This document shows positions 1-61,768 of a DNA stretch of 61,768 nucleotides, piece after piece. Under the pieces are notes generated by a model. It made no database searches and was not told the DNA's origin. It saw only the letters and a list, made by a program, of their open reading frames with translations. The translations under genes were made by a program, and so were the position numbers. The stretch is from a virus, in IMG/VR virus record IMGVR_UViG_3300023179_000112, positions 1 through 61,768 of that record; one strand, written 5' to 3'. Numbering within the stretch: the first letter of the stretch is position 1; every line of letters starts with the position of its first letter.

Positions 1-65
1 TCCTTAGCCTGTTTTGTTTGTTCAGAAGCTTTTTCATCAGGGAATTTAAATTCAGTTTGATCCAT
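1..65 (-). CDS. N-terminus of a head-module protein, cut by window edge
   Basis: Only the first 21 codons are visible, starting MDQTEFKFPDEKASEQ, an acidic and polar sequence. It lies directly downstream of the GroES-like gene in the terminase-portal operon. In many podoviruses a scaffold or head-assembly gene sits between portal and capsid, so that is a possible identity, but nothing in these residues proves it. The gene does not join in frame to the fragment at the right edge when the window is closed into a circle. Confidence 0.6.
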   Translation of the reverse strand, partial: MDQTEFKFPDEKASEQTKQAK

Positions 66-73
66 ATTTCACC

Positions 74-436
74 TCATGCACGTTGGATACCACGGGGGTC
101 TTCGACCACCGCTTCAACGGAATCATCGTTAATAATCCTAAATTCACGGTCGTGAATTTTAAGTCTTGTGCCTGTATTAGCGCGAGTAATCACAAGATCC
201 CCCGGTTTGCACCACGGTCCTGTTGGAAAACGATTCTTATCAGCGTAAGCCATATCACCCAGTGATACGACAAAAAGCACGTTGCTTAATAACTCTTCGT
301 ACTTTAATGTTGCATCAGCTTTAATAATACCGCTGTCAAACTTGTTTTCAATTGTTGGTAGGGCGCATAAAATTTTATACCCTTTAACATGCGGCAATTG
401 TTTAGCTTTTTCCTGCGCTTCTTCTAGTTCAGTCAT
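74..436 (-). CDS. GroES-like co-chaperonin
   Basis: This 120-residue protein has the GroES layout: a flexible segment resembling the mobile loop (FDSGIIKADAT), then VVSLGDMAYADKNRF and KPGDLVI, then the C-terminal strand DDSVEAVVEDP. Such proteins cap GroEL, and phage versions (T4 gp31 type) adapt the host chaperonin to fold the phage capsid protein. Its place between portal and capsid genes fits that role. The start MTELEEAQ is preferred over an upstream in-frame start because it has a GAGG sequence in front and overlaps the upstream gene by only 8 bases. Assignment rests on motif recall, not on a search. Confidence 0.72.
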   Translation of the reverse strand: MTELEEAQEKAKQLPHVKGYKILCALPTIENKFDSGIIKADATLKYEELLSNVLFVVSLGDMAYADKNRFPTGPWCKPGDLVITRANTGTRLKIHDREFRIINDDSVEAVVEDPRGIQRA

Positions 437-632
437 TCTCAAATTCCTCATACCGTTGCACAAGGTCTTGAACTTCTATTCTTGCACGGCGCAGACCTTG
501 GATAACGCCACACAAATTCCTATATTCAGCAAAATCTTTACATCCACCTTCGGCAATAGACTCACTTACTTCACGTTCGCGTTCTTTTAATTTATTAAAT
601 AAATGGTCAAGTATCATCCGTTCATTTGCCAT
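429..632 (-). CDS. small coiled-coil protein downstream of portal
   Basis: A 67-residue charged, mostly helical protein beginning MANERMILDHLFNKLKER. Its start overlaps the portal stop codon (TAATG), which suggests translational coupling. The heptad-like spacing of Leu, Ile and Val suggests a coiled coil. I do not recognise a function. Its position between portal and the co-chaperonin suggests a head-assembly or connector accessory role, which is inference from neighbours only. Confidence 0.7.
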   Translation of the reverse strand: MANERMILDHLFNKLKEREREVSESIAEGGCKDFAEYRNLCGVIQGLRRARIEVQDLVQRYEEFEND

Positions 633-3016
633 TATTGGTTACCCCGCTTCATTGCAGATTTAAGTAAGTCGGCTTGGATCTTTTTATCATCCCGTTTATC
701 TTGGCTTTGCAGTCGAATGTTTTCTTTCTGTGCTTCAAGCTGTATACGTTCTTTCTCGTTTTGCAGTCGGCCTTGTGCAAGCGCAACGTCGGCTTGATCC
801 TTAGCAGCTTTGCGCTGCTGCTCCATACCTTTAATCTGAAGTTCTTGTTGCTGCATCTGAACCAGAGGATCTTGAGCAATTGCTTGAGCTTGTTGTTGAG
901 CAGCTTGGGCTTGATGAATTTGCAACACTTGTTGCGCTGCTTCTGCCACATATTTAGCCATTGCAAGTTCTTCGGCTTCAGAAATATCTTGCTCCGGTCC
1001 CGGTAGCGGTGCACCCACACGCTGTTCAATCTCTTGCCTATATCTAAATCCTAAATGCTCAGCAACGTGAGCCATCATTGCAGCCTGCATCTGCTGCGCC
1101 ATCGGGTTTTGCCCAATAGTCTGCATAATGCTTGGGTCTTGCAAAAAGGTCATATGCGTTGTGATATGCGCCTGATGATCCTGATAAATAAACGCTTTCA
1201 GCGGTGTGCCTTTAAGCACGTTCATATTTTCAGTGATTGGATCTTTAGGCTTTTGATCGTCAGGCAGCGGCACAAGTTTGTCAGCGTTAGGAATACCAAG
1301 TACGTCAAGCATCTGCCTGTGAAGCCGTGGGAGGTCGTAAAGCTGAGGCGCACCCTGAGCAAGCTGTAAGGCAGCTTGGTATTGCACAACCCGTTGAGCC
1401 ATTGTTGAAGCGTTAGGGTCGGACACAGGGATTACTTCAATTACATCGTAGTCCTCAGCTTTAACCTGTGGTGTGCCATCTTGGGGTACATAACTGTAAT
1501 CTGGGCCAGTGTATTCCCTGATAATTTCTTTTAGCAGCTTAAACTCTTCTTTCATCGCTGCATGGATGCGAGCTTGTACTGCACCCATTGTTTTTAACTG
1601 ACGCTCTAAGAGGGCTAGGGTGGTACCCACCGGAGCCTGACTCGACATATCGCTGACTTTCATATCAGCCATACCACTGAGTCTTCGCGCTTCTTCGGTG
1701 ATCTGATTTAACAAAGCAAGAAGAACTTGGCTTGGTTCTTTATATGGCAACGGTAAGATGTTGTCTCTGATTACACCGCCCGGAACATCCACATCTCTCC
1801 ATTCACCGGGAGCAATCGGCGTATCGTCACCTTTGATACGCAGACCTCTGGATTTCAAACCACCCGGAAGATTAGATAAAGAACCCGCGTCAACCAACTG
1901 ACGAATCAGCATGGTGCCTGCTGTGGCGTAGCCACCAATAATATGTATCAACCCAAAGCCATAAGCCCCAAAGCCGGGAACATACATGTAGTGTACAAAG
2001 TGTTGTCTTGCTGCTTTGCGTGGGTCGTCTTCTTTATAATTGCGACGAATTGCTAAAACCTTATTAGTCCCCTTATCAATGGTAATGACATAGGGCAACG
2101 GTAAATCTTCTTCGTATCCGGGCAAGTCATACTCAATATGCACTTCGTATATCTGATACCGCTCATCTTTGGTTTGCTCAACACCTTCTTTTTGTGCCTT
2201 GGCTTTTTCAATATCAGTCTGGTTAGCGTAGGGTTCACCAATATCTACGTCACAATAAAAACCGCTGACTTGCAAACGTTTAATATCATTTTTAGTTTTT
2301 CGCATCACATGCGTGAGGCGGTCTGTACGTCTGATGTTTGTTACGCCGTACGGTAGGATTATGTCCTCGGCGGGTATATAGAAGGACACCTGCCGCCCAA
2401 GTGATGGGTCGTAATAGACTTTTTTGAATGATGAACCGGCTAGCGCCACACCCCATAACGCACGTTCATGCTCAGAACGATACTCAGGCATTTTGTCTGT
2501 TAGCTGATAGTTCATATCAGCTTCAACACGCTTAGCTGCTTCTTCAATTTCAGGACTGGATGCGCCAATAATATTAGTTTTTACAGGCCCATCAGCGGGG
2601 AAAGTCTCCATAATAGATTCGCTCTGGAAGCGAATTGCAGCTTCGGTAAGCAGTGTGGAGAACACACCACAAGCACCATCCCAAGGCTCTGTCACGTTGT
2701 CATAGCGCAACCCAAGAACATCAAGCCCCTTAACATAAGTATCAACCCAATCTTTGCGGGAGTTAATGTCTGCTTCAACTAACTCCATAATGTCGCCAGC
2801 AATTTTTTGAAGCTCTGAGTCATCCATGTAGTCGGCAAGATTAGAGTCAAACTCCTCTTCTTCTTTACCGCTTTCTGGCATCAGATCAATCTCAACCCCA
2901 TCAATACCAATTGACACGCCTTCTGGATTAACAATTTCAATCTCAATAGGAGCTTCTTCGGTTGAAAGGCTGTCAATTCCTTGGGGTGCTGCGTACAGTG
3001 CTTTATCAATAGCCAT
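632..3016 (-). CDS. portal protein (podovirus-type)
   Basis: At 794 residues this is in the size range of large P22-like portals. The portal forms the dodecameric ring at the capsid vertex through which terminase packs DNA. An acidic N-terminal stretch is followed by the mixed core (for example DITEPWDG-like and ADMNYQLTDKMPEYRSE segments in the first third). The C-terminal 200 residues are Gln- and Ala-rich and helical, like the barrel helices of P22-type portals. It sits behind terminase and the HExxH protein, and is preceded by an AGGATAAAAA leader. Identity comes from size, position and general resemblance to podovirus portals. Confidence 0.85.
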   Translation of the reverse strand: MAIDKALYAAPQGIDSLSTEEAPIEIEIVNPEGVSIGIDGVEIDLMPESGKEEEEFDSNLADYMDDSELQKIAGDIMELVEADINSRKDWVDTYVKGLDVLGLRYDNVTEPWDGACGVFSTLLTEAAIRFQSESIMETFPADGPVKTNIIGASSPEIEEAAKRVEADMNYQLTDKMPEYRSEHERALWGVALAGSSFKKVYYDPSLGRQVSFYIPAEDIILPYGVTNIRRTDRLTHVMRKTKNDIKRLQVSGFYCDVDIGEPYANQTDIEKAKAQKEGVEQTKDERYQIYEVHIEYDLPGYEEDLPLPYVITIDKGTNKVLAIRRNYKEDDPRKAARQHFVHYMYVPGFGAYGFGLIHIIGGYATAGTMLIRQLVDAGSLSNLPGGLKSRGLRIKGDDTPIAPGEWRDVDVPGGVIRDNILPLPYKEPSQVLLALLNQITEEARRLSGMADMKVSDMSSQAPVGTTLALLERQLKTMGAVQARIHAAMKEEFKLLKEIIREYTGPDYSYVPQDGTPQVKAEDYDVIEVIPVSDPNASTMAQRVVQYQAALQLAQGAPQLYDLPRLHRQMLDVLGIPNADKLVPLPDDQKPKDPITENMNVLKGTPLKAFIYQDHQAHITTHMTFLQDPSIMQTIGQNPMAQQMQAAMMAHVAEHLGFRYRQEIEQRVGAPLPGPEQDISEAEELAMAKYVAEAAQQVLQIHQAQAAQQQAQAIAQDPLVQMQQQELQIKGMEQQRKAAKDQADVALAQGRLQNEKERIQLEAQKENIRLQSQDKRDDKKIQADLLKSAMKRGNQ

Positions 3017-3024
3017 TTTTTATC

Positions 3025-3801
3025 CTAAATTAGCTTGTTATTTCCAGCTTGCGGAATATGCCCGCCCCAAGAAAATCCTAATTTTGATTTAATTTTCTGC
3101 ATGGTGCTTTCTTCTTTTTCTTTTTCTTTTACCCGAGTATATGGTGCAATATCTCTTGGGTCTAGCCTAGTCTGACGCAGTCCTGTTAGCGCGTTGTATG
3201 TTTCCCGCACATCTTTATCGGCAAATAATGTTTTTCTAAGTACTGGGTCTTTAGTTAAATCAACATTTTTAGAAGATTCAAGACCAGCCAAAGACGCTAA
3301 TATTTCGTAAAACCCAACACCAAAGTCGTTTCCTGTCATTGCTCGCATAGCAACAGGATCAAAATAAGCGTTTTTTACAAGCCCATATTTTTCTTCCAAA
3401 TACGGAAGGGATTTTATAGCATTTGATACAAACATGCTTCGTTTTACTTTACCGTCTTTATCTCCAATCAATTCATCAAATTTTTGGTTAACTGAACTAC
3501 CTTCTCCTAGATTCTGTCTGGCTAGTAAATGCTCAATCTCATGAGCAATTGTTGCGTCCGATGCACTAGGACGTACAAATACGTTTTGCTGTAGTTTGCG
3601 ATTTTCCGGTATGTTTCGCGGGTTGGAAAGCACAAATCCCGAAACATTTGAATCTTCTAGAAAAGGCATTTCCCGCACCAACAGCCCCGGAAGCCCTGCC
3701 GCAGTGGATGGGAGTTGTCGTTTTGAAATTGATGTATATTCTTCTGAACTGGGAAGTTGTTCGTCTCTAAGATATTCCCGAGTTTTGAGATCGTATTTCA
3801 T
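3025..3801 (-). CDS. putative zinc metallopeptidase (HExxH) between terminase and portal
   Basis: This 258-residue protein carries ATIAHEIEHLLA, a clean HExxH zincin motif at residues 87-91, inside a predicted helix. The rest is not recognised. It lies 8 bases upstream of portal and 3 bases downstream of terminase, a place where no peptidase is usually found. Possible roles are processing of head proteins or a virion-borne enzyme, both inferred. The C-terminus is basic and ends GGHIPQAGNNKLI. The third zinc ligand cannot be assigned by eye, so catalytic activity is unproven. Confidence 0.7.
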   Translation of the reverse strand: MKYDLKTREYLRDEQLPSSEEYTSISKRQLPSTAAGLPGLLVREMPFLEDSNVSGFVLSNPRNIPENRKLQQNVFVRPSASDATIAHEIEHLLARQNLGEGSSVNQKFDELIGDKDGKVKRSMFVSNAIKSLPYLEEKYGLVKNAYFDPVAMRAMTGNDFGVGFYEILASLAGLESSKNVDLTKDPVLRKTLFADKDVRETYNALTGLRQTRLDPRDIAPYTRVKEKEKEESTMQKIKSKLGFSWGGHIPQAGNNKLI

Positions 3802-3804
3802 AAT

Positions 3805-5343
3805 TTATCCTAAATAGTAACCTCGTTTTTGCCCACGAAAGCCCCGAAAATAGCGTATATCGTCTGGTTCATCAGACGGTAGCGAAATAAACCCACCTTG
3901 CCTGAAACGCAGCAACGCTTGCGTCATTGTATCTACGTAGTCGTCATGCTCGCCAACAGGAAACGCAGCGACTTCTTCAATAACTTCCCTAGCCCACCGT
4001 GTGTCTGGTGCCCAAACTTTACCACTTGCAAATATATCAGCAACTGAATTAACACGAACGTGCTTATCGTTACCCCTTGAAGGGCTGAACTCCTGTATTG
4101 GCACCCCTACACGCCGCATTTCTTGTATAAGTGGTGCCCCTGCTGCTTTCTTTTCTATGATCACCGCATCAGGTTCATATTCCTTGTACATCTCTAAGGC
4201 GCGTTCTTTTAATACAGGAAAATTCATACGCGCTTTAAATGCATCAATTAATATTAAATTAGGTGCACCGCCATCTTCGTCGTTATACCAGATACCCCAT
4301 GTTGTGCACGCAGTATAATCTGAAGATGTTTTAGTTTCATGCGCCGTATCCCAAGATTGAATAATATATTCGCAGCGCGGTGGGTCTTCATGTTCCCACA
4401 CTCTCCACATATTACGTTGAATGACTGCTGCCGCATCACTTGTTGGCTGCTGCATATACTGCGCTTGCCAATAGCGCGGGTCCATTGCTGCTTTTTTAGC
4501 TTTTAATTGATCGAGGGGCCATTGTTCGGGCCATAATGATTTTTCATTATTTTCATTTTCGTTTAGTATTGCAGGTAATTCAACCAATTCCCACGGGTCT
4601 GATTCAGGATTTTTAATTTGATAATCAAGTAATTTACCCGTTAAGTCAATTAAACTCCAACGAGTCATAATAACTATGATCGCTCCTCCCGGCATTAACC
4701 GTTGTAGCGGTCCTGTTTGAAACCACGACCATGCTTGATCAAAAGTTAACCTTGAATTAGCTTTTATGTCTTGCTCAGAATGAGGATCGTCAATAACAAA
4801 CAAATCAGCACCACGCCCAGCCAAAGCCCCGCCCACACCAACAGCATAATATTGACCTCCGGCTCCGGTAGACCATTTTCCGGCGGCTTTTTGATCTTCT
4901 GCAAGGGCTGTTTTTGGAAAAATTTCTTGATATTCATTGGAATTTACTAAATTTTTAACACGCCGACCAAAATCTTCTGATAAAGAAGCCGTGTGCGTAC
5001 CCATAATAATTTTTTTATCTGGAAACTGCCCTAAAAACCACGCAGGAAACAAATAAGAACTGAATTCTGACTTACCCATACGCGGCGCAATATTAATAAT
5101 TACCCGTTTTTTGCGTCCTGCCACCACATCTTCAAATATTTTTGCTAGTTTTCTGTGGTGTGCGCCTTCTTTAAAACCCGGATATATGTGATGCGAAAAA
5201 GAAAGCATCGAAGAACGCGATTTTTTAAGAGATTTACGCCTATCATACTCGTCAAGAAGCGTCAAAACCTCCAGCTTTTCTGCTTTTGGTATCTGTGGCA
5301 GCATCTGCCGCAGCGCTTCAGCCTCGTAATCACTCAGATTCAA
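3805..5343 (-). CDS. terminase large subunit (TerL)
   Basis: The packaging motor: an ATPase domain followed by an RNase H-fold nuclease that cuts concatemeric DNA. Walker A is APRMGKSEF (Lys91-Ser92 from the chosen start) and Walker B is LFVIDDPHSEQ. The nuclease acidic residues are in QSWDTAHETKTSSDYTA, VIIEKKAAG and HDDYVDTMTQA. The start chosen is TTG at 5343, which has a GGAG seven bases upstream and gives 512 residues and a 14-base overlap with the small terminase. An ATG lies 14 codons further in. Longer in-frame starts would overlap the upstream gene by about 100 bases without an obvious SD. Confidence 0.93.
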   Translation of the reverse strand: MNLSDYEAEALRQMLPQIPKAEKLEVLTLLDEYDRRKSLKKSRSSMLSFSHHIYPGFKEGAHHRKLAKIFEDVVAGRKKRVIINIAPRMGKSEFSSYLFPAWFLGQFPDKKIIMGTHTASLSEDFGRRVKNLVNSNEYQEIFPKTALAEDQKAAGKWSTGAGGQYYAVGVGGALAGRGADLFVIDDPHSEQDIKANSRLTFDQAWSWFQTGPLQRLMPGGAIIVIMTRWSLIDLTGKLLDYQIKNPESDPWELVELPAILNENENNEKSLWPEQWPLDQLKAKKAAMDPRYWQAQYMQQPTSDAAAVIQRNMWRVWEHEDPPRCEYIIQSWDTAHETKTSSDYTACTTWGIWYNDEDGGAPNLILIDAFKARMNFPVLKERALEMYKEYEPDAVIIEKKAAGAPLIQEMRRVGVPIQEFSPSRGNDKHVRVNSVADIFASGKVWAPDTRWAREVIEEVAAFPVGEHDDYVDTMTQALLRFRQGGFISLPSDEPDDIRYFRGFRGQKRGYYLG

Positions 5344-5896
5344 CGACTTTCTCCGTTGCAGCAACCTCAATAGCGCCCATATATTTACCAAGTTTTGCCT
5401 TGATTTTGGATTCAATCTCCTCATCAGACATCTCAACCTTTTTAACTTCTGTTCGCTCAGTAAATAGCGCTACTTCAGTCACTTTACCCAACATCTCCAA
5501 CGCTTTTAATCTGTAACGCGGGTCTGGGTGTTTTGTATCTTCTAAAATTTTAGCTACAGCGTATCCGCGCATCTGCCGAGCTTGTTCAACAAACGCCCAA
5601 TCATACGCAGTTAACATGCTTACAAGATTACGCACCGCCCTTGGCGTTGTATTTGCCAATAATTTTTCTTTTATTTTTTCTGTTGAAGCACCCGCTGCCA
5701 TTGCAGCAAACGCAAGCTGTGCGCTTTTGTGTTGTGCATTTTCTTCAACTTCTTCATCAGAAACTGCACCTATCGATTCTAAAAAATCTGCCGTGGCTAC
5801 TTGAGCATCTAGCACTTCTTGCGCAGACGCTTTGTCAACGGGCGTATATTTAGGCGCGTCGTCGTATATGGATGGTTGTATCAAATGTTCAAACAT
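5330..5896 (-). CDS. putative terminase small subunit
   Basis: A 188-residue, helical, acidic protein immediately upstream of TerL and overlapping it by 14 bases. Small terminases bind the packaging site and regulate TerL; they vary greatly in sequence, so this call rests mostly on position, size and the helical middle (SAQLAFAAMAAGASTEKIKEK). The ATG at 5896 is chosen. An in-frame TTG at 5959 would add 21 residues rich in Cys and Gln that look untypical. The chosen start lacks a clear SD, which fits coupling to the small upstream ORF that ends at 5881. Confidence 0.65.
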   Translation of the reverse strand: MFEHLIQPSIYDDAPKYTPVDKASAQEVLDAQVATADFLESIGAVSDEEVEENAQHKSAQLAFAAMAAGASTEKIKEKLLANTTPRAVRNLVSMLTAYDWAFVEQARQMRGYAVAKILEDTKHPDPRYRLKALEMLGKVTEVALFTERTEVKKVEMSDEEIESKIKAKLGKYMGAIEVAATEKVVESE

Positions 5897-5997
5897 GTTG
5901 AGGGAAAAGGGCACCTCGTTAATTTGGCATAGAATAATTCTTTGTTGACAATAATGCAAGTGTTGTAGTATATTCTGTTTTGTAGCTTGGCATCCAT
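5881..5997 (-). CDS. 38-codon leader ORF upstream of small terminase
   Basis: This short ORF starts MDAKLQNRIYYNT and has the best ribosome site in the region, AAGGAGAGTAGC directly before ATG. It ends 16 bases inside the small terminase gene in another frame, so ribosomes finishing here could restart at the ATG at 5896. The product has no recognisable family. It could be a real small protein or a leader cistron controlling terminase translation. The same bases read on the plus strand form the core of the candidate antisense RNA at 5981-6056. Confidence 0.45.
   Translation of the reverse strand: MDAKLQNRIYYNTCIIVNKELFYAKLTRCPFPSTCLNI
5945..5974 (+). promoter_or_regulatory. sigma70-like promoter, plus strand
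   Basis: A perfect TTGACA (-35) is followed by an 18-base spacer and TATATT (-10, five of six consensus bases). A start site is expected near 5981. The transcript would meet a strong intrinsic terminator after about 75 bases, so it cannot serve the early genes unless the terminator is read through. Confidence 0.6.
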
Positions 5998-6056
5998 GCT
6001 ACTCTCCTTGGTCATGTAAAGACCTTTATTCCCGGCTGCGCCGGGAATTTTTTTGT
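5981..6056 (+). ncRNA. candidate antisense / small regulatory RNA
   Basis: The stretch lies exactly between a consensus-like promoter (5945-5974) and a strong terminator (6028-6054). It would make a transcript of about 75 bases with three parts: a 5' hairpin TAGCTTGGCATCCATGCTA (5983-6001, seven of eight pairs), an unpaired pyrimidine tract ending CTCTCCTTG, and the terminator hairpin. Bases 5998-6010 (GCTACTCTCCTTG) are the reverse complement of the ribosome site CAAGGAGAGTAGC found at 10915-10927, and match 10-11 bases of several other early leaders. It is also fully antisense to the terminase leader. Function is inferred. Confidence 0.5.
6028..6054 (+). terminator. intrinsic terminator, plus strand
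   Basis: A nine-pair stem, ATTCCCGGC and GCCGGGAAT with loop TGC, is followed by seven T. It ends the short transcript starting near 5981. The minus strand has no T run after the stem, so it is one-directional. Confidence 0.85.
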
Positions 6057-6063
6057 TTGTTTA

Positions 6064-6084
6064 TGTCAAACATTAGACATTATT
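6064..6084 (-). promoter_or_regulatory. 21-bp element shared with position 8741-8761
   Basis: Read on the minus strand this is AATAATGTCTAAT, two bases, TTGACA. It matches 19 of 21 bases of the plus-strand element at 8741-8761. TCTAAT could serve as a -10 box and TTGACA as a -35 box for different promoters, or the whole could be a regulator site. It lies between the late (minus) and early (plus) blocks. Confidence 0.45.
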
Positions 6085-6119
6085 TTAGAGAAATTTTATA
6101 AAATTTTTATAGCGTTATT

Positions 6120-6338
6120 ATTTATTTTGATAGGGGCTGTGTTTGTAAAAATGTGGGGTGTGGGAGACAAATAGTGTCACACGAAGCCCCCCCACCTACC
6201 TGACGCACTGGGGGGATACGGGATAGGTGGGGTTGCAGACACGACGTTGCTTGATCTGTTTTACAGCAACAGCCCAGTTCTCTCAAAGTCGTCACCGTAT
6301 ACTGAAAGTGTCGAGTCTGCTCTATGACTCGATAGGTG
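6120..6338 (+). other. structured noncoding stretch before a terminator
   Basis: No convincing gene is seen here on either strand. The plus strand can form a nine-pair stem CCCCACCTA (6190-6198) with TAGGTGGGG (6224-6232). A competing GGGGGG at 6210-6215 could pair with the C run instead. A second perfect seven-pair hairpin TCGAGTC/GACTCGA lies at 6311-6332. A strong intrinsic terminator follows at 6339. It may be a structured leader or a second small RNA. Confidence 0.4.
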
Positions 6339-6366
6339 AGCCGGACGGATTTCCGTCCGGCTTTTT
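6339..6366 (+). terminator. intrinsic terminator built on the GGACGGA palindrome
   Basis: Eleven base pairs, AGCCGGACGGA and TCCGTCCGGCT with a TT centre, are followed by TTTTTG. The stem core is the same GGACGGA/TCCGTCC as the intergenic palindromes downstream, here extended by four pairs and a T run that make it a terminator. Confidence 0.8.
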
Positions 6367-6426
6367 GTTTGTGTGGCTTGGCGAGACAGCGATGCTTCTC
6401 GCAGGTTTCACACTGTGTCAATCAAT

Positions 6427-6444
6427 GGGACGGATTTCCGTCCG
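6427..6444. repeat. GGGACGGA-type palindrome, copy 1
   Basis: GGGACGGATTTCCGTCCG has seven-base arms GGACGGA/TCCGTCC with a TT centre. It ends just before the SD (AAAGGAAAC) of the gene at 6457 and has no T run, so it is not a terminator. Confidence 0.85.
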
Positions 6445-6456
6445 AAAGGAAACACC

Positions 6457-6870
6457 ATGTCTAACTACACCAACGCCGCCGCCGCAGGCTTAGCCCTTGG
6501 TCAGCAGAGTCGCCTTACTCATCAGGCAACCCTCGCCTTGTCCAAGACCTACGCGAAGTCCGAGGCGGATGTCCGTAAGCAGATGCGGGTTGACTTCATG
6601 GTCAGCTTCATCCAAGGCGCACTGGACATTGACAAAGCCAAGGCCGAAGGCGTCCTTGCAACTTCACGCGATGACCGTACCACGGCACAGCAACGTGCCT
6701 ACGCTCAAGGCTCGGACAAGTTTGCATACCACATAGTGCGGGATGCAAACGAAAGCAAAGCCAAAAGCAAAAATAGTACTGACGTTGTAACGCAGTGCAA
6801 GAAGTACGTCGATAGCAAGAGCTTGACAAAAGCTCAACTCAAGAAGCTCATTGGGCTTCTCTCAGCCTAA
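6457..6870 (+). CDS. unknown early protein
   Basis: A 137-residue, Ala-, Lys- and Ser-rich soluble protein starting MSNYTNAAAAGLALG, with an SD (AAAGGAAAC) in front. It is the first gene of the rightward early block and lies just after a terminator and between two palindromes. Sequence is helical and basic near the C-terminus (SKSLTKAQLKKLIGLLSA). I do not recognise a family. First early genes of phages often act on the host, but nothing specific is visible here. Confidence 0.75.
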   Translation: MSNYTNAAAAGLALGQQSRLTHQATLALSKTYAKSEADVRKQMRVDFMVSFIQGALDIDKAKAEGVLATSRDDRTTAQQRAYAQGSDKFAYHIVRDANESKAKSKNSTDVVTQCKKYVDSKSLTKAQLKKLIGLLSA

Positions 6871-6880
6871 TCACCAACAC

Positions 6881-6898
6881 GGGACGGAATTCCGTCCC
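6881..6898. repeat. GGGACGGAATTCCGTCCC palindrome, copy 2
   Basis: Perfect 18-bp palindrome, 10 bases after the stop of the first early gene and before the SD TTTAGGAG of the next. No T run follows. Contains an EcoRI site. Confidence 0.9.
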
Positions 6899-6919
6899 AA
6901 CAACTTTAGGAGAAATACC

Positions 6920-7117
6920 ATGTCAACATACTGGCACGACTCATTCACCAAGCTCAGCGCCAAGCAAATGCTCGAAGCCAAGTTCGAGGAGGAAATTGGC
7001 AAGCATGACGACAAGCGCGAGAGCAAGCTCGAACGTGGCACTCAGCCACCCACCAACGACCAAGTACTAAAACTACTATGGCGATTTAACCAAAACAAAC
7101 CCTCACGTTGGCTTTAG
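6920..7117 (+). CDS. unknown small early protein
   Basis: A 65-residue hydrophilic protein, MSTYWHDSFTKLSAKQM, with many Lys, Glu and Asp residues. The start is fixed by TTTAGGAGAAATACC before ATG. Palindromes lie on both sides. No family recognised; the C-terminus KPSRWL is basic and aromatic. Confidence 0.7.
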   Translation: MSTYWHDSFTKLSAKQMLEAKFEEEIGKHDDKRESKLERGTQPPTNDQVLKLLWRFNQNKPSRWL

Positions 7118-7119
7118 TT

Positions 7120-7137
7120 GGGACGGAATTCCGTCCC
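7120..7137. repeat. GGGACGGAATTCCGTCCC palindrome, copy 3
   Basis: Perfect 18-bp palindrome starting three bases after the stop codon of the gene ending at 7117. It opens the long noncoding region that runs to 7571. Confidence 0.9.
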
Positions 7138-7146
7138 GCTGTCAAC

Positions 7147-7174
7147 ACTTCTCCACAACGTGTTGTGGAGAAGT
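7147..7174 (+). promoter_or_regulatory. perfect 13-bp inverted repeat hairpin
   Basis: Arms ACTTCTCCACAAC and GTTGTGGAGAAGT are separated by GT, an almost uninterrupted dyad of 28 bases. It stands directly before the mutually exclusive stems at 7175-7205. It may be an RNA hairpin or a dimeric protein site. Confidence 0.7.
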
Positions 7175-7186
7175 ACCCCATTTTTA

Positions 7187-7213
7187 GGGGTGTCCAGTGC
7201 ACCCCAGTTTTTT
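7187..7213 (+). terminator. intrinsic terminator with a competing upstream stem
   Basis: GGGGTG (7187-7192) pairs with CACCCC (7200-7205), followed by AG and six T. The same GGGGT can instead pair with ACCCC at 7175-7179, which would undo the terminator. This is the layout of an attenuator, though no ligand or leader peptide is evident. Confidence 0.6.
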
Positions 7214-7221
7214 GTCTACGC

Positions 7222-7532
7222 GGACACCCACATGGACAGGCGCAAAGCCCCGTGGCACGGGGCAAAAGCGTGTATCTGTCTGTCTGTCTATCTACATATA
7301 CATATATATTATTAGGTAGGCATAAGTAGACACTTCCTCTTCTTCCTCAAATTTTGCCCAAGGTGCGAAGCTCTTGGATTTTGATGGACATCTGGACACT
7401 TTTGCTGCTTTCTCGACAGTACATGGGCGCAGCACTGTCCACTTTCTCCGATTAAGATTCGGCACAAATTGCTTAAAAGTCCCGTAGTTATTGGGTAAAC
7501 TACTGTCCACTTCCAAGTGGACAATGTGGACA
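7222..7532 (+). promoter_or_regulatory. noncoding region with repeated GGACA / TGTCC sites
   Basis: GGACA occurs at 7222, 7234, 7386, 7394, 7519 and 7528, and its complement TGTCC at 7436 and 7504. Two sites share TGGACACTTTTG (7393 and 7527) and two share ACTGTCCACTT (7434 and 7502). The pair at 7504-7523 forms a perfect palindrome, TGTCCACTTCCAAGTGGACA. A short TCTG run is at about 7275-7289. The cluster sits directly upstream of a zinc-ribbon/AT-hook gene. It may be an operator array or a replication origin with iterons. Confidence 0.55.
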
Positions 7533-7571
7533 CTTTTGGTATTTAATAGCCCTTTTTGTCAAGGAGTAGAC

Positions 7572-8075
7572 ATGTCAGACCCCAAAACAACCCACTCACG
7601 CACCTGCATCAAGTGCGATCTCACGTTTCCAACCTCCCATTTCCGCTATCGCGGAACACGTGCCCAAGCCATTGCAAAAGGACTCTTAGGCAACCGTCTG
7701 CCGTGGCTTGACTCCAAGCTCTGCCGCCAATGCAGACCCCCACGCACCCCACTGCGTAAGATCACACGCAACGAGCTAGCCAACCGACTCGCGGCAGGTG
7801 ACATCTCTCAGATCACGTACGACAACGAGATCAAACGACGCATGCAGGAGGAGAGCAGGCGTAAGAGTGAGTACATGACCATGCACCACGCCATGCGCAA
7901 GTACCTCTCACTTAAACCTGCCGACATCAAACTATTCCTGCTTGAGAAAACCATACGCGAACAACAAGCCAAAGAATTCAAACAAGAAAGCGCTCAAGCC
8001 AAACAGAGCGAAGCCCTATCAACCCCCAAACGAAAGCGAGGTAGACCACCCAAGAAACTAATCCCAACGATCTAA
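7572..8075 (+). CDS. putative DNA-binding protein, zinc ribbon plus AT-hook
   Basis: A 167-residue basic protein. Near the N-terminus CIKC and, about 35 residues later, CRQC form a likely zinc ribbon of the type seen beside phage HNH nucleases, but no HNH motif follows. The C-terminus has KRKRGRPPKK, an AT-hook that grips AT-rich minor groove. The start is set by CAAGGAGTAGAC before ATG; an earlier in-frame start lacks an SD and would add 27 untypical residues. The GGACA-site cluster immediately upstream suggests it may bind there, either as autoregulator or origin binder. That link is inference. Confidence 0.65.
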   Translation: MSDPKTTHSRTCIKCDLTFPTSHFRYRGTRAQAIAKGLLGNRLPWLDSKLCRQCRPPRTPLRKITRNELANRLAAGDISQITYDNEIKRRMQEESRRKSEYMTMHHAMRKYLSLKPADIKLFLLEKTIREQQAKEFKQESAQAKQSEALSTPKRKRGRPPKKLIPTI

Positions 8076-8082
8076 CGCAACT

Positions 8083-8100
8083 GGGACGGAATTCCGTCCC
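8083..8100. repeat. GGGACGGAATTCCGTCCC palindrome, copy 4
   Basis: Perfect 18-bp palindrome starting eight bases after the stop at 8075 and 34 bases before the next start. No T run. Confidence 0.9.
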
Positions 8101-8134
8101 ACATCTTTATGTCCTCATATTTTAAGGAAAAACT

Positions 8135-8683
8135 ATGAACACATTTCATATTCAGCCTTCGTCGGAGCTTGCAAAGCAAGCAGTAACAGAAGTTCGGGAG
8201 TTTCCTCCCGACACCCTCATCGCCGTACGCGGCGAATATTTTGACGGCAGAGAGGAAGTTTACACGGTCAGTGCATGCCCTGACCAACAAGATCCGAGCA
8301 GGTATATGTGGAAATATGTGCTAGCCAGAGATTGGCTAGCCGATTACGAGGAGCGTGAGCACGTTGACAAGCGCTATGCCAGTCACGCCGAAGGGTTCCG
8401 TAATTCTAAGATTGGAGAAATACAGGACAAGCTGAATACGCTGTTCAAAAAGAAAATATGGGCAGTGCAGTTACAAGAGTTCCCCACGAGCGAGCGCATG
8501 TCAGTGGAGGACGTGTACAAGTGGTGTGATGAGCCTCACGACAAGGCTCTGTGCAGGTGGAGACAGATAGCCCTCGCCCTACAATGGCCCCACGCAGTCT
8601 TTTACCGCATACCCAACACGAAGTATATGGGGTTTAGGTTTGGACTGAAGGGGCACCAGTACATGAGTTTGTATAGCAGCTAA
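8135..8683 (+). CDS. unknown early protein
   Basis: A 182-residue protein starting MNTFHIQPSSELAKQ, with an SD TTTTAAGGAAAAACT. The sequence mixes charged and aromatic residues, with several Trp (MWKYVLARDWLADYEE, ALCRWRQIALALQW). No transmembrane segment, signal peptide or known motif is evident. It lies between two palindromes in the early block. Confidence 0.72.
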   Translation: MNTFHIQPSSELAKQAVTEVREFPPDTLIAVRGEYFDGREEVYTVSACPDQQDPSRYMWKYVLARDWLADYEEREHVDKRYASHAEGFRNSKIGEIQDKLNTLFKKKIWAVQLQEFPTSERMSVEDVYKWCDEPHDKALCRWRQIALALQWPHAVFYRIPNTKYMGFRFGLKGHQYMSLYSS

Positions 8684-8686
8684 CTC

Positions 8687-8702
8687 GGACGGAATTCCGT
8701 CC
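8687..8702. repeat. GGACGGAATTCCGTCC palindrome, copy 5
   Basis: A 16-bp perfect palindrome starting four bases after the stop at 8683; the outermost G-C pair of the other copies is lost. Confidence 0.88.
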
Positions 8703-8733
8703 CACTCCCACAAACATCTTAAGGAGAACTGCA

Positions 8734-8745
8734 ATGCATAAATAA
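8734..8745 (+). other. three-codon minicistron with good SD
   Basis: AAGGAGAACTGCA precedes ATG CAT AAA TAA (Met-His-Lys). Either it is a remnant of a gene lost from this spot, or a leader minicistron. It lies between palindrome copy 5 and the promoter of the AAA+ gene. Confidence 0.35.
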
Positions 8746-8761
8746 TGTCTAATACTTGACA
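8741..8761 (+). promoter_or_regulatory. 21-bp element shared with 6064-6084
   Basis: AATAATGTCTAAT, AC, TTGACA. It matches the minus-strand element in the divergent control region at 19 of 21 bases. Its TTGACA doubles as the -35 box of the promoter at 8756-8784. Confidence 0.5.
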
Positions 8762-8784
8762 ATTAACCCGTTTTATGGTCTAAT
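8756..8784 (+). promoter_or_regulatory. sigma70-like promoter for the MoxR operon
   Basis: Perfect TTGACA, 17-base spacer, TCTAAT. The expected start near 8791 gives a short leader with GTTAAGGAGTTTCAC before the ATG at 8816. It suggests the AAA+/VWA gene set can be transcribed separately from the genes upstream. Confidence 0.65.
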
Positions 8785-8815
8785 CATATTTTACAAATAC
8801 GTTAAGGAGTTTCAC

Positions 8816-9949
8816 ATGGATATGCAAAACATGCTCTCACACGCCCAAGTCACGTCTGCGATCAAAGCGTTCCACGCTAGCGGTGTGCGGCGTACCATCT
8901 ACGTGCAGGGTGAGAACGGCATAGGCAAGACTGCCTGTGTCATGGCGCTGCGCAACGACCCACAGTTCGCTAACCACATCTTCGTCGATCCCATCGACGC
9001 AACGCAGATGTCTGACGGGTCAGTGTGGATGCCTGACATTGACCGCGAGGCAGGTGTGTCACGCGAGCTACCCAACGAGCGCTTTGGTCTGAGCAAGACT
9101 AACCGACTCGGCGTCAACGGCTCACGCCCTGTCGTGGTGTTCCTCGATGAGGTGGACAAAGCACCGCAGTACATACAGAACGTACTTGCGCCCATCATGT
9201 ATGACTACCGTGTCGGTGACTATCACTTCCCCGAAGGGTCGCTCGTCATTGCTGCGTCTAACCTTGGCGCTGAGGGTCTCGGTGATAGCACACGTGCACA
9301 CATCCGCAGCAGACGCATAACAGTGCAGATGCGCAAGCCCACGCAGCCTGAGTGGAAAGAGTATGCGATCAACAAGGGACTCGACTATCGAGTGATCGCT
9401 GCAACAAGTCAGTATCCCTCGCTGTTTGACTCATTCCTCGACTATGAGGAGGGGGGCAAGCATCACGGCAAGACGCTCAAGCTCGACAACCCTGACATCT
9501 ACAACCCACGCGAGACACAAGACAGCTACGCGTCGCCTCGCACATTCGAGGCATCGTCAGACATCGTGCGCTGTATTGACATGCTGGATGCGCAGACGCT
9601 ACGTGCGCTGCTGTGGGGTGCGGTGGGTGTGGCTGCTGAAAAGATCCTGACTGTCATACGCCTCGGTAACACGCTGCCCGACTATGCGCTGGTGTGTAAC
9701 GACCCCACGGGTGCGCCGTTGGTCAGCGACCCCATAGCACAGGTCGTGCAGGTGCAGCAGTTTGTATCACGTGCCAAGAGTAGGGACGAGGCAGCAGCGC
9801 TGACCACATACGTGATGCGCATGCCGCGTGAGGAGCACAAGCAGTTGTTCATCAACCAGATCGCTAACTCATCAAAGGTGACGTTCTTCTACACCGTTGA
9901 GCCGTTCCAGTTGATGCTGAAGGAATACAACAAGTTTGTGAATGTTTGA
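8816..9949 (+). CDS. MoxR/CobS-like AAA+ ATPase
   Basis: A 377-residue AAA+ ATPase. Walker A is GENGIGKT (residues 32-39) and Walker B is VVVFLDEVDKA (Asp111-Glu112). The Asn of IAASNLG is a sensor 1 candidate, and a likely arginine-finger region follows in STRAHIRSRR. MoxR-family ATPases act with VWA-domain partners as chaperones that load or remodel other proteins; CobS-like members work with CobT. The VWA partner follows two genes later. The start at 8816 has an AAGGAG seven bases upstream; an upstream in-frame start would lie inside the promoter. G+C is visibly higher here than in neighbouring blocks. Confidence 0.85.
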   Translation: MDMQNMLSHAQVTSAIKAFHASGVRRTIYVQGENGIGKTACVMALRNDPQFANHIFVDPIDATQMSDGSVWMPDIDREAGVSRELPNERFGLSKTNRLGVNGSRPVVVFLDEVDKAPQYIQNVLAPIMYDYRVGDYHFPEGSLVIAASNLGAEGLGDSTRAHIRSRRITVQMRKPTQPEWKEYAINKGLDYRVIAATSQYPSLFDSFLDYEEGGKHHGKTLKLDNPDIYNPRETQDSYASPRTFEASSDIVRCIDMLDAQTLRALLWGAVGVAAEKILTVIRLGNTLPDYALVCNDPTGAPLVSDPIAQVVQVQQFVSRAKSRDEAAALTTYVMRMPREEHKQLFINQIANSSKVTFFYTVEPFQLMLKEYNKFVNV

Positions 9950-9973
9950 TCAGTAGTTCGTTGCTGTAACCAC

Positions 9974-9991
9974 GGGACGGAATTCCGTCCC
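9974..9991. repeat. GGGACGGAATTCCGTCCC palindrome, copy 6
   Basis: Perfect 18-bp palindrome between the AAA+ gene and the next gene, 24 bases after the stop. No T run. Confidence 0.9.
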
Positions 9992-10032
9992 ACAAGGAAC
10001 CCAAACAAACCCCAACCACAAGGAGAGTTACC

Positions 10033-10905
10033 ATGACACGTTTCAACATAGATACCTGCTCACTACTCGTTGAGTTCAACGCGTCCGTGTGGACGGCGCG
10101 TAAGCTCGACAAGAAAACAACCGACGAGGTTGTGTTCAGCAAGAACGCTGCCGCTAAAGATGCAGCACGGGTCAACAAGCACCTGCTCGCAGGTCGCAAC
10201 GAGCTGGACGTGATCCAGACTTACATTGGCAGTGTGCGTACGTTTGTGTACGAGAACACCATGCCGTGGTCTGACAATGGCTTGCGCCTGCTGCCGACGA
10301 CGTTCTTCATGGAGTTCAGCAAGCGTATGCACAACAGCGAGGACACGTTCTTCTCGTACGTTGAGGACTTCATCAGGGTCTACCCGTCACTCATCACAGC
10401 ACAAGCGATGGCGCTCGGTGACATGTTCAGGCGCGACGACTACCCCACACCTGACGAGTTACAGAATAAGTTTGCGTTCAAGGTCAACTACATGCCTGTC
10501 CCCACAGCGGGTGACTTCCGTGTGGACGTGGGCAACGACGCACAGAAAGAACTTCAGGACAAGCTCAACAAGCTCGCAGATGATCGTGTCGAGGCAGCGA
10601 TGCAAGACATACGTCAGCGACTCAAGACGCACCTCACGCGCATGCAGGACAGACTAGGTTTTGATGAGGTGGACGGCGAGAGTAAGACGCGCAAGTTTCA
10701 CGACTCGCTCGTCACGGGTGCGCTTGAGTTATGCGACATGGTCAAGCACCTCAACATCGTGGGGGACGTTGAGCTTGAGCAGGCGCGAGTAGGTCTGGCA
10801 CAAACACTTAGCGGTGTGGATGCTAAAGAATTGCGTACGAACCTCGCAGTACGTGAGGACGTGCGCAAGAACGTCGATGCACTCATCGACAAGTTGTCGT
10901 TTTAA
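10033..10905 (+). CDS. DUF3150-like partner protein in the MoxR-VWA set
   Basis: A 290-residue, mainly helical protein starting MTRFNIDTCSLLVEF, with long charged helices in the second half (KELQDKLNKLADDRVEAAM). It sits between a MoxR/CobS-type ATPase and a VWA protein. The same trio with a DUF3150 protein in the middle occurs, annotated as CobS/CobT-like, in some conjugative elements and plasmids. The DUF3150 label rests on context, length and general look, not on a search. The start has CACAAGGAGAGTTACC in front. Biochemical function is unknown. Confidence 0.6.
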   Translation: MTRFNIDTCSLLVEFNASVWTARKLDKKTTDEVVFSKNAAAKDAARVNKHLLAGRNELDVIQTYIGSVRTFVYENTMPWSDNGLRLLPTTFFMEFSKRMHNSEDTFFSYVEDFIRVYPSLITAQAMALGDMFRRDDYPTPDELQNKFAFKVNYMPVPTAGDFRVDVGNDAQKELQDKLNKLADDRVEAAMQDIRQRLKTHLTRMQDRLGFDEVDGESKTRKFHDSLVTGALELCDMVKHLNIVGDVELEQARVGLAQTLSGVDAKELRTNLAVREDVRKNVDALIDKLSF

Positions 10906-10928
10906 TTTTAACCACAAGGAGAGTAGCT

Positions 10929-12113
10929 ATGTCATACACTACACTTAACCCACGTGAGCGTGTCGTTGCAGTAGGCATCGACTTCACAAAAGATATACGG
11001 TTCGCACAACTCAGTTGTGTCGCTGTGGTTGGCGACATCGAGATTTCTGACCGCATACAGTACGCTGCGACTAACGGTCGTGACGAGGTCTATAACCCTG
11101 ACTTCGTGATGGCACAGAATCGCAAGCAGATGCGATACGTCCGTGCACATGAGTTGTTACATAAACAACTCAAGCATTGTCACGCATACCGTGATGTGTG
11201 TAATAAGTATCCATACGAGACTAACGTAGCGATGGATATTGTAATTAACCTGATGATTGAGGAGATCGACCCACACTTCACGTTCGTCGAGCGTCCAACA
11301 GTTGACTTCCACATCGACCCTCACTATGCCAACTGGGGCTTCCTGCGTATTCTGCAAGATCTTATCAAGAAGGGTAATGGGGGTAATGGTAAAGGTGTAG
11401 GAGATCAACGTGGCTTCGATACGCACGAGTTCAATGAGCTTAGTGACGAAGAGCTTGACGAGCTTAAGCCCATCATCGAGGAGGCAGCACGTCAGGGTCA
11501 GTTACTTGCTGAGAAGTTAACAGCGGGTAACAAGGGTAGGGGCAAGCGTCTCAACATTCAGGCAACGCAGTCACGCACCGACTGGCGGCAGCACATGCGC
11601 GAGTTCTTCACAACGATTTGTGCAGGCGATGAACACTCACGGTTTGCACCGCCCAACAAACGCCTCGCACCACAGGGGTATTTGTTGCCATCACACTTTT
11701 CATACAACAAGGGGGACATCATCATTGCCTGTGACACATCAGTCTCTATGGCAAGACATTACGGTATGTTGTTCGGTGAGATTGCACGTATCGCTGAGGA
11801 CGTTAAGCCCGACAGCATTCGCATCTTGTGGTGGGACACATCCGTGTGTGGAGATCAGAAGTTTGAGCCACATCAGTACGCAAACATTGCAGCACTTATG
11901 AAACCTGCGGGGGGCGGCGGTACAACCCCTGACTGTGTTGTGCGGCACATCGTTGATAAGCAGTACAAACCACGTGCAGTCATCTGGCTAACCGACGGCT
12001 ATCTGTACGGCCCTGCGCCGGTGGTCAACGTGCCTGTGCTGTGGGGTGTCGTCAACAACGAGCACTTCGTTGCACCCGAAGGTAAAACCATTCACATCTA
12101 CGGGCAACTGTAA
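10929..12113 (+). CDS. metallopeptidase-like plus VWA domain protein (DUF2201 type)
   Basis: A 394-residue two-part protein. The N-terminal half contains RAHELLHKQLKH, an HExxH motif at residues 74-78, typical of the peptidase-like half of DUF2201 proteins. An acidic, Gly-rich linker follows (about 150-205). The C-terminal half is a VWA domain with MIDAS DTSVS (269-273), a later GGGGTTPD Thr and WLTDGY Asp. VWA proteins bind partners through the metal site and work with MoxR ATPases; that ATPase is two genes upstream. Its ribosome site CAAGGAGAGTAGC is exactly complementary to bases 5998-6010 of the candidate small RNA. Confidence 0.82.
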   Translation: MSYTTLNPRERVVAVGIDFTKDIRFAQLSCVAVVGDIEISDRIQYAATNGRDEVYNPDFVMAQNRKQMRYVRAHELLHKQLKHCHAYRDVCNKYPYETNVAMDIVINLMIEEIDPHFTFVERPTVDFHIDPHYANWGFLRILQDLIKKGNGGNGKGVGDQRGFDTHEFNELSDEELDELKPIIEEAARQGQLLAEKLTAGNKGRGKRLNIQATQSRTDWRQHMREFFTTICAGDEHSRFAPPNKRLAPQGYLLPSHFSYNKGDIIIACDTSVSMARHYGMLFGEIARIAEDVKPDSIRILWWDTSVCGDQKFEPHQYANIAALMKPAGGGGTTPDCVVRHIVDKQYKPRAVIWLTDGYLYGPAPVVNVPVLWGVVNNEHFVAPEGKTIHIYGQL

Positions 12114-12139
12114 ACAACCAGTGTCACTTCTTTCTTTAC

Positions 12140-12155
12140 GGGGACATATGTCCCC
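12140..12155. repeat. GGGGACATATGTCCCC palindrome
   Basis: A 16-bp perfect palindrome, 26 bases after the stop of the VWA gene, in the same intergenic position as the GGGACGGA copies but with a different core. It keeps the G-rich/C-rich arms, which points to selection for a hairpin or dyad rather than one fixed sequence. Confidence 0.85.
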
Positions 12156-12176
12156 ATTTACTTCAGGAGAGTAATC

Positions 12177-12701
12177 ATGGAAGCAAATCAAACCTTCATC
12201 AACGCCATCATCAATTCAGTAGTCAACCTCGTCATCACACGTATCGGTGAGCTTGGTCTCGTTTCAGACATACACAAACGTCTTGATGACATCGAGAAAA
12301 AAGTCGATGAGCGCAAGCCTGAGCTTGAACAATCCCTTGAGATGCTGCTGCAACAAAGCACGTGGTTCGGTGATCTCATTGCTAAACAAGTTGACATGCG
12401 TATTGAGGAGCAAGATATTGATTCAAACATGCGCAACATTGCTGAAGAAGTTATTGACGCCTGTGTCAATGATGTCGTGACACAGAAGATCGACAACTAT
12501 GACTTCTCAAGCGCTGTACACGATGCAGTCAACGACATCATTGGCGACTATGACTTCAGTGATGAGGTTTCTTCGTGCGCTAGTGACTTGGACTTGGTGT
12601 CCGACGACGGATGCCGCGAGATCTTTGAGGAGATGTTTGACGAGCGCTTCAACGACAAGCTCAAGGGTTTAACTGTTAGCGTACAACTACAAGGAGAGTA
12701 A
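12177..12701 (+). CDS. unknown acidic helical protein
   Basis: A 174-residue acidic protein. The N-terminus is hydrophobic and helical (INAIINSVVNLVITRIGEL), followed by a coiled-coil-like stretch (KRLDDIEKKVDERKPELEQS), then a strongly acidic tail with repeated YDFS (NYDFSSAVHD, DYDFSDEVSS). The SD is TTCAGGAGAGTAATC. No family recognised. It might be a DNA mimic or a structural helper, both speculation. Confidence 0.7.
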   Translation: MEANQTFINAIINSVVNLVITRIGELGLVSDIHKRLDDIEKKVDERKPELEQSLEMLLQQSTWFGDLIAKQVDMRIEEQDIDSNMRNIAEEVIDACVNDVVTQKIDNYDFSSAVHDAVNDIIGDYDFSDEVSSCASDLDLVSDDGCREIFEEMFDERFNDKLKGLTVSVQLQGE

Positions 12702-12703
12702 TC

Positions 12704-13075
12704 ATGGGATATAGATCAGACGTAGCGTATGTCATCAAGTTCAAAACAATCGAAGAGCGCGACGCGTACGTGACGTACATGTCAGCAAAGAATGATGAAC
12801 ACATTAAGCAAGCTTTGACAGAAGTGGACTTCTCTGACAAAGAAGATCCGATCATTACATTTAAAGCAGAAAATGTGAAATGGTACAACGGATATCCTAG
12901 TGTCGAGGCGCACAAGTTTATCTACAGCCACGCGCATGAGCTTGAGGTGGCATCGTTTCGCTTCATAGCAGTGGGTGAAGATGGACAAGAAGAATGCGAA
13001 GAAGAAGTGATAGCGTACATTGATAACCTGCACGAGTACCTTTATGCAGTACACAAAATTGCAACAAACTTTTAA
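12704..13075 (+). CDS. unknown protein, MGYRSDVAYVI type
   Basis: A 123-residue acidic protein. The opening MGYRSDVAYVIKFKT resembles hypothetical proteins found in many unrelated phages, whose role is not known. The leader CTACAAGGAGAGTAATC is nearly identical to those of the two flanking genes and matches the candidate small RNA over 11 bases. Confidence 0.72.
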   Translation: MGYRSDVAYVIKFKTIEERDAYVTYMSAKNDEHIKQALTEVDFSDKEDPIITFKAENVKWYNGYPSVEAHKFIYSHAHELEVASFRFIAVGEDGQEECEEEVIAYIDNLHEYLYAVHKIATNF

Positions 13076-13092
13076 TCACAAGGAGAGTAATC

Positions 13093-14061
13093 ATGGGTTT
13101 CACAGCTAACTTCAATCAAGTATATGCCGTCCACAAGTACGAAGATGCGGATTGGTTTTTCAACAAGATCACACCCGTTAAGTCAGCCAAATGGGGTAAA
13201 GATCAACGTCCGCTTGGTCGGCGTACTGCGTGGCACTACAGGCTAGAACGTGGGCAAGACGCAGCCCACTATGACGTGTGCCTGTATCACACCAAAATGA
13301 TCCGTTACGTCAAGCCCGATCAGCATGGTTATCGTGAGGTGTACATCCGTGGGCACGACTCAAACACATCACGTTCGTTCCTCGCGCACAACATACACCA
13401 GTGCTACAACGGTCACGGTGCGCGGTTCACTGATACAAAAAACACAGTGCGCTTCGTACCGTTTTCGCCGTATACGCACGGGGCAGATTGGTCAGCACGT
13501 CTGGTCTTTGATCCCAACGGCAGACTTGTTGTGGAGCGCAGTGAGCACCTGCCCATCTATCGCGCTACGGTTACGACTGAACAGCGTGAGAAACGTGCGG
13601 AGTTACGCAAACAACTTAAGGTTATAAACATGCTCGCTGCGCTGCGCATAGACACATACCGAGCCAACGCCGAGTGGGAGGAAATAAGGGCGTATAAAGA
13701 GACGTTGGCAACACGAACTATCAACAACCTCAAACGTGACGTGCAAAGGTGTGGAAAAGACCTAAACGATGCAGACTTTGTAGCGTCTATTCTTGAGGAT
13801 CTTGGGCAGAAAGTCTTTGACAATCTGTACTCACACCACCTCACTAAAAATGACCTGATAGTCGGCAGTCGCCGGTCGATGAGTGGTCAGTATTTACGTG
13901 ACTCAGCGTCTACACTTGCGACTAATATAAAGGTTAAGCAGTTCACTGCTGCGCTTGAACGTGCGGTGATGCAGGTGTTCAGTCTGGACGGTAAAGATGG
14001 ACGTGAAGCCTATCCAGACTTCATGCCAAGCAGTGACGTGCCCAAAACTTATCTTTGGTAA
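13093..14061 (+). CDS. unknown early protein
   Basis: A 322-residue soluble protein starting MGFTANFNQVYAVHKY. The first 150 residues are rich in His, Tyr and Arg (RRTAWHYRLERGQDAAHYDV, about residues 45-65); the second half is helical and basic. No catalytic motif could be assigned. The SD is CACAAGGAGAGTAATC. Confidence 0.75.
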   Translation: MGFTANFNQVYAVHKYEDADWFFNKITPVKSAKWGKDQRPLGRRTAWHYRLERGQDAAHYDVCLYHTKMIRYVKPDQHGYREVYIRGHDSNTSRSFLAHNIHQCYNGHGARFTDTKNTVRFVPFSPYTHGADWSARLVFDPNGRLVVERSEHLPIYRATVTTEQREKRAELRKQLKVINMLAALRIDTYRANAEWEEIRAYKETLATRTINNLKRDVQRCGKDLNDADFVASILEDLGQKVFDNLYSHHLTKNDLIVGSRRSMSGQYLRDSASTLATNIKVKQFTAALERAVMQVFSLDGKDGREAYPDFMPSSDVPKTYLW

Positions 14062-14074
14062 TAGGAGATTAAAC

Positions 14075-14251
14075 ATGCATATCAAGACAACATCAGAGAG
14101 CACCAATGTGCTCGAAACATTCAAGCGGCACTGGAGGTTGCTTAAACAACCATACCCGTGGAGAGATCCCAAAGTTATCAAGGAGCGCAAACGTATTGCT
14201 GCATTAGACAAAGCGCGTATTGAACTCAGACTAGGTGGAGGTGTGGAATGA
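14075..14251 (+). CDS. unknown small basic protein
   Basis: A 58-residue protein, MHIKTTSESTNVLETFKRH, Arg- and Lys-rich. The start has TAATAGGAGATTAAAC upstream; an earlier in-frame start would sit inside the previous gene. Overlaps the next gene by ATGA. Confidence 0.65.
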   Translation: MHIKTTSESTNVLETFKRHWRLLKQPYPWRDPKVIKERKRIAALDKARIELRLGGGVE

Positions 14252-14463
14252 AAGACATCAACAACTTAAACATTGTGGATCAAAGAGTTCTTAAATATAT
14301 AGAACACGAGCTACCCGATTTGCGGGATCAGTTCGCCAAAGCTGCTATCACGGGGATACTTTCCGGCAAGTGGGGACAAATGCCACAGTACAAACCGGAA
14401 GAAGCTTTTGCAGACTTTGCATACAGAGTCGCGGACGAAATGATAAAGCGAAGAGAAAAATGA
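14248..14463 (+). CDS. unknown small protein
   Basis: A 71-residue protein, MKDINNLNIVDQRVLKYIE, helical, starting in an ATGA overlap with the previous gene and with GGAGGTGTGGA upstream. No family recognised. Confidence 0.68.
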   Translation: MKDINNLNIVDQRVLKYIEHELPDLRDQFAKAAITGILSGKWGQMPQYKPEEAFADFAYRVADEMIKRREK

Positions 14464-14696
14464 AATTAATGGATCTTAATGAAAAAGCTGTGAGAGTGAA
14501 GCAACCTGTGTTTTACTTAGGCGGCATTACTTACTTACCTCATTACACACAGAGACATTTGTGGGTCGGCCCCGGCAGTGAAAATAAACGATTGACCTAC
14601 AGCACAGCAGAACTTACCGAAAAAGGTAATCTTGGTGCGATGTTTTTGTGGCACAGATCTTGGACGGAAGACGTGCAAGGTTGGAGGATGCTATGA
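14460..14696 (+). CDS. unknown small protein
   Basis: A 78-residue protein, MKLMDLNEKAVRVKQPVFY, starting in an ATGA overlap. Several aromatic residues and a GGITYLPHY segment suggest a small beta fold. Function unknown. Confidence 0.65.
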   Translation: MKLMDLNEKAVRVKQPVFYLGGITYLPHYTQRHLWVGPGSENKRLTYSTAELTEKGNLGAMFLWHRSWTEDVQGWRML

Positions 14697-14902
14697 CCGA
14701 CACCGTAAATAACCCGAAGCACTACACTTCGCACCCATCCGGTGTAGAGTGTATTGAAATAACTGAGCACATGTCGTTTAACTTAGGCAACGCTGTTAAG
14801 TATGTATGGCGGGCCTCATTAAAGGGCAAAGAAGTCGAGGACTTGCGTAAGGCTCGATGGTATATCGACCGAGAGATTAAACGAATCACAAAGGAAAAAT
14901 AA
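14693..14902 (+). CDS. DUF3310-like protein (T7 gp1.7-like motif)
   Basis: A 69-residue protein with the hallmark NNPKHYTSHPSGVECIEI and LGNAVKYVWRASLKG, then the basic helix DLRKARWYIDREI. This is the compact DUF3310 domain, found alone in many phages and also as part of T7 gp1.7, a nucleotide kinase. The short single-domain forms have no proven activity. ATG at 14693 is preferred because of the TTGGAGGATGCT leader and ATGA overlap. Confidence 0.85.
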   Translation: MTDTVNNPKHYTSHPSGVECIEITEHMSFNLGNAVKYVWRASLKGKEVEDLRKARWYIDREIKRITKEK

Positions 14903-15369
14903 TGGACATATTAAATCTTATGAAGGAAACCCACAAAGATATGCTTCAAGAGCTGTGGGATAGAAATCTCATAAAAATATTTAAAAATAATAAAATCATT
15001 TATATGAATGTCTGTATTAATGATTTTTTATCATCGGAAAACATTTCATACAACGAGTTTGTGATACTCAAAAGAGTCCCGAAATGGCCGCATCAACAAC
15101 GTTGTAATGTCCTTCGTTTTATTGCGGCGTATCTTCCGGACTTAAATGAAAAACTTTGGGACACAAAATGGACTGAAGATCAACTCATAGACTGGTTAAA
15201 CAAAAAAAATATTAATACCTTACTTGCCCCTGCCGATAACCGTAAGGTCATTAAAGAAAGAAAAACAAGAGAATTGTCGAATAAATTACTCGCTCAAGAC
15301 AAATTGCAAACAGTTAAGGCGCTTATCAATAATGATGCTCACTCCAGAAACTGGCACACAGTTAAATAA
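14902..15369 (+). CDS. unknown AT-rich gene
   Basis: A 155-residue protein, MDILNLMKETHKDMLQELW, rich in Asn, Lys and Ile. The DNA is visibly more AT-rich than the genes before it, and the codon choice differs (AAA, AAT, ATT), so it may be a recent arrival. Start overlaps the previous stop (TAATG). No known motif. The middle (NEFVILKRVPKWPHQQRCNV) and the basic C-terminus might suggest nucleic-acid binding, but this is weak. Confidence 0.68.
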   Translation: MDILNLMKETHKDMLQELWDRNLIKIFKNNKIIYMNVCINDFLSSENISYNEFVILKRVPKWPHQQRCNVLRFIAAYLPDLNEKLWDTKWTEDQLIDWLNKKNINTLLAPADNRKVIKERKTRELSNKLLAQDKLQTVKALINNDAHSRNWHTVK

Positions 15370-15377
15370 GGAAATTT

Positions 15378-15572
15378 ATGGACTATAAAGATCTTGCCGC
15401 ACAGGCACAAATATTGATTGAATACATGAAAGTAATGATGGCCCGTCACGATTGGCACGGGGTGTCTGATGCAGCTAACGATCTCAGAGAATTGGAGGCT
15501 GAGATACGTTCTTTGGAGGAGGCTGAGATGCGTTCTTTGGATTCGTGGAAATCTAATAGAGATGCGGAGTGA
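15378..15572 (+). CDS. unknown small protein with internal tandem repeat
   Basis: A 64-residue acidic helical protein, MDYKDLAAQAQILIEYM. Two near-identical 23-base stretches (15495-15517 and 15519-15541, 22 of 23 bases equal, 24-base period) encode EAEIRSLE and EAEMRSLD, an in-frame duplication that lengthens a helix by eight residues. Confidence 0.62.
   Translation: MDYKDLAAQAQILIEYMKVMMARHDWHGVSDAANDLRELEAEIRSLEEAEMRSLDSWKSNRDAE
15495..15541 (+). repeat. 24-base tandem duplication
   Basis: Two copies of a GAGGCTGAGATNCGTTCT unit, in frame inside the small helical gene at 15378. Confidence 0.8.
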
Positions 15573-15575
15573 AAC

Positions 15576-15947
15576 ATGGAAAACACAGATGATGTAGGTA
15601 TAAGGTGTAATGAACATCCCGACGCACCGCATGGCTTCATGCGTGACGCATCACACAGCGCGGGTAGATATGTCTGTGAATGTGAGAGTTGGGAAGAACC
15701 AAAGCAACAACCTGTGGGGTATGTATCGGGGTTTTATGGTGGGTATTGCGTCATCCAACCATTAGATCCTGCTGTTGTTTTGCCCGTTGGTATGGCTTTG
15801 TACCGCGCAAAAGAATGGGTTGGGATGACTGATGAAGAAGTGAGCGAGATTATTCGTAAAGAGATTGGTTTTAATTCTTGCTTTGGGCCAGAAGAATCTT
15901 TTGCCCGCGCCATCGAATCCAAATTAAAGGAGAAAAATCATGGCTAA
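15576..15947 (+). CDS. unknown protein
   Basis: A 123-residue protein. The first part has several Cys and His (CNEHPDAPHGF, YVCECESWEEP). The rest is similar in style to phage proteins of unknown role that carry VGMALYRA and MTDEEVSEI segments. Overlaps the next gene by eight bases. Confidence 0.65.
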   Translation: MENTDDVGIRCNEHPDAPHGFMRDASHSAGRYVCECESWEEPKQQPVGYVSGFYGGYCVIQPLDPAVVLPVGMALYRAKEWVGMTDEEVSEIIRKEIGFNSCFGPEESFARAIESKLKEKNHG

Positions 15948-16146
15948 ACTTCCATACACATTTACCATCTGCCCAGATGATGAACCGCCAAAGTTGTTTA
16001 CCGCATTAACACCAAGATTGCTCTTTGCCATGCGTAATGGTGTTGTAGACATGACGATTGACCAGAAGCAGCTTATTTGGCCTACCTCAAGAAAAGGGGT
16101 GACAACAATAAATAATCATAAGGACAAATCAAATGAACGCATTTGA
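15940..16146 (+). CDS. unknown small protein
   Basis: A 68-residue protein, MAKLPYTFTICPDDEPP, with an AAAGGAGAAAAATC leader. No family recognised. The last 14 bases overlap the next gene in another frame. Confidence 0.62.
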   Translation: MAKLPYTFTICPDDEPPKLFTALTPRLLFAMRNGVVDMTIDQKQLIWPTSRKGVTTINNHKDKSNERI

Positions 16147-16345
16147 AATAATTGAAAAAAATGGTTTAACTTTGCACGGTGACATCGAGCACTTTGCTGA
16201 GTTGATTAGACAAGAAGAACGCCAAGTAGTGTTAGACGCTATTGATGCTTTGTGGGGCATGGAGCGTGACAGGAATAATATGTTTTCAGAAGGTTATGAC
16301 TACGCTTTGGGGCATATCAAAGAGGTCGTTGATTCAAGGAGTTAG
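16133..16345 (+). CDS. unknown small protein
   Basis: A 70-residue helical acidic protein, MNAFEIIEKNGLTLHGDIE, with an AAGGACAAATCAA leader. No function suggested by the sequence. Confidence 0.63.
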   Translation: MNAFEIIEKNGLTLHGDIEHFAELIRQEERQVVLDAIDALWGMERDRNNMFSEGYDYALGHIKEVVDSRS

Positions 16346-16347
16346 CA

Positions 16348-16569
16348 ATGAAACGCGAACTATATGATTTCGTCACTCCTCCCTCCACTCCGAAGGAAGC
16401 TGTGACAACCTTATATTACTTCCCGCATCAGAGGGAGTGTGGCATGGGGTTACAGTATCGAGCACCGGCTTATAACGACCCGCCGTGTATGGCAGCACAT
16501 TACGATTCGGATGGGATCTTGTTGTTTACACGCTTTATATTTAAGGACGGTACGTGGAGAGATGATTAA
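16348..16569 (+). CDS. unknown small protein, last gene of first early block
   Basis: A 73-residue protein, MKRELYDFVTPPSTPKEAV, with a TCAAGGAGTTAGCA leader. Pro- and Tyr-rich, soluble. It faces the convergent two-gene minus-strand island, with a terminator between them. Confidence 0.62.
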   Translation: MKRELYDFVTPPSTPKEAVTTLYYFPHQRECGMGLQYRAPAYNDPPCMAAHYDSDGILLFTRFIFKDGTWRDD

Positions 16570-16631
16570 CAGGAAAAAACCCGCCGGATGAGCCTTTTAC
16601 ATGGTTTAAACGGTCATATAAGACCAATACA

Positions 16632-16661
16632 GTAAAAGAAAACCCGCCTTTTGGGCGGGTT
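16632..16661 (-). terminator. terminator for the phosphoesterase island
   Basis: Stem AACCCGCC/GGCGGGTT (16641-16648 with 16654-16661). On the minus strand it is followed by TTCTTTTACT. It ends transcription of the leftward island; the plus strand lacks a T run. Confidence 0.7.
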
Positions 16662-16684
16662 GGTCAAGGTAGCTATGACGAATT

Positions 16685-16855
16685 TTACTCGTCTTCGCCT
16701 TCCTCTTCCTCTGCTGCATCACGTGCTTCAACAGCAGCAAGCAGTTTCTTGTAAAGATCACTAAGACCAGAGCTAATTTCTTGCTCGCCAAGCCAGTCAA
16801 TAACTTCGTCGTATTCAAACTCAGTCAAATCAACGCTTACAAATACTTCGTCCAT
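16685..16855 (-). CDS. unknown small acidic protein
   Basis: A 56-residue acidic protein starting MDEVFVSVDLTEFEYDEV and ending in a run of Glu and Asp. The start chosen follows TGGGGTATATC; another ATG four codons earlier overlaps the phosphoesterase stop as TAATG. Paired with the phosphoesterase in a leftward island. Function unknown. Confidence 0.65.
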   Translation of the reverse strand: MDEVFVSVDLTEFEYDEVIDWLGEQEISSGLSDLYKKLLAAVEARDAAEEEEGEDE

Positions 16856-16866
16856 GATATACCCCA

Positions 16867-17817
16867 TTAAATTGAAGATCCACGAAAATATGCACACCCA
16901 TCGATCACCTCCGCTAACTCCGGTGGAAGCAATCTACCCATATTATCATACGTTAGTATTGCAAAACCACTACACCACGGCACTGGATTATCTTCAATGT
17001 AATCAAAGGCTTGCGATTTTGGGTCGGCCAGCATCCCTGTTGAGATGCCCCAACGACGACCTTTATAGTCGCCCCATCCTTTTACTTCTAGCAGGTGCGT
17101 ATGTCCTGACACTGTACTGATTCCCGATTTTAAAACATTATTGTATCCAGAGTGAATGCCTGAGTGTTGTAAACGATGTTTAATCATGGTGTTGTCATTG
17201 ACTAATACAGACCAACTTACAGACCATTCAGGCAAATGGTCAGACAGCCTTGTACCCTGTATGTCTCTGTATTCAGGCACAAGACCCGATAACCTTTTTT
17301 CAAATCGAATGTCGTGGTTACCAATTGTTCTATGCAAAATAACGTTCAGTCCCTTGCAAGCTTTGACGATAGCGTCCATGTGGTGCTGCACCGACTCTAA
17401 TTCCTGCTTGAGTGTGGGCTTAGTTTGCCAACCCTCGGGGCCGTATTTTGAAATCGTTGCCCCGTCAAGAATGTCGCCGTTGGCTATGATCATCGTCGGT
17501 TTTATCTTTTTTATGACTTTGATCAAAGCTTCAAACGCCACGCTCGTTTCATTGGGCATAAAATGGGCGTCGCTAAAAACTATAACAGGCCCATTTATAT
17601 TTGCAATCGACCGGATCTTGTCTTCAGTATGCAGAATTTTATACAACCGCTGGTCATTAAATGCTTCAAGTGATATGCCCCGCCTATTCTCGATGCTCCT
17701 ACGACGTTCCTGTGCTTGCCTTAGACTTATCCCTACTTCTTTGGCAACAAGGCTGGCACTACCTAACCGTTTCCAGATCTCAATAAACTCATCTTCTGTA
17801 ACGCTTGACTTTGCCAT
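16867..17817 (-). CDS. calcineurin-like phosphoesterase with N-terminal HTH
   Basis: A 316-residue protein. Residues about 7-45 look like a helix-turn-helix (SASLVAKEVGISLRQAQERR). The metallophosphoesterase core follows, with metal-binding motifs in order: FSDAHF (Asp83, His85), NGDILDG (Asp115), GNHD (166-169) and SGHTH (238-241). Members hydrolyse phosphate esters, including nucleic-acid ends; the HTH suggests a DNA or RNA target. It is on the opposite strand to all surrounding early genes, with its own GGAG leader and terminator, so it behaves as a self-contained insert. Substrate is not known. Confidence 0.85.
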   Translation of the reverse strand: MAKSSVTEDEFIEIWKRLGSASLVAKEVGISLRQAQERRRSIENRRGISLEAFNDQRLYKILHTEDKIRSIANINGPVIVFSDAHFMPNETSVAFEALIKVIKKIKPTMIIANGDILDGATISKYGPEGWQTKPTLKQELESVQHHMDAIVKACKGLNVILHRTIGNHDIRFEKRLSGLVPEYRDIQGTRLSDHLPEWSVSWSVLVNDNTMIKHRLQHSGIHSGYNNVLKSGISTVSGHTHLLEVKGWGDYKGRRWGISTGMLADPKSQAFDYIEDNPVPWCSGFAILTYDNMGRLLPPELAEVIDGCAYFRGSSI

Positions 17818-17888
17818 GATCGCTCCAAATTTTGGAAGACGAGTGGGTTATATCACACTAATAAAAAAATTTCATTAAGGTGCAACTT

Positions 17889-18086
17889 ATGATTTGTCCA
17901 TACTGCGCTGACCCCAAAACAACAGATGGTTACCCAACAAGAGTGACAGACACACGCCGTTTTTTCGATGACGTAAGACGACGGTTTTACATGGAGCGCA
18001 AGCGCGTATGTACGCATTGCAATCAACGTTTCACAACGCGGGAGTTCTCCCCTGTCATAAAGGAAAAAACTAATCATGCAACCTGA
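17889..18086 (+). CDS. NrdR-like zinc-ribbon protein
   Basis: A 65-residue protein starting MICPYC, with CxxC, then VTDTRRFFDDVRRRF, then RVCTHCNQRFTTRE. This is very close in pattern to the N-terminal zinc ribbon of NrdR, the repressor of ribonucleotide reductase genes, but the ATP-cone domain of NrdR is absent. Phage versions may bind NrdR boxes or other DNA; that is unproven. ATG at 17889 is used because AAGG lies eight bases upstream; an in-frame GTG is three codons earlier. Confidence 0.78.
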   Translation: MICPYCADPKTTDGYPTRVTDTRRFFDDVRRRFYMERKRVCTHCNQRFTTREFSPVIKEKTNHAT

Positions 18087-18279
18087 TACACGAGTACGAA
18101 TCAAGAGCACGGGCGAAATAGGCTACGTTGTAAAGGAAGACGACGATGGGATGCTATGTATACGCATACCCGCAGACAACGGCTGGCCTTTTCCCCACTA
18201 CGCCTTCATCAACCGCAAAGATGTTGTGCTGGCAAAAGTTTCTAAACAACCCAACGACATAGAGGAGGCACCGTTTTGA
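18076..18279 (+). CDS. unknown small protein
   Basis: A 67-residue protein, MQPDTRVRIKSTGEIGYVV. The start resembles small SH3-like or KOW-like barrels (TRVRIKSTGEIGYVVKEDDDG). Overlaps both neighbours by a few bases. Role unknown. Confidence 0.65.
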   Translation: MQPDTRVRIKSTGEIGYVVKEDDDGMLCIRIPADNGWPFPHYAFINRKDVVLAKVSKQPNDIEEAPF

Positions 18280-18563
18280 GAACACCCGAAGGACGCGTTA
18301 AAGATAAGATCACTAAGCTGCTCAAGTCTTACAACGTTTACTACTTTTTTCCTGTTACAGGTGGTTACGGTATGTCAGGTATTCCTGACATCGTTTGCTG
18401 CCACAATGGACGCTTCGTTGCTATTGAATGTAAAGCAGGGAAGAACAAGACCACGGCACTACAAGACAGGCAGCTTGAGTTAATCCGTCAATCTGGCGGT
18501 ATAGCGCTTGTCATCAATGAGGAAAACATCCATGAAGTCGAAAAAACTATCAGCGGAACGTGA
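18276..18563 (+). CDS. VRR-NUC domain nuclease
   Basis: A 95-residue stand-alone VRR-NUC protein of the PD-(D/E)xK superfamily. Core motif: GIPDIVCCHNGRFVAIECKAG-like segment (Asp in GIPD; Glu-x-Lys in IECK), preceded by TGGYGMS. Such phage enzymes are thought to cut branched DNA such as Holliday or flap structures during replication and packaging. It uses a TTG start behind a strong AGAGGAGG, overlapping the previous stop. Confidence 0.88.
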   Translation: MRTPEGRVKDKITKLLKSYNVYYFFPVTGGYGMSGIPDIVCCHNGRFVAIECKAGKNKTTALQDRQLELIRQSGGIALVINEENIHEVEKTISGT

Positions 18564-18777
18564 AGAAACAATAAAGCTTGCAAGAGAACTTCTTGAGGGC
18601 GCTATAAAAGAACAAGTTAACTGCGTATTGATTGTGGGTGACGAAAAGAAAGACACTTTTAAGATGCTTGGGGTTAACGCAAATATCATAGAAGTGTACG
18701 ACCTTGTTGCTAGTTCATTAGAACGTTTGCAAACACACTTGGGAAAAGAGATGTCTTCCAACAGGACACTCAACTAA
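18532..18777 (+). CDS. unknown small protein between nuclease and polymerase
   Basis: An 81-residue charged protein, MKSKKLSAEREETIKLARE, overlapping the VRR-NUC gene by 32 bases and ending at the polymerase start (TAATG). The start has GAGGAAAACATCC in front. Two in-frame starts lie further upstream. No family recognised. Confidence 0.62.
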   Translation: MKSKKLSAEREETIKLARELLEGAIKEQVNCVLIVGDEKKDTFKMLGVNANIIEVYDLVASSLERLQTHLGKEMSSNRTLN

Positions 18778-20714
18778 TGAAAACATTGGTCATAGATTTT
18801 GAAACACGTTGGGACAGAAAAAAGTACACACTAAGCAAGTTGACGACAGAGCAATACATCAGGGACAAACGGTTCAAAGCATTTGGGTTATGCATTAAAG
18901 AGTTAGGTTCAGATGACGATCCAGTATGGATTTCTCACAAAGATATCCCTGAATTTATAACATCGATTGATTGGTCGAACACCGCAGTGCTCGCTCACAA
19001 CGCGCAGTTTGACGTGGCTATATTGTCGTGGGTATACGGAGCCAACCCTGCGCTAATTTTTGATTCGTTGTCTATGGCACGAGCGTTGCGGGGTGTGGAA
19101 GTTGGCAACAGCTTGGCAAAACTTGCAGATGAATTCGGTCTGCCGCCTAAAGGTCAAGCTGTGCACAGCACGGATGGGTTGGTTGAGCTTACTTCTGAGA
19201 TAGAGAAAGAACTTGCCGAGTATTGTGCGCATGACACGTTCCTGTGTGAGCAGGTGTTCAACCGTCTGGTTGATGGGTTCCCTGCTAAAGAACTCAAACT
19301 GATCGACATGACGCTGAAAATGTTCACACTACCTCGGCTCGTGTTGGATGTTGAGATGTTGCAACAAGCCATTGATGAAGAGGAGCGCAAGCGTGGAGAA
19401 TTACTGGGACGACTTGGGGTGGATGACAGCACGTTGGCGAGTAATAATCGATTCGCAGATCTTCTGTGTCATATGGACGTGGCGCTCCCCACAAAACTTA
19501 GCAAGACCACCGGCAGACAGACTTATGCATTTGCTAAAAATGACGCGTTGTTTCAGTCTCTGCTCAATTCAGAGCGGGAGGACGTTGCCCTGCTGTGTGA
19601 AGCACGTCTTAAAGTCAAGTCAACCCTTGAAAGAACTCGTGCCCAACGTTTCCTTGACATTGCGTCAAGAGGGGCACTGCCCGTTCCCCTTAACTATTAC
19701 GGAGCACATACGGGTCGATGGTCAGCGAGTCGAGGTTCAGGGCTTAATTTACAAAATCTCAAACGTGGATCTTTCTTACGTCGTTCCATTCTGGCACCCG
19801 AAGGACACAGCCTCGTCGTCTGCGACCTCTCCCAAATTGAACCCAGAATCCTTGCATGGATCAGCGGATACGATGCACTCTTAGATATTTTTAAAAGTGG
19901 GCAAGACCCATACGCTGCGTTCGGTGCGCAGATGTTTAACATACCTGACCTAAGTAAAGAATCACACCCTGACCTACGACAGTCTGCCAAGTCAGCGTTG
20001 CTCGGTGCTGGTTACGGTATGGGGTGGGCATCGTTCTCGGCACAGTTGTTGACAGGGTTCCTTGGCGCACCACCCATGATGTACGACAAGAAGTTTGCCA
20101 AACAAGTTGGTGTAACTGCTGCCGCAGCTGAATCGTTTCTTCAAGACAGCGTATTGACCAAGCAGTTTGAGAAGATACCTCATACATGCACAGAAGAAGA
20201 ACTGTTTTACCACTGCTTGGCAGCTAAAGCTATCATCGAGATATACCGCAAGGCGGCGCAGCCTGTGACGGACTTCTGGGCGTTGTGCAACTCAGCAATA
20301 AATCACTGTCTGTTAGAGGGCAACGAGTACACATACAAGTGCATCACATTCAGGAAAGAAGAAATTCTCTTGCCAAACGGCATGAAACTGCGGTATCCTG
20401 ACATCAAAGTTTCAGAAGAAAAAGGGGTGGTGTATGGCCCCGACGAGACCAAGCTGTACGGTGGGAAGCTGACCGAAAACATCGTTCAGGCGCTAGCTCG
20501 TATTGTAATGACAGATGGTATGCTGAGAACTCAAAAGAAGTACTCGGTGTGTTTAACCGTGCACGATGAAGAAGTAGTCATCGTGCCGGATGCCTATGTC
20601 CAAGAGGCAGAAGGGTGGGTCTTGGAGCAGATGACGATGGAGCCAAAGTATATGCCGGGAATACCTTTGGCAGCAAATGTTAGTTCGGCAAAACGTTATG
20701 GAGATGCAAAATGA
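18777..20714 (+). CDS. DNA polymerase, family A, with 3'-5' exonuclease
   Basis: A 645-residue replicative polymerase. The exonuclease domain has VIDFET (Exo I), LAHNAQFD (Exo II) and YCAHDT (Exo III). The polymerase domain has motif A CDLSQIEPRILAW, motif B RQSAKSALLGAGYGM and motif C LTVHDEEVV. Motif A keeps the metal Asp and the SQIE signature; motif B keeps the O-helix Lys. There is no 5' nuclease domain, as is usual for phage enzymes. The length fits T7-like and related phage Pol A. It is flanked by nucleases in a coupled run. Confidence 0.95.
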   Translation: MKTLVIDFETRWDRKKYTLSKLTTEQYIRDKRFKAFGLCIKELGSDDDPVWISHKDIPEFITSIDWSNTAVLAHNAQFDVAILSWVYGANPALIFDSLSMARALRGVEVGNSLAKLADEFGLPPKGQAVHSTDGLVELTSEIEKELAEYCAHDTFLCEQVFNRLVDGFPAKELKLIDMTLKMFTLPRLVLDVEMLQQAIDEEERKRGELLGRLGVDDSTLASNNRFADLLCHMDVALPTKLSKTTGRQTYAFAKNDALFQSLLNSEREDVALLCEARLKVKSTLERTRAQRFLDIASRGALPVPLNYYGAHTGRWSASRGSGLNLQNLKRGSFLRRSILAPEGHSLVVCDLSQIEPRILAWISGYDALLDIFKSGQDPYAAFGAQMFNIPDLSKESHPDLRQSAKSALLGAGYGMGWASFSAQLLTGFLGAPPMMYDKKFAKQVGVTAAAAESFLQDSVLTKQFEKIPHTCTEEELFYHCLAAKAIIEIYRKAAQPVTDFWALCNSAINHCLLEGNEYTYKCITFRKEEILLPNGMKLRYPDIKVSEEKGVVYGPDETKLYGGKLTENIVQALARIVMTDGMLRTQKKYSVCLTVHDEEVVIVPDAYVQEAEGWVLEQMTMEPKYMPGIPLAANVSSAKRYGDAK

Positions 20715-21001
20715 CAATACCAAAATCAGTAAAGATCGGCGATAAGCGCTACACAGTTTGTGTAGGCAAAACGCCTAGCAACTACACGCTAGGTGAAATT
20801 AAATATATCAGTCAAACAATCAACGTATATACAAAAACCAAGATGCGCAAGATTTCCAAGTCAGAGCAGCAAGTTGTGTTCTGGCATGAGGTCGTTCACG
20901 GCATACTTGAAGAGATTAAACCCAAACTCAACAACGATGAGCGATTTGTTCAAAGCTTTGCCGAGCATCTTGTTAACGTATTCAAATCTGCGAGGTTCTA
21001 A
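20711..21001 (+). CDS. small putative metallopeptidase (HExxH)
   Basis: A 96-residue protein with QVVFWHEVVHGILEEI, a complete HExxH zincin motif, preceded by beta strands (KYISQTINVYTKTKM) as in SprT- or ImmA-type minimal peptidases. It overlaps the polymerase gene by ATGA. Small phage zincins of this kind are common but uncharacterised. A C-terminal Glu in SFAEHLVN may be the third ligand. Confidence 0.72.
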   Translation: MTIPKSVKIGDKRYTVCVGKTPSNYTLGEIKYISQTINVYTKTKMRKISKSEQQVVFWHEVVHGILEEIKPKLNNDERFVQSFAEHLVNVFKSARF

Positions 21002-21660
21002 TGAAGGCTTGGTCTCACTCAGCGCTCAAAGATTTTGAAGGTTGTGCAAGACGTTATCACGAAGTACGTATACTAAAAAATTATGAACAAAAAGAAACAA
21101 CGCAAACTCGTTACGGTAAAGATTTTCACAAAGCTGCGGAAGATTACGTCAAAAATAATGTACCTATACCCACACACTTTTCTTTTGCACAACCTACGAT
21201 TGATGCGCTTCTTGCAAAACCCGGAACTAAATATGCTGAATATGAAATGGGTTTAACTGTTGATTTAAAACCGTGCAATTTTAAAGACGATAAGTGTTGG
21301 GTGCGAGGTATTGCTGATTTATTAATTGTTGATGAAGAAAGTCTTACTGCATGGGTGATTGATTACAAAACAGGAAAAGACAAATACCCAGACAAAGAAC
21401 AGTTAACGCTGATGTCTCTTATGACGTTTGCGCATTTCCCTATTATTCGTATAGTGAAGTCTGCTTTGTTGTTTGTTGTTAAAGATTCGATGATTAAACA
21501 CAAAGTTTTGCTTGAAGAAGTTACGGAATATTGGCAAGACTATCGTGAACGTGCCGCACGTCTTGAAGCAGCGTTTGCAAACAACGTGTGGAACCCCAAC
21601 GCCACGCCTTTATGTTCGTGGTGTCCTGTTAAAACCTGTGAATTTAATAAAGGGCATTGA
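21001..21660 (+). CDS. Cas4/RecB-like PD-(D/E)xK nuclease with Fe-S cysteines
   Basis: A 219-residue nuclease. RecB-type motifs: FHKAAEDY (His43), GIADLL (Asp106) and WVIDYKTGK (Asp121, Lys123). Four Cys (15, 205, 208, 213) are placed like the iron-sulfur ligands of Cas4 and AddB nucleases: one early, three late in CSWCPVKTC. Such enzymes resect DNA ends in recombination. There is no CRISPR array in the window, so a replication-recombination role with the polymerase and SNF2-type helicase is more likely. Confidence 0.87.
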   Translation: MKAWSHSALKDFEGCARRYHEVRILKNYEQKETTQTRYGKDFHKAAEDYVKNNVPIPTHFSFAQPTIDALLAKPGTKYAEYEMGLTVDLKPCNFKDDKCWVRGIADLLIVDEESLTAWVIDYKTGKDKYPDKEQLTLMSLMTFAHFPIIRIVKSALLFVVKDSMIKHKVLLEEVTEYWQDYRERAARLEAAFANNVWNPNATPLCSWCPVKTCEFNKGH

Positions 21661-21661
21661 G

Positions 21662-21901
21662 ATGACACAAGTTAATGGCAAACGTGACTACAAACACGCA
21701 TACAAACTACAGAAAAAATCTGGCGAAACAAAAGATCAACTTGAACGCCAACGCGCAAGGAGAATGTATGACAAAGACGGTATCGATAGAGCCGGTAAAG
21801 ACATTGACCATATCACACCTATTCGATCTGGGGGAAAGTCTACCAAAGGAAATACGCGACTTCGCAGCCCAAACAAAAACATGGCTGACAACGGAAAGTA
21901 A
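21662..21901 (+). CDS. HNH endonuclease
   Basis: A 79-residue basic protein with the HNH core DIDHITPIRSGG, then NTRLRSPNKNMADNGK. The first His and both Asn are in place. Small HNH proteins nick DNA and often help terminase or act as homing enzymes; this one lies in the replication block. The last 134 bases also encode the start of the next gene in another frame. Confidence 0.8.
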   Translation: MTQVNGKRDYKHAYKLQKKSGETKDQLERQRARRMYDKDGIDRAGKDIDHITPIRSGGKSTKGNTRLRSPNKNMADNGK

Positions 21902-22103
21902 CGACGCATTAGTAACGCTGTGGTCTGCTAAGCATGGAGATGGATGGTGGCTCAACCACATGGAGGTCATCCACAGCGACATATCAACAGAAGAAGCGTT
22001 CTGGCGTTTGATGCTGCATGAAATGATGCGCAGAAACTTAATGGACAAACACTACCACGTGCAAACACATAAAACTTTATACAAACTAAAATGCAAATCA
22101 TAA
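21768..22103 (+). CDS. unknown protein overlapping the HNH gene
   Basis: A 111-residue protein, MTKTVSIEPVKTLTISHLF, with a strong SD CAAGGAGAATGT inside the HNH gene. The overlap with HNH is 134 bases in a different frame. The unique part (VTLWSAKHGDGWWLNHMEV) is not recognised. A later start at the ATG of MEVIHSDIS would avoid the overlap but lacks as good a ribosome site. It ends overlapping the helicase start. Confidence 0.62.
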   Translation: MTKTVSIEPVKTLTISHLFDLGESLPKEIRDFAAQTKTWLTTESNDALVTLWSAKHGDGWWLNHMEVIHSDISTEEAFWRLMLHEMMRRNLMDKHYHVQTHKTLYKLKCKS

Positions 22104-23653
22104 ACAACAAAGCGGTTTTGTTGCGAACGCGCAAGCCTGATAAATACACAGTCATACCGCGTAGTAAAAACCTTGGAGAAATATCCCCCGGCGTTCACGA
22201 AGTGCTTGTGTTTTGGGGGTTAGATGAAATGCGCGTATTGCGCAATCTGGGTGTGCGCAGTGTGCCGTCGCCAATTAAAGCTAAATATGATTGGCCCGGA
22301 AAATATAAACCGTTTGCGCACCAAGTTGAAACTTCAGCTTTCTTAACACTTCATCGCCGTTCATTCGTATTTAATGATCCGGGCACAGGCAAAACGCTTT
22401 CTGCGTTGTGGGCTGCTGATTATTTAATGAGTAAAAACTATGTAAGACGCTGTCTTATTTTATGCCCTTTGTCTATTATGAACGATGCTTGGATGAATGG
22501 AATAAACAAAAGCATTATTCATAGAACGGCGATTGTCGCGCACCATCAACAAGCGGTAAAACGTATTGAAATGGTTCAAGGCGATTACGAGTTTGTAATT
22601 ATTAATTACGACGGACTAAACCTAATTGCTAATGAAATAAAAACTGATGGTCGGTTTGATCTCATAATTGTTGACGAAGCAAACGCGTATAAGAACGTTA
22701 GTACACGCAGATGGAAAGCTTTGAACTCTTTGATTACTCCCCACACATACTTGTGGATGATGACGGGTACACCCGCTTCGCAGTCACCGCTCGACGCTTA
22801 TGGTTTAGCAAAACTTGTTAACCCAACAGGTGTGCCAAGTTTTTTTACTGCGTGGCGCGATAAGACAATGAACAAACTAACACAGTTTAAATGGGGGCCA
22901 AAACAAAACGCAGCAGAATTAGTGCATGCTGCTTTACAACCAGCGATACGTTACACAAAAGAACAATGCACTGACCTACCTCCTGTGTTGACTGAAACAC
23001 GTGAAATACCTTTGACACCTCAACAACGTAAGTACTACATGATATTGAAAGAACGGATGCTTGTGGAAGCGGCGGGTGAAACAATCACAGCAGTAAACGC
23101 TGCCGCCGCAGTGAACAAACTACTTCAAATCAGCGCGGGTGCGGCTTATACAGATGAGAAAGAAGTTGTAGAGTTTGACTGCGCACCGCGTTTGGCGGTG
23201 CTGATGGAGGCGCTTGAAGAAACAAACAGAAAAGTTTTAGTGTTTGCTCCTTACAGACATAGCATCGACACCATACACGCATATCTTACTAAACACGGGG
23301 TAGCTAGCGAAGTCATCAACGGCGATGTGTCCGTCAAAAAAAGAACAGATATCTTTAGAAGATTTCAAACTGAAGACGATCCGCGAGTCATGGTTATACA
23401 GCCACAAGCCGCAGCGCACGGGGTAACGCTGACCGCTGCGGACACCGTCATCTTTTGGGGGCCGGTCATGTCGGTTGAAACTTACAAGCAATGTATCGCA
23501 CGGTCAGATCGAATCGGGCAAGACTCTACAAAAGTTAGAGTGATACACCTACAAGGCAGTGCAATTGAACGCAAGATGTTTAACTTGCTAGAGGAGCGTG
23601 TGGAAGACCACGCGTTGTTGATCAAACTTTACGAAGAGGAGCTTGCACGATGA
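22091..23653 (+). CDS. SNF2-type superfamily 2 helicase
   Basis: A 520-residue helicase with two RecA-like domains. Motif I is PGTGKT (97-102), motif II is IIVDEAN (a DEAN rather than DEAH box, 195-198), motif III is MMTGTPA and motif VI is RSDRIGQ, a hallmark of the SNF2 group. It probably remodels protein-DNA complexes or moves on DNA in recombination, alongside the Cas4-like nuclease upstream. The end of the gene contains the promoter for the next gene. Confidence 0.92.
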   Translation: MQIINNKAVLLRTRKPDKYTVIPRSKNLGEISPGVHEVLVFWGLDEMRVLRNLGVRSVPSPIKAKYDWPGKYKPFAHQVETSAFLTLHRRSFVFNDPGTGKTLSALWAADYLMSKNYVRRCLILCPLSIMNDAWMNGINKSIIHRTAIVAHHQQAVKRIEMVQGDYEFVIINYDGLNLIANEIKTDGRFDLIIVDEANAYKNVSTRRWKALNSLITPHTYLWMMTGTPASQSPLDAYGLAKLVNPTGVPSFFTAWRDKTMNKLTQFKWGPKQNAAELVHAALQPAIRYTKEQCTDLPPVLTETREIPLTPQQRKYYMILKERMLVEAAGETITAVNAAAAVNKLLQISAGAAYTDEKEVVEFDCAPRLAVLMEALEETNRKVLVFAPYRHSIDTIHAYLTKHGVASEVINGDVSVKKRTDIFRRFQTEDDPRVMVIQPQAAAHGVTLTAADTVIFWGPVMSVETYKQCIARSDRIGQDSTKVRVIHLQGSAIERKMFNLLEERVEDHALLIKLYEEELAR

Positions 23654-23671
23654 AAAAAAAGCATGTATAAT
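23643..23671 (+). promoter_or_regulatory. sigma70 promoter inside helicase end
   Basis: TTGCAC, 17-base spacer, perfect TATAAT. A start near 23678 gives a short leader with CACAAGGAGAGTTGAT before the ATG at 23699. TTGACA directly after the -10 echoes the arrangement of the 21-bp element at 8741. Confidence 0.72.
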
Positions 23672-23698
23672 TTTTGACATAACACAAGGAGAGTTGAT

Positions 23699-24097
23699 AT
23701 GGATACCGTACCAATGGATAAATTGGCCCGCGTGTACTTAAAAATACGTACGCGGATTCAAGAGCTTACGAAACAATACGAGTCTGAGATTGAAGATCTC
23801 AAGTCGCAGCAAGACGAAATCAAAGCTGCGATGAAAGATCATCTCATGGCGCTCGGCAGTAAATCGGTGAAAACCGATCAAGGCACTGTGATCTTGACAA
23901 CCAAGACACGGTACTTCACGCAAGACTGGGACGCTTTCAAAACTTTTGTGGTGGAGAATGACGCGCTTGATCTTTATGAAAAGCGTATTCATCAAACCAA
24001 CATGGCTAAGTTTTTGGAAGACAACCCTTCGCTTGTACCCCCCGGTTTGAACTCAGATAAAGAGTTCGATATTTCTGTAAGGAAACCAACCAAATGA
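23699..24097 (+). CDS. unknown protein upstream of SSB-like gene
   Basis: A 132-residue protein, MDTVPMDKLARVYLKIRTR. The N-terminal half is a coiled coil (QYESEIEDLKSQQDEIKAAM); the second half has TRYFTQDWDAFKTFV. It has its own promoter and SD and overlaps the SSB-like gene by ATGA, so the two are probably made together in quantity. It may partner with the SSB-like protein. Confidence 0.75.
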   Translation: MDTVPMDKLARVYLKIRTRIQELTKQYESEIEDLKSQQDEIKAAMKDHLMALGSKSVKTDQGTVILTTKTRYFTQDWDAFKTFVVENDALDLYEKRIHQTNMAKFLEDNPSLVPPGLNSDKEFDISVRKPTK

Positions 24098-24996
24098 GTA
24101 ATGTTACTGTTTTTAATCCTTCTAAAGCCCCTTCTTTTGCTAGGCGTGGCGGCTCGTCTGCAATTGCTTTAGCGTTGACGGGTGGCGGCGGTAATGGTGC
24201 ATCGGGTAAAAACATATCCATCAAAGGTGGCGTGTTTCGGTTGATCAGTGATGGTAAAGAAATTGCTGCCGTCGATGATAGGCATCTCGATGTTGTAATT
24301 GTTGGAGCTGCTCCTAAAATTGGACGTACGTTTTACGCAGCTAAATATGAAGAAGGAAAAACCACAGCACCAATATGTTGGTCTGCGGATGGCGATAAGC
24401 CCGACACTTCAATTGAATCCCCTCAGCATTCAAACTGCGCCGACTGCCCACAAAACATTCAAGGCAGCGGAGAGGGCAATAGTCGTGCCTGCCGTTTCTC
24501 ACAACGCATAGCCGTAGTGTTGGCAAATGATGTTGAAGGTGATGCGCTTGCTCTGTCACTTCCTGCCACAAGTATTTTTGGTAAGGATGAAGGAGGCAAC
24601 ATGCCATTGCAAGCTTACGCACGTTGGTTAGCTGCCCAAGACATCAAACCCGAAGAAGTTGTCACGCGTATGCGTTTTGATACTAAAGCAGCGGTTCCTA
24701 AGTTATTTTTCAAAACTATGCGTTGGTTAACTGACGAAGAATTTGAAAGTGCGTCAGAAAAAATTGACACTGAAGTGGTGAAAAAAATGGTTACGCTGTC
24801 GTTTAGTGCTTCTCAACAAGTTGCTGCCCCTTTAGTTGAAGGTAATAGACCAAAAGCTGCGGCAAAGAAAAAAGAAGTTGTGGAAGAAATTGACGATAGT
24901 GAGCCAGAAGTACGGGAAAAAGCAGCTCCGACTAATGCAGTGCCTAAAAAATCGGGCATTGCTGCAACCGTAGCTGCATGGGACACTGACGACTAA
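24094..24996 (+). CDS. putative single-stranded DNA-binding protein
   Basis: A 300-residue protein with a Gly-rich N-terminal region, a four-Cys set (APICWS, NCADCPQN, RACRFS) that could bind zinc as in T4 gp32, and a low-complexity Lys/Glu linker. It ends in an acidic tip, AAWDTDD, the typical tail by which phage SSBs contact polymerase and helicase. A strong promoter just upstream fits the high amounts needed. The fold is inferred; no direct homology is proved here. Confidence 0.6.
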   Translation: MSNVTVFNPSKAPSFARRGGSSAIALALTGGGGNGASGKNISIKGGVFRLISDGKEIAAVDDRHLDVVIVGAAPKIGRTFYAAKYEEGKTTAPICWSADGDKPDTSIESPQHSNCADCPQNIQGSGEGNSRACRFSQRIAVVLANDVEGDALALSLPATSIFGKDEGGNMPLQAYARWLAAQDIKPEEVVTRMRFDTKAAVPKLFFKTMRWLTDEEFESASEKIDTEVVKKMVTLSFSASQQVAAPLVEGNRPKAAAKKKEVVEEIDDSEPEVREKAAPTNAVPKKSGIAATVAAWDTDD

Positions 24997-25002
24997 CGCG
25001 AG

Positions 25003-25025
25003 CGGGGGCTTGCGCCCCCGATATT
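25003..25025 (+). terminator. GC-rich hairpin after SSB-like gene
   Basis: CGGGGGC pairs with GCCCCCG around a TTGC loop, followed by ATATTT. The T run is poor, so termination may be partial. The next start codon, 25027, comes only six bases after the stem. Confidence 0.6.
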
Positions 25026-25026
25026 T

Positions 25027-25305
25027 ATGCCATACTCTGAACGAACTAAAGAAACAATTAAACATGCTCCGCGCACCCTAGGCTCACGCTTAGGGCGTTG
25101 GGCTATTCACAGAGATTTTTCTGTATTACGCATTTCTAAATTTACGGGTGCAACTAGACAAACGGTTTATAACTGGATGTCTGGTATGGAAGTTACACCC
25201 GCTTATCGATCACGTGTACAGGAACTTATTAACATTCTTGAGCGGCACCCTAATGCTGAACAGGCATGGAGACATATATGCGACACCTATCCCCAACAAG
25301 CATGA
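25027..25305 (+). CDS. HTH DNA-binding protein
   Basis: A 92-residue basic protein with a helix-turn-helix of the Cro/CI or XRE style: SVLRISKFTGATRQTVYNWMSG, followed by VTPAYRSRVQELINIL, where phage repressors carry their last helices. It is likely a transcription regulator. The start has no SD and abuts a GC-rich hairpin, so expression may be low or depend on read-through. It is the only clear helix-turn-helix regulator in the plus-strand block. Confidence 0.72.
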   Translation: MPYSERTKETIKHAPRTLGSRLGRWAIHRDFSVLRISKFTGATRQTVYNWMSGMEVTPAYRSRVQELINILERHPNAEQAWRHICDTYPQQA

Positions 25306-25466
25306 CTACCAAAGAGTTGATAAATCACCTTGACATTGAAGTTGTGACAGACACGGTTTCACCTCAATATGTTGAGGAGTTTTTAAAACGCACACGCGAA
25401 TTTATGAACTTACAAACGGAGAAAGCAACTAATAAAAAAGACGACAGTCAATTACCTTTGTTCTAA
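25278..25466 (+). CDS. unknown small protein
   Basis: A 62-residue protein, MRHLSPTSMTTKELINHLD. ATG at 25278 has GGAG six bases upstream; an alternative ATG at 25302 overlaps the HTH stop as ATGA. Acidic, helical, ending DDSQLPLF, which resembles a beta-clamp binding tail (QLxLF), an idea only. Confidence 0.58.
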   Translation: MRHLSPTSMTTKELINHLDIEVVTDTVSPQYVEEFLKRTREFMNLQTEKATNKKDDSQLPLF

Positions 25467-25480
25467 CCCGTGGAGTTACC

Positions 25481-28351
25481 ATGCAACCGCAAGAGTTTCT
25501 GGCGGCGGTGCTCCCATCGACGGGCGTTTACTGTGTAGCCGAGCTAACATCAAAAAAGAAAGAGCATGTTTTTGCAACAAATTTAGGAGAGTTTAAGCAT
25601 GTCGTAGACACATGGGTTAAAGAAAAAAAGGATGTTTACTTTGCATTAGCCACTTTTAAAAAAGAAGGTAGCCGCACGGCTAAAAACGCTGAATACATTC
25701 GCGCTGCTTTTTTGGATTTAGACGGTTACGAAACTAAACGAGCTGCTGCTGAAGCGCTTGATGTGTTTCTTGAAAAGACCGACTTAGTTCAACTTGGGCA
25801 GCCGCTTGTTGTTGATTCGGGTGGTGGGCTGCATGTGTATTGGCCTTTTACGGTTGATGTGCCTATTGATCAATGGAAACCTGTTGCAGAGAATTTAAAA
25901 AGGCTCTGTGCTCAGGAAAACATGAAGATTGATAACAGCGTAACTGCTGATGCGGCGCGTGTATTGCGCATACCGGGGACGGTTAACTTTAAACCTAAGT
26001 ATCCTAAGCCTCGTGCTGTACGTATTATGTTAGAGGCTAAACCTCAAGCGTTTGAGTTTGAGTTGTTTTCTCAATCTCTTGTCAAAAAATTAAACGGGCA
26101 TGCATACAATCCTTCTTTAGCAGAAAAGATTGAGATTGAAGGTGAGCGTCCTAAACGAGACAACTCAGTTGCATCAGTTAAATTATTTGATAATTTACAA
26201 AGCGAATTTAAAGTTTTGTGGATTAAAAGCATTGAGGGTACGGGTTGTAAACAACTTGAGTATTACAAAGAACATGCTTCTAATGACGGCATGGAACCTT
26301 TGTGGCGGGGGTTGCTTTCTTGGACATCCAGATGTGTAGATAGCGATGAATACTCGCGTCGTCTTTCGGAGATGCATCCGTATGACGAAGAGCGTATGCA
26401 TCAAAAATTGCGCGAAATTAAAGGCCCATATCCGTGCGTAAAAATGGACAGCGAAAACCCCGGCGTATGCACAAAGTGCTCACACTGGGGAAAAATTACC
26501 AACCCGCTTATTCTATGCAGGACTTTAATTACAGATAACACCGAGAAACAGATTGAAGTACAGGACGAAGAGGAAATCCTACCTGCGGTTTATACGCGCC
26601 CCGCACCCCCACGGGGGTTTAGCTACGGCGCAAAGGGTGGTGTTTTTGTAGACAAAACACTTGAGGATGATCAAGGCAACAAATCAAAAAAGTCAACAAT
26701 GATCTTGCCTTTTACGCTTTTTGCAGTAGATATCCTAAAACAACCTACCGGCGATCATATAGTTCATATGATTGCCGAACGCGAAAATGATTACCACGAC
26801 GTATTAATAAATCAAAAATCAGTAGTTAGCAAAGACGAAACAGTTAGAACTTTAGCTGCACAAAATATTATTGCGTCTTTCGGATCTGGTAATGATAAAA
26901 ATTTGTTTGACTACGTTCGTGGGTGTGTCGAAAATGCAAGTGTTTCAAAGACGCCAATTATTATTCCATCGAATTATGGATGGCAAAGCTTTGACCGTTT
27001 GATAGAAGGGCGCAACACACCTTTTGTATATAGCGGTGCCGTATATCAAAATGGAGATATGCGCAAAGTTCCTATGCCAGATCTTCAAAACATTACCAAC
27101 AGCATGCGCTCAATGGGTACGCTAGACGGTTGGAAAAATATTGTTCAAGTATTAATTGATAAAGGCTTAGACGAATTACTTGCTGTGCTGTGCGTGGGGC
27201 TTGGCTCTCCGTTTATGGCGTTTAGTAAGTTGTCAGGGATGACTTATCACTTGGGTTCAACAGAGTCAGGCACAGGTAAAACACTTGCACTACGTCTTGC
27301 GGGTAGTGTGTGGGGGCATCCCGATCATTTTCGTGTTAGTCGATCAACGTCTGATGTAGCTATGGTGCACCATGCGGGAATGCTTGGAGCACTGCCTCTT
27401 ATTTCTGACGAAATTACGGTAAAGAACCGGCGTGACTTTGAGTGGTTCCCTGCCATGATCTTTGATATTAGTGAGGGCAAGGGTAAAGATCGTATGGAAT
27501 CAGGCGCAAACAAAGAACGCTTGAACACAACCATTTGGTCACTGCTTGCACTGATGGCATCTAACACACACGTTGTGGACTACATGACAGGTAACCGCAA
27601 GCACTCTTCAGAAGGCGAGCTGCGGCGCGTTCTTGAGTTAACGCTGTCTGAAATTCTTACTTGGGACGATCATGAGCGTGAGGCTATTGTGTCGCTGTCT
27701 CAAAACTATGGTGTGGTCGGCCCGCTCTACGCACAGTGGTTATCTCAAAATGCGATGGAGGCATTGAAGCTGTACAAGAAGATTGAGAAACACATTCGTA
27801 TGGAGTTTAGATCGCCCGACGATGAACGTTTCTGGACTGCGGGTAACGCTTCATGTATCGCAGGTGCCGTGGTTATGGGCAGCAAATACATGGGAATCAT
27901 TGACCTACCTGTGGAACGCATCATGCGTGTGTTTCGCAACCTAGTGTTCAAGAGCAGGGAGACTGTGAAGAGCAGCAAGCGCACGGTTGAGGATGTGATG
28001 AACGCTTACACCCGTGAGTTCTACGGTAAGTTTGTTGTGATTAAACAAGCTGAGGGAACGCTCGCTGCTACGCTTGGTGACAGTGGAATTATTGATGAAA
28101 CTATCTCTCGCACAGAAATTGCAGGACGTGTTGAGCACGGCATCACTGCGGGGCACATCGATTACTACATTGAAGAAGCATTGCTCAAGTCTTACTGTGC
28201 GTCTATGAGTTTTGGGTACTCTGACTTTAAGAAACAGATTGAGCGTCTGTACCGCGTCACATACGGTAAGACTGACTTGATGAAAAAGACCAGAGGTCCA
28301 ACGATGAGAGTCAATGCAATCCGAATCTCAATCCCAGAAATCGAGGACTGA
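25481..28351 (+). CDS. primase-helicase (AEP-type primase plus DUF927-like helicase)
   Basis: A 956-residue replication protein. The N-terminal 220 residues look like an archaeo-eukaryotic primase: AAFLDLDGYE supplies the metal-binding Asp-x-Asp, SGGGLHVYWPF the His motif, and VLRIPGTVNFK the basic strand. A Cys cluster follows (CVKM, VCTKCSHWG). The C-terminal part from about residue 400 is DUF927-like, with Walker A STESGTGKT near residue 595 and SDEITVKN as a likely Walker B region. One protein would thus prime and unwind for the family A polymerase, taking the place of a separate DnaB-type helicase. Confidence 0.85.
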   Translation: MQPQEFLAAVLPSTGVYCVAELTSKKKEHVFATNLGEFKHVVDTWVKEKKDVYFALATFKKEGSRTAKNAEYIRAAFLDLDGYETKRAAAEALDVFLEKTDLVQLGQPLVVDSGGGLHVYWPFTVDVPIDQWKPVAENLKRLCAQENMKIDNSVTADAARVLRIPGTVNFKPKYPKPRAVRIMLEAKPQAFEFELFSQSLVKKLNGHAYNPSLAEKIEIEGERPKRDNSVASVKLFDNLQSEFKVLWIKSIEGTGCKQLEYYKEHASNDGMEPLWRGLLSWTSRCVDSDEYSRRLSEMHPYDEERMHQKLREIKGPYPCVKMDSENPGVCTKCSHWGKITNPLILCRTLITDNTEKQIEVQDEEEILPAVYTRPAPPRGFSYGAKGGVFVDKTLEDDQGNKSKKSTMILPFTLFAVDILKQPTGDHIVHMIAERENDYHDVLINQKSVVSKDETVRTLAAQNIIASFGSGNDKNLFDYVRGCVENASVSKTPIIIPSNYGWQSFDRLIEGRNTPFVYSGAVYQNGDMRKVPMPDLQNITNSMRSMGTLDGWKNIVQVLIDKGLDELLAVLCVGLGSPFMAFSKLSGMTYHLGSTESGTGKTLALRLAGSVWGHPDHFRVSRSTSDVAMVHHAGMLGALPLISDEITVKNRRDFEWFPAMIFDISEGKGKDRMESGANKERLNTTIWSLLALMASNTHVVDYMTGNRKHSSEGELRRVLELTLSEILTWDDHEREAIVSLSQNYGVVGPLYAQWLSQNAMEALKLYKKIEKHIRMEFRSPDDERFWTAGNASCIAGAVVMGSKYMGIIDLPVERIMRVFRNLVFKSRETVKSSKRTVEDVMNAYTREFYGKFVVIKQAEGTLAATLGDSGIIDETISRTEIAGRVEHGITAGHIDYYIEEALLKSYCASMSFGYSDFKKQIERLYRVTYGKTDLMKKTRGPTMRVNAIRISIPEIED

Positions 28352-28535
28352 TATTGCTTTTCCGTGGGAGCATGTCCCACTAGGAGGCGGGTTTTTTGTC
28401 CCTACACTCAATCCACAACGTACTATAGAGAAAGCACATAGGGCAGCTATGACTGCCCGTGTGTTTCACTTCAAGAGCATACCCTGCATCATTAACGGGA
28501 AACTTGGCGTCTATTTTCAGCGGTTGCGGCGATGA
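28314..28535 (+). CDS. unknown small protein, convergent with giant virion gene
   Basis: A 73-residue protein, MQSESQSQKSRTDIAFPWE. Starts inside the primase-helicase gene, behind GAGAG. It contains PLGGGFFVPTLN and ends GKLGVYFQRLRR, a layout I associate with short regulatory proteins of phages, without known function. Its last 44 bases overlap the 3' end of the giant minus-strand gene, and no terminator separates the two. Confidence 0.65.
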   Translation: MQSESQSQKSRTDIAFPWEHVPLGGGFFVPTLNPQRTIEKAHRAAMTARVFHFKSIPCIINGKLGVYFQRLRR

Positions 28536-31500
28536 ACTTCTGCGCGTAGCCGATACGTGCTTGCCGTATGCGATCAAGTGTCTCGCGCTTTTGTTGGGGA
28601 GACATGTCCTTACGCTCACGCACATCACGCTCCATCTGTGCGTACTCCCCCATCTGTTGACGGAAGCTACCTGCCGAAGATGCCAGACCTAAAATCTGTC
28701 TGTTCTCTTTAACAAATTCTTGAACGTCACTAGCATCCCCGCGCCGTGTGAGTTCTTTGTAAGTGCGCTGCCGCTGCTCAATGTTGCTGACCACCTGATA
28801 GGCGTAGTTGATCAAGCCTTGAGCGTCACGGGGTTGGAACAAACCACCCACGATAGGCATATCGCTTGCTCGCATCTCAGGATCAGCTTTTCCTGGCTTC
28901 TCCAATACAGTGTTACCCATGCTTGAGATTGCAAGACCAAGAGGGCCAAAGTATCCACGAACGAGATAATCAAGCTGTATGGGGGACAAGCCGTACTCTT
29001 TGCCACCCACCGTAAAGCTAGTCAGTGAGCTAAGCATCTTGGCAACTTCTGACGTATTAGAGCGCATGCGCTGCGAGGGGATTAGCGCTTCTTCTCGTTC
29101 ACTCTCTATGCCGCGCCCTGAGAAGAACGAGTAGTTCGTAGCAACCTCAAGCGCTGGCTTAATAGCTTGTGGAATAAGCCCCGGCATCGTGTTACCCAAG
29201 ATACTCTTCAGCGCAGGGAACACTTGCCCTACTTCAGCTTTACCATCTGCCAGATGCACTATCATCTCAGGCAGTGCTTTGAACAACACGCCAACTTCAA
29301 ACGGGATGGGGATACGGAAAGGCTCACTGAACCCCGGTATATAGACAAAGAAGTTGTTGTACTTCTCATCTGGGTTAGCATTCTTATACGCCTCATCATC
29401 TTGCATCATGGCTGCGTACAGCACGGTCATACCTGCAAGCATCATGCCGCGTGTCCAGAACTTCTTGCGGACTTTTAACTGCTGATCAAACGGCATTTTG
29501 CCAGCAAACCCCGAACGGTACAGCACGTCCAGACCTTGAATCTGTGCGTTCAAGAACGGCACCATCATTGACAGCATCATCACAGACGGCGACAGCCCAC
29601 GACGGTTAAAGTTCATAGACTCAAGCGTAGCCAGCGTAGCTTCCATCTCTGACATACCTTGTTTGATAAAGCTGTTGTACAGCACAACGCGAGTCGATGC
29701 GTCGCCCTGTATTGCCAACGTGTCAAGCTTAGCCAGCTTAGTCGCCCACCCTTCTTTACCGCTAGCAATGTCACGAAGAATCAAACTTAAATCTTCAGAG
29801 GTGCCGGTAAAGACTTGCCCACCAAGCACACCACGCTCGCGTAGTTCTTTCTCGCTTTCACTCTTACCCTGCCGCATCTTGCGAAGTTCTTTAAGCGATG
29901 ACAGCACAGGGGTAAAGTTTCCTCCGGTTGTTAAAGCCGCAGACATTGAATCGCGGAACAACTGACGGAAGGCATACAACGGGTTGCGCGTAATGAACAA
30001 GCGCAACACTCTGGAAGGAATATTAAATAGCTTAACAACTTGAGGTATGGTGGCAGAAACCCCTTCAAGTCCTTTCACTAACAAGTCAGCAGGAACACCA
30101 AGCGTTTCTGTATCGATCACGGCGTACATAGGTTCACCGCGTTCTTTAAAGCGAATGACGTTAGCCCCCGCAGGACCGTCACCTTTCCCAATCTTAGCCA
30201 CAGGCATAGCGCTCGTACCAAGACTGCGTAACGTGTAGGCTACATTTTTTGTGGCTAGATTTCGCATAGCAAAATCAACGAACATGTTGGTGTTCTGCAC
30301 AGAGCTGGTAAAGAAGTCCAGAATCTTTGTGTTACCACCAACAAGTTGATCTAAGTACGGCTGATCTTTTAAGTTGCCAATACGAATGGGAGAGATCTCA
30401 CCACCAAGCATAAGCTGGACGGTGCCATTCTGTACCCGATAGAACGGAATGTAGTCGTTAGTGCGCAACAGCCTATCTTCATCAATTTTACTGATAGCGC
30501 CCGTTTGCACAGCAAACTTTACTAGGTTTCTGTTGTACTCGTTATAGAGCGTACGTGCCTTATCAAAAGCTTTTTTAATCTCTGGCTGAGACTCAACGTA
30601 ACGCTTTAGCCCTACTAAGTCAGACAGTTTGACGCTAGGATCAAAGTTCAGCGTATCAAGCCCAACACGTTCTGCACGAATAGCCGCCATCCAAGACGTA
30701 AACATTTTGTTAGCAGAGTCAACGCCCATGTCGGGCACTTCTTTAAGTGCTGCTGCAACATCTTTTAGAGATACTGTGCCTCCACTGCGCACAATGAACT
30801 CTTCACGTCCGTCTGCACGTTTCTTTTTCTCTAAGATTAACGCACCGTTGTTTACAACTTCAGCCGTAAAATTATTGCGTTGATCGTGCATTCGTAAATA
30901 AGACATCATTTGCGTAGCAGCAAGTGAGTCTTTCATTTGTGCAGCAATACGTTCAAGCGGATCAAAGCGATCAATATATTTGGTACGAAACGTCATGCCT
31001 GTGTTACCACCAAAGATTTTGTCAAACGTACTGGGCGGTGAGCCTGTAATTTGATTTATCACCGTAGCGTAGTTTGCAGGCATATTAGATGGGAACGCAT
31101 CTTTGCTTCTACGAAACACAACCTGTCCGTCAGCGTCACGATAAGCGCCGGGAGTACCGGATTTTATTACACGTCGTGAACGGCTTAGTAAGTAGTAAAT
31201 ATCAGCAGGCTTAAGAGCACTGTAACGCCCAAGCCCAAGCACATCACGCAACACTTGCCGCAATGCACCAATCATTTCTTGCACAAAACGTTTAACCGCA
31301 GCAACTGTAGATTCTGTAGCGCGAGCTTCTTCTACGTGTGCAATTAACTCACGTATAGCGGCGCGTTGTTGACCAATAATAGAAGTGCCAACACGTTGCA
31401 GATTAAGAATGGTGCCATATACTTCGTCGTGTACGCCCATTTCTTTAGCAAGACCAATAACGCCTCCCGGTTGAGAATCAACACGGAAAACAAGATCATC

Positions 31501-34500
31501 AAGCCCGCGCTCACCAAGAATAATATCAACGCCGTAATGACCAATTAGTTCGTGCGCAATAGTAGTTTCAAGATCAAGCATGTTGCCGTGGTTAACACCA
31601 ATAATAACAACGGTGCCATCCGGCATAACACCACCACGAACTTTTGCAGTTTCTTCATCCATACCTTGCTGCATGAGCGCACGGATAAAGTTTTTTGGCG
31701 CATCAAACAGTGTCTCAGCATAAACAAGCTTCACACCCTTTGGCAAATTAGCTTTGACCTGTTCAATTTTTTGCCGCGCTTCTTTAAGATCAACAACCGA
31801 GTCTGCAACTTCTTCAATACGAAAACTTGTAGGCCCAAGTGATGTTGGAAAAATAGCGGTGTTTTCAAACTCCTCAACATTTTGAGAAGTTGATGTAATA
31901 CCCGCTTGTGCATTACGTGCTGCCGCTGATTTAGCTCCGTTCTTAGCCCGTTTTTCTCTTTCAAGCGTATCAAGGTCTGGCGTTTTTTCCGTAGCCAAAC
32001 GCTGATCAGCGCCACCACCTTTTAAAGGTTTTAATCGCTGCGTTTTTAATTGTTCACCAACAACTTTAAGTTTTCCAGCAGGCGTTATTTCAGTTTGTTG
32101 CGTAGCATTTACGACGCGATAAATCTCAGGATCAGTTAATAAAACAACATCGCCTTGTAGCGTGGCAAGATCTTTACGTAGTTCTTTAATTTCGCCTTCT
32201 AACTTTGAGCGCCCTTTGGTGTCTTCTGATGGAGCGTTGCGTAACTCTTCACTACGCTTATCAATAAACAGTTGAATTTTTTCTTCAACCCCTTCATCAG
32301 ATACTTTATATTTTTTAGCAAGCCGCTCAACCGCAGCTTGATAGTTCTTTTCTATATTGCGCTGTTCTTTTAGCCACAAAGGTTCTTCTTTAATCAACAC
32401 AGTACGTTTGTCGGTATAGTCCTCTTGATAAATAGTTCCGCCACGAATTTCATTCAAACTTTCGTTTGACATATTATTAATATTTTTTTTCTCAATTGCT
32501 TCATTAACTCTTGTTTCAAGCGTAGATATTTGTGCTGTAATTTTTTCAATAGCTTTAGGATTAGACGTGTTTTCAAGTTGTTTATTAAGTTCTTTGATTT
32601 TTTTTCTGTACTCAATAATTGCTTTTTCATTAGCTTTTACAAAAGCATCTTGATTACGAATATCTTGAATTTGTTGTTCAACAGCCGCAATTTGTTGATT
32701 TATAATAGTAAGTCTGTCTGTTTTTGTTGTTCCAATTTTAACAAGCGTGTTATTTTTTTCAGCAATATTTCGTGCTTTTTTAAGCGCTTTTATGCGTATG
32801 TTTAATTCTGCTTCAGTAGATGTAACAGGCAATAAAACAGTAGCTTGTAGTTTAGGAGTCGTAACGCGGCGTGATGCAGGGATAATTTTGTAGCGATTAT
32901 TTATTGTGTAGAATGCTTCGTTAAGAGAAACAATACCGTCCATTGCCGCAAGGCGTGTTTCTTTTATTCGTTTGTTTCTATCAGCAGCGTCGGCTAATTC
33001 TTTACGCGCAGCTTCAAGTTGTGCAACGAGCGCACGTTGTTTATCTTGGGCAGACTGTTGATTTTTTTCTTCTCCAATATTTCTCTCAGCTTTAGGGTTT
33101 TGTTTAAGTTCAGCAAGCCGTTCTTTTAACTTGTCTAATTTTTGGCGTTCTTGTACAACACGTTCATCAAGTGCAGCTTTAAGACTTATCTCTTGTTCAG
33201 TTAATTCAACCGGACCTTTTTTTACAAACTCATTAAAAGCAATTTGTGCTTGGTGCATAATGGATAATGCATCACTATGGTCTGCTTCAAGCTTTTTAAG
33301 TTTTGTGTTTAGCAAAATAACAGATTCGGCGTATCCCTCTGCAACAACTCCTTCAGTGCCAGAAAGTTTGTTCTGGCTTTCTTCAAGCTGTTTTTTAGTA
33401 TTTTGAATTTGTTTTTCAAGTTGCTGCACTTGCTTTTCAAGAGGCGCAACATTGTTTTTAAGTTCATTAACACCTTTTACAAAATCTTCAATTTTAATGA
33501 CAATGCCGTTAAGCCCAGTGATAGAACGCCGAACTTCTGCAAGCGTTTGCAGCGTGATAGTTGTTTGATTTTGTACAGCTTCAGTAGCGTTGTTTATTAA
33601 AGACCGCAAACCTTCAACTTGCTGACCACGAAAAATATTTTTAATTCCATTAATAATACGACTTGAAGCTAAAAGAATTTCAGGAGTACTGCGAATAAAC
33701 ACACGAGGTTCTTCCTCAAACAATTCAAGTTGTTGTTCAAGCGATGTAACTTCTGTCTCGCGTTTGAGGAGTTCTTTAATCTTGGGTAACAGTTCAGCCT
33801 GTCCCAAGTTGTAGCGTATTGTTGGACCTGCGGGGGGTTTTGCCGCAGCAAGATCTTTTAGTTCAGTGCGCAGTTTTTCAATAGCTGCTTCACGTTCTTT
33901 AATTTGATCTGGCGTTATAAGTTTTGCGCGTTCTTCTGGCGTAATTGATTTTTGTAAAGCTTTTATACCGTCCGCAATATCCCTATCCAAAGCAGCGCGA
34001 GCTTCAAGAATTTCTTGCTGTTTGTCTTTTAGGTCTTGTCGGTTTTTATCGTACCAAGCACGGTTAGCCTGTTTTTGTTCTTTTGCGCTGCGAATAGGCA
34101 GTGAAGCAAAACGCGGCTTTTCAGCTTTTAAGTCAGGGTTATCTGTATCAAACGGCGTATCAAGACCGCTAACTATTCTGTTAACTTGTTCTAGTACGAC
34201 ATTTACTAATTCTTCAGACGGTTTGTCAATAGACTCAAATTGAGCAAGCGCTTGTTCAAGCTGGCTGTTAAGCCCCATGTTATTAGCGTTTAAACGAAGA
34301 CGCAGTGTTTCAAGTTCGTTTTTAATTGTTTGCTGTTTGGCTTCAAATGATGCAACTGCGCTCTGGTTGCGCAAGCGGTTTAATTCTTCAGATCCTGCAC
34401 GTAATGTAAATGCTTCTTCTTTTCTTGTACGCGGCCTTGCTTCAACTTTACTAAACTTGTCAGCAACTTCTTCAAGTTGGTCTTGAATAAGTGCAGTTGC

Positions 34501-37500
34501 CGTACGCGGATCAGCAAACGGACGCTCTTCAGTTTTACGTGTATCAAATGTAGGGGTAGTCAGTATGTCAACTACACGCGTTCTAGCAGGTGCTGCTAGT
34601 TGCTTTAAAAAAAAGTTAACGCGTTGACTAAACCGTTGCTGAAGCGTGTCTGTGTCTGCCCCAGGTCTTGTCATTGCGTTTGCAATAAGCTTAAGCTCGT
34701 TTTGTAAACGTGTAAGTTGTAAAAGATTTTTAGGATCTGCGACAACACGTTTCTCTGTTACCTGATCTAAGTTATCACGGATCTGTGCAAAGCTTAACGC
34801 CTGCATCCTGTTTGAGTACTCAGACAAAAGCTCTCGTGTTTGCTTTGTAATTTCGTCAACTTCTTGCTGGTTTAACCCTCGTTGCCCATTTGCATCACGA
34901 GCGTTTGCAATTTGTTGAAGCAGCGCATCAACGTAACGTTGTGTAATTTGTTCTGTCTTTTGTTCTCGTGTTTTAGCAAGCGGCAGTACAGATTCTGTTT
35001 CTTGAAGTTTGGCTAACTCTTTATCAATTTGACGAACAAGATCATCTCTGCCTTTACTCTTAGCCGCAGCCTTATATTTTTCCAACCTGTTAATACGTTT
35101 CTCAACGCCTAACGCAGTAGCAGGTCTTTTAAGGCGAGTAGCTGCATCAAGTGTGTAGTCAACAAAATCTTGAAACGCTTGATCTTTTAAAAACTTAGGA
35201 TCGTTAGTTGCAGCAAAGCGTTGCTCACGTAATTCTTCTAACTGTTTGTTAATATTAGCAAGCTGTTCTTCATCACGCGTTTCACGCGCATATTGCTTTT
35301 GTTTTTCAAGCGCGTTAATTCTGTCTTCAATATCAGAACGCGGGGCTGTAACTTTTGTTGGTGTTATAACGGGTTTTTCAGTTTTTTGAATTGCAGACGC
35401 CGCCAGCGCCCCCGCAATTCCTTCTTCTGTTTCGGGTTTTACTTCCGGTATTTCAAGATACTGCCGTAGTGTCTGAAGTTGTGCTTCACGACGTAAAGCA
35501 AGTAATCCTTGTTCGTTAAGTTGGCTTGAACCGTCAGGTTTTAAAAGATCTACGTCGTTAGTAAGAAGTGTTTTTTGTTGCGCTTCAAGGTTATTTATTC
35601 TGTCTTGAACAATAGAACGAATTGATACGTTTCCGGCAAGTTCGTTAACGTTGCGCCCGCCAACTATTCTAGAAAACGGCGTAACAGGTAGCCCCAATGC
35701 TTTAGCAATTGTTTTAGTGATGCGCCCTAACCCAAGGTTATATCCAAGGTCGGCTTCAATATCTGTTTCGTCTAATTGCTGTGCATCAGGCAACCCCAAC
35801 GCTTTTACCACCATACGGGGGTTTTCTAGTCTACGCGTTACAGTGTCAACTCCTGCTTCAAACCCTTCTAACTCAAGCTGTTGTTGACGTTGTGTGCCTG
35901 CATCTTTTCCTTGTTCTTTTAATTGCTTAATGTACTGAGCATCAGCTTCTTCAAGCTCATTAACGTATATTGTTGGAAAACCAAGCAACGTTGTATCTTG
36001 TTTTTGTTCAATTGCATACTCTTCAATTGAACTGTACAACGCTTTTAAAGCTGGGTTTTTCTTAAAATCGTTTTGAGCTTTTTTTATTTCAGCGTCAGTT
36101 AATGACAATCTAAGTTGCTCACGACGCCTTTCCTCTTCAATTTTAGCTTGTTCTTTTTCACGTTTATCAAATTCAGCTTGGCGTCTAGCAATCTCGTCTG
36201 CACGAAGTTTAGCTGTAAGTTCTTCGGTTTCTTTATCTTTAGCTTCTTGAGCAGCTTTTTGCCGTGCTTCTTCTTCAAGACGCTGATCATTTAAAGCGTT
36301 AGTATATGCGTGAAATGTTGGGTATTTTTTCTTTATTTTTCCGCCCATAACAGGATCGTTCCAGTCTTGAAGTGCACGACTAAGCAAAGCTTGCGGCATA
36401 CGCGCCATACGGTCGTAAGCTTCAGCTTGCTGGGCTGCAATATCTACTTCAGAACGTGGTTGATACAACCCCGGTACGATATTACCAAACTCGTCAACAA
36501 CAGGCCGACCTTTTGCTTCTTCTTGTTCTTTACGTTCGCGCATAATGTCAGCAAAAGTGCGCTGTGCTTGTGGAACGTTTTCTTTAATATCAGCCGCAAT
36601 TTCACGCATTCGCGCTTTAATTTCATCTATTCTTGCTTTAGCATCAAATTCTTGTTCTGGTGTTAATGCTTTACCAGATATAGCTTGTTGAATTTGAATT
36701 ATTTCATCGCGCAACGTAACGCGTTCTTGATTCAGAGCTTGAGCATACTCAGGTGTTTTCTTTAGTGCGGCTTCTTTCTCAGCGGCTTCTTGCTGCTGTT
36801 TTACTTTCTCTTGCTGAATCTTTTCACGTTCAAAACTACGCTCTTGATACTTTGCTGCTGCACCAAATGCAGGAGCAGCCAGAAATGTTTGATACGCTGC
36901 TTCACCATATTCTTTAAACGCATCGTCTGAGGTAAGAGACAGCCCCGCTTGCAGTCGTTCAAGCATAGACTGCGTAACTTCAGTAGGGACTTCAATAAGA
37001 GCAGCTTTTGCTGCACCTGTTGTAAGTGTGCGTTTTAAACTTGCATCTGCAACGGCTTTACCTGCGACAGTATTCAAAGCTTTTTCAGGTATACCAATTA
37101 ACTTACCTACTAACTGTTTGCCAAGAACAAACGCATCAGCAGCAGTCTCTAATCCAGCTTGTACGGCAGCGGCAGCGGCAGCATCGGCAGCATTAATAGT
37201 TTTACCTTCAGCCGCTTGACGTGAAAGGTTTGAACCAAACTCCCGCAAATACGAAGGCGCAAACTTACCAAGTGCTCCACCAACTGTAGCGCCAACCCCT
37301 ACACCAACCGGCCCAAACGGCGCTCCTGCCATCGCTCCTAGCCGTGCACCAGTGAACGCCCCACCCAAAGACACGCCAAGTTGCGGTATTTGCCCTGCTA
37401 TAGCTGACGGAGATTGGCTTAATAATTCTTTACCTGCACCAAACAGCCCTTCTTCAGCGTAACGCTTGCTTAATTGATCAAGCCCAACCTCGTTGGCATA

Positions 37501-37752
37501 ACGGGAAGCTATACTGCGTTCACGAAGCGCTGCATCCTTTGCAGCTTGTTCGGCATCAAACAGACCAGCAACACCAGCGCGTATTCCTGAAACAAGGGAT
37601 TCAGCGCCCTTACCAATAGCACCTGTTATGCCACCTGACTTTGGGTAAAGATCGGGAAACTTTTCCCGCAGAAATATTTCTGCTTCTTCTTTTGGCGTTG
37701 AGTCAGCAAACTTCGCCTGTCTTCCGTCAGGTAAGGTAAGAAAATAAGCCAT
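28492..37752 (-). CDS. giant virion protein with HExxxH zincin-like motif
   Basis: A 3086-residue protein, about 15% of the window. Residues about 110-175 are Gly- and Ala-rich and hydrophobic (FTGARLGAMAGAPFGPVGVG). From about 300 to 1990 it is charged, Gln/Glu/Lys-rich coiled coil. TTIAHELIGHYGVD (His2067, Glu2068, His2072) is an HExxxH motif like peptidase domains of large phage polyvalent proteins. Segments near 2590 (ITRNPLYAFRQLFRDSM) and later PFLNAQIQGLD recall the large-polyvalent-associated domain LPD38. Such proteins are carried in the capsid and ejected into the host. The start has AAGGTAGCGC upstream. Domain names are by recall. Confidence 0.8.
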   Translation of the reverse strand: MAYFLTLPDGRQAKFADSTPKEEAEIFLREKFPDLYPKSGGITGAIGKGAESLVSGIRAGVAGLFDAEQAAKDAALRERSIASRYANEVGLDQLSKRYAEEGLFGAGKELLSQSPSAIAGQIPQLGVSLGGAFTGARLGAMAGAPFGPVGVGVGATVGGALGKFAPSYLREFGSNLSRQAAEGKTINAADAAAAAAVQAGLETAADAFVLGKQLVGKLIGIPEKALNTVAGKAVADASLKRTLTTGAAKAALIEVPTEVTQSMLERLQAGLSLTSDDAFKEYGEAAYQTFLAAPAFGAAAKYQERSFEREKIQQEKVKQQQEAAEKEAALKKTPEYAQALNQERVTLRDEIIQIQQAISGKALTPEQEFDAKARIDEIKARMREIAADIKENVPQAQRTFADIMRERKEQEEAKGRPVVDEFGNIVPGLYQPRSEVDIAAQQAEAYDRMARMPQALLSRALQDWNDPVMGGKIKKKYPTFHAYTNALNDQRLEEEARQKAAQEAKDKETEELTAKLRADEIARRQAEFDKREKEQAKIEEERRREQLRLSLTDAEIKKAQNDFKKNPALKALYSSIEEYAIEQKQDTTLLGFPTIYVNELEEADAQYIKQLKEQGKDAGTQRQQQLELEGFEAGVDTVTRRLENPRMVVKALGLPDAQQLDETDIEADLGYNLGLGRITKTIAKALGLPVTPFSRIVGGRNVNELAGNVSIRSIVQDRINNLEAQQKTLLTNDVDLLKPDGSSQLNEQGLLALRREAQLQTLRQYLEIPEVKPETEEGIAGALAASAIQKTEKPVITPTKVTAPRSDIEDRINALEKQKQYARETRDEEQLANINKQLEELREQRFAATNDPKFLKDQAFQDFVDYTLDAATRLKRPATALGVEKRINRLEKYKAAAKSKGRDDLVRQIDKELAKLQETESVLPLAKTREQKTEQITQRYVDALLQQIANARDANGQRGLNQQEVDEITKQTRELLSEYSNRMQALSFAQIRDNLDQVTEKRVVADPKNLLQLTRLQNELKLIANAMTRPGADTDTLQQRFSQRVNFFLKQLAAPARTRVVDILTTPTFDTRKTEERPFADPRTATALIQDQLEEVADKFSKVEARPRTRKEEAFTLRAGSEELNRLRNQSAVASFEAKQQTIKNELETLRLRLNANNMGLNSQLEQALAQFESIDKPSEELVNVVLEQVNRIVSGLDTPFDTDNPDLKAEKPRFASLPIRSAKEQKQANRAWYDKNRQDLKDKQQEILEARAALDRDIADGIKALQKSITPEERAKLITPDQIKEREAAIEKLRTELKDLAAAKPPAGPTIRYNLGQAELLPKIKELLKRETEVTSLEQQLELFEEEPRVFIRSTPEILLASSRIINGIKNIFRGQQVEGLRSLINNATEAVQNQTTITLQTLAEVRRSITGLNGIVIKIEDFVKGVNELKNNVAPLEKQVQQLEKQIQNTKKQLEESQNKLSGTEGVVAEGYAESVILLNTKLKKLEADHSDALSIMHQAQIAFNEFVKKGPVELTEQEISLKAALDERVVQERQKLDKLKERLAELKQNPKAERNIGEEKNQQSAQDKQRALVAQLEAARKELADAADRNKRIKETRLAAMDGIVSLNEAFYTINNRYKIIPASRRVTTPKLQATVLLPVTSTEAELNIRIKALKKARNIAEKNNTLVKIGTTKTDRLTIINQQIAAVEQQIQDIRNQDAFVKANEKAIIEYRKKIKELNKQLENTSNPKAIEKITAQISTLETRVNEAIEKKNINNMSNESLNEIRGGTIYQEDYTDKRTVLIKEEPLWLKEQRNIEKNYQAAVERLAKKYKVSDEGVEEKIQLFIDKRSEELRNAPSEDTKGRSKLEGEIKELRKDLATLQGDVVLLTDPEIYRVVNATQQTEITPAGKLKVVGEQLKTQRLKPLKGGGADQRLATEKTPDLDTLEREKRAKNGAKSAAARNAQAGITSTSQNVEEFENTAIFPTSLGPTSFRIEEVADSVVDLKEARQKIEQVKANLPKGVKLVYAETLFDAPKNFIRALMQQGMDEETAKVRGGVMPDGTVVIIGVNHGNMLDLETTIAHELIGHYGVDIILGERGLDDLVFRVDSQPGGVIGLAKEMGVHDEVYGTILNLQRVGTSIIGQQRAAIRELIAHVEEARATESTVAAVKRFVQEMIGALRQVLRDVLGLGRYSALKPADIYYLLSRSRRVIKSGTPGAYRDADGQVVFRRSKDAFPSNMPANYATVINQITGSPPSTFDKIFGGNTGMTFRTKYIDRFDPLERIAAQMKDSLAATQMMSYLRMHDQRNNFTAEVVNNGALILEKKKRADGREEFIVRSGGTVSLKDVAAALKEVPDMGVDSANKMFTSWMAAIRAERVGLDTLNFDPSVKLSDLVGLKRYVESQPEIKKAFDKARTLYNEYNRNLVKFAVQTGAISKIDEDRLLRTNDYIPFYRVQNGTVQLMLGGEISPIRIGNLKDQPYLDQLVGGNTKILDFFTSSVQNTNMFVDFAMRNLATKNVAYTLRSLGTSAMPVAKIGKGDGPAGANVIRFKERGEPMYAVIDTETLGVPADLLVKGLEGVSATIPQVVKLFNIPSRVLRLFITRNPLYAFRQLFRDSMSAALTTGGNFTPVLSSLKELRKMRQGKSESEKELRERGVLGGQVFTGTSEDLSLILRDIASGKEGWATKLAKLDTLAIQGDASTRVVLYNSFIKQGMSEMEATLATLESMNFNRRGLSPSVMMLSMMVPFLNAQIQGLDVLYRSGFAGKMPFDQQLKVRKKFWTRGMMLAGMTVLYAAMMQDDEAYKNANPDEKYNNFFVYIPGFSEPFRIPIPFEVGVLFKALPEMIVHLADGKAEVGQVFPALKSILGNTMPGLIPQAIKPALEVATNYSFFSGRGIESEREEALIPSQRMRSNTSEVAKMLSSLTSFTVGGKEYGLSPIQLDYLVRGYFGPLGLAISSMGNTVLEKPGKADPEMRASDMPIVGGLFQPRDAQGLINYAYQVVSNIEQRQRTYKELTRRGDASDVQEFVKENRQILGLASSAGSFRQQMGEYAQMERDVRERKDMSPQQKRETLDRIRQARIGYAQKFIAATAENRRQVSR

Positions 37753-37761
37753 TGCGCTACC

Positions 37762-39645
37762 TTATTTTAGACCGCCAGTGAAATCAAGAGTTTCTGTATC
37801 TGCGCCTTTTCCAGTACTTGAAGCTTTCCATTCTTCATAAGTTGGTTTTTGTTTGTTCATAGTTTCATATGTAGTGCCCCACTTTAGCATTGCAGCGTCA
37901 TACGCTTTACGTAATTGCGACTCGGTGACATTTCCTTTATTTGGGTCAAGTTTAGATGCACCCATTGCCGTCAAAGCATCTTTAGCCGCTTGAATACGTT
38001 TGGAGTCGCCTGAATTAAACGCTGCCAATATTTGATTGTAAAAGCTAACCTCTCTAGGCTGCAAGCTAGCTTTAAGACGTTCAAGCGCAACTTTGCTATC
38101 GTAATCAAGTTGAGCCGTAACCGCTTTTTCAGCAACAGCGCGTTCGTAATCTTGTTTTTTATCTTCTCTGCTAAGCGATGCGGTAATGCCTTTTTCTTTT
38201 ATACCTAATGCCTGCGTCTCACGCGTTGCGGCTCTATCTGCAAGCGTTTGCGCCCTGTCTTCTGCTGCTTGAGCTTCTGCTCTTTGCCCACGTTTTTCAA
38301 GCATGTCGGCTTTAGCAAATTCTTCTTCGGCACGTGCGGCATATAAAATAGCTTCTCGTTTACGTTTTTCGTATTCAGCTTGTTGACCCGTTACACCTTT
38401 AGCAGCACCCAATAATACGTCTGCTACTCTTGCACCTCTTCCCGGCAAACCTGAAATAATACCGGATAAGATGTCAGGCTTTTCCCCTTCAAGTGAAGAA
38501 CGTATTTTTTCCATACGTTCACCACGCCCTTTAGTATAGTCGGTATATTCAGCCTGCATTGCATCTGTTATTTTTTTACGCGCTTCTTCTTTTTGAGCAT
38601 CAGTCAAATTTGACCTGTTAATAGCAGCATACTGTTCATTTAAATTGGCTTGATACTCACTCATTATTCGCTGTTGTTCGTCAGACTCTCCACGCACAGA
38701 ACCTAACCCTCTACGAATGCGCCCTTCAATATCAAGTCCCGCTACACCAGAAGGAGTGGTTGTTTTGCTAGATTCTTTTCGACCAGTGTCTTCTTTCTTT
38801 TTTGTTTCCGGTTCTACTGTATTAACACTAGCTTGACTAGGCGTTGTCATTCTACTAAACAAATCTTTGCTAAAAGAATCTAAAGCCCGTCTTTGTTCCA
38901 TTGTTATTGGATTACGGCCTTCCATCTCAAGTTGTTTTATTCTGTTTGTTTTAGGGTCTACGTCATACCCTAATTGTTGTAATCGACGGCGCAAAATATA
39001 CGCATCGGGTGTGGTACCAAACGCCCCCGGTTTTAATAACTCGGCTTTTTCTTCCGGTTTAAGTAATTCTATTTGTCTAAGCAAATCAACTTTATTGTAT
39101 TCAGCTTTATTTCTAGGTGAACCATAAAATTTGTATTCTTGTTCTTCTAGTAAATTAGGAACATTAACTAAAGACGGGCCTTCTAGCCCATTAAATCGTT
39201 GCACTCTTCCACCATCATTAAACACAACCCCACCGTGCATAGCGGTAAACATGTTAGGGTTTACAGGAAGTTGAGCCACGCCCATAGCTTCACGGGCTTG
39301 AAGGTCTTGGGCTTTCTTTGCCATTAGTGCACCAATAACGCCAAGCTGTTGTTCTTTTTGTTGTGCTTGCTGCATAGCAGCGCGAGCTTGAGCTATTTCT
39401 GCGTCTTTTTGTTGAAAAATAGTGGGGCTGTTTTGCGGGTTGTTTTGCATCGCTGACTGGCGTGAGGCAGCTTGTCGTTGTGCGTTACGAATAGCTAGTT
39501 CATTAGCAGCCATTGGTGGCGGCACTTGTCCTGTAGGCTGTTGACCTTGCGCGTACTGCTGCAACCGCTGATCGGGAAACCGAGCGGGGTTTTGTAGCGC
39601 AGCTTGTACTTGGGGGCCACCGGAAGGGAAAGGTATTTGTGCCAT
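37762..39645 (-). CDS. putative virion/internal protein
   Basis: A 627-residue protein starting MAQIPFPSGGPQVQAALQN. The first 120 residues are rich in Gln, Pro and Ala. A HGGVVFNDGGRVQRFNG segment is typical of phage internal or structural proteins in this position, and the rest is charged coiled coil. It lies directly upstream of the giant protein gene, in line with ejection-protein genes of podoviruses. No enzyme motif seen. Confidence 0.72.
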   Translation of the reverse strand: MAQIPFPSGGPQVQAALQNPARFPDQRLQQYAQGQQPTGQVPPPMAANELAIRNAQRQAASRQSAMQNNPQNSPTIFQQKDAEIAQARAAMQQAQQKEQQLGVIGALMAKKAQDLQAREAMGVAQLPVNPNMFTAMHGGVVFNDGGRVQRFNGLEGPSLVNVPNLLEEQEYKFYGSPRNKAEYNKVDLLRQIELLKPEEKAELLKPGAFGTTPDAYILRRRLQQLGYDVDPKTNRIKQLEMEGRNPITMEQRRALDSFSKDLFSRMTTPSQASVNTVEPETKKKEDTGRKESSKTTTPSGVAGLDIEGRIRRGLGSVRGESDEQQRIMSEYQANLNEQYAAINRSNLTDAQKEEARKKITDAMQAEYTDYTKGRGERMEKIRSSLEGEKPDILSGIISGLPGRGARVADVLLGAAKGVTGQQAEYEKRKREAILYAARAEEEFAKADMLEKRGQRAEAQAAEDRAQTLADRAATRETQALGIKEKGITASLSREDKKQDYERAVAEKAVTAQLDYDSKVALERLKASLQPREVSFYNQILAAFNSGDSKRIQAAKDALTAMGASKLDPNKGNVTESQLRKAYDAAMLKWGTTYETMNKQKPTYEEWKASSTGKGADTETLDFTGGLK

Positions 39646-39658
39646 ATTTATTTACCTG

Positions 39659-41812
39659 CTACTTAATACCAAGAATTTGTTTCAAAAGAGCAATAGAAGA
39701 AGCACCCCCTGAAAGTGCATCACCAATTAGACTTACGCCTGTATCACCTGCTTTCATAGGTAAATTACCAAGGACACCACTTAATGCTGTAAGTTCACGG
39801 AATGGATCAAGATATTTATCTCTTGCAACTTGGTAATCGTAAGTTCGTTGGGATTCAATTCCTTTGGCAGCTTCTTCAAATTGACGTTGCAATAAATTGG
39901 CTGAAAATTCATCGCCCCGCGCTTTGGCTTCCTGAGCACGTTGTTGTAAATCACGCGCACGAGCTTGAGCATCTGATTCCGCTACAGCCGTAGAAAGTGC
40001 TTGTTGTGCAGCGGTTTGTTTAGATTGCTCTAATAATCTAGACGCATCAAGTCCTAAACGCCCTGCTGTTTCGGCAGAAGTTAGCGCCTGTTGTCCAGCG
40101 GCTTGTTTAGCTTGTTCAGTTGCTGTAGCTGCTTGTAATCCTAATTGGGCAGCAATTTCTTCAGCCCTAGTTTTTTGCCCATATCCAAACTGTTTGGCTT
40201 GTTCCGCAGCTTTAGAGGCTTCTAAAGCTAGTTCAGCTTTTTTCTGAGCATCAGCAAGGGCTTGCTGACCAGCGGCTTGTTTAGCTTGTTCAGTTGCTGT
40301 AGCTGCTTGTAATCCTAATTGAGCGCCAGTTGTTTCTCCACGTAATCCTATATCAGCACCAAACTGTTTAGATTGTTCCGTTGCTTTAGCTGCTTCAAGC
40401 CCTAGTTGAGCAGCAACTTCCTCTGCTCGTGTTTTCTGCCCAAACCCAAATTGTTTAGATTGTTCTTTAAGTTGTTCCGCAGCAATTCTGCGTTGTTGGT
40501 CTCTTTCAAACTGTTGTTGAGCATTAAGAAATGCTTCTTGCTGCCCTTTACCATAAATATCTCCAATTTGTGTAGCAAGATTTCTTCCAAGTTCTGCTTC
40601 AGCGATTGCGTTACGAGCGCCACCAAAAGCCCCCGCCTGTGTAAATTTTGCACCTTGGGTTTGCCTAGCAAGTTCTGCTTGACGTTTTGCTTCTCTTATT
40701 TGAGGATCAACAACTCCTGATATATAAGGCGACATATACTTATCCGCTTGTTCTGCACCAAATAATTCAGTAGCAAAATTAGAAGTTGTATAGTCTATAG
40801 GTTTTGTATATGCCGAACTAAGGGTGTTGCCAGTATAGGCTTGTGGTTTAGTAAACGTAGAAGAAACTGTCCCAGCTTTATAAATATCCGATGGAGATGA
40901 ATAAATTGAAGAAATATTAGTGGGGCTATACTCCGTGGGTTTTGTATAAGTTGAGGAAATTGTTCCAGCTTTATAAATGTTAGATGGTTCTGTGTAACCA
41001 GAACTAATACTTGTTGGGGCGGTATAAGTTGTAGTAGGAGTATTAAAGGTAGACCCTAATTCCCCTTCAGCAGTAAATGTTGGTGTAGTGTATACGGGGG
41101 GATTAACAGTTGAAGAATTTTGTGCTGCCGCACTTTTGTCATTACCAACTGTCCCTCCGACTTCATATTTTTGGGGTGTGCTTATCAAAGACATAATACC
41201 TGTGGGGTTAACTCTTCCCCCCGCAGCACCACCAGTAGCCGGAGCTGCAAACCCATACGATGGTTTGGTATATGTAGGTAAATTGGTTACAGCAGTTTTC
41301 CTCGACTTTTGCAATTCTTCGTATGCGGGGTTGGAATAGTTATACATGTCTTTATAGGTATCAGGCTTATCACGTAAAGCAATAAGACCTGAAAACCGTT
41401 CTAACATGTCCTCAACAAAAGGCACATAAGGTTGACGTACCCCTGTATTTTCACCGGCAAAATCAATTCCAGTACCACCAACCACTGTATTTTTACTAGC
41501 ACCCACAGGCGTTGTTTGTTTACTAGCGTTAAGCTCAGGTAAAGTCATACCCTGCATTAATTTATTGTAATCTTCAATGGTATACCCCTTAGCACCCCCA
41601 GCTTCATAAGCTTTTTGAATAACCAAAGGCACTAAATCTTTTGATATCCCTAAATCTTCGGCCCTAGCGTAAATATCTTTTAACTCATCCGGAGAAATTT
41701 GATCAGTACCGGCAAAGTAAAGATTTGTTAAATATTTACGTATTTGTTCAAATTCGTAGGGGCCAAAACTTGAAATATCTTTTTCGGTTTGTATGTTGTA
41801 GGGTTTAGCCAC
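39659..41812 (-). CDS. repeat-rich virion protein
   Basis: From the GTG at 41812, 717 residues. The first 170 residues are mixed. A Thr/Ser/Tyr/Pro-rich region follows with repeated units such as NIYKAGTISSTYTKP and DIYKAGTVSSTFTKP. The second half has long Ala/Gln helices with a 58-residue repeat (LQAATATEQAKQAAGQQAL occurs twice). GTG at 41812 is chosen for its eight-base overlap with the upstream gene and the AAGGGG in front; ATG codons at 41842 and 41833 are alternatives. Likely an internal or tail structural protein. Confidence 0.7.
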   Translation of the reverse strand: MAKPYNIQTEKDISSFGPYEFEQIRKYLTNLYFAGTDQISPDELKDIYARAEDLGISKDLVPLVIQKAYEAGGAKGYTIEDYNKLMQGMTLPELNASKQTTPVGASKNTVVGGTGIDFAGENTGVRQPYVPFVEDMLERFSGLIALRDKPDTYKDMYNYSNPAYEELQKSRKTAVTNLPTYTKPSYGFAAPATGGAAGGRVNPTGIMSLISTPQKYEVGGTVGNDKSAAAQNSSTVNPPVYTTPTFTAEGELGSTFNTPTTTYTAPTSISSGYTEPSNIYKAGTISSTYTKPTEYSPTNISSIYSSPSDIYKAGTVSSTFTKPQAYTGNTLSSAYTKPIDYTTSNFATELFGAEQADKYMSPYISGVVDPQIREAKRQAELARQTQGAKFTQAGAFGGARNAIAEAELGRNLATQIGDIYGKGQQEAFLNAQQQFERDQQRRIAAEQLKEQSKQFGFGQKTRAEEVAAQLGLEAAKATEQSKQFGADIGLRGETTGAQLGLQAATATEQAKQAAGQQALADAQKKAELALEASKAAEQAKQFGYGQKTRAEEIAAQLGLQAATATEQAKQAAGQQALTSAETAGRLGLDASRLLEQSKQTAAQQALSTAVAESDAQARARDLQQRAQEAKARGDEFSANLLQRQFEEAAKGIESQRTYDYQVARDKYLDPFRELTALSGVLGNLPMKAGDTGVSLIGDALSGGASSIALLKQILGIK
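40095..40321 (-). repeat. 53-base direct repeat, 174-base period
   Basis: Identical 53-base copies at 40095-40147 and 40269-40321 encode the repeated LQAATATEQAKQAAG helix. The perfect identity indicates a recent or homogenised duplication. Confidence 0.85.
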
Positions 41813-43493
41813 GATTGAAATACCCCTTATCATAAAAATCAAAATTGTATGGGTTGTCTAAACTATATTTATTTTTTATTCGGGGGTCATTACTTTCTCT
41901 TAAACCTTTGGCAATTTTTTTATCATCTTGAATTGGGTCTAAATTATTAAGTCTTGCATATTGAAAATATGGCACTAAATCTAATGCAGTTTGTAAATTT
42001 TTCTTTGGGTCTTTATCTACGTATCCTAAAAATGATGCGTCAATAATATCGCTTACACCGCGTCCGGGCATGTAAGAAATAACACTAGGTAAAGTTGCAT
42101 AAGGCAAAACTGGATTTTCAGAAGCCGTTACATAAGCTTTATCGTAATCTGGCACTCCCCCCAACCCACTTTCATACGCTGATTGAGCACCTGATGTATC
42201 CCAATAATATTTCGCCTTAAGTTGGTCCATCACATTCCCAATTTGATCGCGGGGCATCGCTGAATAAGCTTTTTCGATAAGTTTGAGTTCGCCTGTGGGG
42301 TCTTCTGCAAGCAAGTTGGCTCTGACAGATTCGTCTAATGTATTGCTGGCGGGTCTTAAAAACAACTCGTTGTTTTGAGTTGTGTATTTAAAAGCGTTGG
42401 GGTTGTAGTTGAAAGGGTCGTCGTCATTGTCAGGTATCCCTTGGCGGTCAACCCCCCCTTCATAATTGGCGCGGGTTAGCTTTCTGCCATATTGATCCGC
42501 AACCGTGCCGCCTTCTGCAAAACTAGCAAGTCCACCGGTAAATTTTTTAGCATCAATCTGTTTACCTTGTTTAGTGGTTCCGGTTCGTGCGGCACGAACA
42601 TCATCCATCATTTTATATAGGCGCTTAGCCCCAGCGTTTGAATTGCCATTACCCAAGTGGCTAACAACGTCGGCAGGGATCACAAATTCGCCGTCACTTA
42701 GCGCAGCGGGGCGTCTACCATCAATATGTGCGGGTACTTTATCTTCCATGCCATCTGTAGACCCGTCAAGATAACGACCCTTTGCCATATCTAAAGACAT
42801 TATTCCACCTTCAGCAGCTTTTGTATAATACGTACCTCCCGGTGCTCTTACAGCTTGCCGAGCACCTCCAACAGCAGCGGCGCCACCCATAGCGTCTTTT
42901 CTTGCTTGTTGGGCATCATCATAACTTGCCTTTGCTCCTAATAATCCTGCTCCCCCCAAGAGTAAGTTTTTAAGCGTATCTTCACTGAGTCCAAGAGCGT
43001 CTGCTAATTGTTTAAGGATAGAAGAACTTTTGTTTCCATCAGGGGGGGTAGTAAGTTCCACACCGGCTTTTTTTGCGGCATCATCCCATTCTTTAACACC
43101 GGATTTAATACCCTCGCCGGGAAATCCAGCACCTTCTGCACCGGTTTTACTCTTATCAAATACAGTTGTATCATCTTCAACCCTATCTAGAGGATCTGTT
43201 TTACTCTTATCAAATACAGTTGTATCATCTTCAACCCTATTAGAAGATAATATACCCTGTAAAACTTTATAATCTTCAGGAAATAATTTAGCAAAACCAC
43301 TTAAAAGTTCTGGGTCGTTAATTAAATCATCTAATTGACCAATCATATTACCTTGATTTAATTGTGGTGAATCAAGGTTAAAATTAAATAAATCAGTATT
43401 AATACCAAGTCTGCCTAAATCTTCAAGATTATAAGCGCCCCGATTTGCCCCACTAAGATAATCTAAAAACTCGTCATCATTATAAATACTCAT
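41805..43493 (-). CDS. putative structural protein with DGEFVIPADVV motif
   Basis: A 562-residue protein from the ATG at 43493, which has GGGAGGTTAAA in front. Contains a tandem RVEDDTTVFDKSKT repeat (about residues 85-120), a Gly/Ala-rich hydrophobic segment (LLLGGAGLLGAKA), and ALSDGEFVIPADVVSHLGNG, a motif I recall from structural proteins of many freshwater and marine phages. Its role is not known; location puts it among neck, tail or ejection proteins. Confidence 0.72.
   Translation of the reverse strand: MSIYNDDEFLDYLSGANRGAYNLEDLGRLGINTDLFNFNLDSPQLNQGNMIGQLDDLINDPELLSGFAKLFPEDYKVLQGILSSNRVEDDTTVFDKSKTDPLDRVEDDTTVFDKSKTGAEGAGFPGEGIKSGVKEWDDAAKKAGVELTTPPDGNKSSSILKQLADALGLSEDTLKNLLLGGAGLLGAKASYDDAQQARKDAMGGAAAVGGARQAVRAPGGTYYTKAAEGGIMSLDMAKGRYLDGSTDGMEDKVPAHIDGRRPAALSDGEFVIPADVVSHLGNGNSNAGAKRLYKMMDDVRAARTGTTKQGKQIDAKKFTGGLASFAEGGTVADQYGRKLTRANYEGGVDRQGIPDNDDDPFNYNPNAFKYTTQNNELFLRPASNTLDESVRANLLAEDPTGELKLIEKAYSAMPRDQIGNVMDQLKAKYYWDTSGAQSAYESGLGGVPDYDKAYVTASENPVLPYATLPSVISYMPGRGVSDIIDASFLGYVDKDPKKNLQTALDLVPYFQYARLNNLDPIQDDKKIAKGLRESNDPRIKNKYSLDNPYNFDFYDKGYFNRG
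43144..43240 (-). repeat. 43-base direct repeat, 54-base period
   Basis: Two perfect copies (43144-43186 and 43198-43240) encode the repeated RVEDDTTVFDKSKT. The 18-codon period keeps the frame. Confidence 0.85.
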
Positions 43494-43494
43494 T

Positions 43495-44571
43495 TTAACC
43501 TCCCGGCTTGCGCCGTGTTGCAATCATCGGCGCAGCAAATTTGTAAAATTTCATCATGGCAGCTTGTTGTTTAGGATCAATCCCTAATGCTTTACCACCT
43601 TCAGTGGTAATTTGGTTTAACAAATAGTTAGTTGCAGCACCCTTAGCTGCTTGCCCTAAATCAAACGGACGACCTGTTAATAGCGATGTTACACCGGAAG
43701 TGGCTAGAGATTTAACTGGTGCTGCAAGCTGACCCAAAGACTGATTTAACCCCGTCATGTTTCCTAGCGCATCAACGCCTGACCCAACAAGACTAGCACC
43801 TGCACCTGACTTAAAACCTTTGCCAAAACTTTGTCCTGTTAATGAACCTATACCACCCTGTAGTACGCCAGACACAAGAGCATTAGCTCCAACATTGGCT
43901 AGCGCACCACCACCTAAAGCCCCAGCTATACTGCCTGATACATTTCCTAATAACCCACCGATACCGCCAAAAGGAAGAGAAGCAATAGAAGCAATTTTTA
44001 ACGCATTTGCTACATTTTGGGCATCAGGATGTTCACCTTTGTAATAGGATGGGTCACCTACAGGAATAAGTTTATCGCCCTTGGGGATATAGGCTTGCGC
44101 CATGCGCTCGCGCTCAGTACCGCCCGTTTTACCGCCCATGTATATAACAACGTTTCCAGAATTAAGTTCACCCGGAGTTAATTCATCCATGTTAACTTCA
44201 GTAGTGTTACCCTTTTCATCTTTCTTGTAGGCTTTAGTAAATGTGGACTTATGGCCTAACTGTTCACCAAACTTCTCACGAAACAAGTCACTAGCGGTTT
44301 TAGCTTGCTCTTCTTCTGTTGGGGCTTCTTCCCCGCCCCCTTGGGATACCTGTACTGTTTTCTTACCAAAATCAGTCAGACCCGCAAACGGATTAGCAAG
44401 CGTTTCACCAGCAGTCCAACCCGTATCAGCCTTTGCACCTTTAGGAGTTGTGCCATACTGCGCGGCTCTTCCAGACAAATATTGATCCAGCGCCTGTTGC
44501 TGCGTAAAAGCCTGAAACTTTTGCAGTGCAGCTTGCTGTTCAGGAGTTAGCGTTTTAGCAGAAGTAGTCAC
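43495..44571 (-). CDS. putative structural protein, Gly/Ala-rich
   Basis: A 358-residue protein, MTTSAKTLTPEQQAALQKF. The second half is Gly- and Ala-rich with weakly hydrophobic stretches (IASLPFGGIGGLLGNVSG, IAGALGGGALANVGANALV), as in proteins that insert into membranes during genome ejection. It ends one base after the start of the next gene. Function inferred from composition and place. Confidence 0.68.
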   Translation of the reverse strand: MTTSAKTLTPEQQAALQKFQAFTQQQALDQYLSGRAAQYGTTPKGAKADTGWTAGETLANPFAGLTDFGKKTVQVSQGGGEEAPTEEEQAKTASDLFREKFGEQLGHKSTFTKAYKKDEKGNTTEVNMDELTPGELNSGNVVIYMGGKTGGTERERMAQAYIPKGDKLIPVGDPSYYKGEHPDAQNVANALKIASIASLPFGGIGGLLGNVSGSIAGALGGGALANVGANALVSGVLQGGIGSLTGQSFGKGFKSGAGASLVGSGVDALGNMTGLNQSLGQLAAPVKSLATSGVTSLLTGRPFDLGQAAKGAATNYLLNQITTEGGKALGIDPKQQAAMMKFYKFAAPMIATRRKPGG

Positions 44572-44573
44572 AA

Positions 44574-45212
44574 TTATTCAATCCCGGACACAAAAGTGGC
44601 AGTCAGTATGACCGATGGTATCGCAGGTCGGGTTGGAGAGGAAGGGGCTGTGTAGCTTTCAATTCTAGCACTTGTGTTTGTTGTGCACCAGTACAGTTGC
44701 AGGTAGTCGTTAGCTGTCATATCAACAATAAAGTTAAGTGCAGCAACGGTATGGTATGGGTCTCCCGGATTCTTACGGGCTGCTAAACCGAATCGGCTAT
44801 TGGAATTGGCAATGTCTGTGCCGTTTTTTCTAAACCATATGTCAATATCTTGTGGGGCGTTAGTATCATTAGTTAATTGGATACTAAACTGTATATTGTA
44901 GTAACCGGGATAAGTTACATAGATTTGAGAACTGCTTTGAACTCCCACCCCACTTGATATAGCCGTAGAATTAAAAGTTATGGGGTATGCTACTGTCGTT
45001 GAAGCAGCGGTTTGATCCGTTGTATCGTAAAAAGATCCAAGGGGCAATTGAACATATTGCCCACCGTAAGAACCAAACAGCGAAAGTAAATTGTTATTTA
45101 GTCGGTTGAAGTAAAGGCGTAGGACGTTATTAAATTGTTCCTGATAGCGCGAGTCATACTGCCCCGGCGCAAGGGGTAGGTTAGGTGAAGCAGGATGATT
45201 TATAAGACTCAT
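44574..45212 (-). CDS. virion protein with C1q-like jelly-roll
   Basis: A 212-residue protein. The N-terminus (YQEQFNNVLRLYFNRLNNNL) is a short helical anchor. The rest has the beta-rich pattern of C1q/TNF-like trimeric domains (GYYNIQFSIQLTNDTN, DIDIWFRKNGTDIANSNSRF, YLQLYWCTTN). Such domains are found in phage spikes and head decorations. Its start overlaps the stop of the gp10-like gene (ATGA). Confidence 0.65.
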   Translation of the reverse strand: MSLINHPASPNLPLAPGQYDSRYQEQFNNVLRLYFNRLNNNLLSLFGSYGGQYVQLPLGSFYDTTDQTAASTTVAYPITFNSTAISSGVGVQSSSQIYVTYPGYYNIQFSIQLTNDTNAPQDIDIWFRKNGTDIANSNSRFGLAARKNPGDPYHTVAALNFIVDMTANDYLQLYWCTTNTSARIESYTAPSSPTRPAIPSVILTATFVSGIE

Positions 45213-47266
45213 CGCCGCCCATCCGGCCTAATATCAATTCGCGGTGAACCAAGTTGCCAAGTCGTGCCTAAACCATCAGATGATATTTCAATAATCATTT
45301 GCCGACCACGAATGCGCGTGTAGATTATATTAGTAAACTGTTCAATAACCGCTGTTGACGTTCTGGCAACTGCTTTAGCTGCCTCCGTATTAAACCCCGA
45401 ACCTGACCCATTCATACCATACATAGTCATCGTAACTTGCGGTGTAGCGGCTGTTGATCCTTGAAATGTTAGATCTGGCACCATGCGCCATACAAACCCA
45501 AAATGCTCACCGTCGTCAATATCAAATTCTGCTGATTCGATATAAGCTTCTATAGGTACTGGAGTTCCCGAAGTATTGTCATCAATTCCGTATTCGTGGT
45601 TTACTAAATTATTAACATAAGTTGCAGCTACTGGATAATCCCTCAATCCTGAATCAAGCCAAGCAGTACGCGCTAAAGAACCGTAATACCATATATCTTC
45701 GACGTAGTTATAGACAACATACGCATCAATTACCGTAGAATTTGCGGTGCAATAAAACCACCATACTTCATTAAACGCTTCAATAGTGCCAGAAAATATT
45801 TGTTGGTTTTGATTTAAATTAATATTACCAAATACATGTCTACGAAGATCACAACGAAGTGTTTGCACTCGTCCGTCGTACACATAAAACTTATCAACAC
45901 CCATCCAGAATATACGACCAGACGCGATTGACACAGCGTTTTGGCTAAATATAGAAATATTGTCGCCTAGCAATTGCGAAGACCATACTATTGGGGGGCC
46001 AACATATTGAAGCGAATAAATTGAAGAATCTGTAAATACAACAATTTCTTGTCGTGTTTGAATGGCTGCAATAATTTGTGAGCCATGTGAAAGCCTAATA
46101 GACCCTGCTTGATTTAACGGAGAAGGTGTCCAATCAATAACGGATTCTTGATTAGACCAACGAATTAACATGGGGTCTAGCGTAACAGATGCATAATCTG
46201 TAGTGCCAAACAAAAGAACAAATCGAGAAGTATCTGATACAAGAATATAATTTTGCAAGGTTGGTACATCGACTAAAGTAGAAATACTTTGAACGCCAGA
46301 TTGTGAACCTGATGTGTTTATTATTGCCCCCGCAGGTGTGGCTGAAAGGTTAGCTGTTACCCCATCAACGTTGCGTAAATAATAAGTTGTACCCGCAGTC
46401 AATCCTGTCGGCAGTGCGCTTGTAGTAGCAAGTTTAATTGCAGTACCTTCTACAAGTACAACCGATAATGTAATAACACAGGGGGATGCTATAGTTAATG
46501 TTACCGTACCACCTAACGTATTGACATTGACGCCTCTTGTTGAAACACCGTTTGTTGCATCCCAATAATATAACCCCCCTCCGCGAGGGCCAAAAATAAG
46601 ATCTTCCCCCCAATTATTGGCTGACCATAAGCGTATATCAATTGTGGTACTAACCCCATTACCCCATGTACCAAAACCCCAACCACCCGCACCCCAACCA
46701 AAATATGGAACTTGTATAGCTGGCCCTGTATTTATTTGATAAGTGGCAACAACGGCTGAACCGCCTGTAGCGCCAGCCGCTACAACAGAAGCAGTAGTAA
46801 TTGAATAGGAGTTTACATTAATGATTGTGATTTGATATTCGGCATTAAGAAGCGTTGCATACGTTCCCGTTGTTCCGCTAAAGGTAACAAAATCCCCTGT
46901 AATTGCTCCATGAGAATTATCAGTTACTACAACCGTAGTGGTTCCGTCGCCTGTAAAAGGATCAGCACCAAGGGTAACTGTGGATCGAATGGGGGTTATA
47001 TCATAATACGAATCGTCTCGCTCAATATAATATTTTAAATTAGTTCCAACGCCAAGTAAATTTTGGAACGAGAGCGTTATCCAGTTCCATAGCGAACGGC
47101 AAATACCAAGAAAAGTACTAGCAGAGATACGCGACCAACCACCAATTTTTTCAGGGGTTCCTTGACGAAACCGTACTTTGTCAGAAATATACCAGCCGTT
47201 TTCACTTGTGTACCGAGTATTTTCTTTGTTTACTCCGGGCTTAAATGATATTTTTTTAAGTGGCAC
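45209..47266 (-). CDS. gp10-like DNA stabilisation / neck protein
   Basis: A 685-residue protein beginning MPLKKISFKPGVNKENTRY, then WYISDKVRFRQGTPEKIGGW, a signature I associate with P22 gp10-type packaged-DNA stabilisation proteins, which form the hub below the portal. An inserted Thr/Gly-rich beta region (about residues 95-330) makes it longer than P22 gp10 (about 470 residues). The C-terminus returns to a beta-propeller-like pattern (IYSLQYVGPPIVWS, FYVYDGRVQTLRCD). Confidence 0.75.
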   Translation of the reverse strand: MPLKKISFKPGVNKENTRYTSENGWYISDKVRFRQGTPEKIGGWSRISASTFLGICRSLWNWITLSFQNLLGVGTNLKYYIERDDSYYDITPIRSTVTLGADPFTGDGTTTVVVTDNSHGAITGDFVTFSGTTGTYATLLNAEYQITIINVNSYSITTASVVAAGATGGSAVVATYQINTGPAIQVPYFGWGAGGWGFGTWGNGVSTTIDIRLWSANNWGEDLIFGPRGGGLYYWDATNGVSTRGVNVNTLGGTVTLTIASPCVITLSVVLVEGTAIKLATTSALPTGLTAGTTYYLRNVDGVTANLSATPAGAIINTSGSQSGVQSISTLVDVPTLQNYILVSDTSRFVLLFGTTDYASVTLDPMLIRWSNQESVIDWTPSPLNQAGSIRLSHGSQIIAAIQTRQEIVVFTDSSIYSLQYVGPPIVWSSQLLGDNISIFSQNAVSIASGRIFWMGVDKFYVYDGRVQTLRCDLRRHVFGNINLNQNQQIFSGTIEAFNEVWWFYCTANSTVIDAYVVYNYVEDIWYYGSLARTAWLDSGLRDYPVAATYVNNLVNHEYGIDDNTSGTPVPIEAYIESAEFDIDDGEHFGFVWRMVPDLTFQGSTAATPQVTMTMYGMNGSGSGFNTEAAKAVARTSTAVIEQFTNIIYTRIRGRQMIIEISSDGLGTTWQLGSPRIDIRPDGRR

Positions 47267-47269
47267 GGT

Positions 47270-47740
47270 TCACCTCATCAATGCAGCTTCAGCCGCACGG
47301 CGGCGGGTAAGTCCGGGGAGGACACGACCTGCGGCTTTATTCCATCTAACGCACTCTGTAGCCGCACCATCCCAGTCCCCCGCATCAATACGTTTTTTGA
47401 AGGTAGAAACTCGGTAGTTTCCTAGTCCGCAATTGTACGCCCAGCTCGTCACTGCGGCAATGCGTCGGGGGGAGGCTTTTGGAAACGTAGGACTAAGTTT
47501 GCAAACACCTACATAAAAGTAGGTTATGTGATGGTCTAAAGCGTCCTCACACTGCTCCATCGTCCAAATGGTTCCCGGCTGGATGTCAGGGCCGGTGGCT
47601 CCCCAGCCAATTGTCCAAGGATGCCCCTTGGTTCCGGGATCAGGATAGGAGGTTACGTTTCCATCAGGCAGAAGCCTAGCCAGCCCCTCAAAGGGCTTGA
47701 TGAGTACATCTCTTACTAGCGCTTTTGCCTCTTCATTCAC
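47270..47740 (-). CDS. endolysin, GH24-type lysozyme
   Basis: A 156-residue lysozyme that cuts peptidoglycan. The likely catalytic Glu18 is in KPFEGLARL, followed by TIGWGATG, the T4-lysozyme-type Gly-rich active-site strand. The C-terminal AAGRVLPGLTRRRAAE is the usual GH24 end motif. There is no signal peptide, so it would need the holin encoded directly upstream (overlap of four bases). Confidence 0.9.
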   Translation of the reverse strand: MNEEAKALVRDVLIKPFEGLARLLPDGNVTSYPDPGTKGHPWTIGWGATGPDIQPGTIWTMEQCEDALDHHITYFYVGVCKLSPTFPKASPRRIAAVTSWAYNCGLGNYRVSTFKKRIDAGDWDGAATECVRWNKAAGRVLPGLTRRRAAEAALMR

Positions 47741-48222
47741 GACTTTTGATATTTCTCTATGCTACGTCCAACAAACCAAAACGTGAGCACCATCGTAAAA
47801 AGACCAAAATCGTTTTCGTTCCAGTTGGCTTTTAAAACTTCGTACCACGGTGCATCCGATAAGAACGCCATATAGATAGCGCAAGCTTTAACGGCTGCAT
47901 ACATACCGAACAAGCACCATGTAATCCCCGGACGAACAAGTGCCGAGATTGCAGATACGAACCATCCTGCTGACTTTGCAGTTTCTGATTGCTCACGAAA
48001 AGCCTCTTTAATTGCGTCTAATTGGGTAATACTATAGTCAACGTACTTTTCTTCAACCTTAAACTCACCACGAAGCCTTTCAAGATCCGTTTGTAAGCGG
48101 AACATATTCAACTCATGCTTGCGCTCGTTGGCTTTGTCTAGGAATTTAAGAATTTCCGGCGCGAGTCGAAACAAGCCACCAAAGAGCGACCCTAACAAAC
48201 CTCCTGACAGAAGATCAAACAT
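47737..48222 (-). CDS. putative three-TM holin
   Basis: A 161-residue protein with a short hydrophobic N-terminus (LLGSLFGGLFRLAP), a charged coiled-coil middle, and two strong membrane segments near residues 97-120 (GITWCLFGMYAAVKACAIYM) and 138-155 (FGLFTMVLTFWFVGRS). This matches the 3TM holin family of phages and gene-transfer agents. It lies between the lysozyme and a lipoprotein. Confidence 0.8.
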   Translation of the reverse strand: MFDLLSGGLLGSLFGGLFRLAPEILKFLDKANERKHELNMFRLQTDLERLRGEFKVEEKYVDYSITQLDAIKEAFREQSETAKSAGWFVSAISALVRPGITWCLFGMYAAVKACAIYMAFLSDAPWYEVLKANWNENDFGLFTMVLTFWFVGRSIEKYQKS

Positions 48223-48938
48223 TATTTAGAGGGGGGTATTGTTGTGGGATTTACGATCACCGGATTGACAACTACGGGGTTTACAACCTTGGGTTCAACA
48301 ATCGTTGGATCAACAACAAACGGTTCGATCTTGATGACTTCAGGTTTCACAACAACCACCTTCTCTTGCGTTACCACCTGCGTCGGGTTGTAAGTCGTCG
48401 TTACATTAGCCGCTGGTGCTTGGATCTTACCCGCAATATTAATAAACGCAGCACTTGTGCTTTGCGTATTCGCTACTGACGCCGCCGCTGCGTTGGTGTT
48501 TGCGGTGTTGGAGATTGATGTAAAAGCATTATTAGTGCTTGCAGTGTTGGATACTGAAGCGTTGCTTTGTGATTGCTGAATAGCAACATTACCTCTGACC
48601 TGCTCCATACCCAAGGCAACTTGCCGGTTGATGCCATAAATCTGGGCAATCGACGGAAGGATGGCTGCAATAGCCTGTAAGGTCGTGTCAGCAGGTGAAC
48701 GAGGTGGTGTAATCTGCTGTTGGTTTTGCTGGTTTGGTTGACCCAAAGCCATTGACATCACCGCAGCAACTTTCGCAGCAGCATCGCCTGTCGAGGCAAT
48801 AGCTGCCATTGCTTTATACTTTTCGGTGTCTGCCTTTGCTTTTGCTTCGGCAACTTTGATGTTTGCCTCAACATAAGCATCGTAGTTTGTAGCGCAGCCT
48901 GCCAAAAGCAGGGGCGCAAGAATAATTAACTTTTTCAT
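48222..48938 (-). CDS. lipoprotein in lysis cassette (spanin candidate)
   Basis: A 238-residue lipoprotein: MKKLIILAPLLLAGCATN has a lipobox LAGC. The mature part has an Ala-rich helical region, a Ser/Thr/Asn/Ala-rich stretch, and a C-terminal Val/Pro repeat (VDPTIVEP, VVNPVVVNP). Next to holin and lysozyme, an outer-membrane spanin role is likely, but no inner-membrane partner is seen beside it. ATG at 48938 is used because AGGAG lies five bases upstream. Confidence 0.7.
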   Translation of the reverse strand: MKKLIILAPLLLAGCATNYDAYVEANIKVAEAKAKADTEKYKAMAAIASTGDAAAKVAAVMSMALGQPNQQNQQQITPPRSPADTTLQAIAAILPSIAQIYGINRQVALGMEQVRGNVAIQQSQSNASVSNTASTNNAFTSISNTANTNAAAASVANTQSTSAAFINIAGKIQAPAANVTTTYNPTQVVTQEKVVVVKPEVIKIEPFVVDPTIVEPKVVNPVVVNPVIVNPTTIPPSK

Positions 48939-48953
48939 CATAACTCCTAAATG

Positions 48954-49796
48954 TTACTGCAACCCCATCGCTTGACGGATTTTAGTTGCCGAGATTGAAT
49001 GAGTAGCATCATCAAAAGTTTCTTGCTCAATCTTGTAGCCCACATCGCGGCCATAGGTGATGTTCACGATATTAGGTACTAACTGTATCTCATATTGCCC
49101 CTGAAAGAGCGGATCAAGGTCTCGTCTAATAAATTCCTTAACCTGTTCGGCAGCAAAGGGATTAGACCCATTCCAGCCTTGACAATCACGGATCTGGATC
49201 ACTACCTGACCTGTCTTGGCAATCGCACGCTCAAACAATTTTCTATGCCCCGGATGCCAAGGTTGCCAGCGACCAAGCATCTGCACTGTTTCTTTTTTCC
49301 AATCAAACCGTGGGCGACGGCGGTCTTGCAAAATGTGGTCGGCTATAAAGTCAGACCATTTATCAGCGTCTTTCTCGGTAATACGAAAGTCGTAAACATC
49401 AGGCGGCACAAAAGCCTTGTTGGTATCTTCGTACCGACCAGCATCAATGGTATCCATCCAGATAACCCAGTCGGCCTTAAAGTTATGACGCATCTCAGGA
49501 AGCGGTGCCACAAAGTCGCAAATGACATAATCAGCATTTGATGAGAGTGCAAACTCAGCCATCCTTAGAGACTGCCGAATCCGTCCTTCACGGCTAAAAT
49601 CCCAGTCGTTGTATCTCTTGCGGACTTCATCGGCATTGAACCACTTGACGGTTGGATGCCAATAAGTTGGCACAGCTTCGCACTGTGCAAGCTTTTCTAA
49701 TGGGATATCTGTGCTGGCCTCCAAGCGCTTTTTAAGGGCTTCGGCCATAAAGGTTTTGCCTGCTCCGGGCAGTCCCATAATAAGGATTTTTTTCAT
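48954..49796 (-). CDS. APS kinase-like plus nucleotidyltransferase fusion
   Basis: A 280-residue fusion. The N-terminal part is an adenylylsulfate-kinase-like P-loop enzyme: GLPGAGKT (8-15), FNADEVRKRYNDWDFS and GRIRQSLRM resemble CysC. The C-terminal part is a nucleotidyltransferase: GRWQPWHPGH (HPGH, 181-184) and ISATKIR (268-274) are the HxGH and ISxTxxR motifs of the cytidylyl/adenylyl-transferase superfamily. The pair could make APS and PAPS, the sulfate donor, for the sulfotransferase just upstream (ATGA overlap). Whether the second domain acts on sulfate or on another substrate (for example NMN) cannot be told from the sequence. Confidence 0.78.
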   Translation of the reverse strand: MKKILIMGLPGAGKTFMAEALKKRLEASTDIPLEKLAQCEAVPTYWHPTVKWFNADEVRKRYNDWDFSREGRIRQSLRMAEFALSSNADYVICDFVAPLPEMRHNFKADWVIWMDTIDAGRYEDTNKAFVPPDVYDFRITEKDADKWSDFIADHILQDRRRPRFDWKKETVQMLGRWQPWHPGHRKLFERAIAKTGQVVIQIRDCQGWNGSNPFAAEQVKEFIRRDLDPLFQGQYEIQLVPNIVNITYGRDVGYKIEQETFDDATHSISATKIRQAMGLQ

Positions 49797-50614
49797 ACAA
49801 CCACTTTCATTCTGTATTGCTCCGTAAACTTTGGTTTTGCCGGACGCCAAAATTCTTTGCCAGAATATTTATCCCAAACCGATTTAGGTAAAATTGAACG
49901 ACGTTCTTCCCAAGTTACTTTACGCCGTACTGTGTGCAGACTTTTCATGTTTAACGCACGATCAAACACTTCATTCTCGTATTCTACGTTATCAAAGTCA
50001 TGGTTAAAGTAAGGTTTGTTAATAAACCCATAAATCTTACGCATGGTGTCTTCAGGATCTCTACACAAACCTTCATACTCCATCAAAAAGATCATGTCTG
50101 AATTGAGCAACAGACCCTCCTCTAAGAAGTAGTATGGCTTGACAACTTGACCTTCTTTTTTAACATCCATCAACGCGTCACATCTGGTTGTCACGGTCTG
50201 CCGCGCTTCATCGTCAGTAAGTGTTGCGCCGTACAGACTGTTTTTTACGGTAATCCGCTCAAAAGAATCCAAAATCCACGGCAAATCTCGAACGCAACAG
50301 ATAATTTTTGTTTGCGGATAAAGATCTTTGAGTAGGGCTGTTTTAGCAGTCCAACCACGACTTGTATCAAATACAACCGAATTGTTGACAGCCTTGTAAT
50401 ACGCCTCAAACGTATCGCGCAAAATCTGTTTGCGACGATCTTCATCAATGAGATGATTGTTCTCACTGCCCGTTATGACGTTAATTGTCGAGGTTACTAA
50501 ACCTTGCATCGGGGAGGAGATGTCCGCATAAAACTCTGGGTTTTGACGCAAAATGCCTGAAAGCAGCGTTGAACCAGAGCGCGGTAGGCCAGAGATGAAT
50601 AAAAACTCTTTCAC
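49793..50614 (-). CDS. sulfotransferase
   Basis: A 273-residue protein opening with FISGLPRSGSTLL, where PRSGST (11-16) is the 5'-phosphosulfate-binding loop of sulfotransferases. KIICCVRDLPWILDSFER supplies the CVRD segment that contacts the 3'-phosphate in this family. It should move sulfate from PAPS to a hydroxyl or amine on protein or sugar. The start is a GTG at 50614 overlapping the previous stop (GTGA); a TTG four codons earlier is possible. It is co-transcribed with the APS-kinase fusion. Confidence 0.85.
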   Translation of the reverse strand: MKEFLFISGLPRSGSTLLSGILRQNPEFYADISSPMQGLVTSTINVITGSENNHLIDEDRRKQILRDTFEAYYKAVNNSVVFDTSRGWTAKTALLKDLYPQTKIICCVRDLPWILDSFERITVKNSLYGATLTDDEARQTVTTRCDALMDVKKEGQVVKPYYFLEEGLLLNSDMIFLMEYEGLCRDPEDTMRKIYGFINKPYFNHDFDNVEYENEVFDRALNMKSLHTVRRKVTWEERRSILPKSVWDKYSGKEFWRPAKPKFTEQYRMKVVV

Positions 50615-51033
50615 ATCGGAACCCAAGAAACAGTTTGCTCATCCCACTTGTAGCGCACGTTGCCACCGTTCATGACTGCATCCTCCGGGAGGGGAATTGG
50701 AGGAACCCACTCTCCACTGTCTTCATCCCACAACCACGAAGGATATGGGCGACGAGCCTCATACTCGGCTTGTTTAAGTTGAAAATAATAAGATTCCGAT
50801 AAAACCTGAAGAACACCTGCAATAGACGTATCAGCATCGTCATCACAAGTACCATAGTACAAAGGTGCTCGAAGATAAGTGCCGTCTGGCGCAAGCTCCA
50901 CAGGCCATGTGGACCTGTTCGCCCACTCAAATTTAAAACCTTTGACTACGGGCATTGACGGACCGGTGCGTTGCGGCTCTTGAGTGCAAGGAATTTTTGT
51001 GATGACATCAACTTCAGTTACGCAGATGTACAT
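50611..51033 (-). CDS. unknown protein between fibre and sulfotransferase genes
   Basis: A 140-residue protein, MYICVTEVDVITKIPCTQE. The C-terminal half has Trp-rich strands (YPSWLWDEDSGEWVPP, YKWDEQTVSWVPM), a pattern I recall from proteins next to tail fibres in cyanophage genomes. It might be a fibre accessory or chaperone. Has an AGGATAAACC leader. Confidence 0.65.
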   Translation of the reverse strand: MYICVTEVDVITKIPCTQEPQRTGPSMPVVKGFKFEWANRSTWPVELAPDGTYLRAPLYYGTCDDDADTSIAGVLQVLSESYYFQLKQAEYEARRPYPSWLWDEDSGEWVPPIPLPEDAVMNGGNVRYKWDEQTVSWVPM

Positions 51034-51087
51034 GGTTTATCCTACTGTTCTTGGGGCGTTTTTAAGTCATGATAAAAAATTAAAGAA

Positions 51088-52275
51088 TTAAACAGCGACT
51101 CTCCTAACGGCTCTGACCCTGAGGTTGGACGACTTAGTGTAGTAGATCTGGTAGCCGTTAGAGAAGCGCTGAATCCAACCGCGGATCGGGTAGAACTCGG
51201 TACTAGACCAGTAGTAGTCCGCTACAAACGCTTCGGCGCCACCCGACTGAAAACTCGCAGCAGACGTTTGCGCTGGTGTGCCAGAGGTGTAGTTAGAGCC
51301 ACGGCTAGGAACTGCGTTAGTATTTGTGCCTGAACCTGTATTGTTTGATGTCGTTGTAGGTTTAAGGTTGTAATAACATACTTCCAACTCATTTTTAGCA
51401 GGCATATACCAATCTGAAAACCCACCAATCGTTAACCCTTCACAGAATTGGGCCGCAGGGAATGTGGCACTGTTCATGTTGGCGCTGTTTGTAGGTCCAT
51501 CAATTACAGAAGACGCTCCAAAAGATACGTCGTTTGAGGTCATCCACTGCTTTATACTTTGACCAGAAGCAACCGGAGCTATTACCAAGTTGTGACTTGC
51601 TACTCCGTTACCAGCGGTGGAGATTTGACCAGCAAAAAATCCACCGCCATAAGCCGCACCGACAGTTGGAGTTGTTGTAATTTGATTGCTTGCTGCACTA
51701 TTTGCACTATTTCCCACACTATTTGTAGCAAAAACTCTAAATGTATAATTAGTGCTGTCGGTTAACCCCGTGAGATTAATAGTTCCACTACCGGCTTGGG
51801 CTAAAGTCCCTCTTGTAGTTGAATTTTGATCTATTGCAGTATATAAAGTAATAGTAGCTCCGCCATTAGACGCGGGCGCGGTAAAGTTTACTGTAGCGGT
51901 TGTTGATCCTGTAGCCGTTGCAGTGCCAATAGTTGGGGCGCCGGGAACTGCCGCTGCTACCGATGAAGTTGTATTTGAATTGGCATTAACAGCAGCAACT
52001 ACGTTAGTTCCAGTTACCCTACAAAAAATAGTATTGCTAACATCAGCATCTACTAAAGTATAAGTACTAGAAGTTGCACCACTGATAGATGTGCTAGGGC
52101 TTCTAAACCATTGATATGTAAATGTGGGGGTGGGGATTCCCGTCCACGTACCATTTGTAGTGCTTAAAGTCTGCCTTACAGTAGCTGTTCCAGAAACAAC
52201 AGGCGCAACCGTATTGACGGGCGCTGAAACAAACGACCTCTGGTTCATAAAAACCGCTTGCGTTACCCCTGTCAT
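51088..52275 (-). CDS. receptor-binding-type fibre protein (Ig, FnIII, DUF1566-like)
   Basis: From the ATG at 52275, 395 residues. Order of parts: N-terminal anchor, an Ig-like domain (about 20-105, FTYQWFRSPSTSISGATSS), a fibronectin type III domain (about 108-205, PGAPTIGTATA to NSAASNQITT), and a C-terminal C-type-lectin-like domain (about 210-395) with GFSDWYMPAKNELEV, YYWSSTE and LRVRAVRRV. The last resembles DUF1566/Lcl domains, also used as variable ligand-binding domains in diversity-generating systems. Starts in an ATGA overlap with the fibre gene upstream. Confidence 0.75.
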   Translation of the reverse strand: MTGVTQAVFMNQRSFVSAPVNTVAPVVSGTATVRQTLSTTNGTWTGIPTPTFTYQWFRSPSTSISGATSSTYTLVDADVSNTIFCRVTGTNVVAAVNANSNTTSSVAAAVPGAPTIGTATATGSTTATVNFTAPASNGGATITLYTAIDQNSTTRGTLAQAGSGTINLTGLTDSTNYTFRVFATNSVGNSANSAASNQITTTPTVGAAYGGGFFAGQISTAGNGVASHNLVIAPVASGQSIKQWMTSNDVSFGASSVIDGPTNSANMNSATFPAAQFCEGLTIGGFSDWYMPAKNELEVCYYNLKPTTTSNNTGSGTNTNAVPSRGSNYTSGTPAQTSAASFQSGGAEAFVADYYWSSTEFYPIRGWIQRFSNGYQIYYTKSSNLRVRAVRRVAV

Positions 52276-53387
52276 GTCAGACCGCTTCCTGAGATGATCC
52301 AAGTTGTTGATGCAATTTTTATCGCTGTAGCCGAGCCGTATTGAGCTAAAGTTCTGGTCCCTGTCGTGCCAGCCGATGACAAATACATGGTGTCAGTTGT
52401 GATTGCAATACTTACGCTAGTTGATGACAGATTAATAAAGGTCAATGCTGTGCCAATAGCATAAGCAACGCTAGAGTTCGCGGGAATTGTCCATGTAGCA
52501 GCAGAGCCAGATCCTCGATAGATGTGTTTTCCAGAATCTGCGAGGACTAAGGTGTAACTACCTGTTTGCACATTTTGCGGGATGTTTCTAAATCCAACTG
52601 CGTCCGTGCCATCAACAGTGCAATTGCTTAACGTACCGGACGTTGGCGTCCCAAGAACAGGCGTTACTAACGTCGGAGATGTAGCAAAAACTAACGCTCC
52701 GCTGCCTGTCTCATCCGTTACTGCGGCGGCAAGATTGGCTGAAGACGGAGTTCCTAAGAAAGTTAAAATGCCTGTGCCTGTGGTTGTCGTAGCTGGAGCA
52801 GACCCCGCACCACCACCAATCACAAGCGCATTTGAAGCAAGTGCGGCAGAAGAAGCAATAGTAGTCGAGGCGGAGAAATAAGGAACACCGCCGGAAGTTC
52901 CAGTTGTAAGTCCGGTGCCACCACGAGCAACAGGTACTGTTGGGCCAATAGTGCCAACGAGTTTATAATCCGTACCGTCATAAGCAACAAGTGCTGTTTG
53001 TCCGGGTTGAAGCGTTACGCCAGTTTGTCCTGTGGCTTTAAAAGTAATTGTGTATGTTGAGTCATCGTTAATAAGACGATAAGAACGACCTAAACTTGCG
53101 CCTGTATTTCCTACTGTAATTGTTGAGTTCTGAGCCAAAGAAGAAACACGGAAGGTTGCATATTGAGCCGATGAAGCAACAATATTTGTTCCTGAATTTG
53201 TTCCTTCTGTCGTTTCAATCGTCAACGCACCAGTGGTAAAGTTTGCGCTTGTTAACGAAGAAATCCCACCAATTGCAATATCTAAATATTGTGTTAAACC
53301 GTTATTTGTATAATCCCCCCATACTCCAGATTCCGTACCTGTGGTTATAACGGGAAGATCTAAAAGGGTTGTGCGAGCTACAGTCAT
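52272..53387 (-). CDS. tail fibre protein
   Basis: A 371-residue protein, MTVARTTLLDLPVITTGTE. The first 60 residues (GVWGDYTNNGLTQYLDIAI) are a typical podovirus fibre base. The middle has VPVARGGTGLTT and TSPTLVTPVLGTPTSGTLSN, repeats that occur in very many phage fibres. The rest is Ser/Thr/Gly-rich beta structure. It probably forms a trimeric fibre shaft. Confidence 0.82.
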   Translation of the reverse strand: MTVARTTLLDLPVITTGTESGVWGDYTNNGLTQYLDIAIGGISSLTSANFTTGALTIETTEGTNSGTNIVASSAQYATFRVSSLAQNSTITVGNTGASLGRSYRLINDDSTYTITFKATGQTGVTLQPGQTALVAYDGTDYKLVGTIGPTVPVARGGTGLTTGTSGGVPYFSASTTIASSAALASNALVIGGGAGSAPATTTTGTGILTFLGTPSSANLAAAVTDETGSGALVFATSPTLVTPVLGTPTSGTLSNCTVDGTDAVGFRNIPQNVQTGSYTLVLADSGKHIYRGSGSAATWTIPANSSVAYAIGTALTFINLSSTSVSIAITTDTMYLSSAGTTGTRTLAQYGSATAIKIASTTWIISGSGLT

Positions 53388-53390
53388 TTA

Positions 53391-54341
53391 TTACTCCGTT
53401 TCTACCAATTGCCATTGGACGTTTTCATCTGTGGGAATAAGGCTCCAGTATAAAACACCAAGAGTACCAACATTACCCGAAGCACTAACTCCGCTAAAAG
53501 AAATTACGTTAGGGAAACTTTGAATAGCACCTGTGGAATTTACACCTGTTAGCGCTTCGCTACGTACTACTGTTAAAGACTGAACTGCCCCGGAAGCACT
53601 TACACCTGATAAAGTGGGGCCATGCCCAACTATTACATTACCTACATCTCCAGCAGATGAAACCCCGGACAAACTAACTGTAATTGTAACGCTAGCTGAT
53701 CCCGTTTGTCCACTAGCTTGTACTCCCGTAATAGGGGCAGGTATAGTAAAAACTACGTTACCGACAGCGCCGGAAGCGGCTACACCAGTAAGCTCAGCAG
53801 CGTAAGAAAAATTAGTGTTGCCAACCGCCCCAGTGGAAAGAACACCAGAAAGAGTTGGGGATGTGGTAGAGATGACGTTGCCTACTAAACCATCAGCAGC
53901 AACGCCGGAAAGAGGTACAGCTATAATTAAATTAACAGAGCCAACATTCCCCGTGGCAACTACACCATCTTCAACAGGGTTTATTTCTCCAGTTACATCA
54001 CCAACTGCACCTGTAGTCCCAACACCTGTCAAAGAAATTTGACGTTCACCAACTGCTACATTTCCAACTGCGCCTGTGGCATCAACACCTTGAAGTTGGA
54101 AATTAAATACAACACCACCCACCGCACCAGACGCAGCAACGCCTGTCAGTGCAACCGTAATGGTTAAACCAACAGACCCAACTGCGCCAGTAGCGACTAC
54201 GCCATCTTCAGTGGGAGAGTTAGTTTCAGTAACAGACCCTACATTACCGGACGCAGAAACACCCGATAACGCGGCTTCTACACCAACGCCACCCCAACCA
54301 TCGTAGCCCCACGGGTTTGAACCCCAGCCAAAATTAGCCAC
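53391..54341 (-). CDS. virion protein of 14 tandem GVxAxGxVG repeats
   Basis: A 316-residue protein made almost wholly of about 14 imperfect repeats of about 20-22 residues with the core LxGVxAxGxVGxV (for example ALTGVAASGAVGGV, TLSGVSASGAV). The N-terminus NFGWGSNPWGYDGWGG is Trp/Gly-rich. The pattern suggests a beta-solenoid or beta-helical rod, as in fibres or spikes. It uses a GTG start behind AGGGGTAGCCC. Lies between fibre and small virion genes. Confidence 0.72.
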   Translation of the reverse strand: MANFGWGSNPWGYDGWGGVGVEAALSGVSASGNVGSVTETNSPTEDGVVATGAVGSVGLTITVALTGVAASGAVGGVVFNFQLQGVDATGAVGNVAVGERQISLTGVGTTGAVGDVTGEINPVEDGVVATGNVGSVNLIIAVPLSGVAADGLVGNVISTTSPTLSGVLSTGAVGNTNFSYAAELTGVAASGAVGNVVFTIPAPITGVQASGQTGSASVTITVSLSGVSSAGDVGNVIVGHGPTLSGVSASGAVQSLTVVRSEALTGVNSTGAIQSFPNVISFSGVSASGNVGTLGVLYWSLIPTDENVQWQLVETE

Positions 54342-54361
54342 GGGCTACCCCTAAAAAGAAA

Positions 54362-54838
54362 TTAGGTCGTGGACAGTCTCAACAACGCAGTAGTCGTTGT
54401 ATTACTCGGCATTGTCAGCGTAAATGTACCAGCCGTAATTGTCTGCGAACCAAACGTGTGAACACTAACTGCTTTATTTGACTGCGAGCTGTTATAAATT
54501 AACACCGCATCAAAAGCCGAAGACAGGGTTACGTTAGTATACGTAATTGAAGCAGACGGAGTCCAATATGCCACACCTGCCGTAGCAGATGAATTAGCTG
54601 GCGTTGGGGCTGTAGCGTTTGTTACCGTAACTCCGCCCGCAGTATAATTAGTCCCACTGACTTCATTAGTTGCACTGTATGCAGTAGTTGCTGCATTAAC
54701 GGTAGCAGTTGTTAAATATAAAGCTGCTTTAAATGTATCTGCTGCGGAAGTACCACGAGTAGGAGCAGTGCCAAAGTTATGAGTAGCAGTTAAAATTTCA
54801 CTCATAAACGAAGTGCACATCGATTGTGTGTTTGCCAT
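54362..54838 (-). CDS. virion protein, paralogue of the gene at 55053
   Basis: A 158-residue Thr/Ala-rich beta protein. It shares with the product of 55053-55481 the MCTSF start region, HNF, ALYLTTATVNA versus ALYVATATLNA, SGTNYTAGGVTVTN versus SGTNYTPGGIALTN, and the IYNS segment. The two are probably an old duplication. Likely a small tail or head decoration protein. Confidence 0.72.
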   Translation of the reverse strand: MANTQSMCTSFMSEILTATHNFGTAPTRGTSAADTFKAALYLTTATVNAATTAYSATNEVSGTNYTAGGVTVTNATAPTPANSSATAGVAYWTPSASITYTNVTLSSAFDAVLIYNSSQSNKAVSVHTFGSQTITAGTFTLTMPSNTTTTALLRLSTT

Positions 54839-54855
54839 TTTAAATTCCTTTAAAG

Positions 54856-55053
54856 TTACCCAATCGCTGCCACTTCAGGATTTAACCATACAGCAGCTTT
54901 TTTTAACATGACATGTGCAGAACGATGAACAAGCTCCCCTTCATGCCAATACTCTACCCACGTAGTATACTCGTGGTCATTATCTATGAATCCTTCACGT
55001 TTTTCAAGAAGCGATTCATCTAAGTCACCTTTGGTTGTAAAAACGGTTGCCAT
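54856..55053 (-). CDS. unknown small protein
   Basis: A 65-residue protein, MATVFTTKGDLDESLLEKR. Aromatic-rich middle (YTTWVEYWHEGELVHRSAHV). It lies between the two paralogous virion genes, overlapping the upstream one (TGATG), with AAGGATAAGTTG in front. Confidence 0.65.
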   Translation of the reverse strand: MATVFTTKGDLDESLLEKREGFIDNDHEYTTWVEYWHEGELVHRSAHVMLKKAAVWLNPEVAAIG

Positions 55054-55481
55054 CAACTTATCCTTAAAACAGAGTCAGTTGCGCCCATAGGCGGGAAAGT
55101 AATCACAAGGTCTGAAGCAACTTTAGTTATTGTACTACCAAAACTTAAAACGCAAACGGCTCGATCACCGTTGGTAGAATTATAAATCAAAGCCCCCGCG
55201 CACGTAAGAGTAACGTTTGAAAACGTGGCGTTTTGGAACGACCAATATCCGGTTGTCCCTGATGTTGTTGGTGTGATGTTTGTAAGTGCAATTCCACCGG
55301 GGGTGTAATTGGTTCCACTGGATTCACCCGTCGGTGTGTAGACGGTGGTATCTGCATTGAGGGTGGCTGTTGCAACGTACAAAGCGAGTTTAAAAACATT
55401 GCCTGTCCCTGTTGTAAAGTTGTGCAGCCCTTGAGCAACTTCTGCCTTGAAGCTTGTACACATGGTTTGTACAATTGCCAT
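55053..55481 (-). CDS. virion protein, paralogue of the gene at 54362
   Basis: A 142-residue beta-rich protein, MAIVQTMCTSFKAEVAQG. Shares clear motifs with the downstream gene at 54362-54838 (see there). Probably a head or tail decoration component. Confidence 0.72.
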   Translation of the reverse strand: MAIVQTMCTSFKAEVAQGLHNFTTGTGNVFKLALYVATATLNADTTVYTPTGESSGTNYTPGGIALTNITPTTSGTTGYWSFQNATFSNVTLTCAGALIYNSTNGDRAVCVLSFGSTITKVASDLVITFPPMGATDSVLRIS

Positions 55482-55482
55482 A

Positions 55483-56190
55483 CTACGCTACCGGATACCT
55501 TACTTGCCCAGATCTATAAGCATCCTGACGTTCCATACCGTCGCCAAGACGTTTAGCCAATGAAAGAGCTTCTTTATACTGTGTGTCTAATCTAGCCAAC
55601 ATATCGGGTTCAGCTTTAATAAACGTGTAGCCTTCTTGAAGCGCCCCGTATAGCAAAACGGTGTCAAAATTATCGCCGAGCCATGTTGTTCCTGCTGTGG
55701 TGATTGATTCTGGGTAATAATAAAAATGAAGCTCTACTTGATAATTAGCATCAGGAGTAGGACCGAGTAAAAAAGATAATTCATTAGTAATGACGCCACC
55801 TACCACTTTAGGACCAAAAATAGCATAGTGCCTTGGTCGTCCTGTATTACCCGCCCCTGTGGGAATTGGGTAAGCTTCACGGATAAAATTAACGTCTTTG
55901 TTTAATAAATAATAATAACGCCCATTAGCATCAATTACAGCAAAACTATATGGAGCAAGAAAATCATCGGGGCAAGCTGCATATGGGTTGTTAATTGCAA
56001 CAGAACCGACCATGTTTTTACGCAACGAAGGGAACTGTATGGTGTTATAAATACGTTGCTCAGCTTGTTCAACAAAACGCGCAAGCTGTTCATCTGACGT
56101 AAATGTCGTAGCGGAATCGCTAAAAGTAATCGTAGGGAAATCGTTCTCGACGTACCCCCGGATCGCTTTCTTTAACTCCGTATAATTCAC
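55483..56190 (-). CDS. putative head-tail adaptor
   Basis: A 235-residue protein, MNYTELKKAIRGYVENDFP. Helical start with FVEQAEQRIYNTIQFPSLRK, then NPYAACPDDFLAPYSF and repeated YYY strands (NYQVELHFYYYPES), a pattern typical of phage adaptor proteins that sit below the portal (T7 gp11-like or SU10-like). GTG start overlaps the previous stop (GTGA). Confidence 0.65.
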   Translation of the reverse strand: MNYTELKKAIRGYVENDFPTITFSDSATTFTSDEQLARFVEQAEQRIYNTIQFPSLRKNMVGSVAINNPYAACPDDFLAPYSFAVIDANGRYYYLLNKDVNFIREAYPIPTGAGNTGRPRHYAIFGPKVVGGVITNELSFLLGPTPDANYQVELHFYYYPESITTAGTTWLGDNFDTVLLYGALQEGYTFIKAEPDMLARLDTQYKEALSLAKRLGDGMERQDAYRSGQVRYPVA

Positions 56191-56450
56191 GCCATCGGTC
56201 CTCGGCTCATTGTGCCTTTAATAGCAGCCCCAGCACCGCGCATTTTAATGCCGTCGGTTTTAATTGGCTTTTCCAACTTATTAGTGTACGCACCGACACT
56301 CATACACAAAGTTCCTACATCGCTTTGGTCTGGCCCTGATCCGGGATTTTCTTCAGCACGTAGCTTTTTACCCTTCATTGTATGTGGCTCGGCGTAGGTT
56401 GACGCAGGGCCAACTTCTTTACCGCCTTTTTTCATGCTATATGAAGCCAT
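56187..56450 (-). CDS. small basic virion-region protein
   Basis: An 87-residue Lys/Gly-rich protein, MASYSMKKGGKEVGPAS. Similar short basic proteins occur in sets next to neck genes in environmental phages; role unknown. SD GGGAGC upstream. Confidence 0.65.
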   Translation of the reverse strand: MASYSMKKGGKEVGPASTYAEPHTMKGKKLRAEENPGSGPDQSDVGTLCMSVGAYTNKLEKPIKTDGIKMRGAGAAIKGTMSRGPMA

Positions 56451-56629
56451 TATTTGCTCCCTTGATTACGCACCCGTGCCATATTACGACCCATAGTCTT
56501 CATCATTTCAGACGTTGGACCGCCCTTTTTGAGCTTGGTCATGGGTTTACCGGGATGCATTTTTTTCTCATGCTTGTGCACTGCACCAGCAATCATTTTT
56601 TTGTCTTGTTTAAGATCTGCTTTGTCCAT
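56450..56629 (-). CDS. small basic virion-region protein
   Basis: A 59-residue Lys/Met-rich protein, MDKADLKQDKKMIAGAVHK. The ATG at 56629 has AGGAG six bases upstream. May condense or coat DNA in the head, speculation from charge. Confidence 0.62.
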   Translation of the reverse strand: MDKADLKQDKKMIAGAVHKHEKKMHPGKPMTKLKKGGPTSEMMKTMGRNMARVRNQGSK

Positions 56630-56638
56630 CATAAACTC

Positions 56639-57067
56639 CTAAGAAACTGTGACTGAATTAACAGAACCTACACCGACTAAATCATTTGGGGTCAGTGCAG
56701 CATCAAACCATCTTGAACCACCAACGGGGTTAAAACCCCATTGAATAATACGGCTACCCATTGTAATCGTACCAAGCTCATCTTGGCTAGAATCATTGTT
56801 CACTGGTTCAACACGCAGCCCGTCAATACCAGCCTGATAATATGAGTTTGAATCAACCCGTGGATTCCTGATAGCCTGTGGATCATACACGGGATACATA
56901 CCAAGTTGAAGCTGTGGCTGATCGGGTTCCCAGCATTCAGGGCAGACAAGAATGTTAACGTTCTTGGTCTTAATAACAAGCGACTTTAATTGCTTTAGTT
57001 TAAAACGAAAGTTACACCTATCGCATTGTGCAATCGCCCATTTACCTGATGCAAACTGATTGGGCAT
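56639..57067 (-). CDS. zinc-ribbon structural protein
   Basis: A 142-residue protein. CDRC and, about 25 residues later, CPEC form a zinc ribbon at the N-terminus (residues about 15-45). The rest is beta-rich (GTITMGSRIIQWGFNPVGGS). It overlaps the upstream gp4-like gene stop (TGATG) and probably belongs to the neck. Confidence 0.7.
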   Translation of the reverse strand: MPNQFASGKWAIAQCDRCNFRFKLKQLKSLVIKTKNVNILVCPECWEPDQPQLQLGMYPVYDPQAIRNPRVDSNSYYQAGIDGLRVEPVNNDSSQDELGTITMGSRIIQWGFNPVGGSRWFDAALTPNDLVGVGSVNSVTVS

Positions 57068-57831
57068 CAGAAACTCCCAGTATTACCCAAATACATCCGG
57101 CGAGGTACAAAGCGCACAGCGGCTTTTTCACGATCTTCTCCGGCAGCATACGTCCACTGCTCTTCATAAGCAGCTTTCAACATGTCAATACGGGGAGTGC
57201 CTTCAGGAATCTTTTGAGCTATGTAATAAGCCAACCCTGCTGTAATACAGGGAAGAAACCTAAACGGCATATCAGGAGTCTGAATACCATCTCCCGCATT
57301 CTGAATGCGGCGCATACGCCAGTAAATTACTTGGTAATACGGAGAGCCTTGGGTGCCTTGGTCAGGGACAGGCCAGACTGTAATCTGTGGGTTTGCTTGT
57401 GCGCCGGGGGAGTAATTGCTGGTTGCGGGGTATGTAGCACCGGAGTTGCGGCTGATGTAAATCTGTATCGGTCTTGCTTGAGAAAGTTTGTTTGGGATTG
57501 TGGCGTAGGTGGAGACACTAATCCGGGTAAGTGTAAGGTCAGCTTGCGTTGAAGAATTTCCAGCCCCTGTACGAAGAACATGTTCAAGTAAATCAATGGT
57601 ATTGTCAGGTAGGTTGTATGTGGCAGTACCTTGCACTAAATTTATTGAGCCTTGCTCAATAGTCCACATATTGATGCCACGATTGGCCCACTCAATCGTC
57701 AAGAGGTTCATGGATCGACGAGCTGTACGCAGGTCATAGCCCGAACGCATCTCTCGCCCAGCCCGTTCAAACGCCTCCTCAGCGATGTCGGTAAATTCTA
57801 GGTTGAAGTCGGTTGAGCCGCTAGTGGTCAT
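57067..57831 (-). CDS. gp4-like neck / head completion protein
   Basis: A 254-residue protein. The N-terminal helices (FTDIAEEAFERAGREM, DLRTARRSMNLLTIEW) are the pattern I associate with P22 gp4-like tail accessory factors, which attach below the portal. Middle and end parts are beta-rich with YYQVIYWRMRRIQNAGD. Fits with the gp10-like protein in the same operon. Confidence 0.7.
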   Translation of the reverse strand: MTTSGSTDFNLEFTDIAEEAFERAGREMRSGYDLRTARRSMNLLTIEWANRGINMWTIEQGSINLVQGTATYNLPDNTIDLLEHVLRTGAGNSSTQADLTLTRISVSTYATIPNKLSQARPIQIYISRNSGATYPATSNYSPGAQANPQITVWPVPDQGTQGSPYYQVIYWRMRRIQNAGDGIQTPDMPFRFLPCITAGLAYYIAQKIPEGTPRIDMLKAAYEEQWTYAAGEDREKAAVRFVPRRMYLGNTGSF

Positions 57832-58061
57832 CTAAATCTCGCAGTCTTTGCAGCAATTCCTTTGGGCTGCGCCACAAATTGTTTACCTGCTTTCTTGCCT
57901 GCTCGCTTTGCTCTTGTGGTTGCTGCATATTCCGCTGGGCTAAGTGCATTAATTGCCGCCGACGGGAGATACCGCTCACCAGTCTTACTAGACGGTTTAC
58001 CACTCTTGGTTCGCCATTTCTGGTCTCCCCAATTCTTTAACGATTGCTGCGGGGCTTTCAC
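57828..58061 (-). CDS. small basic protein, DUF5872-like
   Basis: A 77-residue Lys/Ala-rich protein, MKAPQQSLKNWGDQKWRTK, with GERYLPSAAI and KQPKGIAAKTARFR-like end. I associate this pattern with DUF5872, small conserved proteins of environmental phages and giant viruses. GTG start overlaps the previous stop (GTGA). A second ORF in another frame here looks like a shadow. Confidence 0.7.
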   Translation of the reverse strand: MKAPQQSLKNWGDQKWRTKSGKPSSKTGERYLPSAAINALSPAEYAATTRAKRAGKKAGKQFVAQPKGIAAKTARFR

Positions 58062-58315
58062 TTCATCTTCTTTAGGGTTTGTGCAAGCCTTGCTCGCTGA
58101 CCCATTTTACCGGGAGCTTTAGCAGCTTTGGCTAATTTACCTGCGGGGATTTTTTCCCCAGCTTTAACACCCAAAGATTTTTTTAAGGCTCCCGGTTTCT
58201 TAATTGCTTCTTGAATCCATTTGCCACCTTTAAATCCGGGAACCCCGCGACCTTTAAGAACATCCGCACGGGTTACTTTGCCATCGTCGTTTAAATCAGG
58301 AAAATCCTTCGGCAT
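58058..58315 (-). CDS. small basic protein with EF-hand-like loop
   Basis: An 85-residue protein. DLNDDGKVTRADVL near the N-terminus fits the calcium-binding loop of dockerin/EF-hand type. The rest is Lys/Ala/Gly-rich (KKPGALKKSLGVKAGEKI). The start chosen is the ATG at 58315 behind GAGG. Role in the virion unknown. Confidence 0.68.
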   Translation of the reverse strand: MPKDFPDLNDDGKVTRADVLKGRGVPGFKGGKWIQEAIKKPGALKKSLGVKAGEKIPAGKLAKAAKAPGKMGQRARLAQTLKKMK

Positions 58316-58327
58316 CACACACCTCGG

Positions 58328-58531
58328 TTAAAGTTTTTCACCTACCTCATATTGAGATAGTTTTGCTCTAAGCCTTTCAATTTCTGCGTCGCGTTCTGCT
58401 AGTTTCTTTTGAAAGCTTTCATTCATATCAACCCACATCTGCAAATTTTGAGTACGCATCTTATTATCTTCGACCATCATATTAAACAGTCGTTCAGATG
58501 CGTCTAACTGTCTTTGGATAAAATTAATCAC
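58328..58531 (-). CDS. small coiled-coil protein
   Basis: A 67-residue helical protein ending in a coiled coil (FQKKLAERDAEIERLRAKL). The GTG at 58531 follows GGAGG by eight bases and overlaps the upstream stop by eight; a GTG three codons earlier is possible. No family recognised. Confidence 0.63.
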   Translation of the reverse strand: MINFIQRQLDASERLFNMMVEDNKMRTQNLQMWVDMNESFQKKLAERDAEIERLRAKLSQYEVGEKL

Positions 58532-58799
58532 GGTAACCACCTCCAGCAGCTTTGTATTTTTTAGCTACAAGTTGTGCTTTTCTCGCGGACCACTGGCCTG
58601 CTCCTGTGCCTTGCGTTGCAGCAGCTTTAACCTGAGCTACGATGCGTTTCCGTAACTCAGGCTTGGTGTAATTACCCGCTGCATTAACTTTACCGCCTTC
58701 GGCGTACTGCTCAAAGTCAGTATTGTCCCGGCGAACTTTTCTTTTCCCGGAAGGCATCTTTGAGGGCATTATGGCCCCCATACCACGCGATGCCATCAT
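58524..58799 (-). CDS. small basic protein
   Basis: A 91-residue Lys/Ala/Gly-rich protein. The C-terminal TKPELRKRIVAQVKAA and WSARKAQLVAKKYKAAGGGY form a conserved pattern I recall from head-region proteins of many environmental phages. Function unknown, DNA contact likely by charge. Confidence 0.66.
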   Translation of the reverse strand: MMASRGMGAIMPSKMPSGKRKVRRDNTDFEQYAEGGKVNAAGNYTKPELRKRIVAQVKAAATQGTGAGQWSARKAQLVAKKYKAAGGGYRD

Positions 58800-58800
58800 T

Positions 58801-59100
58801 TTAGCAAGCCCTACCGCCGCTCATCATTTTCTTTTTAGCCATGCCGCCTTTTTTCATACCGCTGCCAGCCATTTTGACTTGCATTCCTTTAGTTTTACCC
58901 TTGGAAGCAACACCATCACGACTAGGGGCAGCAGTCTTAACAGCGCCCATTTTGCTTGCGGCCATGCCGCCCATTGCCATCTTTTTCATACCAGTAAACT
59001 CCTTACCAACGGATTGAGGGACACCTACTTTTTTAGCAAACTTTGGGTTGTTCGCCACTGCTTGCATAAACTTTTCTTGTTTATCACTGACCGCTGGCAT
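58801..59100 (-). CDS. small basic protein, Met/Gly/Lys-rich
   Basis: A 99-residue protein. MPAVSDKQEKFMQAVANNP resembles the start of DUF3008-like proteins; the rest is a low-complexity series of GMKK, MAMGG, KMG and GGMAKKK. AAGGATAGTC upstream. Possibly a DNA-condensing virion protein. Confidence 0.66.
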   Translation of the reverse strand: MPAVSDKQEKFMQAVANNPKFAKKVGVPQSVGKEFTGMKKMAMGGMAASKMGAVKTAAPSRDGVASKGKTKGMQVKMAGSGMKKGGMAKKKMMSGGRAC

Positions 59101-59102
59101 GA

Positions 59103-59351
59103 CTATCCTTTCTTAGCAAGCTGGTCAATTTTTGCTTCAAGCCGCTCAAAGCCAGCATCGAAGCGTTCCATAATTTTTTCAAGGTCTTGACGCACTTCTG
59201 CGCGAGTAATGTGATCACGGGCTATTTCCTCTCGGGTTTTATTAAGTAAGACTTGTAGACGTTGCAGCTCATCGTGGGAGTTTTTGAGCATAAACATGAC
59301 AAGCCCTACCAAAACAGAGGTGATGAGATTCCAAAGGATCATCGGGTCCAT
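59103..59351 (-). CDS. small membrane protein with coiled coil
   Basis: An 82-residue protein: one membrane helix near residues 5-22 (ILWNLITSVLVGLVMFML), then a charged coiled coil (ARDHITRAEVRQDLEKIM). The design is like an inner-membrane spanin or a small holin-like protein, though it is far from the lysis genes. Confidence 0.68.
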   Translation of the reverse strand: MDPMILWNLITSVLVGLVMFMLKNSHDELQRLQVLLNKTREEIARDHITRAEVRQDLEKIMERFDAGFERLEAKIDQLAKKG

Positions 59352-59606
59352 TTAACACTTCCATGCACGCAAGGATTTATTAATCCGGCTGTTTGGATCA
59401 TTAGCCGTTTTTGCACTCGTAAGTTTCTTTTTCATGCCTGTCATTCTGGCACAAAATGATTTTTTACGAGACCCGCCTTCAGGTTGCGGGGCTTTAAGCC
59501 CCGGCTTACCGGGGTTTGCTGCATTATAAGAAGCTCTGCCCTTGGCGTTTAAACCGCCACTGGGATTTTTACCTTCTTTGCGCTGCCAAGCTGGGGTCTT
59601 AGCCAT
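59352..59606 (-). CDS. DUF6321-like small basic protein
   Basis: An 84-residue protein with AWQRKEGKNPSGGLNAKG, KSFCARMTGMKKKLTSA and NDPNSRINKSLRAWKC. This is a strongly conserved pattern of phage and giant-virus proteins that I place in DUF6321. Role unknown. Overlaps the upstream gene by eight bases. Confidence 0.78.
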   Translation of the reverse strand: MAKTPAWQRKEGKNPSGGLNAKGRASYNAANPGKPGLKAPQPEGGSRKKSFCARMTGMKKKLTSAKTANDPNSRINKSLRAWKC

Positions 59607-60099
59607 AAAACACCGTTGCCGTTATATTTGCCACGAGGCCAACATAAATGCCTAAAGTTGCTACGATTCCTTCACCCGGAATAATAACATTATAAGCGGT
59701 CTGATTATATGCATCGACTTCCATAAGAATATCGGCATACATCGTCACGGCAGGGCTTCCGCTAATTGATCCACTAGCAGAATCTGTCACGGTAAATGTA
59801 TTAGCGTTGCTTACAGTCACTGAGTAAACATTTGTCGTAGCAGTGCCACCAGTCCCTGCGCTAAAAACCAACCATACGCGGTCGCCCGTAGCTAAACCGT
59901 GGTTGGTAATTGTTACCGTTACTACTGTGGTTGTACGACTGTAAGTGCCTGTCTGCGTGGTGTTGTTGGCAAAAATTACGTTTCTTGTTGCCGCGCTCGT
60001 ATTTGCTGAAATTACCGCACCTTTTAAGCGAGTACGGTAATTAACAACAACCCCAGACGCAGACGCGTGAGCCGATAGGACATCGGTTTGCATCCCCAT
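59599..60099 (-). CDS. virion beta protein, probably decoration
   Basis: A 166-residue Thr/Val/Ser-rich beta protein, MGMQTDVLSAHASASGVVV. The middle (TVTITNHGLATGDRVWLVF) is like small beta modules also seen in the inserted region of the gp10-like protein. Between capsid and neck genes; a head decoration role is likely. Confidence 0.68.
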   Translation of the reverse strand: MGMQTDVLSAHASASGVVVNYRTRLKGAVISANTSAATRNVIFANNTTQTGTYSRTTTVVTVTITNHGLATGDRVWLVFSAGTGGTATTNVYSVTVSNANTFTVTDSASGSISGSPAVTMYADILMEVDAYNQTAYNVIIPGEGIVATLGIYVGLVANITATVFYG

Positions 60100-60111
60100 G
60101 ATGCACTCCTA

Positions 60112-60651
60112 TCAGGAATTAGCAAAAGGCGTAGCAACCACACCGGAGCCAAGAGCAATGCCGTTGACCATGTACTTTAATGCTGCTAATGCAAAAATTT
60201 GCACCCATGTTCCGGCAACGCCGCCAGTTGTTGATCCGTCAAAGTTAATAAAGTCATTTGCTGCCGCTGGTGTATAAGCCACTAGAGCATTAGATGAATC
60301 CGTATCAACACCAAAAATTGTTCCGAGGTATTTATCCGTACCATCAGTTCCAATCTTTAACGAAGAGGTTGCAATTGTGGTCGGAACCCAAATAGTGTAA
60401 ACAACACCTTCGTTATTTGATGTATTAGGATCATTACCCGGGCCAGATGACGGAGCATTAGCCGAAGTATTGATTGTGGGAAGAGTAAGAACCACGTTAG
60501 AAGCCAATGTGCCGCCAACAGAGATAATTCTGCCGCCATGAGCTACAGGGTCTAATGTCGTGCTTGCTGTGATTTCTACAATGGTGGACGGACCTTGTTG
60601 ATAAATGCCGCCCAGTGATCGGATAGGACCGTCAAAGGTCGTAATTGCCAT
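60112..60651 (-). CDS. virion protein downstream of major capsid protein
   Basis: A 179-residue Thr/Gly/Ala-rich beta protein, MAITTFDGPIRSLGGIYQQ. Second gene of the capsid module, separated from the capsid gene by a terminator. Likely a head decoration or cement protein by position; no homology is claimed. AAGGAATTATC precedes ATG. Confidence 0.68.
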   Translation of the reverse strand: MAITTFDGPIRSLGGIYQQGPSTIVEITASTTLDPVAHGGRIISVGGTLASNVVLTLPTINTSANAPSSGPGNDPNTSNNEGVVYTIWVPTTIATSSLKIGTDGTDKYLGTIFGVDTDSSNALVAYTPAAANDFINFDGSTTGGVAGTWVQIFALAALKYMVNGIALGSGVVATPFANS

Positions 60652-60749
60652 GATAATTCCTTATGCACAAGTCGCTTGCTAATCGGTGCATCGTCTGCTG
60701 GGACAGTTTAGCAAGCTGGGTTTCCCAGATAATCCTATTATAAATAGAA

Positions 60750-60773
60750 AAGGGGGTTTTGCAACCCCCCTTT
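60750..60773 (-). terminator. terminator after major capsid gene
   Basis: On the minus strand GGGGGTT and AACCCCC pair around GCAA, followed by TTTTCTATTT. It can cut most transcripts after the capsid gene, so that capsid protein is made in excess of the downstream genes. Confidence 0.8.
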
Positions 60774-60782
60774 CACGCCAGA

Positions 60783-61691
60783 TTAAGCTCCGGGCGAACC
60801 GTAAATTCCAAGGGGATCAGATACGCCAAAACTATAGCGTTCACGAGCCTTGTAACGAACGTTTCCGGTGTCGAAGTCTCCATCCATTGAATTTTGTAAC
60901 GGTGTACGTACAAAATGCTTCAGGCCATTAGGAACATCGGTTGTCAGGAACCAAGCGTTTGTATCGGTCAAAAAGTGATTGACCGTGTAACCCTCGGGAA
61001 TCGAACCGTTGTTCTTCAGGGCGTTGATGTCGTTGTTGTTAGTACCGACACGGAGTTCGGTTTCCAACAGGCGGGTTGCCACGAACATCAAAGCAGGAGG
61101 AACAATAAGCTTGCGGGGTTTAGCAGCAATCAAAAGTCCACGTTCGTCAGTCCATGCAGCAATCTGAATCACTGCATTTTCCAACGAGGTTTCGTTAAGA
61201 TCCACGCCCGTAGCGGTCGTGTTGCTGTTTACACCACCAGAAACCAGCGGATGTGATGTTGAGAACAAGGGCTGACCATCACCGTAAGTCACAGTAGCGG
61301 CAAACCCGTTATTCAATACAGCAGCAGCTTTAACCTGCTTGGTGTACGCCATAGACCGTGCAAGGGCTTTTGTATAACGAGCAGACAAGCTGTCGTACAA
61401 GTTATCTTCAATCGCTTCTTCAGTGATTGAAAAGCCGTATGCAATGGTTTCGTGCGTATAACGAGCAGTCCAAGCTTCTTGCGCGTTGTCATAAGCAATT
61501 GCAGCACCTTCGTTCTTCACAGGGGCAGCAGTAAAGCCTGACAGCTTGGTTTCCTCTTCAAATGAGCGCTCGGAAGTCTCCGTTTCGTAGATCTCCTTGT
61601 GCTCTTCGCCATACTTCGCATACTCCAGACCGAACAGGGCGTTCAGGCCGGGGAGCAGCTCTTTCAGTAGTTGTGCGCGTGAAATAGCCAT
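60783..61691 (-). CDS. major capsid protein (gpT-like)
   Basis: A 302-residue protein, MAISRAQLLKELLPGLNAL. The pattern resembles Mu gpT-type HK97-fold capsid proteins: EAIEDNLYDSLSARYTKALARSMAYTK-like E-loop/spine region near residues 90-115, LFSTSHPLVSGG, and PRKLIVPPALMFVATRLLE. It forms the head shell. A strong AAGGGGAAACTTAA leader and a terminator right after the gene fit very high expression. Confidence 0.88.
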   Translation of the reverse strand: MAISRAQLLKELLPGLNALFGLEYAKYGEEHKEIYETETSERSFEEETKLSGFTAAPVKNEGAAIAYDNAQEAWTARYTHETIAYGFSITEEAIEDNLYDSLSARYTKALARSMAYTKQVKAAAVLNNGFAATVTYGDGQPLFSTSHPLVSGGVNSNTTATGVDLNETSLENAVIQIAAWTDERGLLIAAKPRKLIVPPALMFVATRLLETELRVGTNNNDINALKNNGSIPEGYTVNHFLTDTNAWFLTTDVPNGLKHFVRTPLQNSMDGDFDTGNVRYKARERYSFGVSDPLGIYGSPGA

Positions 61692-61703
61692 TTAAGTTTC
61701 CCC

Positions 61704-61768
61704 TTACAGTCCGGTTGGGTTGTAGTAGGCATGACCACCAAGGAAGGTAGAACCGGTAATGTTCGGCA
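61704..61768 (-). CDS. C-terminus of a gene upstream of capsid, cut by window edge
   Basis: The last 21 residues read PNITGSTFLGGHAYYNPTGL and stop just before the capsid ribosome site. In this place a head protein or capsid-associated protein is usual. The piece is too short to identify. Confidence 0.5.
   Translation of the reverse strand, partial: PNITGSTFLGGHAYYNPTGL

What the first reader, a model, noticed from the sequence alone, without database searches (positions are those of the whole stretch)
48954..50614. Virus-encoded sulfation module: sulfotransferase plus APS-kinase/nucleotidyltransferase
A sulfotransferase with PRSGST is translationally coupled (ATGA overlap) to a fusion with an APS-kinase-like P-loop domain and an HPGH/ISATKIR nucleotidyltransferase domain. 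Together they could make PAPS and use it, a complete sulfate-transfer route. They lie in the late virion operon between tail fibres and lysis genes, which suggests that the target is a virion component or host surface glycan. An alternative is that the second domain acts on NMN or another nucleotide and is unrelated to sulfate.
Basis: partly seen in the sequence, partly recalled or inferred. Interest (0 to 1): 0.82.

Follow-up and report, generated by a model that had tools for sequence, protein, structure and literature searches.

The report
Phage sulfotransferase with its donor-making kinase
A freshwater phage carries, as two overlapping genes beside its tail and lysis genes, an enzyme that attaches sulfate groups and a small fused enzyme that probably makes the activated sulfate it needs; the pair recurs in many viruses, and the fused enzyme has relatives in the abundant SAR11 bacteria that lack a recognised sulfate-activating enzyme.

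Summary
On the minus strand a Sulfotransfer_3 enzyme (49793-50614, 273 aa, GTG start) overlaps by ATGA a 280-aa fusion (48954-49796). Its N-terminal half is a divergent APS kinase by profile and fold. Its C-terminal half is a shortened HxGH adenylyltransferase of the NMN-adenylyltransferase type, not an ATP sulfurylase.

The pair is not chance: 78 of 79 close sulfotransferase relatives have the kinase directly 3', mostly overlapping; in 24 a kinase-only gene replaces the fusion. A kinase-only relative in Methylocystis sits next to cysND. In SAR11 the kinase and adenylyltransferase are two linked genes in a sulfur-metabolism island, in genomes without detectable ATP sulfurylase or CysD.

Best reading: a PAPS-making and PAPS-using sulfation module. 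The adenylyltransferase may make the kinase's substrate (APS or another adenylyl compound), unproven. The target is unknown; sulfotransferase-glycosyltransferase fusions and heptose genes near K in other viruses point to a surface or virion glycan.

Against a strict link: some viruses, including two complete Stenotrophomonas phages, carry the fusion without a recognisable sulfotransferase. New variant of a known kind.

The parts
49793..50614 (-). Sulfotransferase gene (S), 273 aa, GTG start
   Evidence: Pfam Sulfotransfer_3 1.9e-16, over cut-off; phrog_27463 7e-49
50567..50590 (-). 5'-phosphosulfate-binding loop GLPRSGST (residues 9-16)
   Evidence: G9 P11 R12 S13 G14 T16 invariant in 34 homologs; function from the known family
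50264..50290 (-). Candidate 3'-phosphate-binding motif R109...S117
   Evidence: R109 and S117 invariant in 34 homologs down to about 25% identity; spacing as in known sulfotransferases (own knowledge)
48954..49796 (-). Kinase-adenylyltransferase fusion gene (K), 280 aa, ATG start
   Evidence: phrog_10255 'kinase' 2e-45
49323..49796 (-). APS-kinase-like P-loop domain of K (about residues 1-158)
   Evidence: profile A1 vs PDB: APS kinase 2yvu 7e-14, PAPSS1 8e-12; Foldseek CysC 4rfv TMt 0.74
48954..49304 (-). HxGH adenylyltransferase domain of K (about residues 165-280 plus stop)
   Evidence: profile A4 vs PDB: NMNAT 2qjt 3e-9, 1f9a 1e-8; AlphaFold2 pLDDT 88, TMq 0.71 to NMNAT 1ej2
49752..49775 (-). 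Walker A GLPGAGKT (residues 8-15)
   Evidence: sequence; near invariant
49245..49256 (-). HPGH nucleotidyltransferase motif (residues 181-184)
   Evidence: H, G, H invariant in 20 homologs
48975..48995 (-). ISATKIR motif (residues 268-274)
   Evidence: I, S, A, T, I, R invariant in 20 homologs
49793..49796 (-). ATGA overlap: stop of S with start of K
   Evidence: overlap conserved in most of 78 homologous pairs
50611..51033 (-). Upstream gene, 140 aa (phrog_7759, unknown function), stop overlaps S start (GTGA)
   Evidence: same family directly upstream of S in 76 of 79 loci

Best explanation
The two genes form a sulfation module. S is a PAPS-dependent sulfotransferase. The N-terminal domain of K is an APS-kinase-family enzyme that adds the 3'-phosphate, giving PAPS for S; co-translation keeps donor supply and use together during late infection. 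The C-terminal adenylyltransferase domain most likely makes the kinase's substrate: AMP is transferred from ATP to a small acceptor, with sulfate giving APS as the leading candidate, so that K would be a small analogue of PAPS synthase. Viruses with a kinase-only partner would draw APS from the host. The acceptor of S is most likely a glycan on the virion (tail) or the host surface. Shown by computation: identities of S and the kinase, linkage, swapping of the kinase partner, fusion and linkage of kinase with adenylyltransferase, intact motifs. Inferred: PAPS as donor, kinase activity on APS, APS formation by the adenylyltransferase, and the target.
For: S: Pfam over cut-off; PAPS-loop residues and the R109/S117 pair invariant in 34 homologs. 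Kinase: PDB profile matches are led by APS kinases, 7e-14 and 9e-12; kinase-only variants match apsK at 1e-15; Foldseek finds mostly APS kinases, and in viruses a phage protein named APS kinase. Linkage: 78 of 79 S relatives have the kinase directly 3', overlapping; 45 of 51 close K relatives with at least 4.5 kb upstream have an S-family ORF there. The same S is followed by the fusion (49) or by a diverged kinase-only gene (24), and those 24 records hold no adenylyltransferase, so the kinase is the constant partner. A Methylocystis kinase-only gene lies 37 b from cysN-cysD. Kinase and adenylyltransferase occur together: fused in 74 of 74 viral loci, linked separate genes in SAR11. 23 SAR11 genomes: no ATP sulfurylase, no CysD, 17 with Sulfotransfer_3. 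Glycan link: S fused to a glycosyltransferase-like region, heptose genes and glycosyltransferases near K.
Against: The adenylyltransferase domain shows no ATP-sulfurylase similarity by profile or fold. The kinase falls far below the NCBIfam apsK equivalog cut-off, and profile matches stop before the C-terminal third, where canonical APS kinases have their lid. K occurs without a recognisable sulfotransferase: two complete Stenotrophomonas phages, contigs of 126, 88 and 45 kb, and about 15 of 49 loci in a wider sample; some lie beside folate/7-deazaguanine-type genes. T4 polynucleotide kinase is the top Foldseek hit by E-value, although at TM 0.27. SAR11 has AprBA, which could make APS from sulfite (PMC5069961). 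SAR11 genomes here are partly incomplete. Many linked loci share ancestry, so they are not independent counts.
Confidence: 0.62

Rival explanations
1. K and S handle a PAPS-like donor carrying a group other than sulfate: the adenylyltransferase makes NMP-X, the APS-kinase-like domain adds the 3'-phosphate, and the sulfotransferase-fold enzyme moves X, as in Campylobacter methyl-phosphoramidate synthesis, where a kinase acts on cytidine diphosphoramidate.
For: A kinase of this pathway is named cytidine diphosphoramidate kinase (Taylor and Raushel 2018, seen as a cited title in PMC6429109); its relation to CysC is from own knowledge. The adenylyltransferase here is not an ATP sulfurylase; the kinase is a distinct subfamily.
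Against: No glutamine kinase or amidotransferase partner was seen in the loci read; S is an ordinary Sulfotransfer_3 member; kinase-only partners (24 loci) and the cysND neighbour in Methylocystis fit APS better.
Confidence: 0.13
2. K is an NAD or other cofactor enzyme, a NadR-like kinase plus NMN adenylyltransferase in reverse order, helping the phage with NAD supply; its position next to S is coincidental or indirect.
For: Adenylyltransferase profile matches only NMNAT-type enzymes well; K-like genes in Stenotrophomonas phages lie beside a NADAR gene and in nucleotide-metabolism regions; some K genes sit beside folate/7-deazaguanine-type genes.
Against: The kinase matches APS kinases, not nucleoside kinases. 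About 25 residues of the NMNAT fold are missing between two matched segments, where the nicotinamide pocket lies (own knowledge). S is followed by kinase-only genes in 24 records without the adenylyltransferase.
Confidence: 0.14
3. S and K travel together only as cargo in a gene-exchange hot spot near tail and lysis genes, with no joint biochemistry.
For: K and S both occur without the other near by; the region is rich in accessory genes.
Against: Overlapping start and stop conserved across lineages, partner swapping that keeps a kinase behind S, and pairing of K with several diverged sulfotransferases in other virus types.
Confidence: 0.08

Closest known systems
Bifunctional PAPS synthase (animal PAPSS; SAT/APS kinase of Moumouvirus and Cotonvirus with neighbouring sulfotransferase, PMC10117803)
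   Same: APS-kinase domain fused to an HxGH-fold adenylyltransferase, with a sulfotransferase near by in a glycan gene cluster of the giant viruses; in animals the kinase is also N-terminal (own knowledge)
   Different: K is 280 aa instead of 620-655 aa; its second domain is a shortened NMNAT-like domain with no ATP-sulfurylase similarity; host is a bacterium
APS kinase CysC (PF01583, TIGR00455)
   Same: P-loop, NADxVR (for DGDxxR), FS-x3-R region and domain fold; Pfam cut-off met
   Different: Q replaces the usual N of the DRxxN region, C-terminal third not matched, far below the equivalog cut-off
Archaeal-type NMN adenylyltransferase NadM (TIGR01527, PRK01153)
   Same: GRxQPxHxGH and ISATKIR motifs, fold (TMq 0.71 to 1ej2)
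   Different: below both curated cut-offs; about 25 residues shorter between two matched segments; own YGRxVGY motif
Phage Sulfotransfer_3 proteins (Synechococcus phages S-SKS1, S-SRM01; OM43 phages, PMC10580990)
   Same: Same domain at about 29-31% identity over nearly full length for the Synechococcus phages
   Different: No K-like gene next to them in S-SKS1 or S-SRM01; function called unclear in PMC10580990

Membership tests
PAPS-dependent sulfotransferase (PF13469) | Profile score over curated cut-off | tested here: met
   61.4 bits, cut-off 27
PAPS-dependent sulfotransferase (PF13469) | 5'-phosphosulfate loop and 3'-phosphate-binding R...S pair | tested here: met
   GxPRSGST and R109/S117 invariant or nearly so in 34 homologs
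PAPS-dependent sulfotransferase (PF13469) | Transfers sulfate from PAPS to an acceptor | not testable with these tools
   needs an assay
APS kinase | Best profile and fold matches are APS kinases; Pfam cut-off met | tested here: met
   26.8 bits, cut-off 21.1
APS kinase | NCBIfam apsK equivalog cut-off | tested here: not met
   19.1 bits for K, 57.4 for a kinase-only variant, cut-off 138.7
APS kinase | Canonical C-terminal third including lid region | tested here: not met
   Pfam and PDB matches end near position 85-93 of the domain
APS kinase | Phosphorylates APS at 3'-OH | not testable with these tools
   needs an assay
ATP sulfurylase | PF01747 or CysD/PAPS_reduct match in the window | tested here: not met
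   no PF01747, no PF01507 in the window
ATP sulfurylase | Similarity of the adenylyltransferase domain by profile or fold | tested here: not met
   none at E 10, none among the 50 best folds
NMN adenylyltransferase (NadM type) | HxGH and ISxTxIR motifs with NMNAT fold | tested here: met
NMN adenylyltransferase (NadM type) | NCBIfam equivalog/subfamily cut-off | tested here: not met
   29.1 of 127 and 26 of 181.2 bits
NMN adenylyltransferase (NadM type) | Full-length region carrying the nicotinamide site | tested here: inconclusive
   about 25 residues missing between matched segments of 1f9a; the site's location is own knowledge
Bifunctional PAPS synthase | APS kinase plus ATP sulfurylase in one chain | tested here: not met
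   kinase yes; second domain is not an ATP sulfurylase by homology
Cytidine diphosphoramidate pathway | Closer kinase similarity to the Campylobacter enzyme than to CysC | not tested
   reference sequence not fetched

The most novel reading that the evidence does not exclude
The adenylyltransferase domain is a previously unrecognised minimal ATP sulfurylase of NMNAT ancestry, so K is the smallest known PAPS synthase. Viruses carry it with sulfotransferases to sulfate glycans, and SAR11 bacteria, thought unable to activate sulfate, use the same two proteins as separate genes to make PAPS.
Probability: 0.27. Interest if true: 0.85.

Novelty: new variant of a known kind. Interest (0 to 1): 0.6.

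Why it matters
Phage sulfotransferases are known, but their role is described as unclear (PMC10580990). Finding the donor-making kinase as a conserved, translationally coupled partner gives that question a direct experimental handle and suggests phage-driven sulfation of virion or host glycans, which could affect adsorption, superinfection and recognition. The fusion also points to an untested way of activating sulfate, or of making a PAPS-like donor, in SAR11 bacteria, which carry an annotated cysC and cysQ but are reported to lack the rest of assimilatory sulfate reduction (PMC5069961).

Tried and rejected
ATP sulfurylase identity for the second domain: rejected on profile and fold; a GRD resemblance to the ATP-sulfurylase GRDHAG motif was considered and dropped, because SAR11 and other homologs have GRG, GRQ or GRK there. 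Polynucleotide kinase identity: T4 PNK ranks first by Foldseek E-value but superposes poorly (TM 0.27, rmsd 17), and profiles favour APS kinases. CysD/CysH elsewhere in the window: none. Calling the divergent ORFs with an RTGS-like loop near K in L303, L331 and L334 sulfotransferases: no Pfam support, not claimed; fam107 in L040/L058/L067 matches Sulfotransfer_3 only at E 0.04. Nucleotide search of the phage collection: no match. Literature searches for a phage sulfotransferase plus APS kinase pair found only the giant-virus case. PMC5938747 is not held.

Full report
Observation. The window is one whole virus record of 61768 bases. The claimed genes are on the minus strand: S, 49793-50614, 273 aa, GTG start; K, 48954-49796, 280 aa, ATG start. 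S overlaps the gene upstream (GTGA) and K overlaps S (ATGA). Upstream are a small conserved gene (50611-51033) and fibre-like ORFs; downstream are spanin-like, holin-like and lysozyme genes. The terminase is 52% identical to that of Pelagibacter phage HTVC027P over 85% of its length; the host is unknown.

S. Pfam Sulfotransfer_3 matches at 1.9e-16, over cut-off. In an alignment of 34 diverse homologs the loop GxPRSGST, R109 and S117 are invariant or nearly so, and Y180, D218 and H227 are invariant. R109 and S117 have the spacing of the R...S pair that binds the 3'-phosphate of PAPS in known sulfotransferases (own knowledge). S is therefore very probably a PAPS-dependent sulfotransferase.

K, kinase domain. 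Pfam APS_kinase is over cut-off. A profile of 43 K relatives finds APS kinases first in the PDB: 2yvu 7e-14, PAPSS1 8e-12. A profile of kinase-only variants gives the same answer, 9e-12, and apsK matches all 14 of them, best 3e-16, though below the equivalog cut-off. The AlphaFold2 model (mean pLDDT 78) matches mostly APS kinases; M. tuberculosis CysC gives TMt 0.74 at 3.8 A, while T4 PNK ranks first by E-value but superposes poorly. Among viral models the best hit is a Ralstonia phage protein named APS kinase. The matches end before the C-terminal third, so this is a divergent subfamily.

K, adenylyltransferase domain. A profile of 20 relatives matches only NMN-adenylyltransferase-type proteins at low E-values (2qjt 3e-9, 1f9a 1e-8); ATP sulfurylase is absent up to E 10. 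The model (pLDDT 88) is an HxGH fold closest to NMNAT and PPAT. Between two matched segments of 1f9a the family lacks about 25 residues, in the region of the nicotinamide site (own knowledge). Catalytic motifs are intact. The acceptor is thus unknown, and NMN is not assured.

Linkage in viruses. 78 of 79 S loci have the kinase directly 3', nearly all overlapping. In 49 the partner is the full fusion, in 24 a kinase-only gene, in 5 it is cut by a contig end. The 24 kinase-only records contain no adenylyltransferase, whereas 5 fusion controls do; most of these records are fragments. So the same S is kept with a kinase while the adenylyltransferase is optional. Among 51 close K loci with at least 4.5 kb upstream, 45 have an S-family ORF, often a diverged one at 22-41% identity. 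Several of those are fused to a C-terminal region that looks like a GT-B glycosyltransferase (reading of the sequence; not matched by Pfam). Near K lie GT25 and GT32-like genes, a PfkB kinase, a nucleotidyltransferase and an epimerase resembling the ADP-heptose pathway. This suggests a glycan as target.

Counter-evidence. In a wider sample 27 of 49 loci with long upstream flank have an S match, 34 counting weaker look-alikes and glycosyltransferase remnants. Contigs of 126, 88 and 45 kb, and the two complete Stenotrophomonas phages Bhz60 and DLP6, have no Sulfotransfer_3. In Bhz60 the gene lies beside NADAR and methyltransferase genes. Some K genes are near GTP cyclohydrolase and PTPS genes. 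K therefore need not always serve a phage-encoded sulfotransferase.

Cellular relatives. The kinase-only profile finds mainly Pelagibacteraceae. There the kinase (about 136 aa) and adenylyltransferase (about 124-135 aa) are separate genes, adjacent or 2.4-5 kb apart, in a region with a GCV_T-type gene that looks like dmdA (reading of the sequence), EgtB-like and EgtD-like genes, a Rieske oxygenase and SBP56. Of 23 such SAR11 genomes none has ATP sulfurylase (PF01747) or CysD, while 17 have Sulfotransfer_3; the genomes are partly incomplete. PMC5069961 tabulates a cysC and cysQ in most SAR11 strains surveyed, cysD and cysN in only one or two, and names AprBA as a possible source of APS. Two other alphaproteobacterial genomes with the fusion (G107, G125) also lack CysD, PAPS reductase and ATP sulfurylase; G001 has CysD-like and CysH-like genes. 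Two genomes with a kinase-only gene (Methylosinus, Methylocystis) do have CysD, and in Methylocystis the kinase gene lies 37 b from cysN-cysD. This pattern fits APS as kinase substrate and the adenylyltransferase as an alternative source of it, but the genomes are few and related.

Mechanism and likelihood. Most likely (0.62): K's kinase makes PAPS and S uses it; the adenylyltransferase prepares the kinase's substrate. That the substrate is APS made from sulfate is the most novel reading (0.27). Rivals are a PAPS-like donor with another group, as in Campylobacter phosphoramidate synthesis (0.13), a cofactor enzyme (0.14), and mere cargo (0.08).

Novelty. A viral PAPS synthase next to a sulfotransferase is proposed in Moumouvirus and Cotonvirus glycan clusters (PMC10117803), and Sulfotransfer_3 genes are known in phages with unclear function (PMC10580990). 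The phage pair with a small kinase-adenylyltransferase fusion was not found in the open library searched. I file it as a new variant of a known kind.

Noticed in passing
L182:7992-8773 and other Pelagibacteraceae loci (L168-L236): SAR11 genomes carry the kinase and adenylyltransferase as two linked genes in an organosulfur island, with no ATP sulfurylase or CysD detected in 23 genomes but Sulfotransfer_3 in 17.
   Followed up: partly
L167:7833-11007: In a Methylocystis MAG a kinase-only relative lies 37 b from cysN (fused to DUF2061) and cysD, on the opposite strand.
   Followed up: partly
L050:232-2001, L033:1026-2795, L073:172-1950 and similar: Sulfotransferase fused to a roughly 330-aa C-terminal region that looks like a GT-B glycosyltransferase (about 590 aa in all), a few genes upstream of K in other viral contigs.
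   Followed up: partly
L054:1626-4435, L074:4898-8227, L046, L030, L051: K beside genes resembling ADP-heptose synthesis (PfkB kinase, HldE-like nucleotidyltransferase, epimerase, cupin).
   Followed up: partly
L308, L319, L323, L331: K beside GTP cyclohydrolase I, PTPS/QueD-like, radical-SAM QueE-like and a second CTP_transf_like gene, with no sulfotransferase detected.
   Followed up: no
window 3805-5436 (-): Terminase is 52% identical to that of Pelagibacter phage HTVC027P, so the virus belongs near the roughly 60-kb HTVC023P/HTVC027P group.
   Followed up: no
window 28492-37752 (-): A single ORF of 3086 aa between the replication genes and the structural genes; not examined.
   Followed up: no
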